Below, one piece after another: positions 1 through 64,000 of a stretch of DNA of 64,000 nucleotides. Source of the DNA: Branchiostoma floridae (taxonomy: Eukaryota; Chordata; Leptocardii; Amphioxiformes; Branchiostomatidae); the NCBI RefSeq assembly GCF_000003815.2, contig NC_049982.1, positions 15,938,392-16,002,391 of the forward strand, read 5' to 3'. The stretch's first letter is position 1, and each line of letters starts with the position of its first letter. The notes beneath the pieces are model-generated. The model did no database searches. It was not told where the DNA came from and was given only the letters and a program-made list of their open reading frames with translations. A program made the translations under genes and the position numbers.

Positions 1-689
1 TCTGCGTTCTGCCGTGCAGCTATTTCCCTTTGCACTTGAAGCATCCAGGATCAAACCCGATCCCCAAGAGAGGTTAACCATGCAAAGTGCCAGGCAAACA
101 AATCACGGCATCGTCCACGATAAACCGGTTATCCTCAGATATATATACAACGATGGACAAAGGGAGTCAATTCATTGATCTGACAGCACTCGTTTTCTAT
201 TGTATAAAGTATCTTTTTAGCCATTCACAGCACTGAAATGTGTTCTAGATATACAGGGAAAGCCTTTTTAGTTTCCTAAGCAGGAGATGCCGTTGTTCTG
301 TTAGGACGCATATTGATTCAAGTTTAAAGTCTAGGTATATTTCACGACTAGCGCGATGTTGCTGAAGAATGCTGAGTACCATATCTAATAAGGACACAGA
401 CGATCAAACCAGTAACCTGTAACTTTTATCTTTACTGTAAAGGCGCTTCCATATAGCTATCATGGATAGGTGGCATTAAATTGCAAACGATATTATCTAT
501 CAATCAACTGAGAAGCAATCACAGCATTCCATGGCACATATAACAACGATGCATGATGTGTTCTGCGTTTCGATGTGTCAACGACCACTGTGCTGTGTAT
601 TGAGTTTCTGATAAAGCCACAGCAAGTAAATTCTATGGATGACATCAGCGCGCGCATTAATTTTCGCCTGATTTCAAGCGGCCTCCCTT
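1..689. other. Non-coding flank, nothing recognised
   Basis: AT-rich sequence without a convincing exon, repeat or regulatory site. Short open frames here lack splice context and protein-like composition. If the GPCR downstream has its 5' exons in this direction, they are not visible here and probably lie beyond the window start. Confidence 0.5.
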
Positions 690-1430
690 GGTACTGCAGC
701 GCAACTTCCGGGTTTGCTATCTCGTGTTCTGAGCAAGCTATGGTCACGATTTTGAAGTGTTAGATAGCTCTCGTGCTCAGAAATAAGTGACATAAGTTTG
801 GGCCCCCTAGCGTCTAGTTTTGGGAAAGCAGGGGCATTTTTGTCAAAAACTTCTGAAGACGATAACTCAAGAAGGGAACAACGGATGTTCATCATTTTTG
901 GTATGTAGGTACCTTAGACAATGTTTTACAAGATAATATACTAAGTATGCAAAACAGGAGTACATTTGCATAATTAATGAGAATATTCTATCATAGCAGT
1001 TTTTTCAATGTATCTCTTGTTCCAGACATGCCGTGGTCTTGATATTTTGGTGGTAGATAGCTTTTGGTGTCATAAAATAGTGGGGCAAGTTTCAGCCCCC
1101 TAACATTTAATTGTGGAACTGCATGGGTGTTTTTGTCAAGACACTCCAAAGAGGATAACTGCAGAAAGAAACGACGGATTGCCTGCATTTTAGGCATGCG
1201 GGTAGCTTAGGCAAAGATGTTCATAATGATATACATGTTATGCAAATGAGGACTTAATTTGCATAATTAATGAGGAAATTAATTTGCATAATTAATGAGG
1301 AAATTGTATAGTTCCATTGTTTTCAATAACTGGACCACAATACATGTAACACATGTTAATTACGATAGGTGGAATATAAGCAGATACCAAATATGGTAAT
1401 GAGGAACTTATTTGCATAATTTATGTAAAA
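690..1430 (+). repeat. Dispersed repeat copy with two diverged tandem units
   Basis: Two diverged units of about 295 bp follow each other, at about 717-1010 and 1010-1300. Each has the same order of landmarks: a 'tatctcgtgttc'-like start, 'ggccccctag' or 'gccccctaac', a 'gataactc'-like block, a 'gatttttggtatgtaggta'-like block, then ATTTGCATAATTAATGAG. The last motif is at 964, 1257 and 1282, with a weaker copy near 1410. The same family, same strand, fills VPS36 intron 1 at 25.2-26.3 kb. No open reading frame is preserved, so this looks like a non-autonomous or satellite-like repeat. Confidence 0.8.
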
Positions 1431-2112
1431 ATTGCAAAACCTCTTTATGATTAATAATGGGAATTTTATAACTGTGACATGTGTACGTTAGTCAATGATG
1501 AACAACACCATGCATAAATTATGTTAATGTGTTAGTCAATTGCATGAAAGTTACGAAAGCTCTAAATTTTCATGGAGGTATGAGGTCGCCGAACTCTAGT
1601 TTTGAAAATGTAGACATCATGTTTTTTTTTTCACCCATCTTGTTTTTTTTTCGCCCTGTCGCACTATTTTTGCAGTCTGCAGAGGATGTCATCCATAAAA
1701 TTTACTTGCTGTGGCCTATAGGAATAGACTTAACTTTCACCCATTCTGTGACATTTTGTTTTGGAGCTGTTTCGTAACTATCTGGTAGATGTATTTGTCA
1801 TAGCTTGTGTTATTGGAATGGATTTGTTTTTTGCTTCCAAATTGATACTATTGTAATCAAGATAGATAGCATAGAAACGTTATTACAGGAATCTTGATAA
1901 CAACTGTGGATAATTGCTATAATAGATGAGCGAAAATAATGTGATTTCATCGTAGTGAATAACAGAGTATCCGGACGGGCATGCCATTCCGCTGTAATCT
2001 TTATTGATTTCACTTGATCGATTCAATTATGCCTGGAAATTACTTTGCTGTGGACACCGTGACATTCCATGAATCTTGGAAAATAATTCTACATCAGTTA
2101 GCTAAAAAGCAC

Positions 2113-2410
2113 TATGACTAAAGGCTTGACCATGTCTACTGTACAAGAACTCTTCATTATCACTCTATTTCTGAAATTGAATATCCTACAAAGATACTTC
2201 AGCTTTAAATTCATTGAAATACTGATAAGCAGTGTGCTAGCAAAGAAACAGGCTGATCGACATACGATATGGTTAAAGGCTTGACACTGGTAACTGTACA
2301 AGAAATCTTCACTATAATTGACCCCGTTTCTGGTATGGGCAATTGTCCAAGCGGAATTCAGTGTTAAACGTATTGAACTATTGATGGATCCAAAGTCAGT
2401 TAGCTTGTAG
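2113..2410. repeat. Diverged local tandem duplication, about 155 bp period
   Basis: The segment from about 2117 ('actaaaggcttgac', then 'actgtacaagaa') recurs from about 2272 ('gttaaaggcttgac', then 'aactgtacaagaa'). The following 'tttctg' and the 'ttcattgaaatactgat' / 'gtattgaactattgat' segments also match at the same spacing. The two copies are substantially diverged. No coding potential is evident. Confidence 0.65.
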
Positions 2411-2419
2411 TACATTAGT

Positions 2420-4620
2420 CATGGCAGATGTGAGGGCTAACGTAGAGATAAGCTTAATGGGTTGGGTTTGATAACACTGTCAACTCACGCACAGGCGGCC
2501 TGCCCACGCATTAATCCTACTGATGTAGTGGTGTCTTTTATAAACTATAAGTAAGTCCTGCAGCTGGCTCTGTGACAAAGATCTCAAAAAGGTCGGGGAA
2601 CATTTTGTAAATCTCTCCTTGCATTTTCGATTTCCCTCAGGTCTCAAATGCGTACTTATATGGATATTTGAGCATTTTTCAAATATCAAATGTCCCAAGC
2701 CTGTATTTCTTCTATGGCTTGAAGGAGTAAGAATGCGGAATTCGGCTATGAAGTGATTTTTTTCACACTGGTGGTTACTCGATGGATTTGGTCATGAATA
2801 TCGGCCACAGGTTGACATGGTTGGCAATGGTGACAAGAAGTTGAAGGTTGTACCTTGCAGTTCAGGGTTAATTGATTGCGCCATCCCCATTTGAAACAAG
2901 GTGATTCATTTGCTCATGATTATACCATGTGTCTGGACACAGATTTAGCACCAGGAGATTATATGGTGAGAGAGTCAAAGCACAGCACAAGTGACCAGGT
3001 GGCCTGTTTTCTTCCAACGTAATGGGGCCAATTACTCTTCCATTGATTTTTTAGACCACATTTAGCTTCTATATCTAGAGAGAGTAATTTTTGCTCAGAT
3101 TATCTCTTAGTGAGTCCAGATCTTCTTCATCATTCTTCCATTTAACGGGCAACTCATCCTTTATTTTCATTCTGATGCAAATTCATATTGTTATATTGTC
3201 ATAGATAAATAAATAACGTTATATATAAATGTTATCATGCATGGCTGAAATATTACAAACGATTTCATCAACGCGAATATTTTGGCACATTAATCGTATC
3301 ATTTATGATATGATTCACCTGACAGGGATGTAAAATGTAGACGTGATATTAAAGCGATCGCGAGGGCAAATTCTAGTTTTGATTCAAAGACTGATTTTTG
3401 ATACCCCAATAAACCTAGTCCCAGAACGTTTCAGTACATGTTTGCTCAGAGAATCACTTCATTAAAGTCTCACCAAAGAACCGACTCCGATAATTCACCA
3501 TTTTGGTATCCTTACGATCGATCGGCAGGAGGCAGTGTCAGGGTCAAACATAGTTAAGACTCTCAGATGTCCATAAATATGCTGGGTCCAGCTGCCTGAT
3601 CCTTTTGTAGTTTATAGTTTACAACCTTGACGACAATTTTTGCCGCAATATTAATCTTTCAGACATTCACTTTTTGGTCTGGGCTGTTATTCCGTTATGT
3701 AAACTCGCGAAAACAGCATGCATTTGACGACCATGTAGGCGATGAAAAAAAAAGAACGCTAAACGCATTTTCTGTACCGCAGAATGGGTTCATTTAAGCG
3801 ATTGTATTGGAAACCTGTAATTGACGCAAAGGCAGATTGTAAAGCAGGGACGGTACTGAAATGGAGATAAATGAAGACTAAATGATCCATTTTGTTCATG
3901 CGTCATCGGTTCCAGCAGATGCTCCAGTGAGATTGGTATCGCTTCTCGTAGGGTTCGATGATTTAGACTTATTACGTGTCCGTGCGGAGATTGTTTTTCT
4001 TGGTAATAACCCGACCCTCGATAATGCAGACGGTGGTAAATCAGCACGGAGAGAACCAGCGCAGCTGCTTTTCTTCTAAGGCTCACGGGTTTGTAACGAC
4101 TGTAAAGAGGCAATATAACACAGTTCGCACATCATACTGATTAGGTTATCAATTTCCCTTTGTGGGACACTGCCAACCATCATAGTTTGGTAGGAAATGT
4201 GTTAAAGAAGCAATGGAACTCTGCAGCGTGTCACGGCCAGTTATTGAAATGGGGATAAAACCCATCATAGCCACATTAGTATATCAATTGGTTCCGCTTC
4301 GTCTAGTTTTTCTCCCTTTTTATGTGTTTTGTATGATTCCATCATTCAGTCAAGGCAAACTAGTAATCGTTTCCATTTTTTCTTGTCGTGTAGCTTGTTA
4401 AGTTTTGTAGATTTGACTCCGTTTTAGCAAGTCAGTCGTGGTACTAGTTTGCCATTCACATTAACTATAAAAGACACCTGGCAGTTCATTTTCTCCACAA
4501 AAATAGAGGTCTCGTTATTTTGCATTTTTATTTACGTCAACTTTCGTACAGCATTAACAGCTGGACTGCCGATGGAAGATTGAACGCTGCCAGTGTGCAG
4601 AGAGGGAAGAAATAACTTCA
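2420..4620. other. Intergenic stretch, no gene seen
   Basis: AT-rich DNA. Open frames in it (for example on the minus strand at 3790-4113) lack splice context, domain resemblance or protein-like composition. I see no RNA gene or clear repeat boundary. Confidence 0.45.
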
Positions 4621-4626
4621 CATTCA

Positions 4627-4997
4627 CTTTTGTATATCTCTAATAGTAGCTATTGCCTCTGGAAGTTTGTTCCATTGTCTTACTGTTGTTGGAAGGAAAT
4701 TTCTCCTGTCTGCCAGTGTGAGAGTCGGGGATCACCAGAGTGTGCTATGATTTTGTTGACTGGCGTGTCACTAGGCGAGCCCCATTAAGAAGACTAGTCC
4801 ATACATACCGTGAAAAAGAGTCAAGGTTCTAACTTTCCTGCGATGCATATGGTCCAAAGGTTGCGTGCATTTGTCAGGGCAGCTGAGGGAGGTTTCATAT
4901 TAAAGTTTATTTTTCAAAGCTCTATTTTGTACGGGGTCAAGCCTTGCAAGCTGGGTTTCACAAGAAGACATCCATTCATTGGGGGTATACTAGTAAT
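4627..4997 (-). pseudogene. Degenerate 3' end of a non-LTR retrotransposon (LINE) ORF2
   Basis: On the minus strand, broken frames read LARLDPVQNRALK near the proximal end, then RRKVRTLTLFHGMYG, and finally RRNFLPTTVRQWNKLPEA followed shortly by a stop. This order (an 'L..VQ..A' helix, then 'RR...LTLF...', then 'RRNFLP.TVR.WN.LP') is the classic extreme C-terminus of reverse transcriptase ORFs of CR1/L2-like LINEs. Stops and frame changes between the blocks show it is dead. Only the last 120 or so codons are represented, as expected of a 5'-truncated insertion. Confidence 0.75.
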
Positions 4998-5019
4998 CTA
5001 TATGGTCGCTCTTTAAGTT

Positions 5020-5750
5020 AGTTACAGAGGAAAAGACACCTTTCTGAGTAGGCCTAGTCGATCGACCGCATCTGGGCGTTTGTTTGTCTGTCTGTGGTTA
5101 TTGGTGGTTAGCATAACTTCATAATGTGGTATGCGGGCAGGTCTTGTTTGATTTGATTTAATCAATTTGATTTGATTGGCATAGCAGCTACGTTATTCTG
5201 TAGCTGAGGGCTTCGTTTCTGTAAAAGGAGAAGCCTCTAGATCTTGTGGCGGTATAGAGCTGAAAATTACAATAGACATTTTTTATGTATGTTCCATAGA
5301 CTTAAAGGTCACATAAGGTTCTCCGTCAGTTGTAAACGTAACAATGAAGAGCGATAATGTGTATGCCGATAAAGTTTTCTGTGGAGCATTAGCGACATCA
5401 AATTCAATAATATGTTTTCTATGGTGGTAATTAGGGGATGACATGTATATCCAATAGAGCTAGAGCTTCAGTGTATGACGCGGAAAGGCGTCGTGTTTTC
5501 TTTAGAAATCGGCCATTTTCTATGGAGTGCCAGTTAATGCAACTGACGTCAATACGTCTTCCTACCGAGGGTATTTATAAATAAAGTTGTTTGGCGACAG
5601 CCGTATGTTTGACGTGGGAAGGTTTGCATATGCGTCATGCCTTTTCTTCTTCTTTCTGTTTCTCTACTTTTTTTCTACTTATAATATGCAGAACGCTCGC
5701 ACGTCTCATAGGGTTTCATGCATCTTCTTTCTTTTTGGCAACGGCAACCA
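5020..5750. other. Intron or upstream region of the GPCR exon, with CRE and TATA-like motifs
   Basis: No separate gene. A perfect palindromic cAMP-response element TGACGTCA lies at 5544-5551 and a TATA-like tttataaata at about 5574-5583. A pyrimidine-rich tract (about 5637-5675) leads to the first visible GPCR exon. An open frame runs in phase from about 5587 into that exon, but its N-terminal part is mostly encoded by the T-rich tract and is probably intronic. Confidence 0.4.
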
Positions 5751-5751
5751 G

Positions 5752-8700
5752 GCGGTGTGCAACCCGATGTTCTACCACAACAGGGCGACCAAATCCATGG
5801 CGCGCAAGGCCATCGTCATGTCCTGGGTCCTGTCCATCATCCTCAGCAGCCCCGTGCTGTTTGGTATCGCCACGGAGTTTGACCAGGCCCGGTGCGGCTG
5901 CGTCACCAGTCGCTTCGACTTCTCTACCTACACGTACTGCCGGGCCTTCCGCATGGCCACGGCCATCGGGCCTGTTCTGGTCATCTGCTTCTGCTACTGG
6001 TAAGAGAATTGCTATGGAAGAAATGATAACATTAATGATCGTAAGGTTAGAGTTATGGTAATGACCTGGTCCGCCAATTCTCAACAAGCTACCATACATT
6101 AGCGCAACCAGTCCCGGTGTATACGGGCCAACCCGACACAAAAAGACGACATGTGAAATTGCGGGGAACGCCGAAGAAATGATTTAATAAATCGTATCTA
6201 TATGCCTGGTTTGCACTGATATCGAGGATATTATTATAACTGTTCTGAAAAAAAAAGTATTTGTTGATCTACACGTGCATTGTTACTTCTTGATTTCGGT
6301 TATGACTGAAGCATACATATCTTGTTGCTTTTTGCATTACAACCGAACGTGAATATAAGTGAGCTGGGGTCTCTATGTTAATCCTTACTTTACCACTATG
6401 TAGTCCCCATAATCTCAACCCACCCCCTCTCACCAGGCAAATCTTCGCGGTGGTGCGGAAGCAGTGCCGCGCCATTAACCAGCTGCCGGGCACGGACAAG
6501 CAGGCCCGTCTGCGCGTGACGGAGGCCAAGGCTGCCCGCATGCTCGGCGTGGTGATCATCGCGTTCGTGGTGTGCTACATCCCGTTCACCGTGGTGCTGA
6601 TGGTCGGCAAGGAGAAGGTTCCCCCCGTCTGGCAGACTGTGGCGCACTGGATGTCTTACAGGTAATACAAACATGTGCAATACAGTCTTGTTTGGAGATG
6701 AGTATTGGCCACGTTTGCCTAGCCTGAGTACCATCCGATTTCTAGCGGGGATTCATTTTTTTAGGGTAGCGAGTGTAGGGAGCCCCGATAGAAATCGGAT
6801 GGTACCCATGCTATACAACCGTGGCCAATGCCCAACTTCGAACAGACAAATAAGGAGTAGACACCATCTCATGGGCAGTTTATGAAAGAGGGGCGACATG
6901 CATACATACGTGCATATTCAAAATGTCCTGAGCTTAGGTCAGACGTATCTACAAACAACTCAAAACCATCATTGCTTTATATGTTCTTGCGAAGCCTGTT
7001 GTCCAGTTGGTCTCCATTGCGTAATATATGTATAACGTTTGTCATTATCTTCTCCATGTTTCAGTTCTGCCGTGCTCAACCCAATCTCGTATGGACTGCA
7101 GGCACGCGAGATCCGGCGAGGTTTCGCCAAGTTTCTGCCCAGCTTCTGCTCCGGCGAAGCTCGTCGCGGCTCGATTGAAACGGCTGAAACCGGAGGTTTG
7201 TCAAATGTACCTCAGAAACACGGTCGTGTGTCGCATGGATTTCATAACAGAAGTTTTCATTAGTACCATCTATATAAAAATAATGTTGATGATTACATGA
7301 TATAGCTTTTAGAAACAAGTATGTTGACTTGTCTGAAGGAAACCGCCTGAAGGATGACCGAGAGATAAAGCCGAACCCGGTCTTCGCCTTTGATGGAAAA
7401 ATCAACCCGGACGACATTATCATCGACGAACAGTCGCCACCCAAGAAGGTACATAGAGAGTGATAACCGATGTTTAAAGGGGGTGTCTAACTAAACATTT
7501 GGACATTGGCAAAAAAGAAAAAAATCGCAAATGGCACAAATTGGTGCAGAATAGCTCAATTTATATGTTTAGACATCTTACCTATGCATCACAAGTGAAA
7601 ATCCTGTAATCATCGTTTTTTATACATTTTTAAATCTAATCTTTATGCATTAGTTTTTTTAGGTCTGTGCTGAGATTCCCAATAACCTGCTCATCTTGGC
7701 TTCATACGCAAATGCTCATACTTTAGTGTGACCGCAAGGGATAATTGGCAGAAATTCGCAAAGTTGCAAACTTCCTACGCAGTCCAGTGAAACACCTGCT
7801 TTGAGACTAAGACTTCATCTTTTGCGCCTCTCTGTACGACAGTAGCGAAACTCAGTCCTGAAGCCCATGTCCCATTTTCACGACTGTTGTATGAATATCC
7901 TAATCTTAAAACAGACGTGTTGTGCATGTATCAGTTTTCACCGTCCCTTGCACGTGGTACAGTTGCTGATAATCAGATCAGGGAACATGCCATTCCACCC
8001 GAAATGATTCTTACTGTACAGAATATTTGCAGTGTAACACATCTTGTACTGTTATTCCCATTGCATATTCTTTAGTCATTTCGTTCCTATATCAGTTCTC
8101 AATTATGATATGAATCCGCCGTTTCTACTTATATTTACTTCAGTTTATTTTGTAGTTATTTTGATTTAACTTTTCTAAGGCGAGCTCCAGTTCCCAGGCC
8201 TCCACTCTGACGGGCGAGTCGGTGAAGAGTAACATCTACGTGCGGAAGGTGGTGATCACCAACCCGACTGTTTACTACCGCTGTTCGGCTCCTGATACTG
8301 TATCACTCCGCCCTAATCCTGACGGCATCAGCCTCTCCTCGAGGTAGAAAATAATGTTCCACTTGTAAATTGATTGGTTATATATATATATTCCTCTTTT
8401 GCTTTGTTTGTTTGTTTATGTATCGTATTTTGTTGGTCATTTTGTACCATGGGTTTACATAAACTTTGTGTATATAGACTTATAAGACTCATAAGGAAAC
8501 TCTAAACTGTATCTGTTCTATACTTTATCTGACCCTTGCCCGCATGACCTCAATGAAAAGCGGCTTGCAGGTCGATTTGAGCTTTCATGAATAAACAAAG
8601 GTTCAAACAAACAAACAAACAAACAAAACATTCATCCAACTAGATCCCCTTAAAGACCAAAACATCAAAATTGACACCCCTGAAAGATCCTGAAACCTGT

Positions 8701-9352
8701 TTGTCACTCTCCCCGGATATCCCCGGACAGCGACGAACACGAGTCGGACTTCCACCCGTTCGACCCGTGGCGCCCGTCCACGTCCACCCTGGGTGAGAAC
8801 TGCGCACGCTCACCCGAGGACATCTTCACCATCACCATGGCAACCACACGGAAGAACGAGAGCAGGAGGAAGTTCCGTGATGCAGTGCGGAAGATCCTAT
8901 TGGCCAGAAGACTGCGCTGTCAGAAGGCAAAACCAGGTGATTTTTTCCACGATGTCCTTGATCCGAATATTTATCTAACAAGTTATCTATTTATTCGTTT
9001 GGATGATGTTGCAGTCACCCAAGGCCACCCAACTAGCTGTGCCTATTGATCCGCATAGCTAATATCAATAGCTATCTTTAGATAGCCAATGTATTACACA
9101 TTCAGCGTAAAATAATCTTTTCTTCCAGAATACTAGTATGTCCTAGTCAGAATGAAGATGATTGTAGCTTGATGTCGCTCCCGTCCTGTTCTGTTTATAG
9201 GCCAGCTGTATCCGCCGAGCCGCCGGGACCATCTAGGCCCGGCCTCCACCACCGACCTGCCCGGGCACAAGAAGGTGGTGACCGACCGCTGTCCGTACCT
9301 GGTCCTGCTGGAGAAAACTAACGGCACGGGCTCCGACCGGGACCACGTCTGA
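5752..9352 (+). CDS. Class A (rhodopsin-like) G-protein-coupled receptor, 3' part, TM4 to C-terminus
   Basis: Seven exons, phases consistent: 5752-5999, 6437-6661, 7065-7195, 7306-7448, 8180-8343, 8731-8936, 9201-9352 (TGA). They encode about 422 residues. Visible residues 1-6 are AVCNPM, the start of intracellular loop 2 just after the usual DRY. TM4 is about residues 20-39 and TM5 about 66-82. TM6 (about 116-139) carries CYIP in place of the usual CWxP. TM7 has NPISY (residues 163-167, the NPxxY motif). A tail of about 250 residues follows, rich in Ser, Pro and Arg. The basic third loop before TM6 (VTEAKAARMLG) resembles amine or melatonin-type receptors, but I cannot assign a ligand. Acting at the plasma membrane through G proteins is the family role. 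Exons for the N-terminus and TM1-3 are not found, so the gene is 5'-incomplete here. The acceptor at 7306 is weak and chosen by phase. The C-terminus ends in RDHV. Confidence 0.85.
6721..6814. repeat. Short fold-back (MITE-like) element in a GPCR intron
   Basis: Arm 6721-6750 and arm 6785-6814 are about 30 bp long and nearly perfect reverse complements, around a loop of about 34 bp. The core shared by both arms is taccatccgatttct. The element lies wholly within the intron between the TM6 and TM7 exons. No coding capacity. Confidence 0.8.
8603..8628. repeat. (CAAA)n microsatellite
   Basis: About six tandem CAAA units in the GPCR intron between 8344 and 8730. Confidence 0.85.
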
Positions 9353-10052
9353 ACAACCGGCCAACGATGTGCTGGGACGGGAGGGTAGTAGGGCTGGAGA
9401 AAGTTTTTAAAAAGGGCTTTGTGAAAAAGACACTGCCCCGGAGATTAAAGATGTTTGTACGTGTGTATTGCTATGTAGAGGTAAGTGAGATGTGTAACAC
9501 CCTTAAACGATGAAATCACACAGGTAGCGTTCTAGAGATCAGTCATGGTAGACGTGAAATATTGTCGTAATGTACATGCATATAGTTTGACATCATCATC
9601 ACATCATATAGTGTAACAGTAGTCAGTAGGTGAATACTTCGTAGTATATCTCCGTAGTAACATCATGGTGAGATTGCATTACGATTATTATCGTCTATAT
9701 GATGAAAGTTATGGAGAACTGAGTGTTTTTGTACCTGGCTTTTGACACGGAATGTTATCGTAAGAAAATGAGGCTATTTTGAGATGTAGAAATGAGCTCA
9801 CTACATGTACATGGTTGGATTATATACCTACCAGAATAGTTTGTATTTTCGAAGGAGAACGGGGCATTATATTTGAAATATTTCTATTAGCTATATGTGA
9901 TAAAGCTGGGTATGTGATAGAAGGCTAGGTAGTTTGTGTGTGGACATAAGTACTCCCATTCCAAGTCCAAGGTCAGCGGGGACTGGAAACACCTCTATCC
10001 TCCTTGTCATCCCCAAGTCTAGATTTCCATTTTAAAAGTCCCCATCCTTATA

Positions 10053-10215
10053 TTCAAGAGAGACAACAAGGGCGACGATTTACGNNNNNNNNNNNNNNNN
10101 NNNNNNNNNNNNNNNNNNNNNNNNNNNNNNNNNNNNNNNNNNNNNNNNNNNNNNNNNNNNNNNNNNNNNNNNNNNNNNNNNNNNTTCAGAGAGACAACAA
10201 GGGCGACGATTTACG
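10053..10215 (+). repeat. Direct repeat flanking an assembly gap
   Basis: The 27-base string starting gagagacaacaagggc and ending gatttacg occurs immediately left of the N run (within 10053-10084) and immediately right of it (10185-10215). Preceding bases also match (ttcaa versus ttca). The two flanks therefore look like the same locus sequenced twice, or a tandem repeat that stopped the assembly. Confidence 0.85.
10085..10184. other. Assembly gap (100 N)
   Basis: Exactly 100 N, the conventional size for a gap of unknown length. See the flanking direct repeat. Confidence 0.99.
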
Positions 10216-10489
10216 TGTTAAAATACAATGTTCCATGCATGAAACCTTAGACTTTAAATTCTACTTCAAAATAATGCAATGAAATGACACTATCTAGCGG
10301 AATAAAGCAGTAATGCAGAAGAGCTTACAACCTATTCTGTGTTACTGCTCTATTTCGCTAGATCCCTGTATTCCTTGATAGTGCATGAGAAAATTATACA
10401 TTGTATCTGCATTGTAACCAGGACCTACTTGACCTTAATTACAATGCCTTTTATGCGTCAGTCTGCATGCTCTGTTGTATCTTATTCTG

Positions 10490-10916
10490 TTTTGTAATGG
10501 ATTTTTATACTAGGGTGTTAGTAGGATACCGTATAGATGTCATCTGGTGGGTGTGTTTCCATGTGGTATCTATGATATCATGCAGTACATACTAAATGTT
10601 GAATCTATCAAAGCTACCAATATGAGTCCAACCATTTGGTGTATACTAGTTTATTCGTGTTGTCTTGTATCTGTCGTGTTGTTTCGAAGTTGCATATTTT
10701 GTATTAGGATGTTATTTGCAATATTACTGTATATATGTCATTTTGTACTAGGATGTTATGATACTGTGTCATCTTGTGTATTTCCATTTAGTATGTACAA
10801 TATCATACAGTACTTTCTACAGCTTGAATCTCTGTCGAGCTATCAAATCTGCCAAGATTGCCAAGATGAGGTCAATCATGTGGGTTATTCTAAATTAGTT
10901 TATTCGTGTTGTTTAG
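10490..10916 (+). repeat. Diverged tandem duplication, about 245 bp period
   Basis: Landmarks recur in the same order: 'gtgtttccatgtggtatctatgatatcat' near 10551 against 'gtatttccatttagtatgtacaatatcat' near 10778; 'ttgaatct...ctatcaaa' near 10600 against 'ttgaatctctgtcgagctatcaaa' near 10825; 'ctagtttattcgtgttgt' near 10648 against 'ttagtttattcgtgttgt' near 10896. It lies downstream of the GPCR stop codon, possibly in its 3' UTR. The short open frames here follow from low GC and do not look coding. Confidence 0.75.
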
Positions 10917-12164
10917 AAGAACATTAACAGAAACTACACCACTGTCTGTTTTACCAATTCATTACACACATCGCAAAAATCAGACTCAACCCTGCTTTTT
11001 TTCTGGTATTTTGAAATGGATATAGAATTAGCCATTGTTATCAAACAGGTAATACATTACAAGTCCTCTTTCTTAAAATCTGAACAGGTCACCAACATGT
11101 TGACCATATCTACTAAGTAGATATACTTAATATTTTTAATTACAGCATGTGGCGTATGTTATCATGAGTGGCCCAATTTTTTTTACATAATCAACAACTC
11201 AATTCGTATAGAATTATTATGTCCATTAATGTTTTGGACACGTTAGTTATCAAGGCACCTTAGTGAGTCTTTGTGAAGTTTAATGTGCAATCATAAGGTG
11301 CCTGGAAATGTGTTGACTGTTGTATCAAACTCGCAATGATTTCAACCATAGAGTGCGAGACACTTTGAATAAACGTTATGTCTTTATATGTATTGTTACA
11401 TTTATCTTTTTGTGCACTACTGATTCAATTGAAAGTCAGTCAGAAGTACCCTGGATCTCCCCTTCTTATAGGTATCGACTGACGACTGCCTAATTACTGT
11501 ATATGACGCTTACAACAAAATGGCACAAATTTTTCAACTATTCAAACATTGAATTTCTTGTAGGGTTCGTATTTTTTCAGTTAGATAGCAAGCATCCACA
11601 CTCAGAAACCTAGATATGAGCCTAAGAGAGACAAAGAGACATGTATGGGAGCAGTGCCGCCTGGCATCTCTCTGCTAAACTGCTCGCTACTTGTTAGTTG
11701 GTGAATGGAAGTTACAATTCTATGTACTATTAATGAGGATTCGTGATATATAAAACGTAGATGCTGGCTTCAGGAACAAATGATTCAATATAGATTAAGC
11801 TCACCGCCATTTCTTTGTCAAACGAACGCTTCCTTTTACTGTTGATCGGGTGATCTTTCTCTTAATCATTCAATGGATTTTATCGTTTTAAACACCTTGA
11901 TAGATATCAGACCATTTTGAGGTCAATGACCTTGCGTCCTGATTTTGCAAAATTTTCCCGCCAGCAGGGCTTGTGTTATAATGCCTAACTTAACTGGTCA
12001 GAACGTATATGTACTCGCACCAGCTGTCTGTATTCAATGTTACAGCTGAATCAATCTGACGATCATAGTTAAGAAAAATACATTTAACAGTGACAACTGA
12101 ACATCATTTTCGTGCTTCTCGTGTTAAAATAGGAGAGGCCCGTCTGTCTCCCACAGGTTCCCCA

Positions 12165-12473
12165 AGGCCCCTTCACACGAGAAGCAGAATCAGCCGGAAT
12201 GCCGTCAGAACGACTTGGTATATTCCTATTCGTGGTGCAGAAATATATGGAATGCAGTAAGAATGTCTAGAATGCACTACAAATACCCAGGAATAGACAA
12301 AGACTAGTTTATACTGACGGAATTTTGGCTCATATCTTCTCGTGCGAAGGGGATATAAGGTCCATTTAGAATTTCCACTCGAATGGCCCCGAATGTGGCA
12401 CGAATTTTGCAAATTATTCATTCCGGCTGCTTCTGCTTGATTCCTGCTAATTCGGTTTCAGTGTGAAGGCCCT
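12165..12473. mobile_element. Small DNA-transposon-like element with terminal inverted repeats
   Basis: The left end begins aggccccttcacacgagaag and continues to cagccggaatg (about 12192). The right end, read on the other strand, begins agggccttcacactg and reaches the same cagccggaatg (about 12420), with about 18 extra bases between. A 'ccccttcgcacgag'-like inverted segment also lies inside, near 12340. At about 309 bp, with inverted ends and no open frame of note, it fits a MITE or other non-autonomous element. I could not identify a target-site duplication with confidence. Confidence 0.65.
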
Positions 12474-12857
12474 GTCACGCACGTCACACCGTCTCTCGCG
12501 TCTGCGCACTGCATCCCCAGCCGTAGCTCGCGGCAGTGTTCCTGTGGTCGGGGTGATTGTCTCCTCCATACAAAGCCTGACTGGATAATCATACCCACCG
12601 GCGGGCCGCGCTGACGTCTTCACCACCCAACCCCGCTGTACACGGCTGCAAAGGTCAGGGGGAAACCTCCGAAACTGGTCCGATCGGTGGAATTACTGCT
12701 TTATTCCGGCAGGCGCAGGGTTATGGCGATGTTTTGCGAGTTAAAACTCCGCACGCATACGGTTTGTGTGGACACCTACGTCGGGTAACGTTGATGTATT
12801 ATTCAGTGCGTCGTAAAGCATTCTATTGGCAAGATCTTCGGGAACAGTGACTTTGTA
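12474..12857. promoter_or_regulatory. GC-richer island, possible promoter region
   Basis: CpG-containing sequence (for example around 12480-12540 and 12595-12640) stands out from the AT-rich surroundings. It lies upstream of a possible untranslated first exon on the plus strand. No transcript evidence is available from sequence alone. Confidence 0.3.
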
Positions 12858-12978
12858 CATAAATAGAAAAAGGACTATTCAAGAGACCTGATTACATCAA
12901 GGAATAAGCCGCTGAATAGCTGAGCTCGGTTGGACTGGACTACAAACACGGGAACAGCGAGTAGTGTACTTCCGACAG
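12858..12978 (+). promoter_or_regulatory. Possible TATA-like box and non-coding first exon
   Basis: A TATA-like cataaatag at about 12858 is followed, about 115 bases later, by a consensus 5' splice site (gacag then gtaagg, donor at 12979). No start codon in a sensible frame precedes the donor, so this would be a 5' UTR exon. The next clear plus-strand gene is the PARP-like gene at 19350, whose 5' end is otherwise unaccounted for. The link is inference only. Confidence 0.25.
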
Positions 12979-14028
12979 GTAAGGATCTTTGCCGAGACAA
13001 ACTCTACATTTTAATGTGGATAGCTGCTTTAGGTGTTAACGGTAGTGTAGCCTGTGGGAACACAAAACACCTTTTAATGATATATGGCACCAGAATTCGG
13101 TGCCTAAGTACCAGTTAGTGAAAGAGACCCAAACATTGTCTGTAAAGCCGCACATCAACATCAAATAACCCGTTATTAACATGGATACTGTCACCAGGTA
13201 AATATTTAGATTTGGGACAGCTTACTTTGGACAAAATCAGCACTACAGATTCTAAGCACGTACTTAATAATAGAACAGTGCCGTAGGTGATGTAATGACT
13301 AGTGGTAACAAAATGACACTTTCTGTTTTCACGAATACATTTTGGTACGGGAACGGGTAAATATGATTGTATGAGATTCGCATATACTTTAATACTGACC
13401 CATTTTAAAAAGACGTGATGATATGCTGTATGGCCACAGAAATCTAGTATGGGTCTGGTGCTTTCTCGCTTCCATGAGTCAGCTAGGAAACATGTTTATC
13501 TAAAATACGCTGGTGTTATCGTCCAACTTCGTTTCCGCTGACGTTTCCGCTTGTAGGTTAGGAAGTCTGCACGTAAACCTTAATGGGGAGAGGTACTTTC
13601 GGTCATTCACCTATAGGTATCAAATCAGAATTCTGACATTTAATCTGGGACAATTAGATGCTGAATGAAATAATCCAAGGTTAACCGGTTATGTGGTCTT
13701 TTGTTCTACACAGCTCGAATCAGCTGTATGCTGTAGTTAGTACCCAAGGTGACATCGTTGTAAAAGGTTATCTTTCGTAATCACTAGCCTTTATAGTATC
13801 CGATGTAAGTTTAAGACGCAAAATATTTCTTTGAGGGTGGCGCCATTCAAAGTAGCCTGGGCATAAGTCGTTTTGACAATTATACTCCACTCAAAGTTTT
13901 TTTTGTCTCGGGCACAGCGTTATTTGGCATATTCTAAATCCAGCTATGGTCGAAGAACCGGAAAATTAACAAAACTTCAGAACAAAATCCAATACGAAGC
14001 AAATACTTTGTTTACTATGATACATCAA

Positions 14029-14152
14029 TGACGTCACCCACAAACCTGAGTGATAGTGGATGGTTTAGTGTGCCGGCGCCTGTATACATGAATAGACTAT
14101 AGGTGTTTTAGACAGTAAAGCTAAAGCGAAGACTGTATATACCCCGGGCAAG
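14029..14152 (+). promoter_or_regulatory. Possible CRE-containing promoter and first-exon donor
   Basis: A perfect TGACGTCA lies at 14029-14036, a TATA-like gtatatac near 14134, and a consensus donor (ggcaag then gtaagg) at 14153. This could be an alternative start for the downstream PARP-like gene, but no transcript is visible and each motif alone is common. Confidence 0.2.
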
Positions 14153-14258
14153 GTAAGGAGCTAATTATTCTTTGTCACAACGGCCCTCGCACGACTCCTG
14201 ACACGTACATAACGACTACAGGTTGCCAGCCCTGTACAATTTTCCCCGCGGACGGAAA

Positions 14259-14585
14259 ATGAAAAACCCGGATCAAACGCTTCCTTTGTGTGGAGCTTCA
14301 ACCGTTATTAATATTTCAGACGGGACGCCAGGTGATATTAGCGATGGCTTTATCATCGGACGAGAGCTGATGAAATATTCTAGCAACAGCTGTGGCCCGG
14401 TCTTAGAACCAGAACAAAGACATGACGTTAGTGTGACAGGGATATGGATGGAACTCTTCAACATACTGTTCCAAAACGTTCAAAAATGGAAGAAAATCAT
14501 ATATAATTTAGATAGCCGGAATGGGCAAAATTTGAGCACTGATATTTTTACCACTGAAGTTGTTATTGAAGAAGGCGGCCAATAA
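14259..14585 (+). CDS. Hypothetical ORF, 108 codons
   Basis: The first ATG in this frame is at 14259 (MKNPDQTLPL) and the frame ends with TAA at 14583-14585. Just upstream, at 14220-14221, is an acceptor-like 'actacag', so the frame could instead be a terminal exon starting at 14222. The product is mildly acidic with a hydrophobic segment (IWMELFNILF) and looks more protein-like than random frames nearby. I recognise no domain. It could also be a decayed transposon fragment or chance. Confidence 0.2.
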   Translation: MKNPDQTLPLCGASTVINISDGTPGDISDGFIIGRELMKYSSNSCGPVLEPEQRHDVSVTGIWMELFNILFQNVQKWKKIIYNLDSRNGQNLSTDIFTTEVVIEEGGQ

Positions 14586-14589
14586 ATTA

Positions 14590-17500
14590 GTGTTGTTTTT
14601 TTAGTTTATTTGTTGATAAGAATGCATCCTGGTTTTGGCTAACAGACATTGCCCACATGTACTAGTATTAAGCTATGTATTGTCCATTTATCTAATTCAT
14701 CAAATTCATTGATGGGCATGCATAGCACCAAGGGCGACAGCAGATTTTGCGGTTGTACCTTTGCTTATTCTTAACTCACATTCGGGTGCTTTATCTGTAG
14801 GTCAAAGGGCACACACCCTGTATGATACAGTCTTTAATGATATCACATAAAACCTGGATGAAATTCAGGTAGGACTTTCTTATAATCAGGAGTTATCACA
14901 TTGATGAAACATGCGCAGTTTGTATGCCCAGATTCCATCAAGGTTACCAAATTATCCGCTATATCAAGGACGTTTCCCCATCAGGGGGCGCTCTTGTTGC
15001 CGTGGTTACAAATTTATGCTTCACGTACATTTTTTTCGGATCTACTCGCTCGAAAATGTGAATTGAAACTGACAGAAGCTTATAACGTATCCAGATGCCA
15101 TCACAGACAGTAAACTTTATTTTGATTCATCAACATTTTAGTTTCTATGTTCAGTATATACACTTAAAGAACTGACTAGCGAAGAAACAAGTTGATGGTA
15201 AACAATCTAACGTTTTCGTTTCATCTGGTGAAAATAACAAACGTGACAGACGTAACGTTTGTATAATTCATGTCGAAATGGGTCAAACTTATTCCCGTAA
15301 ATTTAATGGAAAATAGGCCAGGTGAACAATAGCAGCCGGCACCCCTATTGTGGTTCCGTGTGAGCTGTCCCAGTGGTAAACCAGCATGACAAGTTTCTCT
15401 GTGCGCAGGATAGACGGCCGGTGAGTCATCACAAGTCGCCGTGGGACATACGAGCTTCCCTCACACACCGGCAACCAAGGCCGACATGCAACAAGGAAGC
15501 TGAGTAGGCACGAGTCGTCTTACACAGTCAGGAAACCTTCTTACAGGACTACCACTTAATACAGGTAAACGGTGTACTTTTTGTAATTTTAACTCTTGTA
15601 ACGTTAACCATATCATTGCTGACAATGCTGTATCTGTATCTATGTGAAGGTGTTCTTTGTTTATGTTAAACACTGACAAGGTCAACGTCAGGTATCGTCT
15701 AGTTCCAGTAATAAGCTGTATAGAAATTGTGCGCTTGGAGAGTGTCATGTATATACAGCGTTAGGTTCATGTAGTAAGCTGCCTGTCGTTACCGGTGACC
15801 AGCAATGAGAAAATTACCAGGCCCCTCTGTCATAAAATGTGGGACACTGTACCTAATCATTTGTGGATTGACAAAAGAGTTTAGTTTTTACATGTTTTTA
15901 TCCAAATTTATGTGCTGTACTTTTGTCTGATGGCTGTGGGCTGCGAAATACAAGCAGTATGAAAACTTAGCATATATTGCGCATCAAAACATTCACGCCT
16001 CGTGTCTACGTTGTATGCCAGGTATAGCTATAGGCACCATATGTTTTATCGTTTGATTAATAATGTAAACTTATCTGGGTGCGGCATGCGAAGACTTATG
16101 GGGATAACGTTTTCACAATGAGTATGAGCCATACTGGCGACGCGGATCAGAGGCAAGCTCTAAGCCATTGTCACGCAATGTGATATAGTGGCCATACGAA
16201 GTCAAGAAATACAAGGTTTACAGTTTATAAATTATGTCGTACGCATCAAAATAAATTGAGGATGTCTTGCCCACATCGTACTCTAATTCTGAAGTCATCT
16301 ATAAAAAATATAGACATATAAGGTACCATATTAGAACGTCTACGAGTATAGCACTTTATAAATGCACTTTGCATTTAGAAAAAAAAACTTTGGGGTGTCC
16401 GCAGATGACTCAACGTTGCAGTATCCACAGATGTTGTCGCACCAACACGAATGATGGAGCGGGATTATTGTAGCTGCTCTAAGCTTCAGACAATGAACCT
16501 TTTATATCCTAATGGCAACTCCATCAATTTGCTGGTACCTTTCTCAGAATCTTGCAAGTCACATTGCACATCATGTTATTACATGGCTCTTTGGATGAGC
16601 ATGATCAAGTCTCCCTTCAATTATATCAAGCCTAGACAGCCCAAAAGGGTGACAATGACAATAGGAGCTGTGCCCAGGTGTCCTTTATTTGGCGCCGTTC
16701 TTACAAGACTAACTTTTAACAGTCTGCAATAATGTGAATGTCTGAGGCTTATGTTACTGTCCATGATATGATTTCAATAAACGATAAGGCGTGTCTTAGG
16801 GCTTTGTGCGTCCCATTTTCTTGCCACATTTCAGGATACAGAGAAAGCAATAATCCGTGCCTGTACTTGTAACTAAATTGGGCAGTCAAAGAGTGTATGT
16901 TTCGTCTATATATAAAACAGCCGGCGTATGTGTAACGCATCCTGTGTGGTAAGTCAAAGCATACATTTATGTACAATCAAGTACAAAATCTAAAATGTGA
17001 GCAAGAATTCAACTCAACTATTCATATGTCTTCATGTGTTGATGAGATCTGTATGCTAGAATGCCATGTAGCTTGTTTGGTAAACCCGCGTTGTTGATGT
17101 AACCTTGAATTAGGACAGGGACCACTGGTGTGGGGGTAAACTCCGGATGTAAGAGCACTTTTTAAGTTAAAACGTATCTTCTTATCGTAGACCAAAGGAG
17201 CGTACAAAATACAATACCCCTTACTATATACTTCTGTTATATCAAAACAAGTTCCATTCCCAGCTGTAGTTGGACTTTCCGCCGACTTTCCTCTCAAAGA
17301 CAAAACAAAAAGCGTTCTTGACAAACATTCCCGTTCTTGGACCAGCTGTCCCTACTCGTAAAATCGTTGTTTTCCCCGTTGTACAGATGTTACCTGTGGC
17401 ATTGTTATAGCGAACATTAAAAACCTGACAGGACGCACAATAGGTATCCTAACCTATAACAAACTCTAACCCTTCAATGTCGCCAATTTTTCATCGTTGA

Positions 17501-19345
17501 CTTTCAGTCATGCCCTATGCGTAACCACGCAATAACATTTCAGAACCAGGGGAGGAGAGGTATGTGTCATCTAACCCTGACTCCCCCAGGACCGGTGTGT
17601 TCGGACTGATTGGCATCAGCAGACAGATGATTCAGTCGAAGTGCCGCCTACAAATATCATTATCGAACCACCTATTAAAGAAGAGGTTCGGAATTTTTAA
17701 CGCCAGTAGCATCATCTATTATCATTGGAATATGAAACCTATGAGTTTTAACTATGAAATATTCTTCTTCCGCGGAAACAAATTTGGTTTGAAACTGTCC
17801 TTGAATGACCTTGGTCACCTATCTATGATCCATGTCGCCTGAAGGTTAAGGTTAGTTATAGATGACAGACCCTATTGTGTTGGGATATCACCGGCCGGTA
17901 CCGAAGAGTTCATCACTACTTCCTCCTAAGATAAACCTGAATCAAAACATTTGCTATCTTCGCTACACCAAACACAAGAATGGTGGTGAAGTAATATCGT
18001 TTGTTGCAACGGTGACTATCCGACAGCAAAATGGCTGCTTTTTTACCTGAGGGGTATCAGGTTACTTCCTGAGATCACTGTAACCTGTATCTCCTTTAGT
18101 AATACAGCCACCTGTCAAGTACGTCTTAAAATGACAATTTCGTAGTTAACGCAGCACGAGTGTATGTCGTGCTTTATTCAACGTCAAAACGACTGATACA
18201 ATTAAACAAACAAGTAAAACGAACGCTACCTGATTATAATAGCTTTTACCACCAGCGCGCAGATCATTGCCATATATAATAAAGACAATTCAATATAAAG
18301 TATTAACCAATGAAATATGTTTAAAAATGCATGGGTGCAAACAGGTGGTGAACGATGCTAGTACTTTGCATTGTTTCCAGAATGTTTCGCAGTGACTCCT
18401 GGGAAAAAACATTAATTTCGAACTTCCCTGGGCGCGCAATGTGGCGGCCACCGGTGCCCGGGGCATGGTTGCCTAATTGACTACAAGTAAAATCTTGCTG
18501 TGAATACTTCACTTATTTTTGTCTCCATGATTAAGGCTTGATTACACATGAACAAAAGACATGTACGCGCATTCTGTGTGAACAGACGTCAGTAACAATT
18601 ACATGACGTGGGTTCCATGGAGCAGAAATCATACTGGGGTCATGATCTGCTGACGTGGGCCAGAGATCAAGAGATATCTGTAACTTTATACTCTTTTAGA
18701 TTTATCAAAAACATGGAACAATGCAAAAACATATACCACACCGACAATGCAGCGAAGCTGGAAAAAAATCTCGTACATGCAAAAATGTGATGATAAATCT
18801 TAAAAAATAGATAATGGATTCAATTGTATGAATGAAGCTTTTTTCTGGTGAAATTCAATCTAGTCACGGTGTATTAACTGACAACTTATGAATAATCAAT
18901 CTAATGTTACGTACTGCAGTCAATGAAAGGCCCAAAGGCATACATTGAACCATGTATTTATGGGGTTTGCCAAGTATACGTAATTATATGAAGCTCGAAC
19001 TTTACTAGCAACGCGTGGCTGGTTGCAAAATGTGTTTTAACCATGCCACACAGTCAACTCTACGTATTTGTCCTCGTGTGGCATGCCAAACAATATAAAT
19101 GATACAAACAAAAAAGCAACAAGAAGTGACAAAAACATTGAATACAAAGGAAATCAAAATGGTAGGTCAGAGACATTTTGCGCTGGTAAAAAGTACTCTG
19201 TAGTGTTGCTGCCTTCCACTATTGAATTTCTACTTGCAAGTTATTTTGATGACATGTAGTCAAATATTTTTCCGTGTATGTTATTATTATAATATCTTTC
19301 TGTATATATGTAGACGCTATTCTAAACCTAGCAGTTTGTCTGTCT
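14590..19345. other. Long spacer or large intron upstream of the PARP exons
   Basis: About 4.7 kb with no convincing exon. The first visible PARP exon starts in mid-codon, so at least one upstream exon exists, and this stretch may be one of its introns. Open frames here (for example 16451-16732, 17564-17842 on plus; 15289-15474, 17022-17324 on minus) show no domain or splice support. Confidence 0.4.
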
Positions 19346-19349
19346 GCAG

Positions 19350-21029
19350 ATTTGGCTGGACTGACAGAGATGGTGCTCCAGAGGACTGGTGACGTCACGT
19401 CGTCGTCCTGCCGCTGTCTGGACTCGTGGCAGTGGTCCCCTGACCTGGTGGTGCCCGGCTCCACCCAGCCGTACGTGCGGGTATCTCTACAGCCCACCGC
19501 CAGCGAGTACATGACGGTAGAGTCCATGTTCATGGCCTCCATGGCCTCGGAGGGCGCCGTGATGCAGAGAATCGACAAAGTGGAGAACCCCAATCTTCTC
19601 GCCAGATATCAAAGGTACAGGTCATCACGTACATCAGCTGTCTACAAAGCCTTTTCCTATTGGTGATGAAAACGCTCGGCTATTCTACATACTATTAGCA
19701 ACCTATGCACTATAGAAGATTGCGTACTTATAATCAGATAGTGAAAAAATCCAGTCGTTCTTTTTCTTTTGCTATATGCCTAATATAGTATTCATTATAC
19801 ATATCGTTGTACACCCACAGTAAGAAAGCCGCCCTGTCAGAACGCTTGTCGCCTGACTGCATCAACGAAGTCCAGGCGTTCCACGGCACGACGCCTGACT
19901 GTGTGGACGGGATCTGTAAGTCCAGTGTCATCCCGTACGGCAAGGGCGCGTACTTCGCCTGGACCGCCATCAGAAGTCACTGTTACACGGAGGAGGACGC
20001 AGATGGGCTCAGGTACGGTATAATGTACACAAAGTTTGTAAAAAGATGTTGGATGTGAAAATCCAAAATTTTGTTCATTGCGTTTCCCAGATTCTGATTT
20101 TGTTTCAGGAAAACTGGGTAGACGGAAGACATTACAATTAGTAACGCGTTCGACGTGATAAAATGTGCTTTCATATTAATTTGCCGTATGCATTCGTATC
20201 ATCAGTGACAGGTATCGACAGATGTTTTGCCACCGTAACACCATTCTGTCTCTGTACCAGGTACATGATCCTGTCCCACGTCATGTTGGGGTACTGGACG
20301 GTGGGCGAGCCCAGGCCGCTCAAACCAGGCCTTCCCGTGATCCTGAGGGGGAACCATCTCACACACGGCGACTCTGCCATAGACCAGGCTCACAACCCGC
20401 ATGTCTTCGTCACGTGGGACCAGTACCAGTCCTATCCTTCATACGTCATCGTCTACAGAGCTCCAGACTGCATACACAGGTAGGAAAAGGAAACACCCCG
20501 CCTCTCTATAGCTATAATCAATAGTCGTGTGAAATGAACCATAGTGGAAACTTAAGGCTCCCTTTCCAATAGACGTGGACAGAATTGGATTAACTATTAG
20601 TAATACAATGATTTTATAATTGGAATATTATGGGCGATGTAAATGTATGGTTTGAAAGACAACAAAAAGTTACGAAAATTTATTCTGACCATCTGACAAA
20701 TCTAAGTCAGGCAGCGGCAGCAGCCTCTATTGAAAAGGGAGTAACTCATTTGTTTCAAAGCGCAATAACTGCAAGATGAAACACCAAGTTGATAGCAGGT
20801 GTTACTGTTGCTGATGACAGTAGTTGTTGCTGATGGATGTAGTTGTTGCTGATGTGTTGCTGGTGAATGTAGTTCTTGCTGACTGTTTCCTAACGTTTGG
20901 TTCCCCTGCAGGCAGTTGTCCGTTCAACAGGAGGTGATGCAGGCCATGAAGAAGTGGGACAAGGAGGCCAAGAAAAGAGCGCGGCACAGTCGGAGGAGAA
21001 AAGACACAGCTTCCTGCGTAGTCATGTAG
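19350..21029 (+). CDS. PARP-family mono-ADP-ribosyltransferase-like protein, C-terminal part, CaaX-tailed
   Basis: Four exons, phases consistent: 19350-19614, 19821-20012, 20261-20479, 20912-21029 (TAG), about 263 residues, 5' end missing. The PARP catalytic fold shows as IDKVENPNLLARYQ, then FHGTT (triad His), YGKGAYFAWTA (triad Tyr), and NPHVFVTWDQYQSYPSYVIVY. The third triad position falls in the last block and is not an obvious Glu, as in mono-ART PARPs of the PARP10-15/TIPARP group. That group normally transfers a single ADP-ribose from NAD+ to protein. The loop between HGTT and YGKG is only 14 residues, shorter than is usual in this group. The last exon is very basic (KKWDKEAKKRARHSRRRKD) and the protein ends CVVM, a CaaX prenylation box. 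Vertebrate ZAP-L (PARP13) also ends in a CaaX box. Zinc-finger or WWE domains, if present, must lie upstream. Confidence 0.85.
20803..20884 (+). repeat. Short degenerate minisatellite in a PARP intron
   Basis: Imperfect repeats of a unit like gtagttgttgctgatg, four or five copies, immediately before the last PARP exon's pyrimidine tract. Confidence 0.7.
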
Positions 21030-22175
21030 TTAGTGTAATCATCTCACTGCCATCACGTGTCTAGACAACATCACACGCCACGTTCATGGGTGTTGACATG
21101 CTGTTTATAATATCATACATGTAGTTCCTGTTCCTATGTTGAAACTTATTGTTATTAGTTCGTTTTCAGTCTTATTGTTCAGGATATAGTTTAGTAACTT
21201 GTCGTATACTTTAGTACATTGTACCCATCACAATTGCGTAGAGGTACAGGTAACCTTTCATTGACTCGTTGTGTAACTAAAAAGAAACGATTGTTCTGTA
21301 ACTGAGAATCATTTTAATATGAGTATAAAAATGTAAAGTATATCAGCATTAACAGCTTCTCTACATGTGTTGTCAGAAGAATATCATGGTGATCTGATTC
21401 ATGCACAGGTTTCTCTAAACACGCAGATTTTTGCTAAAACGTTTCTGATCTGGAGTAATCCAAATAGATCCTGGATAGTTTGCCCGTGATTGTGAAGCAC
21501 TGCGTTGTGTAGACACTGTTGTTCATCAAGCACACCAGAAATACGTATCACTTAGAATTATTAGTATCTAGTTGTTACCTGGAATTCCGTGAATGCCTTC
21601 AATAGGTTAGGATGCATCATATTGGCAGGGATTAGTACATAGCCATGTTAGGAAGGAAGGGCTGTAGTAGGGTATGTTTGCTATTAACAAAAGCACTACA
21701 TGTATGAATCTCATTTATAATGACAATGCCATTATCTTCTACAATGTGTACTTTTGCCAAATTGATGTATCAGTGTCACTACCATTCCTGCTGTAAGTGG
21801 AAGACAGCACATTATTCTTCCATATCAAGCTAGCTTTCTTGCATGTCTTGTTGCCAACGTCTGCATCAGCCTGTTGTATTTCAAGTCTTATGTTATGTGT
21901 GAGCAATGACAACGATGTTACATGCATGCAATGTTTCTATTTGATATAATGTGTTTATGGAAAAAGACAATGGAAGTCTCTATATCCCTGTCAGAGGTAG
22001 TAATACATTGCCCATTGTGGTATTTCTATTAGCGAGTGAGTAGTAAAGTTCATGTCATCTTTATAGATATGATATTTTGGACAAGCCCTTTTCATTGTGC
22101 AGTGACAATAGTCATGTGTATGTATGTGTGTGTACATGTAATGTGTTGTTCTTTACAATAAAGCAATCAAAAATG
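21030..22175 (+). other. Probable 3' UTR of the PARP-like gene
   Basis: No coding signal after the stop. A polyadenylation signal AATAAA is at 22157-22162 (context ttacaataaagc), about 1.1 kb downstream, and would give a plausible mRNA end near 22180. Confidence 0.5.
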
Positions 22176-22179
22176 AATC

Positions 22180-23071
22180 TACAGCTTTTGACGGTCTAGT
22201 GCTTTGTGTAACCTGTCTGGACTGCCAACATACCAGCATAACCAGTAAATATCACTGCCATTGCATAGTGTATATTTGGTAGTATTCTTTGTTTGTTAGT
22301 CATTCAAAGTGCATAATAAGTTTTGTCTGATGTACATACATGTTCAGAAGAACAAATTTTCTTCCATACATGAATAAGTTATGTTGGTAAGCATGTAAAT
22401 CTAACCCAACATACAATAGCTTATTTAAGATTACAGAGTTTCAGTTCTCAACCATGGAGTTCGAATTTCTGCCATGCCCCACCATTGATAGATGGATTTT
22501 AGCTGTTGACATGATCTTTACAACCATCTGTCTCCAAAGACAAGGCATTTTTAGTGCTTTATTGGGTTATGGTTTTATTTGGAGAATTCCCATGCACATT
22601 GGGATTTGACCCTATAATGAATGATATTTCAATGCCAATGATGGAAACCCATCCTTCCATACAAATTGACAGCAGCACATATCCTTAAAATTCATTGTCT
22701 GCACAATAAATTTTCTCTATAGCCACACCATCTTGCTTTTATCCAGCTACTGCAGGCCCATTGACAATGCCAGATCTGACGTTACATGCCAGTGGGAAAT
22801 AGTTAAACCTCATTTTTCACTATCAATATGCTTCACCATATACAAAAAATATTCCTTCAATTTTACACAATGACAATATCACAATAATGCTATCATATTC
22901 ACCTGTTAGGTAAATACATACAGTAAGTGAGTTTTGAACCTAGTACATGTCCAAATCTATTTTAATGGCCCTATATTTGTCACTGACCATTGATAGGGGT
23001 CATCTTTATAAAGAACCAATTAAAAATTATAGTGTATTTAGGCATCCCTCATAAAAGCACATAAGTGAGGC
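22180..23071. other. Convergent intergenic region between PARP and VPS36
   Basis: AT-rich, with no exon or repeat boundaries recognised. It should contain the VPS36 3' UTR and polyadenylation site on the minus strand, which I could not place with confidence. Confidence 0.4.
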
Positions 23072-26000
23072 CTAAGCTTCAATGACTGGTTTTGTCATAA
23101 AAAGATTGGGGTAGAAGCGTAGACCCTCCACTGTGTCATCTCTGCACAGCAGGCCTTTCTTCTCTGTTGTCAAGAGTTTTTCTTTGGCTAACATCACAGA
23201 AAAGCTGGCGACTCTCGACAGCTCCTCTGCTGTCAGAGATCCGGACTCTTCAACCAAACGAGTAGTCTCACGGACAACTTCTTCTTCCGAGTGGGATACG
23301 AGTTGAACTACAACAACACCTGAGTCAAACTCTCGCAGTCGGATGGGGAGATTCAGAGCCTCCAGCAGTTTACAGGCATTCAGTAGGTCATCTGGAGAAA
23401 GGAGCTGTAAAAGGGAGTCCAGTGTTTGATTCATGGATACAGATATTGTAAATCTTGAAACTTCTGTGATAGTTTTATTTTCACCGTGATCTGGTGTGAC
23501 TTATTTGTATGACTACTGTACTATAACCACAAATTTAGAACACTAAAAACCTCCTTCTTTCACCTACCGCAAAATAAACTGTGAAAGTAAATGGATTAAC
23601 AGGGCAACAATTCCTCATGAACAATAGATAAGATTCTAGCTCCTGACCCAATGTATGCTTTCAACTGTCAGATTTGTTGCGAGCAATTTTTTTTATGTGA
23701 AAATTCTTACAACACAGCAAATCAGTGATATCTACATCAATCAGGTGACAGAAAAATAATAATTTCGGTTTTACAACATTTGGTATTGTGTTCAAGATTG
23801 TGTGCAAGGAAACAAGACATAAACTGACCTCCATCCCCCTGGCCCTGTTGACCCGACAGTACACATCGGCCAGTGACATCATGCCCCCACACTCCTGTAG
23901 GGGCTGCTGCAGTACCTGTGACAGCTCCTTGGCGAGCTGCATGTGATAGTTGGTGCCTGACCCATGTGTCTCTCTGGTGACTGGGTTGGGGATACCTGGG
24001 GATGATAAATTGATAGATATCATGTCAAAGAAGTGTAGAGATCATTGTATTTTTTTCTAATTCCCAGCACTGCTATGATTCCTCTCTAGGCTTGAAAATC
24101 TTCAAATCTAGACACAGATTGTATTGTATCGTACTGCATTATATTGCATTGTGCTGTAACTGTAAGGCCCTGCCTTTTCACTTGTCATTAAGAAAAAGAA
24201 TACTACCGGTACATACAATACAGATTCAGAAAGACAAGAATGAAAAATCTATTGATCCAACAAAGTACCTAAGCTGAGTAGATATGACTTAAACTGAACA
24301 GTCTCATCCTCCGAGATTGCTCCTTGCTTGTCTTGAATCTTCTGAGCGATGGTCTTAGACAGGCCGACCATGTCCTTGGCCTTCTCCATCAGGTTACTCA
24401 GGTCCTCAAAGGCCACGCTGATGGTCTGGTCTGTCTCTTTTCTCTTCTGTTCCAACTTTCGCTCAATTCCAACAATTCCTGTTGAACAAGAAATAGAGAT
24501 GAACTAATAACAAACTCACTGGTACATGTATATACAGTAATTTGTTTCCTGGTGACATCTAAAAAAGCCTAGGAAAAGTGGTTCTTTACCATCATATTCT
24601 AATCCCCACCATCCTCTTAAAAGACAGGATAATTAACTTTTCCTTGAATATTTGCTTGCAATTGGCTATGTGTTGGCTGAGTGTCATTAGTTTTCCTGCC
24701 ACTATGAAGGAACTATTATTTGTGGAATACAAGAACTCAACTGGTGTTTATGTAAACAACTTTGACTGTCTTTGGCCCACAGATCAGGAAGAAAATATTT
24801 AGGTGCTTATAGACATTCTGGTCTATCCAGCAAAATACATACAGTACTAATTCTGTTTCTGGACACATGTTCTGTCCACCCCACCCACCTGCCCTTCTGG
24901 CGCCTGTGGGCCCAGCCTGTGCAGCCTGTTGTTGTTGTGCTGGGTCAGCCTGTGTCATCTCCCAGGAGCGCCGGGCCAACTCCTCCGTAAACCTGCGGTG
25001 GAACTCAGTCTCACCAGCATCTTTAAAGGATAACCTGGAACAAACATATATCAACAGTAGGTGTTACATTGTATATAGTACAATAAAACTGAAGTTGCAT
25101 GGTTATGGAATAAACAACTAATTACCTTTGCCAGAATGGCTAAGGTTATGTTTTAGGCTTGTGAGTCTGTGTGTCTGTGTGTGTGTTAACAGCATAACTC
25201 GAGAAGCCTTTGATGGATCCCAATGATATTTGGTAGGTGGGTAGAGGTCGGGAAAACGAAGGTCAAGTTCGATAATGGACCCCCTAGCGGCTTGCTAAGG
25301 TACTGCAGCAGAACCTCAATTTTTTATATCTCGTGTTCTGGACATGCTGTGGTCATGATTTTTGACTGGTAGATAGCCCTTGGGGCAGAGAGTAAGTGCT
25401 GTGAGTTTGGACCCCCTAGCGGCTTGTTTGGAACTGCAGGCGCCGGTTTCCTTTCAAACTTTGGACGAGAATAACTCTACAACGTGTTAACGGATCGTCA
25501 TGATTTTTGGTATGTAGATAGAATGAGTGATGACTTACATAATGATATACTAATTATGCAAATCAACAGCTGATTTGCATAATTAATGAGGAAAATTTAT
25601 AAATCCACTGCATTCCATGATAGGACTTTCAAACTTGTTACATATGTAGCTGGGAAGGAGAGAAAAGTCGATGGATATCAATTATGCAAATGATGGCCTC
25701 ATTTGCATAATTAATGAGAAAATATGAACATGTTGACAGATCATCATGTCTTTTGGTATGTAGGTAGCGTAAATGAAGACCTACATAATGAGATACCAAT
25801 TATGCAAATCAACAGCTAATTTGCATAATTAATGAGGATATTTCATAAATTCAAACTACATTCCACAATAGGACTTTAAAACTTGTCACATATGTAGCTG
25901 AGAAAGAGAGAAATGTCAATAAATGTTTATCATGCAAATGATGATCTCATTTGCATAATTAATGAGAAAATATGAACGTGTTGAAGGATCGTCATGATTT

Positions 26001-26955
26001 TTGGCATGTAGATAGCCTAAGTGAAGACTTATATAATGTGATACTTATTATGCAAATTAACAGCTAATTTGCATAATTAATGAGGAAAAGTTCATAAATC
26101 CACTGCATTCCATTATAGTACTTTCATCAAAGTTGTCACATATGTAACTGAGAAAAAGGGAAGAGAAAAAGAGGTGTATTTAAAGACTTTGAAAGAGAAT
26201 AAGTCAAGAATGGATCAAAGGATCATCATGATTTTTGGTATGCTGATAGATATCGTAAATTGTAACTTGGGATCTAATTTGCATAATCAATGCCGCAATT
26301 TTATAAACCAACTTCAAGCATACAATTATAAAGAAAATTAAATGAGTAATGCATTTGTCTACAGACATCATTCTACATAACAAACCTGGTTTATTTGGCA
26401 AAGGTATGTGTTCGTGGAACTCTAGTTCAAAACTAATATTACTTATTAAAGAGTCCTTTTGCTTTTTAAAGAAAATTTACTGTACATCATTTAATAGTGT
26501 ACAGTAAATTTCTTTTAAAATCCAAAATGACACTAAGTATATTTCTACAACACGTAATCACATGTACCACAACAACACTGACAAAGAACACAGTGGGCAT
26601 GGTGAGACAAATAATAGAAAAATAATCATCCGCACCTGATGTAAGAATTCTGACTGGACGCCACCGGTCCCGGGGGTCTGTTAGGCGACGCTGGGTTCAA
26701 ATGGACCACGATCTTCGCGCTCTTGCCCAGCCCAGACTCCGTCTCCTCTAGGAAAACTATCTGGGACAGGGGCAGGGCGAGGACACAGTCCGATCTCTTG
26801 TGGTCCCGCCAGATCAGACGATGACTGGTCAAAATCAGGGTTCCGTACTCAAATGGCGTCTTGTCTTCCCCGTCGTAGATCTTTATCCCATGCTGCTGAG
26901 CCTTCAGGTCCTCATGCGGCTCTAACAGCCCGTTTGTCCACACAAATCGGTCCAT
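23072..26955 (-). CDS. VPS36: Vacuolar protein-sorting-associated protein 36 (ESCRT-II subunit)
   Basis: Complete gene, five exons on the minus strand: 26636-26955 (ATG at 26955), 24889-25034, 24269-24478, 23829-23995, 23072-23404 (TAG). They total 1176 nt, 391 aa, close to the usual metazoan length of about 386. Residues 1 to about 130 are the GLUE domain ([18 protein letters not shown]-like [23 protein letters not shown]), which in the family binds phosphoinositide and ubiquitin. A Gln-rich linker follows (PAQQQQAAQ), then a helical segment ([13 protein letters not shown]). The C-terminal winged-helix EAP30-type domains include [22 protein letters not shown], and [16 protein letters not shown]. 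It acts on endosomes in multivesicular-body sorting. Intron 1 (1.6 kb) is filled with a tandem repeat array. The start lies 300 bp head-to-head from NAGK. Every family block is intact. Confidence 0.97.
25140..26330 (+). repeat. Tandem array of a roughly 245-bp repeat in VPS36 intron 1
   Basis: The element opens with a GT-rich run (about 25163-25190) and two 'gaccccctagcggctt' blocks (near 25278 and 25408). The block 'ggatcgtcatgatttttgg' then recurs at about 25493, 25738, 25987 and 26220, a spacing of about 233-249 bp. Between these, ATTTGCATAATTAATGAG recurs at 25573, 25701, 25819, 25949 and 26067, with a variant near 26277. Direct 'tatgcaaat' segments (inverse of the octamer) alternate with it. 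The family matches the copy at 690-1430 on the same strand. There is no open frame. Confidence 0.9.
26464..26520. repeat. Perfect-looking small hairpin in VPS36 intron 1
   Basis: Arm 26464-26486 (core gaaaatttactgtaca) and arm about 26497-26520 (core tgtacagtaaatttc) are reverse complements around a loop of about 10 bp. Most likely a tiny fold-back repeat. Confidence 0.7.
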
Positions 26956-27255
26956 TTCTGGGGTTATATTTTGCGAAAATGAAAAGCGACGAAAAATTTA
27001 TCCCACGGTCGCCATCTTTGTTTACCCTTTGACCTCAGGGACAAACCATTATTGTTGGGAAGCTGTTCATTTTTCCAAAATATCACCATCCTGTGTTATA
27101 AGGAGTACTATGTTTACCTTGGTAGATTATTTATGTTCACTTATAGAATCGGAGAAACTCATTGATTATTGTAATATGTCGACCCCCATGATATCTTTGG
27201 TTTATTAGTGGAAGCTCCCTAATATTGGACTGGAGCAGGTGATCTGATAGTCAAC
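26956..27255. promoter_or_regulatory. Bidirectional promoter region between VPS36 and NAGK
   Basis: The start codons of VPS36 (minus) and NAGK (plus) are only about 300 bp apart, so both promoters must lie here or within the first exons. YY1-like motifs sit near both genes: cgccatctt at 27010-27018 and aacatggcgg at 27253-27262, the latter overlapping the NAGK ATG. A ggaagt ETS-like core follows at 27261. There is no TATA box, in keeping with housekeeping genes. The motif calls are inference. Confidence 0.6.
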
Positions 27256-30200
27256 ATGGCGGAAGTAGAATATTTCGGCGGCATTGAAGGGTGAGTTTTC
27301 TACATTTTGTGTTGTTGTTGTTGTTGTTGTACATTTTCTCTGTTTTCCGATGCCGATATACATCAACCAGCTAAAAGTAGTAGGCATTCTTTGGTGACAT
27401 GGCCAATGATCTGAGCGATTTTAGCAAGTAACATTGCATTTGGCCGCCGGTCATACTTTTTAAAATCATCCATTGATTTATTATAAATAGATAACGTTAC
27501 TTTAATTTTCTTGCTCAGGAATGTTGACATCATAGGTGATATATCTTAATGTGGTACCCCTGTCATTCCAGTGGTGCCACCCACTCTAAGATGGTCATCA
27601 TGTCCTCAGAGGGGAAGATCATGGCATGGAGTGAGGGACCAAGCACCAACCACTGGGTAAGTCACAAAATGCTTAAATGTTGGAGAAAATGACATAGAAA
27701 CAGCCACGTACATGTACCAATATGATGATATGCACCAAAAAATCCTACTCTGTAGCTGTAACACACATATAACCAGCTAAAAATTTCCATGTCCGACCTT
27801 GACTTTATTCTAATAATCCAATACACATGGGTCATGTACAGGCAGCAGTTGCTGGTGCTGACCCCCACATGAAACACATAGACTGAATACACTGAATGGC
27901 CTTAGAAGCGGAAACATTAAATACAATCTGTTTGTTTGTACTGTTGTGTTCTTACAAGTTTGAACACTACAATGTTTGCTTCTGTCTGTATATCAGCTGA
28001 TAGGTGTGGACCAGTGTGTGACGACCATCAATGACATGGTGGTTGATGCCAAGAAGCAGGCAGGCATTCCTGAGGACAAGCCTCTCAAGGCTCTGGTGAG
28101 GCTTCAACATTCAGTTTAGAAGTACAAATGGCAGAAACATGGCTAATTTTAAACAGAAAACTCCTACTGATTTGATATCACTGCCCTATCTCAGCAAGTC
28201 TGATATACCATGAAAACTAATGGTTGTCAGTTCATTTTATCATATAAAGCTTGAATCTCCATCCCCAGGGCCTGTCCCTAAGTGGAGGGGAGAAGGAGGA
28301 GGGGCAGAAACAGGTGATTGATGGCATGAAGACCAAGTTTCCCAACGTCAGTGAAAACTACAAGATGTGTACAGACACCTTTGGGGCCATCGCCACTGTC
28401 TGTGAGTCTGGTAAGTCTTTTATTTTATATTTCAGAATACAGAGTCATCTCCCAATTTGTATGTCTGAATGTGGTAATATCATAATGGCTAGTCCTATAT
28501 GAAAAGTGAAGCAGGTTTATTCTGTTGGATAACTAATTATTAATCCAAGTGTTAATGCAACATTCTAGGAAAAGAATTCTATGTTATGATCAAAGCAAGT
28601 CCTGAGTCAGCAATGAGAATGCTTGAGTGATGATGATAACTTCCAGTCTACAGCCCCCACAGTGTAGCTAAGTCACTCTACTGTGTGCAGGTGGCATGGT
28701 GCTTATTGCAGGGACTGGCTCCAACTGTCAACTCATCAACCCAGACGGGGAGACGTACGGCTGTGGGGGCTGGGGGCATATGATGGGGGACGAGGGGGGA
28801 GGTAAGACTGTGTTCCTCTGTCATTTTGTGACAGTTTGTTTTTCATTTCACAAACAAGATAATTTTTGGACAAGTATGCTGCTTAGATGGGAAGCTATAC
28901 TCTGTAAGTGCTGTCTGATAAATAGCATTACATGACATTAATTGCCCTGTTCCCTGCAGCATATTGGATAGCACAGAAGGCAGTCAAGTATGTGTTTGAT
29001 TATGACGATAACTTCCACGAACCCCCTTCTGACACGAGCTACCTCAAACTGGCCATGTTTGAGTACTTTAAGGTATGTACCACTTTTATGTAGCGATCGT
29101 TCTTTTAGTTCATGATTTGAGTTTCACCATACTAATTGGGGTTCTGAAACTCAATATGCATGTATTTACATTTTGTACTATATGTCACAGGTCTTTAGGA
29201 ATTTAGGTATATAATTTAATGATAAGCTTCTTGGTATCCTGTGTGCATGTCTCTGGATGTCTCAGTACCTTTACCTTCAGACATTACCTTCTGAAGTAGA
29301 AATGCATGTCTTGGTACTTTAAAATGTTGCATATGATAGATAAACCTTTATCAATTATATTTTACCCCCAGGTGAATGACCGTATAGGTTTGTTGGACCA
29401 CTTGTATCGCAACTTTGACAAGTCCAAGTTTGCTGGCTTCTGTAAGCTGGTGGCTCAAGGTAAGATTTTCTTCAGGATTTCTGTTGTACCATCTTCAAAT
29501 GTCTTTGCACTGAGTATATTTCCTCTGAACAAAAATGCATATAAATTGATTTCTAAATCAATCTTGTCTGTTCTGTAAATAAAAAAGTCATATGGATACA
29601 TAGAATTTTTCAGTCCATGGACACTTGATAAACTCAAGTTTTTAAAATCATAAAATTACTAAGGCAGGCTTTCCCCATAATTTTTGGTCTGTTCTTCAAA
29701 CATACCTGTGAGTGAGGTAAACAGCCGTATGTAAGTGACATGATCATCAGACATGTACATTTGAACCAACAGGTGCCAAAGAGAAAGGAGACAAACTGTG
29801 TCAAATAATTTTCACTCAGGCTGGGGAGATGTTGGGCAAGCACATTTGTGCTCTCTCTTCAAAAATTGACAAGGTACAACCATAGTTAATGAGACATATT
29901 AATCCATGTGATCTCTGACCTGTTGTATCTGACCTGTCACCTCTGACCTATTTCAGATCTGTGTCCTCAGCAAGGAGATCCATTTCTGTGTGTCAGACTG
30001 TCAGCACTCCATGTACATGTCCAAATAAATCACCAAAATGTGACTAACCCTTGACCTCTGTCCTGGTACCTTGACCTCTGTCCTGTACATGTCTGACCTG
30101 CTATGACCTTTGACCTGTAGGAGCTCAGGATTTCCAGGATCCCCTATGCTTGGCATTATTCCACATGGCGGGGGAGATGCTTGGCAGACACATTCTTGCC

Positions 30201-31101
30201 TTGGCCCCTAAGGTTGACAAAGTAGGTCTCCCTGGCTCAACTCTGCTTGCTACATCTTTATGTGTGGTGTCATACTGATGTGTACTTCTTCAATGTTTCT
30301 GTTATTCTTTTCCTTGACTGTCAAAGCATTCATGTTCAATTAGTAGAGTAGAGTCTTAATGAAATGTCCCACAAAGGTAAAGATAAGCAAAGTGTAGTTT
30401 GTTTTTTGTGTAGTTTGTGTAGGTTTCCCTGCAATAGCCTACTTTATTTGGGTCATGGTGGTAAATCTCTTGGAATGATACTGTTAGCACCACCATTCAA
30501 AGGTGGAATTGAAGTAAATGTGTCAAAGGTTGTCTTTCCTATTTTACTTGTACAAGCCAGCTACATATCAACCTCATATGCCATCTGTTCAACAGAGCCT
30601 CCTAGAGGGAGAGGGAGGACTGCAGGTGGTGTGTGTTGGATCTGTGTGGAAAAGCTGGGATGTGCTCAGAGAAGGTAATGGGGACTAGATCAGGGATCGT
30701 AATTGTTCTGTTGGTTGGTAGCTAGTGCTTTATCATTTAATGTCGCATTAGACAGCTTTTTTTTCCATTTTTGCACACTCCTTTTACATAACATGTTTTC
30801 TGCTCTTCAACACTATAAAGCTGGACAGGTAGTAGTAGAAGTAGTTGTAATATTACAATAACTGAATTTCAATTGCTGTAATATTAGTTTGATGTGTATT
30901 TTGTGGTTTCCCCCAGGTTTCCTGAGAGGCATGTTACCCCGGAATGAGAGAGACGTGGCCATCAAGACCATCACACTGCTGGAGCTGAAGCAGTCCTGCG
31001 CCATCGGAGCGGCCAATCTGGGAGGGCGCAGCATCGGGAAGAAACTTCCCGTGAAGTATGCCGACAATGCCACTGTCTTCTTTTCTCACACGTTCTCCTG
31101 A
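27256..31101 (+). CDS. NAGK: N-acetyl-D-glucosamine kinase
   Basis: Complete gene: exons 27256-27290, 27572-27656, 27997-28095, 28269-28410, 28691-28801, 28960-29072, 29372-29459, one of 29773-29873 or 30121-30221, 30596-30674, 30917-31101 (TGA). With either alternative exon the product is 345 aa, against about 344 in mammals. It phosphorylates GlcNAc to GlcNAc-6-phosphate with ATP in amino-sugar salvage (cytosol). ASKHA-fold hallmarks: YFGGIEGGATHSK (phosphate loop, with Ala where Gly is usual), [26 protein letters not shown] (catalytic Asp region), [41 protein letters not shown], and the C-terminal FFSHTFS. The ATG is set by agreement with the family N-terminus and the YY1-like context. Head-to-head with VPS36. 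The oddity is the duplicated exon, described separately. Confidence 0.97.
27310..27330 (+). repeat. (GTT)n microsatellite
   Basis: About six GTT units in NAGK intron 1. Confidence 0.85.
29773..29873 (+). CDS. NAGK: NAGK alternative exon 8a
   Basis: A 101-nt exon with AG acceptor (ccaacag) and GT donor (aaggtacaac), phase 1 in and phase 0 out. It encodes [11 protein letters not shown]...[18 protein letters not shown], homologous to exon 8b and to the family segment GxxxxDPL...AGEMLGRHI. It is mutually exclusive with 8b on reading-frame grounds. Confidence 0.88.
29957..30030 (+). other. Speculative alternative terminal exon between NAGK exons 8a and 8b
   Basis: A good acceptor (gacctatttcag) precedes 29957. 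Joined in phase after exon 8a it reads [12 protein letters not shown] and stops at TAA 30026-30028, which overlaps an AATAAA at 30024-30029. This would make a truncated isoform. Equally, it may be chance, or a degraded fragment of a third exon copy. Confidence 0.2.
30121..30221 (+). CDS. NAGK: NAGK alternative exon 8b
   Basis: A 101-nt exon, acceptor gacctgtag, donor aaagtaggtc, phase 1 in and phase 0 out. It encodes [13 protein letters not shown]...[18 protein letters not shown]. It is slightly closer to the vertebrate sequence (DPL, GRHI) than 8a. Confidence 0.9.
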
Positions 31102-32535
31102 TACTGAACATAGGTAGAGAGTCTCAGGTTGCAACATCACAGACTGATATGGTGGGCTCATCTTAACATGCACTTGGCTTCCAGATGCTTTTAAAATCTT
31201 CCAGATGTACTGTGGTAACTAAATGAATGAGAGGTGCTGTAAAATGTTGCATCTGTTTCTTTTGCACTGTCAGTGCAATCTTTTTATCTTTTTATACCTT
31301 ATTTATGACAGCCATCTTGTTTAATGATATGATCCAATTGTAGCTGCATAAATGGAGAACCCTCACAAAGTCAATGACCATCTTTATCATACAGAATGCC
31401 AGGCATTTTCAAATCAGCCCAAAGATGACAGAAACCATTACTGAAAAAGCGATACACACTTGCAATGTTTTCTGCGTGCCTTTCCAATCTGCTCTGCACA
31501 GAGGTGTTATGAAAGTAGCTTTCTTTAATACAGCAGTGATGTAAACCCACCACACAGTCAGTGTGAGGTAGCCTAAACTATTGCAGCTTGTCTTACCAAA
31601 TCCTAGTGCAGAATGGACATGTTGCACTGTGTGGCAGGTCACCACTGATGTGATGGAGATTCAGTTGCCTACTGTAGATTTTACAGTGATATGCAACATG
31701 TCTTTGAACAATGTCTGACACACCTTTATCTTGTAACCACTAAAATGTATGTGTCATATAAACCCCACAAATAAATCTCTACTCATGGTTATAGTCGATA
31801 AATATGTTTTAGGTATTGTACCTATCCCTCATGATCTCTGCAAATCTAATTTTTCCTCTGTGGTAGACTTCTTGTTCCAGACTGACATTTTAGGTTGATT
31901 CTTGTTGGCAGAGTATCGCATTTTCATCCAATATTTACAGGTCAATGTAAGGGAAATGTTTGATATACAATTGTGTTAAGGCTGACCACAGTTTTCTATT
32001 TTTACCATGTTCAACCGAGCCAACAAGCAGTGAAACTTGTTCATCACAAAGCAACTGTTCAGTGGAGATTTTCAAATGATCATGATTTAGTTGTTTGGAC
32101 CCTGGACCAGAAACTCATGTCAAAGATGCTGCTCTGCAAAAGGCACACAGAGTGCTTTTTTTTAACCGATGGTGAATGGCTTTAATTTCTGTATCCATGG
32201 CACCATAGAAAGCTGTGATACTCTCACAAGAAGAGACCAGACCAGTACCAGACCACTTTAATGGGACCTTGCAAGCAAGAATATTGAAATTGTTGTCTGT
32301 GGGACCAATACGATATCACTAATGTTAACCTAGTAGCTTACCTATTGCTAATTGTGGAAATTTGTTGCCAAATTATTATGTGCAAGAGATGATTATGAAT
32401 GCACACCTTATGAAGGTGATGATATATAATATGACAGTATAATTGTGCAGAGATCTTTATTGTGAAGAGGATATGCCTGATGAGTGATTGATGTAGTGTT
32501 GTTGGACAATAAATGTTTGTGAAGAATGGCATATC
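31102..32535 (+). other. Probable NAGK 3' UTR
   Basis: No coding signal. Two polyadenylation signals are visible: AATAAA at 31770-31775 and at 32508-32513 (gacaataaatgtttgtg), the latter with a GT-rich stretch downstream. Either could end the mRNA. Confidence 0.5.
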
Positions 32536-33479
32536 ATGTTTGTGGTCACTTCATCAACAGATCAGAAAACTTCAAATTAGCAAGAACAGTGTAACAACTA
32601 ATGGTAGTTATAGAAGAAATTGAGAACAATGAATGGAAAATCTGATAAAATGTAACCTGAATTTTTTTTTCTCCCTTTTAAGATTCATTTCCATCTCCAA
32701 ACTAGAACAGGTGACACAATTCTTTATTATGTGGCCTTTGCACATCGAGAGTGTTTACTAATATCGCGCAAGGATGACTCAGAAATACCACTCACAAATA
32801 GTCATTGAAACATACACCACTTTCACCCCAAAACACATTGACCTTTGTACCAGCGGAAACTCTAGACTCCTCCGTGATGCTAAAACAGTGCATATAACAA
32901 AAACGTTAGGCTGACCCGATTGTTCGCATGATTCTCGCTACAGTGCGCATTACCAAGTTTTTTGTCTCTACAGGTTCTTAACTAAAGGCTTCTTCAAAGG
33001 TGCGGTTTTGAATTTATGTCGTCAACTTCACTTCGTTTTTAACACAACACAGATTGCACAGAACGCCAATAAACTTTTGAAAACATTGTTGTGTCCTTCT
33101 TCAGGGAGCGTGACTTACTGACTTTTTATGGTGTCACGTTTACTAACAGTGGTACCGGTAACGCGGCGGTGTTCAACAGATTGATGTTTTAACATTTGAA
33201 TCAATGTTGTTCTTTATAATTAGTTTGTTGTTGTTTCTTTCACTAAAGAAACACTTTTAGATCGAACAGATTTGTGCACAAACCTCAATAAGCCTTTCTA
33301 ATTAGCGTTGATTTACAAGGATCCCAGCAATTTTGACGTCACGCCTTATGGCCATGGGTTGTCTGACAACCACCTGTCGGTCGTTACCATGGTGACGGGG
33401 CCACCCAATACGCTTGGGCGCGATATCTGAAAGTTAAAACTGTTTCTCCTCAAACAGCGGCTCGGCTTGGTCCGTGCCT
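32536..33479. other. Intergenic, no gene seen
   Basis: AT-rich DNA turning CpG-richer toward 33350-33600. An AATAAA lies near 33068, but no gene ending there is recognised. Confidence 0.4.
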
Positions 33480-33653
33480 ATGACGACCAGAAGTTTTGGA
33501 AACAGTTCTGTGGTGTTTGAAGTGAAAGGGTCAGTTTGTTTGGAACCCGCGTCCATGCGCGTCGGCAGTGCCCGTACCCCGGATGTGCCTCGGGCCGGGG
33601 TTGCTAGTATACGCGCACAGAAAACATGTAAGACGGCAGTCATTTATTCATAG
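33480..33653 (+). CDS. Candidate small ORF or first coding exon
   Basis: ATG at 33480 opens MTTRSFGNSSVVFEVKGSV and continues 57 codons to TAG at 33651-33653, within a CpG-rich patch typical of gene starts. A donor-like 'acatgtaagac' occurs inside (about 33626), so this may be a first coding exon instead. I find no plausible continuation before the IGFBP7-like gene at 36444. A second short start follows at 33718 (MLSEQGRIVDLLL) with a gcag|gttagt donor. The function is unrecognised, and a chance frame is possible. Confidence 0.25.
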   Translation: MTTRSFGNSSVVFEVKGSVCLEPASMRVGSARTPDVPRAGVASIRAQKTCKTAVIYS

Positions 33654-34225
33654 GTACCGAGGCGACAGTGATTGCTAGAGTTGGGCGCTGTGTCGTCCTA
33701 CAGAACGGCCTCGTGCCATGCTATCAGAGCAAGGGCGGATTGTGGATTTGCTGTTACGGTGCAGGTTAGTATTTCCTTATTCTCTCTGTCACAAAGTAGT
33801 CGGCAGAGCGGCACCGGATAGACCACAAATATAAAGGTCCCAGATGTCTCGAGTGCGTGCATAGTGCACAACATGCGTTATTTGTGTGCAGAACAGCAAT
33901 AGGGAACTTGTGTACATGTACCGACCTTGAGAATCTTGTCTTACACCTTGGTTTATACAGTGTCAAGCACTGGTGCCGTAACGACTACAAGAACATGTCC
34001 ATGCATATGCAAACACCTGTTGAAGTATTTCACTTCGTCATGTTGAACATTTTGTCTGCTGTTTATATTTGTTGATTTTTGGTTCAAGAATGAGCAAGGC
34101 AGTTCATGGATGAAAAACTTAAAATGTAAGTAGCCGGAGAAGGAATCCATGGTGACAGTGCCGTTGTTGAAACATCCTTGACGTGAAACTGAATTAGAAT
34201 AGAATTAATCCGACGGCTATGTGGT

Positions 34226-34281
34226 TGGTCTTGTACGCCTCCTTCGGAGTCTCTGGTCTTGTACGCCTCCTTCGGAGTCTC
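34226..34281 (+). repeat. Two perfect tandem copies of a 28-bp unit
   Basis: A unit starting tggtcttgtacgcctcc and ending ggagtctc occurs at 34226-34253 and again, identical, at 34254-34281. Confidence 0.95.
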
Positions 34282-34289
34282 TGGACTAT

Positions 34290-36443
34290 GAAGTCATTCG
34301 ATACAACTCACATTCTTGTCCGAATTCTGGACATAACTAGAAACAAAGATTAATTATATAGGCGAATACAAAGTTGTTTATAGACTTCAACTCTTGACCA
34401 TTAAACAGATGCTCCGCCCTGCAGTAGTCTGACTTCCCTGGCAGCGGATAGGAAGATGTAGCATATAAAACACATCTAAGGTTTGATCTATTTAACTCAA
34501 ATAGCTTCATATACTGTGATATTATAAAAAAAACAGGAGCACAGTTTGCTTTTCCTTCCGAAGTACAGTTATCAGAAAACCACGTAATACAGCGAAGACA
34601 TGACCATGAAGCTAGCCAGTGTAAATTGTTCGTCAATATTAACAATGGCAAACCCAGCTAACAATACCGTCATTCATTAACGGCGTAAAACATACTGTAT
34701 ATCAGTGACAAGTCCGCGTGTTATCAGCCACTTGAGTCGGACAGAGTGTGTTTTTCACTGATTTCCGAATTTTATCAACTGTTAGGCCACAACCTTACAT
34801 ACCTAAATGTGCGGTAATGTCGCATGAGCATGTACCAGGGATTTATCTAAGACGAAATTTAGAACCACTCTAATCATAGGATAAACATTTAACATTGTCA
34901 AAACAAGTGCTTTTTGGTGGCTCGAGCCACAGAAATATTGCACGAATACAAGTTTGTTTAACATAAATGTACACTACTGTCAAAGATATGGCACGAGTTG
35001 CTCCGCGTGTTCCAAACTGATCCAAACTGACTGAACTTTGGCTGCAAACACGTCGATAATGAATCCTTACGTGCCGATAGCAAACATTACAGACGGCAAA
35101 ATACAGGCACGATAAAATCAGAACGTGCGTATCAGCATTTGTTCATAGATAAGAACTGTAAACATGTCCCGTCTAGCAATATTTTCGGGCGAGATATTCT
35201 GACTAGATTTATCAGGTTTCTCAGTTTCCGGTGAGAATAGCCATTGGTGTTGCCATAGCAAGCCTGACTAATAAATCGCTTGATTTCACAGTTAGTTCAC
35301 CTTGCTTGTGAAGCTTGACTTGACTAGATATGTCTATTAGACACAAAACTCGAACGATACATGTTTTCATTGAGTTCTGTACACTCTAGCCACCTGAGGG
35401 TCTTGTGGAGCGCGAAAAAAATTAAGGTACTGTACGTATCTTCTTGTAAACTGTGAATATGCAATTTTGTACAAAATCGCTAGTTGTGCTAATGAACCGT
35501 ACATCATGTAAGGATCCAGATCTGTAAGGATCTGCGGACAACGGTAGGGAATTGCGCCCGCTTCTACCTGGCCGAAACGATCTGGCCGTACAGAAAAGAT
35601 ACAAGTTGATTTTTTGCTGAACAGTGACCAATTTTGCCACCAGAATGTGTGCCCACCTTAGCGGGCAGATGTCTTCACTTTATACTCTATCTCTCCGCCT
35701 GTCGCCTTGGTTGGTGTTCTTGTGATGTAGATATCTGAACCGCTGTATTAAAGCTGAACTTCCGGAGTTTTTTCTTTACTTTCCGCGGGTCCTCCAAGTG
35801 TGGTCTAGCGATAAGTACAAGTTACTGTACAACCACCTAACACTGCCCCTGTGACAAACTTGTTTTTGTTTGGAAACCAAACGCTATTGAAATCTATTTA
35901 TTGAATCATATTTGCTCTTCTCAAGGGATTGTATAGACACCTCCTTGCTCTTCTCAATGTGAAGACACTGTACACGGGACCCCCAACTTATATGTGTGCA
36001 TGTGTGCAATAGTGGAAACTTTATGGCAAACTTTTGAATACTTCTGACAATGTTGAATAAGGAAAAGGGAATGCACGTTTCAACGGAAAACAGCGCCAAT
36101 GTTTACAAGCAGACTATTGTTTTCGCATGTTTGAGTAATTGAGTTCACTTTTCCCCCCTTGCCCCCTGTAATTATCGCACCGTCCCGACCCAGTGTCTGT
36201 TGCCGTGCCTCCCCGCTGGGTGGCGTGCCACGCTGGCCCCACATCTGTTTCCCATCACCCCGCCGTCTGACGGACAGGACAGTGTGTGGATGGTCCCGCG
36301 TTCCCCGCTGATACACAGCCTCCTGACGAAACCCAAACCGCGATTACTTTCCGGTGTCCGCCATATTTCTCTGACCATCACAGATCAAACAGCAGCGGAC
36401 AGATCGCACTTTGTCGGTCGCTCTTTTCCCGTTAAAAACAGCG
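34290..36443. other. Upstream region of the IGFBP7-like gene
   Basis: No exon recognised between 34.3 and 36.4 kb. The last 270 bp (36170-36443) are GC-richer and probably contain the promoter and 5' UTR of the gene starting at 36444. I see no TATA box. Confidence 0.4.
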
Positions 36444-39400
36444 ATGAAGCGATTCCTGGTGGTCGGGCTGCTAGCTCTTCTGTTCGGCGTGGTTTTCACG
36501 GCTCCTACGGGGGAAGATAACGAGACCATCCCCGACGACGAGGAGTGTCCCGACGAGTGTCCCGAGGAGTGTCCCGAGGCCGAGGGATGTGTGGCCGGGA
36601 AGAAGATGGTAAATATTTCCTTGTTTTTTTTTTTTTTCTGTTGTCTAACGGTGTACAGTGATGTTTGCTGTGACTACGCTTAGCAGTTAGGGTAGAAATA
36701 CATGCATGTGAAGTTGGTGTTGGTCTTCTTCATGTATCGAGATTACCATAAACATGTGTCAGTGCCGTGCTCTTCTTGCCATAATTATCACCTTCTGCCT
36801 TCTGTGGTGTTGTGCCTACCTCTTTGTTTATGGTTTACAGTACCAAACAAGTTGAATTCTTTCTTTGAACAATTTGCCTTGTCCAGCTGTAACGGTCCAC
36901 ACGATGGTACTAACTTATTCACTTTGGCAGTTCGGTCTCAAGGGTCAGTTATTATTTTGAGCGTCTTGAGTCAGTTAATGAATAAATGAAGTTTGAAATT
37001 ATAGAGACGGGGACACGTCGGCACTGACCCGACCTAGCACCCATAGATGACGTAGCTTACAAGAAACCGTGTTCAATCAGAACCCATCATGTGCCATAAG
37101 AAAATAGCACATTTATAAAAAAAGGCCCAACTCGTAGAGCCTGCTTTGGAGGCTAGCTAGGTCTGACCCAGTATTAAAATAAGACATCCACAACCCAATA
37201 CTTGATATACAATGCACCGCCCCGTGTGCAGTTACATCGACCAAGCTGAATATTTTCAGTTGCCCACGAAGTTCTTCCCGTCCTGTCGCCAATACGACAA
37301 ACGGAAGGAGGCCAGATTTTACGCGATCCTTCTAATCAAAGAATACATCCCTTCTTGTTCCAATTAAGTCCGTGTTCCAAGCAAAAATACACGAGTTAGC
37401 CAAAGGGGTTGTAGACAAGTGGTTTGAATTAACGTATAATACCTAGAACCTTTACCTTGAATCTCTACCTCCTTGATAATACCAATGAAAACCGAAAACG
37501 AGCAAGTGATCCAAGGCCTTCCTTGTAACAAAAACTAGCATTTGCTAGTATTTCGATATTACCAACGTGTTTGTATAGTTTGCTTTGTCGAATGTGCGTC
37601 TTCAGGTACCGTTATCATGTCCCAGAGGTTTGCAATTTTAGACGTTTCATGGACAAAGAACAATTTACTGTTGTCTAGCTGCTGGTTTTAATTTCCTTAA
37701 GTTCTTGGGTACGGACCAGGATGAAAGATTACCATGGGTCTAGGTACCGTTTACAGACAACAGCCAAGAAGACAAAACTTTTGGCCCGAAATTCTCATTC
37801 GGTATCTTGACAAAGATTGAAAGAAGTGCTGTGGACAGCTATTTCCCCAACCCCTCGCACTCTGGTTTTGCGACCTGGAAAAAACAAACTTTCGTTTGCA
37901 CCACTTCGTTCGATATAAATCCGAAGAATTTCTTTGCGGTTCGCTGAATGGAATTCGTCAACTTTTGAGTTTTGTGTCAGCCCCGGACAGAGCTTGTGGT
38001 TGCATGGGAGTGGCCGTGGTGGAGAAATAAACAAAACCCGTGTGTTTATTCTACTGTCTTGAAGTGTGATGACATGTTTGTGCTGTTGCGTTTGTGGGTC
38101 AACTGTGTGTCAAGTGAATAAGAACCGAACCATGATGTTCACTTAAACCTTGGATGGAAGGTCGTGACGTTTTCCTGACCGCCACGTCTCCTGACGGCGG
38201 GGAGGGCTAGTCTCTACCAGACTGACTACGCTCGGTATTGTAGGGAGAAATTATTTGCCAGAGAGTTTTGCAACGACGAGAGAGTTTGGCCTGCCAGGGG
38301 CTGCTAACCACATAAATAATTAGCGTGGACTGACTCCCCTTGCCAATATCCCGATTTTCCCCCCAAATTCTACGACCCCCGCAGGAAGCCCTGGTGGAGG
38401 GTAGGGGAGGACCAGGGGGTCTGTCAATTGTCACATCCATGCTGGAACAGCGAATGCGATTATGTTAATTAGACAAATACCAAAATTTGAATAGAATAGA
38501 GGGCGACTACCATTTTGCATTAATGTAGCGTATAGAAGTTAGAACCACACTGTGTAGGCTTAAACAAACAAACCACAATTAAAATTTCTAATGCAGCTGG
38601 ATAAATCTCGCCGAAAACATATCTGCTCTTTTTCATTTCTGCTAACTCTAATTGAAAAAAAAAAACAAGGAGTTGAATTTCTTCAATGTTAGCCATGTCC
38701 TTGATATTAGCCAGTGTATTTTATACTTATCAACTTGCTTTGAAAGGTCTTTACTTAAACAAGTTTAGCAGAAATGTGCAAGAAAGGTATTCATCGGAAA
38801 AGTCAGTGCGGAAAAGTGGTCGAAGACTAAACTCACTCATCTCCAAGCAGATACTACGGTAGCATCCTTGGTAGCATGAAATACTAGTAGTATCAAGAGC
38901 TGGCGGAGGAGTGAAGCCAGCTTTAAAAGGAGTGTGTTTCGCTATGGCAAATGGACACCTCTTGGCTCACTACACTCCTTGGCCAGTTTGGTACTATCTT
39001 ATGCCATTGTAGGATTGCTTGGAGATTATGAACTCACTAGCGCTAAGTAAAAAACGTCGTCCAGGAATCTGTGATGTAGCAGCCCAAGGCTTGTCACCGC
39101 CCTCGTCTTGGGTTTTGACATTCCAATGTCGCCACCCTATTTACGGACACATAATGGATAGTCCCCCACGCAAAACTATGATAATCGTCTAAGCCCTTTT
39201 GACCAGAAAACCAAAGTCTGGATTAGTTCAACAACCTTTGCATAAACAGCTTAATTGTTGGACCGTTTGTGTTATCCATTGTGTTGAAAACAGCCTTGTC
39301 ATTTTCTCAGCGTGATTGTACTTATCGCCCTCCCCAAGCCGTTACTTGAAATAACACCATTGTTACCTACAATCAATTAATTAACCAACGTGATGAATGA

Positions 39401-42400
39401 CCCACAAACTGCTACAATCATCAAGTTCTTGGGATTTCCCTGACAACGGTCCAATGCAATGCCAATTTACAGTCCCTTTTTGATGGTAGTATTGCATGTA
39501 GTGCAGTGTAATGATTTAAAATAACAAGCAAACAAGTAACTTGGAAGTAGAACAAGTGATGGAGACATCCGTCCTCAGTCTGTGAAAGGGTACAGTTCCC
39601 TTTCGAAGCCAGTTAAAACTGAACTCCAATGGCAAATTATACTCCTTTCTTGGTTTGTCCAAGGTCTCATATAACGCCCTAACGTCCTTGGTTTGTCTGA
39701 AAGCCAGAGGCTACCACTTCCCTAACCCCCTCCCCTTTCCCCTCCCAGGACAGATGTGGCTGTTGCGAGGAGTGCGCCAACATGGAGGGTGACTTGTGCG
39801 ACCTGAAGGGACAGAAGCACGTGTTCGGGGAGTGCGGCAAGCACCTGGAGTGCCGTCCTAACGTCGACTCTGTCGAGGACGGAGAAACACCTGACAACAT
39901 CTGCTTCTGTAAATCAGCCGTAAGTATTTCGGCCAGAGATTTCGTTTTGATATTATCAGGAAAATCTTAGACCAATATAACCTCCTTGCGGAGACTTATG
40001 TTTCTCTTGTCAGTCTATTTAAACCTACCAGATCAGGGAAATTTTCAAAGTTTCAAAGATAATAGATGAAAGAAAATATCTTGCCTCTGTTCCCATGATC
40101 GCAGGAGGACATGTGCGGCTCTGATGGCGTTACCTACAGTAACATCTGTCAGATGATCGCTGCGGCCTTCCACAGCAAGACACCCATCAAACTGGAGCAC
40201 AAGGGACCGTGTAAAGCAGGTAATGGGGTCACCTACTGCCTACATGTACCTGCGATGAAGTGCAAACACATGAAGTACAGACGAAATGCGTATGTAACGT
40301 CATGATAGGAGTGTAAAGATGAATGATTCTGACGTCACGTAGACCAATGATTTCCTTCTCAGTTGTGTGCATGTATGTATAGTAACCCCCTTACGCAGAC
40401 TGCACCTATAGAACACAAATCAGGTATCAAAGAAGATTTCTTAAGAATACGAACCACATTAAACAACCCGTCCCAAAAAATCTGCAGCTTGACCCAAGAT
40501 AGAATGGCGTTTTTTATGAGGTCTCTGTTCTCATCATGTTATAATGTTTCGTCGGATAATTGTTGCCTTTTCCCTCGGTGTGTGTTAGATTTAAACACTA
40601 CTGTTTACTGCCCCTACCTGTGTATATTTACTGAACAAACTGGCAAACATTGTCTGCCGCATTTTGCAACAAACGTCTGAGAAAACACGCCCCTGGCCTC
40701 TAGTTCACAGTAGGTCGTTGACCGCTGAACTCGCGTGGCCGAAATATGTCACAGAATAGTATTTCTTCCACCGTTAACCTGGAAACACCAATCTATCTGT
40801 ATTGATGCGCCCATTAGTGATGCGTTACAACTTCAGGATCATGAGTTTTATTCTACTTAAGACTAAATTAAGTTGTAACGGCGACGAAGGTATGGTTACT
40901 TGTAGGTTTCCATGAAAGAAAGATGCTTTCTCGATACGGTAGAACTGTTCTGTTGGAAATCAGACCATCACATGATCTCTGGACTAGATCCTGACAGTGG
41001 TGATCCGGCCATATTCACCTGCGACTGTCATCTGCCATCAGTCTAAACAAAAACTGCCGTTCCACTTTATTTTAGGGCAAGCCCCTGTTATTACTGGCGA
41101 TTGTAAGTTCCTCCTGGTAAGTCTGTTTGTGAAGAAGACAGGATAACGATGTAGTAAGAGCTCTTCCTGTCCAGACTGATGGAACCATCTAGAACTGGGC
41201 CATTGCCAGGACAGATGGGCCCAGCTGGACGGACTTTTCTGGATCGTGACTTTGTGAGGATAGGTAGGGGGTTCTCCGTGTACCCACATCTGCCAAGGCA
41301 CTGTGGACTAGGGTAACTCTAAATTATCATAAAACGCTACGTTAGTAAGTCTTTCAGTTAAGACCAAACCAGTATATTTTAATGAAAAAATATTCTCACG
41401 GTACTTTAAAAAATCGGTATTGTATACTGGTATTATATTTGTAGTATACTGTATAGCATACAGCAGCCAACTTCAAAGGCGACGGCACAAGTCCGATGGC
41501 TGGCATTCTTTCGGTGTCAAGGAATTAAACCTCTTTGATGGCCTTTGATATCACCATTCTTATTGGATCTATTGCTAGGTCTATATGACTTCCTTGCTAG
41601 GGTCTAATTGCTTAGTTCGAGTTAGAAACGATCTGACTGGATACAAACTCCACCCAAAGAGGGACATATTTGTTCTGTTGGTGTTTTTACGAGGTGTTTA
41701 TGATCATAAACAAAAGATTCAGGGGGAGATTCTAATCCTTACTGGCCTGTCCTGTAAAAGTTGCACTGATTTCCTAAGAAGTTGTTAGCAAGACGAAATC
41801 CAATCTAGTATACAGTGAGTACCATCTACCTGGAAATAAATAAATAAATGATTAAGGAATTGCATCACTTTTTGTTAAATGCTAGTTCCTTCCTGCCGGA
41901 TCCTCCCCTAACTTTCTAACCTGTCCCTTCTGTCTGGTGGTCTGTGTTGGAGGCTGTAGTAGCGCCACGTCAGCGGTGTAGTGACTGATTATCGGCCTGA
42001 GTGAAAACAGTGGGACTGATTCCCGTGCGATCACCCGGGGTGACGGCGCTGGGTATGCTGATGGCAGGACCAAACTAAAAGGGAGTCACGGTCACGTCGC
42101 GGAACCTTGGATGCTGCAGGAAACCATGTCTTATTGTGTCTAGACCGCTGGGATCTGAAATAGTTATCAGGACAGACCACTTTTGATCATTGAATGATTT
42201 ACCCCTTCAATAATGCCGATACATATATGTGACTGGAAGGTTTGCAGTCTGTACTATTAACGTTAATCCCTCTTTTAATGAGCTTGTCATACAACATGAA
42301 GTCCGACAGTCTTCGACAACCAAACACACGGCCAAGGGTCCCAAAAAGTTGGGCATAACAGCCCCAAACAAAATTCCTGCCTCGTTTAGAAAACCCTTGG

Positions 42401-44143
42401 CCCCATTCATTCCTATTATCTATCTAGGCAGTTCTGTGACCAATTAAAGTTACAGCTATTGAAGAAGACGGCTTGCGTTCTTGGAAGCCTGAGTGAATGA
42501 GGGGGGATATGTGGAAATCTTGAACTGATCTCCGGCGTTAGCGATCAGAAAGAGCATCCAGAGAACGCCATTCCCTTCTAGTATCTCTGCTGGAAGATAA
42601 AAGTTTTGGCTGAGGTCTGACACAGCTGGATCTGGTAATTGCTAAAGGCACCACGACATCAGACACAAACCGCCAATGAATGGTAATACCATGTGACGTG
42701 CCACGATTTGCTGCGGCTTTCCGAGTTCCAAGCTACTTGGTCCATGTCGCGATCAAGGCATTACCAAAACTGGAGTCAATGTAGTAACACTGTTGTAGTG
42801 TAGCGGAGTCTTTCATCTGAAGACTATTATTAATGCCTAAAGCTTCTGAAATATTCGCTCTGCACTGACGTTACCTCCATGGTTTATGTGTTGACCCTGT
42901 ATTGATCTGTATTGTGTAGGTCCACAATATGGGCCATGGCTCACAGCATGTTTACTTTGGGTTTCGTTGCGGTTGTCGGTTTCAAACCAACTTCCTGTGT
43001 GGAAATGGGGGAGACGGGACTTGGCTGATGTATGAACAGTGTCAATGGCAGGGTCAGGCCCAAGGGTGCATGTCACAGCATAGTTGGGGAAGTGCCAAGT
43101 TACAATTCCAAACAGACAGTCGTCTCCAAGCAGATGTGGTGGGGTATCGATGTTTTTCTATCTACGTATCTTTTGGACGTTAGGATAGCAGACACGAGTA
43201 GAAAAATGTTTTGAAAAAGACAACCCCACAACATCCGCTGGAAGATTTACAAATCTTATACCAGTACATCCGTGTGTCGTCCTCTGGCGAAAGTTGCGCT
43301 AACTTCATCGATGGCAATCGTCATTGTCTTCCAAAGATATCTGTATCAAATCAACGTGGCAAAAAAGATGTTAGAAGACTTTTTGGCGGAGAAACAGATC
43401 GGTAGTTTTTGCAATGATAAAAATGGAATAGCGCCCGCTGCGTTGCGTTGTTCTTACTATACTAGCCTCCACCAAGCCGTACTACGGGGATACAGATCGT
43501 TGAAAAAGGGAATAATCGACCTCTCCGAAAAATGAAGCCCTTTAGAGGCCAAGCTCTCCTGGCAAACTATTATCCCTATAACCAGCATAGTTAGTCTGGT
43601 AGAGACCAGATTCTTACACGTCCTTTCTCCCTGTTTCAGCTCCGTTCATCCGGACCGGCCCCGAGGCCATCAAGAACAAGACCAAAGGCAACATCGTGCT
43701 GAGCTGCGAGGTGCACGGCTTCCCCATCGCGCAGGTGGAGTGGCGCAAGGACGGCACCAACCTCATGCCCGGGGACGACATGCACGTGGCCGTCCAGGCA
43801 CGCGGAGGGCCCGAGAAGTACGAAGTCACCGGCTGGCTACAGATCCAGGACCTGAGGAACACGTACGTCTTTACATCTTTAACATCATCCAAGCATCCAC
43901 CACTTTTCAATGTCACTACGTAGTATGTTACGTAGATACGTATTTATAACTGTTTCTCTTCTTCCCGCCAGTGACCAAGGCACATACACATGTGTTGGAA
44001 AGAACGTGTACGGCTCTGCCGAAGCTTCGGCCTTCGTCGAGGTCCTGCCGAGGGAAGGCGAGACGTACCCGGAACCCAGCGAGTTCGCGCTCGCCGACGA
44101 GGCCCCCGACAACTGGGAGAACGAGTGGGACGATGATCTGTAA
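36444..44143 (+). CDS. IGFBP7-like secreted protein (IGFBP N-domain, Kazal, Ig)
   Basis: Complete gene, five exons with closed phases: 36444-36608, 39749-39919, 40105-40219, 43640-43862, 43972-44143 (TAA), 281 aa, against about 282 for vertebrate IGFBP7. Residues 1-20 are a signal peptide (MKRFLVVGLLALLFGVVFTA). The IGFBP domain follows (about 34-112), with the hallmark DRCGCCEECA. A Kazal module comes next (about 113-150: MCGSDGVTYSNICQM ... HKGPC). An Ig C2-like domain (about 153-255) has LSCEVHGFP, VEWRKDG, RGGPEKYEVTGWLQI and GTYTCVGKNVYG. The RGGPEK(Y/H)EVTGW segment is the strongest link to IGFBP7. In that family the protein is extracellular and binds IGFs or insulin weakly and matrix partners. 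Unusual points are an acidic Cys-repeat start (ECPDECPEECPE) and a very acidic tail (WENEWDDDL). KAZALD1-type paralogues share the architecture, so I leave the symbol blank. AATAAA lies at 44373-44378. Confidence 0.93.
38205..38310 (+). repeat. Dispersed repeat, copy 1 (IGFBP7-like intron 1)
   Basis: The block gtctctaccagactgac, then ttgtagggag, ttatttgccagagag and gtttggcc, matches the reverse complement of 43550-43612 in intron 3 of the same gene. Moderately diverged; no coding capacity. Confidence 0.6.
43550..43612 (-). repeat. Dispersed repeat, copy 2 (IGFBP7-like intron 3), inverted
   Basis: On the minus strand it reads gtctctaccagactaac, ttatagggat, agtttgccaggagag, then cttggcc, in the same order as the copy at 38205-38310. 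It ends about 30 bp before the Ig exon's acceptor. Confidence 0.6.
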
Positions 44144-45786
44144 ACGGTTGATAATCCGAACTAACCAAGACAACTATAGGTAGACTTAGGAATTTGCTAT
44201 TAAAAGCACATTTCTTTCTGTGCGCAACTATTTTCCATCGGTAGTGACGTTACTTAGTGTATGGGAACTAGACAGAATCGGCTTTACACTTGTATATTTT
44301 GTACAATGCAGTAGAGATAAATGCCAGCAAATGAATCAGTCACCGCTATGTCCTAGTTTATCTGTACTTAGTAATAAAACAAGTCCGGTGAAATAGTCAC
44401 AAAGAAAGGCCTAGCTCCCATGTATATCCTCGTGTGGAGATAGAATTAGGCTATGTGTACATCGGAAACATAACCGCGAGTTCCTAGCCACTAGTTCTAA
44501 TTCCTAGCCCACTCCTTGGGCTTAGGGATTTTTACCATTCCCTGTAACGTTAAGGCTCATCTTAACATAGACGTATGTAAGATGTTGTAAAAGATTCCTT
44601 AAATGTGAACCACGTGACATACGGTATTACTGGATAGTTTTGTAGCTTTCTATAGCATTATATTTCCTGTAGATTTTGGCGGTAGGATTTAGTTTTCTTG
44701 GAAATACTTACCAATGAAGGAAGATCTGGTAAACAGAAATTGGTGCTATTTCAAAATGACGGTCAACTCAGCAAATTTATATATTTTCATTGAAAAATTC
44801 TTGCTATCCTCCAAAGTACTCAAAGTGACAAATTAGGAAGAAAGGTGTTTGTAAAAACTCAATCATCATGATGTTGCACTAACACTTTCGTAATAAAACA
44901 TTTCAATGGTGCTAGCACGAATATATCGCCTGTTTCATCCCTTTTTTCTGAACCCTCTCCCCATTTTTGCCTTGAATACAGAATAGGTGTAAGTTTCCCA
45001 TGCGAATGTGATATTGTTGCGTTGTTTTGGAGTGTACTTCTTCCGGGGAAAGTGGTCATTGAGCAAATAAGTGCCGCTTTTCCCCTGCTAGTATGGTGTC
45101 GTGTTCTTTCGCGAAACTTTGTGATGATTACATAATGCACACGGACATATTGCAGTTTGGCCTTGTATTCTCCTGCCTTGCCGATATTCTGGTTTTAATT
45201 GCAGAAAACCGGGAAAATGTCTGTTTCCTATTTTGTTGCAGGGGTTTTCGACAAGCGATGACGAGCGATGACTAGACCTAATATTAATGATAGTCAAATA
45301 ACTCTTAACTGTTGCGTTTGGTGCGAGACTTAGAGTTGAGTCATACTGGTATTCATCTTTTATTCAATTCTCATTATCAATCTCTCTTAAACTACTTAAG
45401 CACATTTTACGTTGTCTAATCGAGACCGTACTGCTGTTCGTGTATGACACAAAGTTTAAGAATGAGTCAGCAATGATGCCTGGACGAGATGACGTCACGG
45501 CAGAAATCTCAAAAGTTCTACTTTCCCTTTTTGAAGATGTTGACTTTTCGTCATCATTCCGCCAGCTTTACTATACAGACAGGATAGATTCGCAAAATGC
45601 ATAAAATCAATGTTGATGTCTGAACGACTCACATTTGCTCTATACAAAATGATTGTAAGTCGCAAGGAGATACGCCTTTCTCCATTATGCTCATGTGAAA
45701 TTGATGGTGGTTGAGGTGAGGACTGAAGTTTTGAGGTGGTACGTGTGAGGGATCGATAAGTCGAAGTGTTCTTAGCGCAGCTGCAG
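44144..45786. other. IGFBP7-like 3' UTR and intergenic DNA
   Basis: The first 235 bp run to a polyadenylation signal at 44373-44378 and are probably the 3' UTR. The remainder shows no gene or repeat I can support. Confidence 0.5.
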
Positions 45787-45892
45787 GTCCTCCACAGGGA
45801 GACCATGTGGAAATCCCCCCGCCTTACCTGGTCATGACGCACACACAGCGCGTACGGCGTCATTCCAGCACGGCAGTCGGCATGTTTCCCAG
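45787..45892 (+). other. Weak candidate exon, orphan
   Basis: The acceptor-like 'gcagctgcag' precedes 45787 and a strong donor (cccag then gtaggg) follows 45892. In one frame it is open and protein-like (GDHVEIPPPYLVMTHTQRV). Phase 1 in and phase 2 out would let it splice onto the exon at 51595 of the coiled-coil gene, as an alternative 5' exon. The minus strand also has a passable frame here, so the strand is uncertain. Confidence 0.2.
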
Positions 45893-46074
45893 GTAGGGCG
45901 CTTTTCCCGTTTTTTTTTTGCTTCATTTCTTTCAGTCAAAATGTGGCGTTATGTACAAAGGTTTTACAACGACCTACTTTTCACTCCTTCCCAAACCAGC
46001 AATAGGCGATAAATGTCTGGTCTATACTTTTATGTCATTACCAACTGTTCAGATCTTCTTGAAACACCGCCAGC

Positions 46075-46265
46075 ACCCATGGCTTTCTTTTTCTCTTCTT
46101 TCTCCTCTTCCTCCTTACTTATCTCCTTCCATTTCACTCTTTCATTACTTTTCCTTCCTTCCTTCCTTCTTTCTTTCTCAGGATGCTTTACGTTTTTCTT
46201 CTTTCATTTTCTGACTTTCGCCGCTTTCATGTTTTTCATTTCATCCTTCATCTCTCCTGACTCTC
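46075..46265 (+). repeat. Pyrimidine-rich (CT)n-like low-complexity tract
   Basis: Nearly uninterrupted T/C sequence with runs of cttc and ttcctt over about 190 bp. Open frames across it are artefacts of composition. Confidence 0.85.
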
Positions 46266-46269
46266 CACC

Positions 46270-48600
46270 TTAGTTTTGTTTTCCGATTGGAACGTATCAA
46301 GGTATCGTCAATTTAACTTGCTTCTTTTTGCACAAGTACAACGGCCGTAGTAATTAGAAAAATTGACCCAGTGTGGCTTTTAGCTGGCAACATTAATTAA
46401 CAGTGTGCGTAAAGGATTACACTGCGCCTTAAGAGGAATGACACTAAAGTACCTGGGTGTGTCTCTATTGAGAAAAGGCGCCTCTTTCTCGGCACTGTGC
46501 TGCCACCTGCTCGCTGATACGATTTATGGTGATTTGTACAACACTGGTCTGTTTGATGTGGTGGCCGCTTTAGCGTTTTTTGGCCTGGCGCGAAGGCTAC
46601 TCATTGTCATGCTAGTTTGTGTCTGGCTTGGGAGGACGATTGTTTTGAATTATTGCATGGTTTCTTGTATGAAATATGTTGAAAGTGCTAGTATAGTAAG
46701 ACGTTTCCATGTAAGGTCAAAAGATAGATAGATATTTAAGCCAACGTGTGTAAAACCTAGGCATTGTTGTTGGCCGACGCTTTTTCGATGAGAGATTGAA
46801 TCTTCGACCTTGGAAGCGATGGTATCGTGTTGGCTGTTGCTCAGTATGAAGTACTACTAGTAGCTGCTTCCTGGTTCACGTTTACACGTACCTTACTTAA
46901 TACATGTATATACGATAGCGCTACATGGACGGTGACGAAGACGTGTGACGACCGTTTAAGACATGAATAATTTTGAAGGCAGCTGTCAGCTCAGTCTATT
47001 GCCAAATTTGTCGTTTTTCGTAGCAGCTGTTTTTGAGAACCGTCTCTATACAAACAAACAAGACGAAGTGCTTAAGTACTTCAGATCCAACCACAGCGGA
47101 CATGCCCTCTCAGTATTGAGCACCTTGGAGGGGCTGTGGATGTGAACTGTGACGAGGAAGAGGTATAATGGTCCCATACGTGTATCTATAGGTTACTCAA
47201 TCATCAACAAGACCACAGCATGTCCAAGACAAGAGATAGAAGAAAGTTCTGCTGCAGTACCAAAGCCACACACCAGAGGACCCTAAAACGACCTTGACTT
47301 TCCTCTTCCCAACACCAACTCACTTACCACGTTATGCTGACCACAAATATATGCCCATGGGAAGATACGCAGACAGACAGACAGACAGGTGCACACAAAC
47401 ATACAGAAAATAATGCTTTTTTTACCTCCAGTTTTCATGGAGGTAACGAGTACAGAAATGGCACCTAATGGAATCGAGTAGCGCTGTACATATAATAAAA
47501 TGAAACGCCAAAAAGCATCTTTCATATCCAGAGCAAAAGGCGACATGTTAGACAGTTAGTCGATATGGGTATTCACAGAGCCCACGTGTGCACGTTGTCA
47601 AGTCTTTCCACTGTTTTTGTTATTGTTTGTTGTTTTATCATCACTCGTTTCCCCTCGTCATCATGTGACCTCCAGATATCCCTCTCACACTGCGTTCATT
47701 GCTCCGTGAAAGTGGTAAAGTGAGAGTTATCAAAAAGAATGATACTTTAAACAAACAAGCTGGCGGTATTTCTATTATTTCACCAGCACAGTTAAAATAG
47801 ATACACTTGCGTTACTACCGATAAACTCCGGTCTTCTGAGCTTAAGTCAACACACCTTTACTCCCGTTCGGACCACGCTAAACATGTGTAACAATCATGC
47901 TGTAAGAGAATACACGATACATGTTTTCCTTAGAAAAGGTTTCTACGCGCCACGGAAACTCAACGCTATTTCCCGAAATCTTGTCCCGAAAACTACACTT
48001 GTATTACATCGTGTTTTCTATAGGTAGGCAGCGCCTTTTTAGGTTGGTACGCCACGTACAGTGTAACGGAACGCTCTGTCAAGCCGACTATGCGTTACAA
48101 CACGGATGCTAAAGAATGGCTCAGAAACATAATCCTCTTTTGGCATCTCCTCCCATGACCTAAACACCGCGCTGTTTCCTTTATATTCGCGCATGTCTTA
48201 TTGTCTTGGTTCATGTCTTACTTAGTAGCCGCTAAGCAACACTAAATGGTTTGCCATAATCGCCACTGACCAGTTGCATCCATGTGGCAATAGCTAAAAC
48301 AATCCGTCCGGCGGAGAGAAAGCCTTTCCGAACACTTACGAAGAGTCGGGAAGGTAAGCCTTCACAAGTATGTGCAATTAAGGGGTAGGATGACGCCGTC
48401 ACGCGGAGCGGTTGAAAAGGAGATTTGTGCCTGTTTATTTTTCCTATTGAAATGAGATTTTTGAGATGTCGGCTGGAGAGGTGGTTTCTCGTGGCAACGG
48501 GACGCGCCTGAGTTCAGTCACACAGCAGGTTTTCTTGGACCACTTTCTCGGACTATTCGCTGCCTGCTGCGCTACGGAGTAAACAGGTGTAGGTGTGGAC
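46270..48600. other. Intergenic, no gene seen
   Basis: Open frames at 46405-46731, 46963-47145 and 47283-47546 (minus) have no domain or splice support. A short (CAGA)n run lies near 47370-47388, and a small ttacctcc/ggaggtaa hairpin near 47423-47447. Confidence 0.45.
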
Positions 48601-48693
48601 ACATGTTGAGACTGGACCTCCCACTGAAAACTGTCCCCCCGTACTCTACCATATTGCACCACGGTAAGGAACATCTTCCTCCAGCGGCTCATC

Positions 48694-51600
48694 ATGACAC
48701 TGAAGATGTATCCTCCCGCCACGTTCGCGAGGTACAAGATGTACATGAGTCCTCAGGAGAGACGACTGGTCAAGTCAGCCCCGGACAAACTCTGGTCTCA
48801 GCCCCAGACATCATGGACAAGCACCACTACTGATGAAAGGTAATACTTCGTGCCGCTGTTTTTGTGCGAATTCCACAAAATTCCTTCCTGCAGGTGTCCG
48901 TTTTGTAAGCTTCAAAATGACGCCAGATGACCCGAACAGGTGGTTGCTTTGTAGACAGTGTGCATATTTCATATCGGTTGGCGACGTGAGCAGGTAAATT
49001 ATACCTTCCTGTATGTAAGTGTGTCTATGAAATCTACGGCTTCTTTGTCGCAAAGTCTGTTGTGAGTTTGTCTAATCTTTGGAAACCTATTCCAGTCGCG
49101 AACCACCTTGTTTATGACGTGTTGGTCTTGTCGTCTTTTACGCCATGCAGTGTGGCGGATCCTTCAGGTGTGCAGGATCTAATAAGGGTATACCTGCGTA
49201 GAGAGGTACCAAACTAGCAATCATATACTTTATTTGCCGTTCTAACATAGTCACTATGGTACATTAAGATTAAACAAACATGCAAAGACGCACCTGAGCC
49301 CCGCGGCTACAGGTAAGGCTTTGTTGTGGCGTTGAGGACCCTTAAGTATTTCCCTGCCTAGTCTTAAAGTCGCCGAAATAGGGAGTAAAAGTGCCAGAAC
49401 TTGGTGTGTTACTAGTGCGGTCGTCTTGACCACCCCGGGTTACCCTTTGAAGGTTGTTTTTCTTGTCATCGCATCCAGCGCGCGGTGTTCGCATTACTTG
49501 TCCTGATATCAAGTTATCCGAGTCGACTGTTTGCTTGAGTCTATACTGCCGGTTTATCCTACTTTGGGTGGTTTAAACGAGAGCCTTATCTTAAATTCCA
49601 CCTGAAAACCTTCGCCAAAGATACAACGCATTTGTCTTGTAGGTGTGCATCATTGTAAGTTCTCTTCACATCACGTTAAATGCCAGATAAGGGAGGCTAC
49701 TATCGGTGATGGATGTGACGTCATTCTGTTTGTATTCCAGCATACAGACTTTATTGGCTTCTAAAAGCAAGGCGTCTTCTTCACATAAGTACTAGTCCAG
49801 GCGTTTTGCCACAGAAATACGTTAACAGGTGCTTGTCTCTTGATTCCGCAATACATTTGCGCGTTTTGTCTCTTTCTTGCGGGCGAGACCTTTACTTACA
49901 GCAATCATCCTTAGCCATACAACTTACTGCGTCACCCTAGCAACAGCTCTACTTACAGTGTATTTTGAGATTCTTTCCGTTTCTTGTCAATTCATCCTCA
50001 GACGATCGATATCAGTCGTAATAACATTCTCAATCACCTTCAGTAAATCCCTCAATATTAAATGTGTTCTTACTTTAATTGCGGCTCGTTTTGAACACTG
50101 TTATGCTTACACTAAATAAACAAATGAATAGTAAATAGAGTTTGTATGTAATCTGATACATGTGATCGCTTTCAGTGTTGGAAACGCACAGTTTTAGTGA
50201 ACAGATGTGTGTGTAAAGTAGGCACCGCGATGGGAATGTACGAATCTGATGCTTCAAAAACTAATCTTAGGAGAGATACAGATAAGGAGAAGAGAATTTT
50301 ACTTTTGTAATATAGGTCTAACTTCCTGGCGACGTTTTTCAAAACTACATGTACGTAAATACTACCCCAACAAAGAAAATATATGGGTGTGGACACGCGG
50401 CATTCTTCGAGAGCTTTGCTTTACAAGTGCTTTGTTCCACGATAATCCCATACTCACTTGAACTAACTATGGTTTCTACAAATCTTAACTTTTCAGAACT
50501 GATTTAATGGCAAACAACATTATTGCTAGAACTACACAATGTACAATGATTTGTTCGACAAACATTCTACTGCGCAGGCGTACGCGTCAGCTAGTACCAC
50601 ACACTGTGAACCTGGTTCAGCCACTATTCCACATACCTAATGGCCTTTACCTCTGCTGGATAATTACTATAAACATATATACTTTTCTTCTACATAGCGT
50701 GGAACTAGCTACTGTGGGTAGGACACTATCTCACAAACTACACAAGACTAAAGGTGATATCTCACTGCACTTGGGACACCGGTGAGGCACTGCGGGGTTC
50801 AAAGATTACCCAAGTGCAGTGAGATACCACTTTACAGCGGGGATGGTTAGAGGTGTTTGTCTGGGGAAATTACCTGTCCGCTCACCTGCACAGACAATGG
50901 CTCTGTTTGACCGAGGTTTTAAGGCTGAGAGTCAGCCGTGTGCAGACTTGCTGTACAAACATCACGTCCCCATCTGATAGTCACAGGCCCCAGCAAACAC
51001 GCCCGATAATGGAATAAAGACTTTTATTGCACGCTCCCTCCACCGACGGGTTAACTACAGGTCTTTGTGATGACAAACTAAGACCTTACATTTGAACATG
51101 CAAACATATATACATGTAGATTAATATAGAATGTAACTTCACGATACTAAGGATAGAAAGGGTTTCTTCCATCCTCTTCGTATGGGTGGCGATGCATGGG
51201 CAGATTAGTAAGTAAAGTATACTCAAAATAAATGCCATACGACTGGCCACATTTGCTCAGCCATGGTTGCTACCGTTGTTTCCTCTTGTAGGTCTGATTA
51301 CCTGGTTATTAGTGGTCCAAGGTTACATGACTTCCGACGTTTAGTACAGGTAGTGCCATCATCAACTGTAATGTATGGCCATTTAATGTCCCCTCCCGTG
51401 GTGCACTGCGAGCACCTGTATGGTTACGGCACACATGCCCACCTGCCGGCGGATGATAACATACACACGAGCGTGATCTTAAAGTCGTTTGTCACCATGG
51501 TAACAGCGCATGGCAGCCAAACAGAGAGCCATCCCATACAGACGCACAGACCGAGTGATAAGATGCCTTACTTCCCTTCTTTACCTTTCAAGAGTTGGTC

Positions 51601-54600
51601 ACGTCGGCGCAAGCGTGGTCCTACACCACCAGCTACAGGAGGACCCATGGGACCGGCCCGGTTCCTTCCGATGTTAGGGGGTCCTGTCCGGAGTCGAAGT
51701 CTCCCTGCTAGCGTATCGACGATTACTGCAGTATCGAGAAACTCACGGTTTACCAGGGAGACCAGAAGCACAAATTCGAGCAGGTATAGGACTTCGGTTC
51801 CTTCTGTGTGCCGTGAAGTCTTCCCCATCTTTCGTGTGATGTGACTTTTCAGACGGTTTCTCTGACATGTATCACAATAGTGTTGATAAATAAGGGTAAT
51901 TTGTTTCTCCAGATTACTCGTGGCAGTCTTTTGGCTTTTCTCTGAGGTCATGTTCTACATTATGGTCTGTGACCTTCTGTAACAAAGCCTTTTTAACAGT
52001 GACTGTCGTACATTCTTGGTGTGACTTCGAGTCAGATCTTGGTTTATACATCAAATTCTTGCTTGAGTATCTATCTATTCCTGGTACCCGTTCCGTTCAG
52101 CCGCATAGGTTTTTGTTTTGGTAATTAAGATGCTCACTCTGTGTTTTTTTCGTTCACGTACGTTCCATGTACGTTCTTTCGATTTTTTTGCGGTGGTTGA
52201 ATCACTGCCCGCTGTTCTTTCTTATCATTTATCAGTGCTACTAGTGCTTCGTTCATCAATGCCATCGATAAACTCTACAGGATCACGTCCCGTTTTGTTT
52301 TTCCTGCCCTTTCGTCATTTGTGGACCGTATCGAAATAATGCATTCTTACCCCAGGTTGTAAAGGCCTGTCCCAATTTTCCAGCCTGAAAATGAAACTTA
52401 GACACTGTTGTTTTGTGATGTGTTTCCTTTTCATCCTAATCCGACCTCCATTCTGTTGTTACTCACCTTTGTTGTCATTTGTTGCTCTACATGCGGCGGT
52501 GCAGTGAAGACATGATCAATACATGGCGACTGTTTGTCGTTAGCGACAGACCAAAACCCCCGTAGATGAAAGTGGTTGTGCAAACTCAGTTGAGCATAGA
52601 ACTGTACGCGCAAAAAGTTACAGTCAGTGCGAACAACTCAATGGCAATAACGTCGCTTATCCAGCCTAACCGATCCCGGTGGCGTTGTTTGTTTGGTTGC
52701 TTTTATCTGTGGTGTTTCTTAGTTACTATTCATGTTTCGGAGAGTACTGTCATACGGGCCGTAGGTTTGGATGTCAAGCTACTTTGTACATCAATGTGTC
52801 AAACCAAAAGCCACTGTGATTACTTTACAAACCCCGCTCAAATTTCTTACACTTTGCAGACTGCCTACTGTGGCGAGTGTCGTTTGAACTCGTCTTATGT
52901 AGAGACTTGGTAACTATAGAAGATAGATAATCCCTATGGTACATTAAGCACCTCCGGATCTATTCTTAACATAGCAGTGGGCAGAACGGGTTAACCTCAA
53001 TGTGCGATGAAAACATATCCAACAGCCTCTAGCAAAGGAAAACATTATCGTACTAGCTTACACCTACCTAGCTGGGTTCTGGTGTCTCCATAGGAGAGCA
53101 GGAATCCATTTCACTGCTTTATCGTTTTCTCCATCATTGTGTATTTGTTCTGTCGGCCCCGGTTATGAATTGATGAGGTCTGATATCATACGTGTATATA
53201 ATGCCAATGATTAATCGAACACTGCATAGATAATGTAGTTACGATTGAATGCGTCAACTGTGGAGGTGTGGACCTATGAAAAGTATAGAAGGACTGGGCT
53301 GAGAGATAAGTCTCATATTACTCTATAGGTATTATTTTTGTTGTGTAACAGAATCAATGCTTCAAACTCGACGACGTTGTTTTGTCTCCGATGATAGCCC
53401 CTCCCCTCCCCACTAACCGGAGATCCGCTAATACCTCGCGGCAGGTGACTAATAGAGCCTGTCCTGACGCACCTGCTATGGAGACTTCCCAATGATCCAT
53501 ACGAAGCTACCCATTTTGTTTGCACAAATTCTCAGGGCCAATTCGTCTGTGCGTTACCTCTAAGTAGCCAGGATATTCAGGCTTGTGGTCGGATGGTAAA
53601 ACTTTGTACAAGCAGGTGAAACCTTAGAATAGTACCTGAACTATGAGAACTACACCACGTAACGAAGGCTTAGGAAAGCTTAGATCTCAGACTGCATGAA
53701 GCCTGGCTTTTCCTCACTCTTTATCAGTGCTTTTATTCAGTCCTCGTCGGACGTTTGTCGCAACGCGCGACAGTCACGGGTCTGCAGTTGGAGACTAACT
53801 CTGCGCTCCGTTCCAGTGAATATACTCTAAAGCTCTTCGCCATTGTCAGCTTAGGCGTGTATGTGTCACCTACCAGGCTAACACATGTCACCTGCACCGA
53901 CTCCCCAGAAATGCTTACCTGTTCTTCATGAACCATTTACTTGGCGTGTTACTGGGGCGACCAAAGTTCGACTTCTGTTTATTCTCGACAGCAACTCTTT
54001 TTGTTGATAACGGGGCACGTTTGTAATTTAGCTAAATAGCGCACGAGAGACGAACTGCAGTCTTCCAACACCCCGGCTCTAGATGTAACTAGTATGTTCC
54101 TTTATCGGACTCGAACCTGTGAGCGGTAATGGGATTCAAACCCATGAGTTTCGCACCAACGTCATGGAACGACAGCAGCGATCGCGAGCCATACTTTGGA
54201 TTTCTGCCGCCCATAGTGGAGAAGTGGCAAGTGTTATTTTCCAGCGTACATGTACTTGCCGCCTGTGTCAAGTTTACTGCCTATTTACCGCGTCCTTGTT
54301 TATCGACCTAGAATCCAATACTTGACGTCCTTGGTTGGTTCTGAAAGACGTGAGAGGCAAACTTGCGAATGTTCTCTGACACTAGTCTGAGGTGTAACCG
54401 TGTTAAACGTTCTGCTAACATGCCTGTCTGTTCGTGCAGATTGTTAGATTCTTCATCTGGTGTCTACGTGCTGTGTTGTAGTGTAGTGTTCGTAGAAGAT
54501 AGTTACATTGATGTTCTGAAGCTTTGTTGTCTTTTTCCCTTCAGTTTGACCGGAGCAGCGCCGCCCAGACCGCCCAGACCACAGAGGGACAAGCCGCAGC

Positions 54601-57578
54601 ACGTCAGGTGGCGGCCCGGTGAGCGGGACCGCGGGACCAGGCGACATACACACACTAGTCCCAACAGGAGAGAAAATGAGAAGAAACGTCAAGGTAGGTT
54701 ATTCAACTATTCTGCCATCTTCTTCATATAGTAGTGTTGTTCCTTGCTATAAATTCGTTTGTTGATTGATTGATGGGTCATTGATAAAATTTGCAAGGGC
54801 TTATTTGTTCTCCGTGTTCGTAAGGGGGTTTGTTGTGCTTGTGATGGCAAAGGCAATAGTTTGTTTATCTGTACTATTTACACAGTTAATACAACGTTGC
54901 TAGGGCCACGTCACTGCGTCTTGGATCGTTTTAGGTTCCCCGTAGAAATCTAAGTGATTTAGTGGGGATGTGGAAGTATTTTTGGTCTAGAAAATGGCTA
55001 GACTATTAATTTAAGGGCATGTAGAAAGCAGGAAAATGGCAGTGAAAAATCTGATAATGCTAATGAAGTCAACTCGGAGAGAGGCCAGACACCATAATTC
55101 CGTGTGGCGAGGATGGTGGACGATTCAGGACTTGGCTCATGTGAGTTTTTTCAATACCCCAGGAGACAGAATATCCCGGGAGGTGGCGTCCGCTCCAGAT
55201 AACGCCGTCAAACAGACGTCTTCACGCCAAGCAGCGCCCACACTCCCGAAAATAAACAACCTCTTCGTGCAAACAGGTACGTGAGACAAACAAAGCACCG
55301 GGTATGCACAGAAGTCATGTCAAGCGATTGTTAGCTCGTCTCACACCGGCATTACCTGTCCTTAGGCATTTGTTTATTTGAAAACATTCCTCGCATGTTC
55401 GTCGAGTGGTCGCCTATTGTTCCGTAACATTGTTGATTTCAGATGAATTTGAAAAAAATCTTTTTCTTATATGCAATGTTAGTACTTGTTGATAACACGT
55501 GGTCATGTACTTTTAACAGGTAGTACGGCAGGTATTTCTACATGTGCTTCTAACTCGAACAAGTCAAAGACATTCGCCAAGGGTTGGGCTGAGGCAAGAG
55601 CAGAAACAGTTGGTAGAAACAAGCTCCCAGCAACCATCAAGTAAGTCTACTTTTGCTTTCTTTTTTCTTTATCTCTAATTCCCTTATTCCTTTGCGGCAC
55701 TTTGGGGTTTGAAAGATACTCAACGAATTTCAAAGATAAAGAACTGGTCTTCTTAGTCATACTTTTAGGTATTACGTATTACGCAATATATAGATGATAA
55801 ATTGGCGAACATCATAACATAACACAACAGTGCCGCAGTGAACGACCCCCCCCCCCCGCAGTGCCACATCGGTGCCCTTAGTGTAGTGAGATGCCACCTT
55901 TACACCCCTCTCCTCCTGTTGGATTTACTGCCTGACTGAAAGACACGCACTAAGTACTAACTGATCCCCCGTTCCTCAGCGGACGGGCTGACGTGAAGAA
56001 CAGTGCCCGGAGCTGCCCGGACCTGAGCCGGAACAAGGTCACGTTACCGCAGCGGGCCCAGACCACCACGGACGGGAAGAACAAGAAGAACAGCTCCTGT
56101 CCACAAACAGCGGCGCTGAGGTATGGGAATCACATTCCTGTGATCTTATACCAAAGAAGACTTCCACTAGGCTATGGATATCCTATATCCGCGATGTGAT
56201 CTTGCTTGATAATACATATATGAAAGAAATAGCTCTGATATCTTGGATCTTTTTTTATACTACCTTGTATCTCATATGAAGATATGAAAATAGCAATTAC
56301 GGTGCAGCAATAAAAAAATACTTTTTATTCAATATGTGCATCATTCTAATCTTTGTAAATAAACTTCTGTTACTTCCAGATCTCAGGGCGGTCTACCTCA
56401 CTGGAAATCGGAGCACATCTTGACCCCCCGCGAAGTGCAAACCTACAGCAAACTGAAGTCGGTGTACCTGAACGACACGTGGCAGAAACAGCGCAGGAAT
56501 TTCATCCTGCAGAAACTGGAGGACATCCAGCTGGAGGAGGTCAAGAGGTACGCCAGGGATGTGCAACACAGAAAGAAAAGACTTCTGGAAACAATCGAGA
56601 CGCAGAAGAAGCAGTTGGCTGATGTGCGACAGAAGTATGAGAATGAACAACTACAGAGATTCAGGTCTCAGTACGTCACGTGGAAGAGTGTAGAAACGGA
56701 AAAGTTGACGCGTCATATTTATGGACTTCCCGAGGACCTGAATAAAGATATGGTGCCGAAAACGAACCTTAAGAGAAAGTCGAAACCACCGAAGAAAAGG
56801 TGGAGACAAGCGGCACAGAGAGCCGTAAACGTGAAGAAGTTTGCTAGTATCCTGAAACCGACTGGCACACGGCCGGTGGAACTTAAGGACCCGCTCATGG
56901 ACGGGATAGACACAGTACTGCTGGAGACCGACTCGTCATCAGGTGGGTACTGCGATATCGTATGGCATGCAAACCTTCACGCGCTGTCTTGCAGTTGCAA
57001 TAATCATGGATACTAAAACATATGAAAATCGCGGAGGTAATATTGCATCACATTACCAGGAGTATGTACACAAGTAATTGCAATTCAATTGTCTTCTAAC
57101 GAGCTGTCTTATCTTTCTTAGCCAAGCCAAAGAAGAAAATGGTGAAGTCTGTTCTCCAAGAGGCGAAGAACATCATACACGAAGCAGGTAAGCATTCTTT
57201 TTAGAATGTCATTCCGGTCGACTGGCTTTGTATTTGTACTTTGCCATTTAATGTTCTGTTATTAAATTGTATTTGAAAAAAAAATGGATGCACGTCCTGT
57301 GTGAATTGTTATCAAAACCTGTCATAAACCTTTGTGATCATGATTTTCTTCACAGCATAGACGTTTAAATGTCCTTTCTTATTCTGACATGAAGTTTCCT
57401 ACCCCTCCTAGATGACACAAACATCGACACGTTTAGCGAGGTGTCCACCCCCGCGTCGTCCCGAGCGGGCTCTGATGACGAGGATGACGGCAGTGACAGC
57501 GACTCGTGGCAGTCCATCAACAGTGACGACCCCATACCTAAACTCTACTCGTCTGAGGACACCGACAGGGAGGAATGA
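48694..57578 (+). CDS. Unrecognised basic coiled-coil protein, nine exons
   Basis: Exons 48694-48839 (ATG), 51595-51783, 54545-54693, 55163-55276, 55520-55640, 55980-56120, 56380-56942, 57122-57187, 57412-57578 (TGA). They sum to 1656 nt, exactly 552 codons. Exons 3-9 are firm; exons 1 and 2 rest on phase and composition. The start reads MTLKMYPPATFARYKMYMSP. Residues 50-280 are basic, rich in Pro, Arg, Ser and Thr and look disordered (SWSRRRKRGPTPPATGG; PPRPPRPQRDKPQ). Exon 7 holds a strong coiled coil, about residues 317-383 (QKQRRNFILQKLEDIQLEEV onward), then a Lys-rich stretch (LKRKSKPPKKRW). The last 55 residues are acidic and Ser-rich (SRAGSDDEDDGSDSDSW). There is no signal peptide or membrane segment. 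I do not recognise the family; a cytoskeletal, ciliary or nuclear scaffold would fit the composition but is not shown. AATAAA lies at 58544-58549. Confidence 0.8.
50753..50830. repeat. Fold-back (MITE-like) element in intron 1 of the coiled-coil gene
   Basis: Arm 50753-50775 (core tctcactgcacttggg) and arm 50809-50830 (core cccaagtgcagtgaga) are near-perfect reverse complements around a 33-bp spacer. A related end, tagtgagatgccaccttta, occurs at about 55884-55905 in intron 5 of the same gene, after a run of C. Confidence 0.75.
51788..54540. other. Intron 2 of the coiled-coil gene, nothing else recognised
   Basis: About 2.7 kb. Open frames at 52118-52339 and 52566-52913 have no splice or domain support. 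A tRNA B-box-like string on the minus strand near 54107-54117 was considered and rejected. Confidence 0.45.
55837..55905. repeat. Poly-C run and partial fold-back-family end
   Basis: A homopolymer run of about 13 C (near 55846-55858) precedes gtagtgagatgccacc, which resembles one arm of the element at 50753-50830. Confidence 0.5.
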
Positions 57579-58850
57579 CGACACGCAGTTTGTGTTTGTA
57601 ACGTTAACAGACATTTCCGAGCCAATCTCATGTAGACCATATGGACCATGACTTTTAAATCTACACTACCGTCCTTCGTGCAAAATACACGCGTTCACTG
57701 TACTACTACTAAGCTGAAATTCTTCTGAAGTTACCGAGTCGTCAACATTAATATTACTATACCACCGGGTGGCTATACTACAGGCACTCAGAATTAATGT
57801 GCGATCAAGAGCCGAGAATTTGGCTATGTCAGTTTGACACATTTCCTCTTCTTCACTCTTGATGTGAGGCTGTGACATTCCGTCCGAAGTATCAAACATT
57901 AGCATAGAGACTCTCGCTATCAGATAGAAAAGCAATCAGCACTAAAATTTGATAGAAAATTCTATTGTGCTTGCCCATTGAATAATGACACAAGGCGATA
58001 GACCAAGTATCGGCAAATCGTTTAAGAAAGCGCATTTTCTCTTTGTGTGTTGAATGTCCATTTACTGTTCCGACCAAGAATGTACTAATATGTTGGACAC
58101 CAAGCCTGACAGCTGTAATGACAAGTTTCTAACATACCGATAAGTGTGAATCTTACATAACCTTGTGATTAGAACCGTCCAGTGAAAGAAAGAATATACC
58201 GGAGAATTTATGTCGAAGTTAATTGTCTATGTTGTTGATAACAGTGTAACCTATTTTGAAAGATCCGATTGTTAACAACACTGCGGAAAATGCCATTCAT
58301 ATTTTTGCTATTCATTATATGTACGTACATGTATAGTATTAATATTGGATGTAAGATGGATCGGATTTGAAGTAAGTCCGATTCAGAATGCATGTGTAAA
58401 GGCGCCATGTGTGACAGATATCACCATAAAATGGTGGGTGTAACACATGTAGCTTTTCCATGTTTATTGAGACGTGCAGCTTAATTGTTTATATTGGGAA
58501 TATTATGTTTGTACATTACGTAACTTGAGAGATATTTTTTTGAAATAAAAGTGCTGGCAATGACATTTTTGATTTGTGTATATTTCTAGGTAACGTTATA
58601 TATTTCTATTTTTCGTCCCCTAAAACAGCCCAGGTGGAAATGTGACCTAAGCACAAACAGGTTCCACCTCCTTTTCAGTAATATGTTGAAAACGGCCGTA
58701 TCATATCACGGTAGTGATACTCTGTCGGATAAATCTGATATATATAATATTTGCTATGTCTATGGCTATCGGTTTGGTCCTATATCACTATATAAAATGA
58801 ATGGACTACGAAATTTGGCCATGAGTTCTGCAACACAACACCTGCAGTGA
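57579..58850. other. Tail-to-tail spacer with 3' UTRs
   Basis: 3' UTR of the plus-strand coiled-coil gene up to AATAAA at 58544-58549 (gaaataaaagtgctgg), then a short spacer to the stop of the minus-strand gene at 58851. No further gene seen. Confidence 0.6.
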
Positions 58851-60889
58851 TTAATCGTCCAGCTCATCAGGTGACATGATCTCCCGCTCCCTACTCAAGG
58901 TTTCCACCGCGCTGGCCTCCGACGCCAGCTTCCTGCTCAGCTCATGCAGACTGCTCTCCAAGTCCTCCTTCTTCCTCTGAAGACCCTGCAGCTCCTTCAG
59001 TAGCTTTTTGTAACCCTCCTGCTCGGCACTTGCCAGACCCATCATGAGACAACCAACAAGGGCGACACTGAATAGTGCAGAAGACCGCCCTTGTGTCAGT
59101 GCCTTGTACCAATAGAGCAATCCCGTGCCACCTGCAGACAACAGTACCGCCCCACCTCCAATCCACGCCATTCCTGCAAAACGGTGTTTCAACCATCTGT
59201 TTATACAAATATACATCATGTTTATGGAACAGATAGTTTGAGACTTTGCTACTTGATTGAAAATCCATTACAAATTGATTCAGGTCGTCCGTGGTAACCA
59301 CGGCACACAGTCACAAGATTATACAAACATAAAACTCGCCTGCGCCTTCGTTCCTCTTCTTGACCTTGACCCTCGTTACCAGGTTGTTGATTTCTTTCTC
59401 AGCCTTCTTCAGACGCTCCTGGCAACTTGTCATCTCCAGCTCCGCACGCCGTGTGGCCGTGTCGAACTCCCGCTGGAGAGCGTCATCCTGGCCGTTACAC
59501 TCCAGAATGCGGTCACACAGAGCTGTAACCTGTGTGATAAATTTTGATAACGTTACAGTTCACGCCAAGAAAGCTCAAGAACCCCGCACAAGAGAACATG
59601 CTGTACGCGTGGAAGAGATGAAAACCTGTGCTGCATAGTCCCATGTATTAACAACTGCATGCGGTCACACTCTCTATGGCAAGTGTCGACAGAGAATACT
59701 GAGAATGTGAAATAAAGACGTAAACAAACGGGAAACAAAGCAAAGGAACCTATATTTCTAGATAGTGACACGCTTTGTGAGCTCTTTCCTCTAATGCCTG
59801 GATCTTGTTATACCTGACGTCGATGTTGAATATTCAAAGGCAGTGCTTACATGCCTGTGACACTTTCAGCAATAGAAATGTGGAATGGAGCTTTGATTAT
59901 TTACTAGACTATTAACGGATAGTGTACAAAAGTAGCACATGGGGGCACGGCAGTGACTCACCTGAGAGACGTACACCTCTATCTGGGACATCTTCTCCTC
60001 ACACAGCTTCAGACAGTCTGTGATGGACTTCAGCTCTTCTTCATAATCCTTCTTCATCGGGATCATCTTCGCGATTTCTCCCATGAAGAGGCGCACGATC
60101 TGGACGTCCATGTACCGCCCCGCCTCTTCCAGCAACTTCACAATAGCTTTGATAGCCCCTTGAAAAACAACATATTGCACATCCTTAATAATCTTTATAG
60201 ATGGATCTTTGAGAGGGATCGAACAAGAATATGGAGAGAAGGACAAACACTGGATTATGAGAGATCTTATTATTTTTCTGCACTAGTATTGACTCTAAAG
60301 AAGGGTGAGGGATGACACTCGAAACGTCCTTTAGAAATCTCCGAATCTTATCCAGTTGTAGTGGTACTAAATTCTTTAAGTAAATAGAAATACGAGAACT
60401 TATAGAAAAGAAAACACTGATAGGTAAAAATGATCCATACTATGTAGTTGTTCTTAGCTGAAAGAAAATTTGAACTGTAATATTGGAAAGGATTTGACTA
60501 CCTGTCCTTTTTGCCTTTTTGCATGACAGGTCTGTTTCAAAGCAAAAATTTAGGCCCAATAATAATACAAGNNNNNNNNNNNNNNNNNNNNNNNNNNNNN
60601 NNNNNNNNNNNNNNNNNNNNNNNNNNNNNNNNNNNNNNNNNNNNNNNNNNNNNNNNNNNNNNNNNNNNNNNTGGTCCCAAACACTGCCAGGCGGGAGATG
60701 AGCCTGTGGGCTTTCTGCGCATGCCTGGCCCGCTTCCCTGCCTTGCTCCAAGTAGAAGTCGTCTGCGATTTTTTTGTACCGTTCCACCATCTGACGGCAT
60801 TCGTTCAGCGTTCCCATCAGCCGTTCTCCGATTTCATGGTTCCGTCCCTCATCTAGCGAAACCGTGGTCTGGGTAGATGCCTCTGCCAT
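58851..60889 (-). CDS. Unrecognised coiled-coil protein with two membrane segments, incomplete
   Basis: Minus strand. The first exon starts at ATG 60889 (MAEASTQTTVSLDEGRNHEI) and runs into an N gap (about 60672-60889). Firm downstream exons: 59962-60158, 59340-59529, 58851-59173 (TAA). The first of these starts in mid-codon, so the joint to exon 1 is unresolved. Exon 59962-60158 is helical (MKKDYEEELKSITDCLKLCE) and the next has KKAEKEINNLVTRVKVKKR. The last holds two hydrophobic spans (WIGGGAVLLSAGGTGLLYWY and SSALFSVALVGCLMMGLASA), then a coiled coil (LLKELQGLQRKKEDLESSL) and the acidic end SPDELDD. The hairpin of two membrane helices flanked by coiled coils suggests an organelle-membrane protein; that is inference. 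The intron after 59340 appears to use a GC donor. Exon 1 changes its best-looking frame near 60755, possibly a sequence error. Family not recognised. Confidence 0.7.
60572..60671. other. Assembly gap (100 N) inside the minus-strand gene
   Basis: 100 N between the first and second visible exons of the membrane coiled-coil gene. At least the end of exon 1 is probably lost here. Confidence 0.99.
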
Positions 60890-62093
60890 TCTGATTTTAC
60901 GGAAAATATGGAGAAGAGATGTGATAGCCATGTTTAAAGACAATGAAATTATGGGTAATACATGCCCTGGGATGGAAAGATGCCTAGTACTGGGTAACGC
61001 GGGGCGAACAATACATGACTATATGACAACACGAGTGCCGGGTGCATGCATGCATGCCGCTGTTGCAATGGTAATGATTTGGCTTACCCCTTTGGCAAAT
61101 GAGTCGCGGTGAGATCCGTGAACTGATTTAAGGATCTATTGTTTGCGTGCTTCTGATTTAGATAACTGGCCTTGCAATGCCTACACATCATGTTGCGGTA
61201 ATGTTTTGGTCAATGTTTTGGTCAATGTGATTAACATGGTTAAGGTCTGAATCGAATTTGGTGCCCCCAATGTTGTGCCCTATATCCTTACTCAACTCAG
61301 CTGAAAACTAGTATCTAGCTTGCCAGTCTCTCTCTGATGACAATTATACAGCTGAGGGCTCCATGAAGAATACCACACATCCGAGCACGTTAAATATCAC
61401 ACTGCACTTTCCCAGCGTCCTTCCCGGTGTAAGTGGATGAAACAAACACTACAGTCATGTCGTGTTCTACCGGACTATGCGAAAAGCAAGGGGGGTGGGG
61501 GGCGGAGGTGAAACTGAAACGGGGAGGAGGTGGGGGGGGGGGGGCAATCGCGGTCCGGGATACTACAACGCTAGGCTTTAGCAAAGTATTAAGTGTTTTC
61601 TCGAGTCATGTCTGCCACGTCTGACACTAGTGTAAAGCTGGAAATGTCGTACGCACCTGGGAACCAAGGACTGCCGCACGGTACAGTTAAAACGCTCTTA
61701 AGAGTCAGCAACAGGTTCTACTAGCTTCGAGCGTCGACGCACACAATGCAAGGTGTTCAAAATGGCGAGGCACAGTTGTTTCATTTTCTTTAGTACGAGG
61801 TCAAAGTGCAACCATTGTGCAGACAAAGTCAAACAAAAGATCTTTTCATGATAATCTCTGTTTAAACATTTCTCCCATGGATAGTATAGGGTTGTTGAAC
61901 AACAGGATTGCAATCATAACCTACATTGTCATCCAAATAAATATATTAATCCCAGATAACCCTATCAATAGCCTCTGATTTCTGACGGAAACGTTACATA
62001 CAATTTTCACATTCATCACATGCAACTTTTCTTGGAAGTGAGTCAGGTGATAATGATACAGGTGAACCTCAATGAAGTCAGAAAAGCTACATG
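60890..62093. other. Upstream region of the minus-strand gene; G-rich tract
   Basis: No gene recognised. A G-rich low-complexity tract at about 61488-61544, including a run of about 13 G, could form G-quadruplex on the plus strand and explains the open frames over it. The sequence just above 60889 should contain the promoter of the minus-strand gene. Confidence 0.45.
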
Positions 62094-62212
62094 NNNNNNN
62101 NNNNNNNNNNNNNNNNNNNNNNNNNNNNNNNNNNNNNNNNNNNNNNNNNNNNNNNNNNNNNNNNNNNNNNNNNNNNNNNNNNNNNNNNNNNNNNNNNNNN
62201 NNNNNNNNNNNN
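62094..62212. other. Assembly gap (119 N)
   Basis: 119 consecutive N, a length that suggests an estimated gap rather than a fixed-size placeholder. Confidence 0.99.
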
Positions 62213-63260
62213 ACAAACGATAAGTTATTTTACGACAGGGCCTCTCTAACCAACTGGAAATGTTTATCATTTGCATAGATATGGTAACTCTTCCAACATC
62301 GGAACACTTCTCAAATGTACACAATATACTACTACACAACCCCAGGTAAATTACATCATAACACTTTAAATCTGGTCACTTATCATTAACAACACTTTAA
62401 ACGATGCAAAAATTACCTCAGGCGCTGTTGTCGATCCCAAAAACGAAAGTCAATTATGACACTTAATTGACAAAGTTGTTAAGTACTTCCTTTTCCGCCT
62501 TTATAAAATAGTGGTCCAACATGCCGTTGTGTGGACGCCTGACCAAACATTACGTCATCGCCATGTTTTTGTTGTGACTAAGGAATTTACCTGGACTGTG
62601 GGGAAAGGTGTTGGCGTCATGTTGACAGTATGGACGTATGTGACGTAAAGGTGGCATTAATTCATTCTAAGTTGATGAGTCAGTTTAATTTTCTTTCGCG
62701 GGGGACACCTGTAGTCACTGGTCATGTTTTGACTGTATGGACAAAGAAATTAGCAAGCTTGTTTGATTGGAGGGGGTCTGTGTTTGTTAACTTATCTGAT
62801 TCCGGAAGCGTCTATTTTCATATCGCACTGACGTGGACATTTTTTTTTCGTATGGGTGAGTCGTGGGCATCTTTATTTGTCACCTTTTATGGCAGCGATC
62901 CAGCGACAAGTTGCATAACCCTATAAGGCAACGATGCATATTATGTGATTTCTACAAGCAGGACTGACCAACAACAAGAAGGGGTGTGGAAATAAAAACA
63001 CTTTTCCATGTTCTTAGAGCCAGATTATGAGGCCTAGTATGCAAGAACAACAGAAATGAACAGAAACAGCAACGAAGATATTACCTACCGAAGCAAACTG
63101 TATTTTCTGTAAAATGAAAAAAAAAATAGGGAACAACCAGGATAGTCTATCCCGTAGGGATTTCGTCATTCCTGTTTAATACAGCACAACAGTCAGTGGA
63201 TCATCGGATACATGTTCCGACTTGACCGCAAATCGTGTTTCTGGTTGCATAAAGCAAACA
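62213..63260. other. Intergenic, no gene seen
   Basis: The open frame at 62630-62926 is T-rich and lacks domain or splice support. I see no repeat boundary. Confidence 0.45.
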
Positions 63261-63267
63261 AACACAC

Positions 63268-63388
63268 TATAAAAGGCGTGTATTGCCTCACTTCACACAG
63301 AACGACTTCAGATCGAGGACAGTCAACACTACACGGGGCAAGCTATATACAACATAACGGAACTTTCGTTTCACGGTGTGCGTTGATG
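63268..63388 (+). promoter_or_regulatory. TATA promoter and probable first exon of a gene leaving the window
   Basis: A strong TATA box, tataaaag (63268-63275), is followed about 30 bp later by a likely start site. A leader of about 90 nt ends at a near-perfect donor (gatg then gtaagta, donor at 63389). The exon's last three bases are ATG (63386-63388), so translation may start at the exon edge, with the intron separating the start codon from the rest. The remaining exons lie beyond the window end, so the product is unknown. Confidence 0.5.
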
Positions 63389-63512
63389 GTAAGTAACGTT
63401 TGTTTTGCTGACACCAGATGTAACATATATTACAGAAATACCATTCAGTTCATCCGATTATCGTTTGAGACACCGGCCAGGCTAAAGGCAGCTGACTGAG
63501 GCCAGTAGCCAA

Positions 63513-63707
63513 AAGCTACTCTCCAAGCAGAGGTTAAGCTCTGTCTGTTTTTTTTTAAAACGTTTTTTGGTCGTTTTATCGGGATTTATATTTTATATTG
63601 TAACGTTATCTTCCTGTGTCAAAACCTAAAATACAAAGCCCGATAGAAACGACTAAAAAATCGTTAAAAAAACAGCCGGAGCCTAACCTCTACTTGGAGA
63701 GTAGCTA
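63513..63707. mobile_element. Fold-back (long-hairpin) MITE-like element
   Basis: Left arm from 63513 (agctactctccaagcagagg, then T-rich, then cgttttatcgggattt) and right arm ending at 63707 are reverse complements over roughly 80 bp, with little sequence between. The right arm read on the minus strand gives agctactctccaagtagagg, then gtcgtttctatcgggc. No open frame. Confidence 0.85.
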
Positions 63708-63926
63708 AAAGCAACAAGACGCCGGCGCACGTTTGCTTCGTACAATGACAGATATCTCGACATTTTCGAAGCTTGAAGCTATTTTGAAACTACAGAATTT
63801 AAAATGGATAGACAAATAAGAGAGGGAGATCTGAAGAATTTTCTGCCTCTCGCATGTACGCAGTTTCTGTATTTCACTTTTACATTTGGCCTTTGTCGTT
63901 ACAATGAAGTCTTTACAATGAAGTAA

Positions 63927-64000
63927 ACTACTCTCCAAGGCAGAGGTTGAGTCTCTGGCATGATAGTTAATGATTTTTTTCGTCGTTTCTATCGGGCTTT
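63927..64000 (+). mobile_element. Second copy of the fold-back family, cut by the window end
   Basis: Starts aactactctccaaggcagag and runs to cgtcgtttctatcgggcttt at the window edge, matching one arm of the element at 63513-63707. The other arm would lie beyond 64000. Confidence 0.8.

Follow-up and report, generated by a model that had tools for sequence, protein, structure and literature searches.

The window, by which we mean the whole analysed stretch of 64,000 nucleotides of Branchiostoma floridae DNA, has a GC content of 42% and a CpG observed/expected ratio of 0.75, and its genes are intron-rich. Three runs of N, presumably assembly gaps, lie at 10085-10184, 60572-60671 and 62094-62212. 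The gene studied here occupies positions 19350-21029 of the plus strand and comprises four exons, which encode 257 amino acids counted from the ATG at 19370. A second PARP was sought in the window by tblastn, and none was found save weak matches at E of 0.2 or more. Moreover, tRNA and Rfam scans of the window returned none, and a viral contig search with the window gave no match. The features of the gene and its neighbours are as follows.

19350..19614, plus strand: exon A, the first recognised coding exon, with the ATG at 19370 (CAGAGATGG); it encodes the N-terminal PARP domain up to RYQ, as judged from splice sites and phase, a third-position GC of 0.79 and alignment with PARP14 and PARP12
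19821..20012, plus strand: exon B, encoding HGT (triad His), the shortened loop, YGKGAYFA (triad Tyr) and the nicotinamide-site Ser
20261..20479, plus strand: exon C, encoding the end of the PARP domain, the third triad residue Val in PHVFVTW (placed via the PARP14 numbering of PMC9189837) and the terminus YPSYVIVYRAPDCIHR
20480..20911, plus strand: intron C, 432 bases, GT-AG, phase 2
20912..21029, plus strand: exon D, encoding a predicted amphipathic basic helix, a polybasic run and a CVVM CaaX box, then the stop
22157..22162, plus strand: AATAAA, candidate poly(A) signal; a second AATAAA lies at 22705
5.6-6.7 kb: rhodopsin-type receptor, neighbour gene
23-27 kb, minus strand: VPS36, neighbour gene
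39.7-44 kb: stretches encoding IGFBP and Ig domains, neighbours

Gene structure and coding signal

Inspection of the splice sites on the DNA showed that all three introns are GT-AG and in phase 2. The acceptor of exon D reads cccctgcag directly before GC and is in phase 2, matching the other two junctions, and positions 20912-21029 correspond exactly to the last coding exon, stop included, as the original prediction had it. In-frame third-position GC was 0.79, 0.78, 0.78 and 0.74 in exons A, B, C and D, respectively, compared with 0.38 to 0.57 in the alternative frames of the four exons. As one alternative frame of exon D is likewise free of stops, an open frame alone is no proof of its reading; however, the frame leading to CVVM has the character of coding sequence in exon D, because third-position GC is 0.74 there versus 0.47 and 0.38 in the other two. 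The possibility that exon D is an artefact was rejected: of the 26 AG acceptors from 20781 on, five preserve the CVVM frame, namely the one at 20912, which gives the full exon, and the internal ones at 20978, 20990, 20996 and 20999. We infer that the four-exon gene is spliced as modelled. The ATG at 19370 stands in a good context (GAGATGG), and the AATAAA at 22157, together with the convergent VPS36 gene that begins at 23 kb on the minus strand, is consistent with an end of the gene here.

Translation through a retained intron C reaches a stop one codon past exon C and yields a 219-amino-acid protein without the tail. Retention of this intron, in which AATAAA and ATTAAA were looked for and neither was present, could give rise to a soluble form, and the tail-less and tailed forms would then be comparable to ZAP-S and ZAP-L. 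Within intron C, at 20806-20873, a 19-base repeat (TGTTGCTGATG...) is present in three copies. In addition, exon B contains a perfect donor-like GTAAGT at 19916-19921, at the place expected to encode the shortened PARP donor loop; an intron may have been lost imprecisely here and left it behind, or it may be a donor that is not used.

The PARP domain and its active site

The translated protein matched the Pfam PARP model (PF00644) with an E value of 6.1e-12 and 45.9 bits against a cut-off of 26.7, the alignment being confined to residues 51-163 of the 263-residue query. A PDB search with E up to 0.1 retrieved 20 distinct sequences, all of them PARP or ZAP: PARP14 (6.3e-20, 74.4 bits), PARP12 (4.7e-19), PARP15 (6.1e-16), ZAP (7.9e-12) and PARP10 (1e-10). 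By these matches the protein is a member of the PARP/ARTD superfamily, which bears out the family originally named, and the presence of ZAP among the PDB matches agrees with the kinship proposed to the group that contains it.

Over the whole domain, identity was 33.7% to PARP14 (175 residues), 31.8% to PARP15 and 31.4% to PARP12, in a comparison that took in these three and left out PARP10 and PARP13. Over the C-terminal half, identity was 37.6% to PARP13 (38/101), 37.4% to PARP12 (40/107), 34.9% to PARP14, 33.6% to PARP10 and 33.0% to PARP15. The site Ser has no two-residue insertion behind it, as in PARP12 and PARP13 and unlike PARP10, PARP14 and PARP15. In clade 3 (the group of PARP7 and PARP9-15), most members have an aliphatic residue where the H-Y-E triad has Glu, and most of the animal ones also have a Pro at a distance of one residue (PMC2964712). 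The window protein reads P-H-V-F-V, with an aliphatic residue for Glu and the Pro one residue off. It is therefore likely to be a clade-3 PARP. A tree of six rows was built from the C-terminal half; like the identities, it covered PARP10, PARP12, PARP13, PARP14 and PARP15 and left out PARP7 and PARP11. The window protein sat on a long branch in it, and none of the three inner branches was starred, so that the tree, of the kind that the original prediction had suggested, gave no well-supported place. The PARP12/13 side (clade 3E, with PARP7 and PARP11) and the PARP14 side are both plausible, PARP14 having the highest identity over the whole domain among the three compared there, and PARP13 and PARP12 over the C-terminal half.

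Active-site residues were assigned by counting from PARP14 His1601, which reproduced G1602, N1624, V1626, Y1633, Y1640, S1641, Y1646 and L1701 (PMC9189837). Matched to this numbering, the triad of the window protein is H-Y-V, formed by the His of HGT, the Tyr of YGKGAYFA and the Val in PHVFV. The nicotinamide-site Gly (of HGT) and Ser are also retained, and a Tyr is present three residues past the Ser, so that the triad His and Tyr and the site Gly and Ser of active mono-ADP-ribosyltransferases are all found. As had been predicted, the triad His and Tyr are kept, whereas in both ZAP chains seen YAT replaces HGT, with loss of the His and Gly, and the third residue is Val. Val at the third position is not unique, because it is given for PARP13 and for one Nematostella clade 3E protein (PMC2964712). 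Poly-ADP-ribosylation is not expected from a triad that lacks Glu.

The stretch from HGT to YGKG, in which the donor loop lies, spans 15 residues, compared with 24 in each of human PARP10, PARP12, PARP13, PARP14 and PARP15, and with nine residues fewer the NAD+ donor site may be incomplete. Loop length alone cannot separate active from inactive proteins, because the inactive PARP13 also has 24 residues. The protein was nevertheless not classed as an active enzyme, since the full-length donor loop of active mono-ADP-ribosyltransferases is lacking. An Arg at the position of PARP14 Tyr1640 was considered as a sign of inactivity and rejected, PARP1 having a Lys there (PMC9189837). The catalytic competence originally put forward as a possibility is not established: the His, Tyr, Gly and Ser speak for it, but Val stands third in the triad, as it does in inactive ZAP, and the loop is shorter. 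That the domain acts as a mono-ADP-ribosyltransferase we regard as about an even call.

The reading that we consider probable, from the features of the sequence, is that of a clade-3 PARP-domain protein of about 257 amino acids held on the cytosolic face of a membrane by its CVVM tail, either as an enzyme or as a binder of NAD+ or partners. Falling just short of an even prospect is the alternative that the same anchor carries a pseudoenzyme, whose PARP fold would serve as a scaffold or binding module like the PARP domain of ZAP-L. The shortened loop and the Val shared with ZAP point in this direction, as does the example of ZAP-L itself, the full antiviral action of which requires the farnesyl tail: the C899S mutation in its CaaX box abolished activity on CpG-enriched provirus, and its inactive PARP domain also contributes (PMC8568172). 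However, a pseudoenzyme fits less well with an HGT that keeps the His and Gly replaced in ZAP, with the retained Tyr and Ser and with the Tyr three residues past the Ser; moreover, the donor loop (D-loop) is described as differing among PARP subfamilies and as affecting activity (PMC9189837).

The upstream region and related proteins

An acceptor-like sequence precedes the ATG of exon A by 20 bases, which suggests that one or more exons, whether coding or non-coding, lie upstream. No CCCH, WWE or macro domain scored above the Pfam cut-off in 38 of the 39 plus-strand ORFs of at least 48 amino acids at 9.4-19.35 kb (all except ORF 17460-17606), a scan that also took in two further ORFs and left out the minus strand, shorter ORFs or exons, and the gap at 10085-10184. 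Members of clade 3E carry a WWE domain ahead of the catalytic domain, with or without CCCH zinc fingers, and ZAP has the NZAP CCCH RNA-binding domain and WWE domains. A ZAP-like whole protein is unsupported here, since CCCH and WWE domains were not found in the scanned upstream ORFs. Farther upstream of the PARP gene, at 14202-14582 on the plus strand, a 127-amino-acid open stretch matched a Brinker-type DNA-binding domain, though below the threshold (E 0.1); our guess is that it may be what is left of a transposase-like gene.

It is unlikely, in our judgement, that the gene encodes a larger PARP12- or PARP14-like protein of which the 257-amino-acid model covers just the C terminus, with exons for zinc fingers, WWE or macro domains farther upstream, either short and unrecognised or hidden in the gap. 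The acceptor-like sequence would fit such a protein, and the run of N at 10085-10184, upstream of the PARP gene, might conceal 5' exons. Several PARP12-like and PARP14-like proteins are described in the lancelet, one of the PARP12-like ones having zinc fingers and the same set of domains as in vertebrates (PMC4245714). Against this stand the lack of a Pfam match above cut-off in the 38 scanned ORFs, the good context of the ATG and the make-up of the cnidarian and insect members of the group, which have the PARP domain only, with WWE sporadic (PMC4245714). A sponge member is given a transmembrane domain in the same source, so that membrane attachment is not new to the group.

Among known proteins, ZAP-L (PARP13, ZC3HAV1) resembles the window protein in combining a clade-3 PARP domain, a Val in the triad and a farnesyl-type CaaX box, which is CVIS in ZAP-L (PMC8568172). 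It differs in having YAT for HGT, a loop nine residues longer, and CCCH and WWE domains, for which the scan of the upstream ORFs here was negative. Furthermore, the solved ZAP chains end in EYTED, and only a few residues separate EYTED from CVIS, whereas the window protein has a polybasic helix ahead of its CaaX box. An orthologue of ZAP was rejected as an identification, since zinc fingers and WWE were not found in the scanned ORFs, HGT is kept and the loop is shorter.

PARP14, which gave the best PDB score, and PARP15 differ from the window protein in the two-residue insertion after the site Ser, the Leu in the triad and their macrodomains (PMC9189837). PARP12 shares with it the VDGIC motif, the absence of an insertion after the site Ser and a triad of H-Y plus an aliphatic residue; it differs in its full-length donor loop, its CCCH and WWE domains (PMC10450202) and the lack of a CaaX motif, and addition of such a motif to PARP12 is reported to confer no antiviral activity (PMC8568172). 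The titles and abstract openings listed by searches of the open-licence literature on CaaX and PARPs contained no CaaX-bearing animal PARP besides ZAP. PARP14 and PARP15 are likewise not known to carry a CaaX box.

The C-terminal tail and the proposed anchor

The spliced reading of exons C and D is QLSVQQEVMQAMKKWDKEAKKRARHSRRRKDTASCVVM followed by the stop, and the protein ends in KKWDKEAKKRARHSRRRKD-TAS-CVVM-stop. This is the basic run and terminal CVVM of the original prediction, with the addition that TAS stands between the run quoted there and CVVM. The 22 residues preceding CVVM include 11 Lys/Arg and 3 Asp/Glu. The helix VQQEVMQAMKKWDKEAKK, which lies before the basic run, has a hydrophobic moment of 0.51; it is likely to be amphipathic, because shuffling the exon D stretch 10000 times reached this value in only 145 cases. 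When the exon D tail was compared with Pfam, the C-terminal region of Mlo was matched weakly (E 0.038, below the cut-off); we speculate that a basic, amphipathic helix like those that bind calmodulin may lie behind this.

CVVM at the stop is, by its sequence, a CaaX box acceptable to FTase. Human NRas, a substrate of FTase, has the same CaaX box, and a yeast reporter with CVVM showed a shift with human FTase and none without FTase, unlike CVIM and CIIM (PMC11152559). Moreover, the structure of a CVVM peptide in complex with CnFTase has been solved (PMC11121372). As a sequence prediction, the farnesyl-type box behind a polybasic run is thus upheld. The window protein shares its CaaX box with N-Ras (PMC11152559); it differs from N-Ras and K-Ras4B, in which a GTPase is anchored, in carrying a PARP domain and an Arg-rich basic run after the predicted amphipathic helix.

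Among the 2206 six-frame ORF ends of the window (at least 20 amino acids), the strict pattern C-[VILA]-[VIL]-[MSQA] occurred twice, CVVM included, and a looser pattern 14 times; from composition alone, the strict pattern is expected at 1 in 1917. With these counts, a CaaX end somewhere in the window is unsurprising. Chance is nevertheless an unlikely explanation for a CVVM that follows a basic run and closes a gene recognised by homology. We take the run KKRARHSRRRK, from its general pattern, to be compatible with a nuclear-localisation signal. That the basic run serves nuclear localisation or RNA binding, with CVVM a product of chance or exon D a minor alternative end, is quite improbable even so: the signal-like pattern, the two strict CaaX ends and the weak Mlo match would allow it, but CVVM is the proven FTase substrate described above, it closes a gene supported by homology and has the basic run before it, and exon D has a coding-type third-position GC.

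A membrane anchor formed by the farnesyl-type tail is well predicted, and we infer farnesylation of the CVVM Cys and membrane binding from it. In the anchored PARP-domain protein that we favour, cytosolic FTase would farnesylate the Cys of CVVM. In the general CaaX pathway, farnesylation is followed by removal of the last three residues, here VVM, and then by methylation, and the same steps would be expected of this protein. Together with the Arg/Lys run and the amphipathic helix, the farnesyl group would hold the PARP domain on a negatively charged membrane as in K-Ras4B, whose polybasic run resembles the one preceding CVVM. The domain would then, at roughly even probability, mono-ADP-ribosylate targets close to the membrane, or else bind NAD+ or partners without turnover, and retention of the last intron could supply a soluble form.

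A CaaX-anchored PARP is a kind of protein already known from ZAP-L, of which the window protein would be a variant with a Ras-type tail and a retained His and Gly. An antiviral role could be suggested only by analogy. That a non-vertebrate has a farnesylated PARP with enzymatic activity, a mono-ADP-ribosyltransferase placed on membranes by a Ras-type tail, we rate as somewhat less likely than not. Because the anchored domain keeps the His and Tyr, it would offer a natural case for asking whether membrane-placed ADP-ribosylations are useful apart from RNA binding. The CAAX of ZAP has been placed as a gain in (early) tetrapods (PMC12204182). If the present reading is true, a non-vertebrate would possess its own PARP of this group with a Ras-type tail, and anchoring to membranes by CaaX would either have arisen repeatedly in the group or be older than ZAP, which conflicts with an origin in tetrapods alone.
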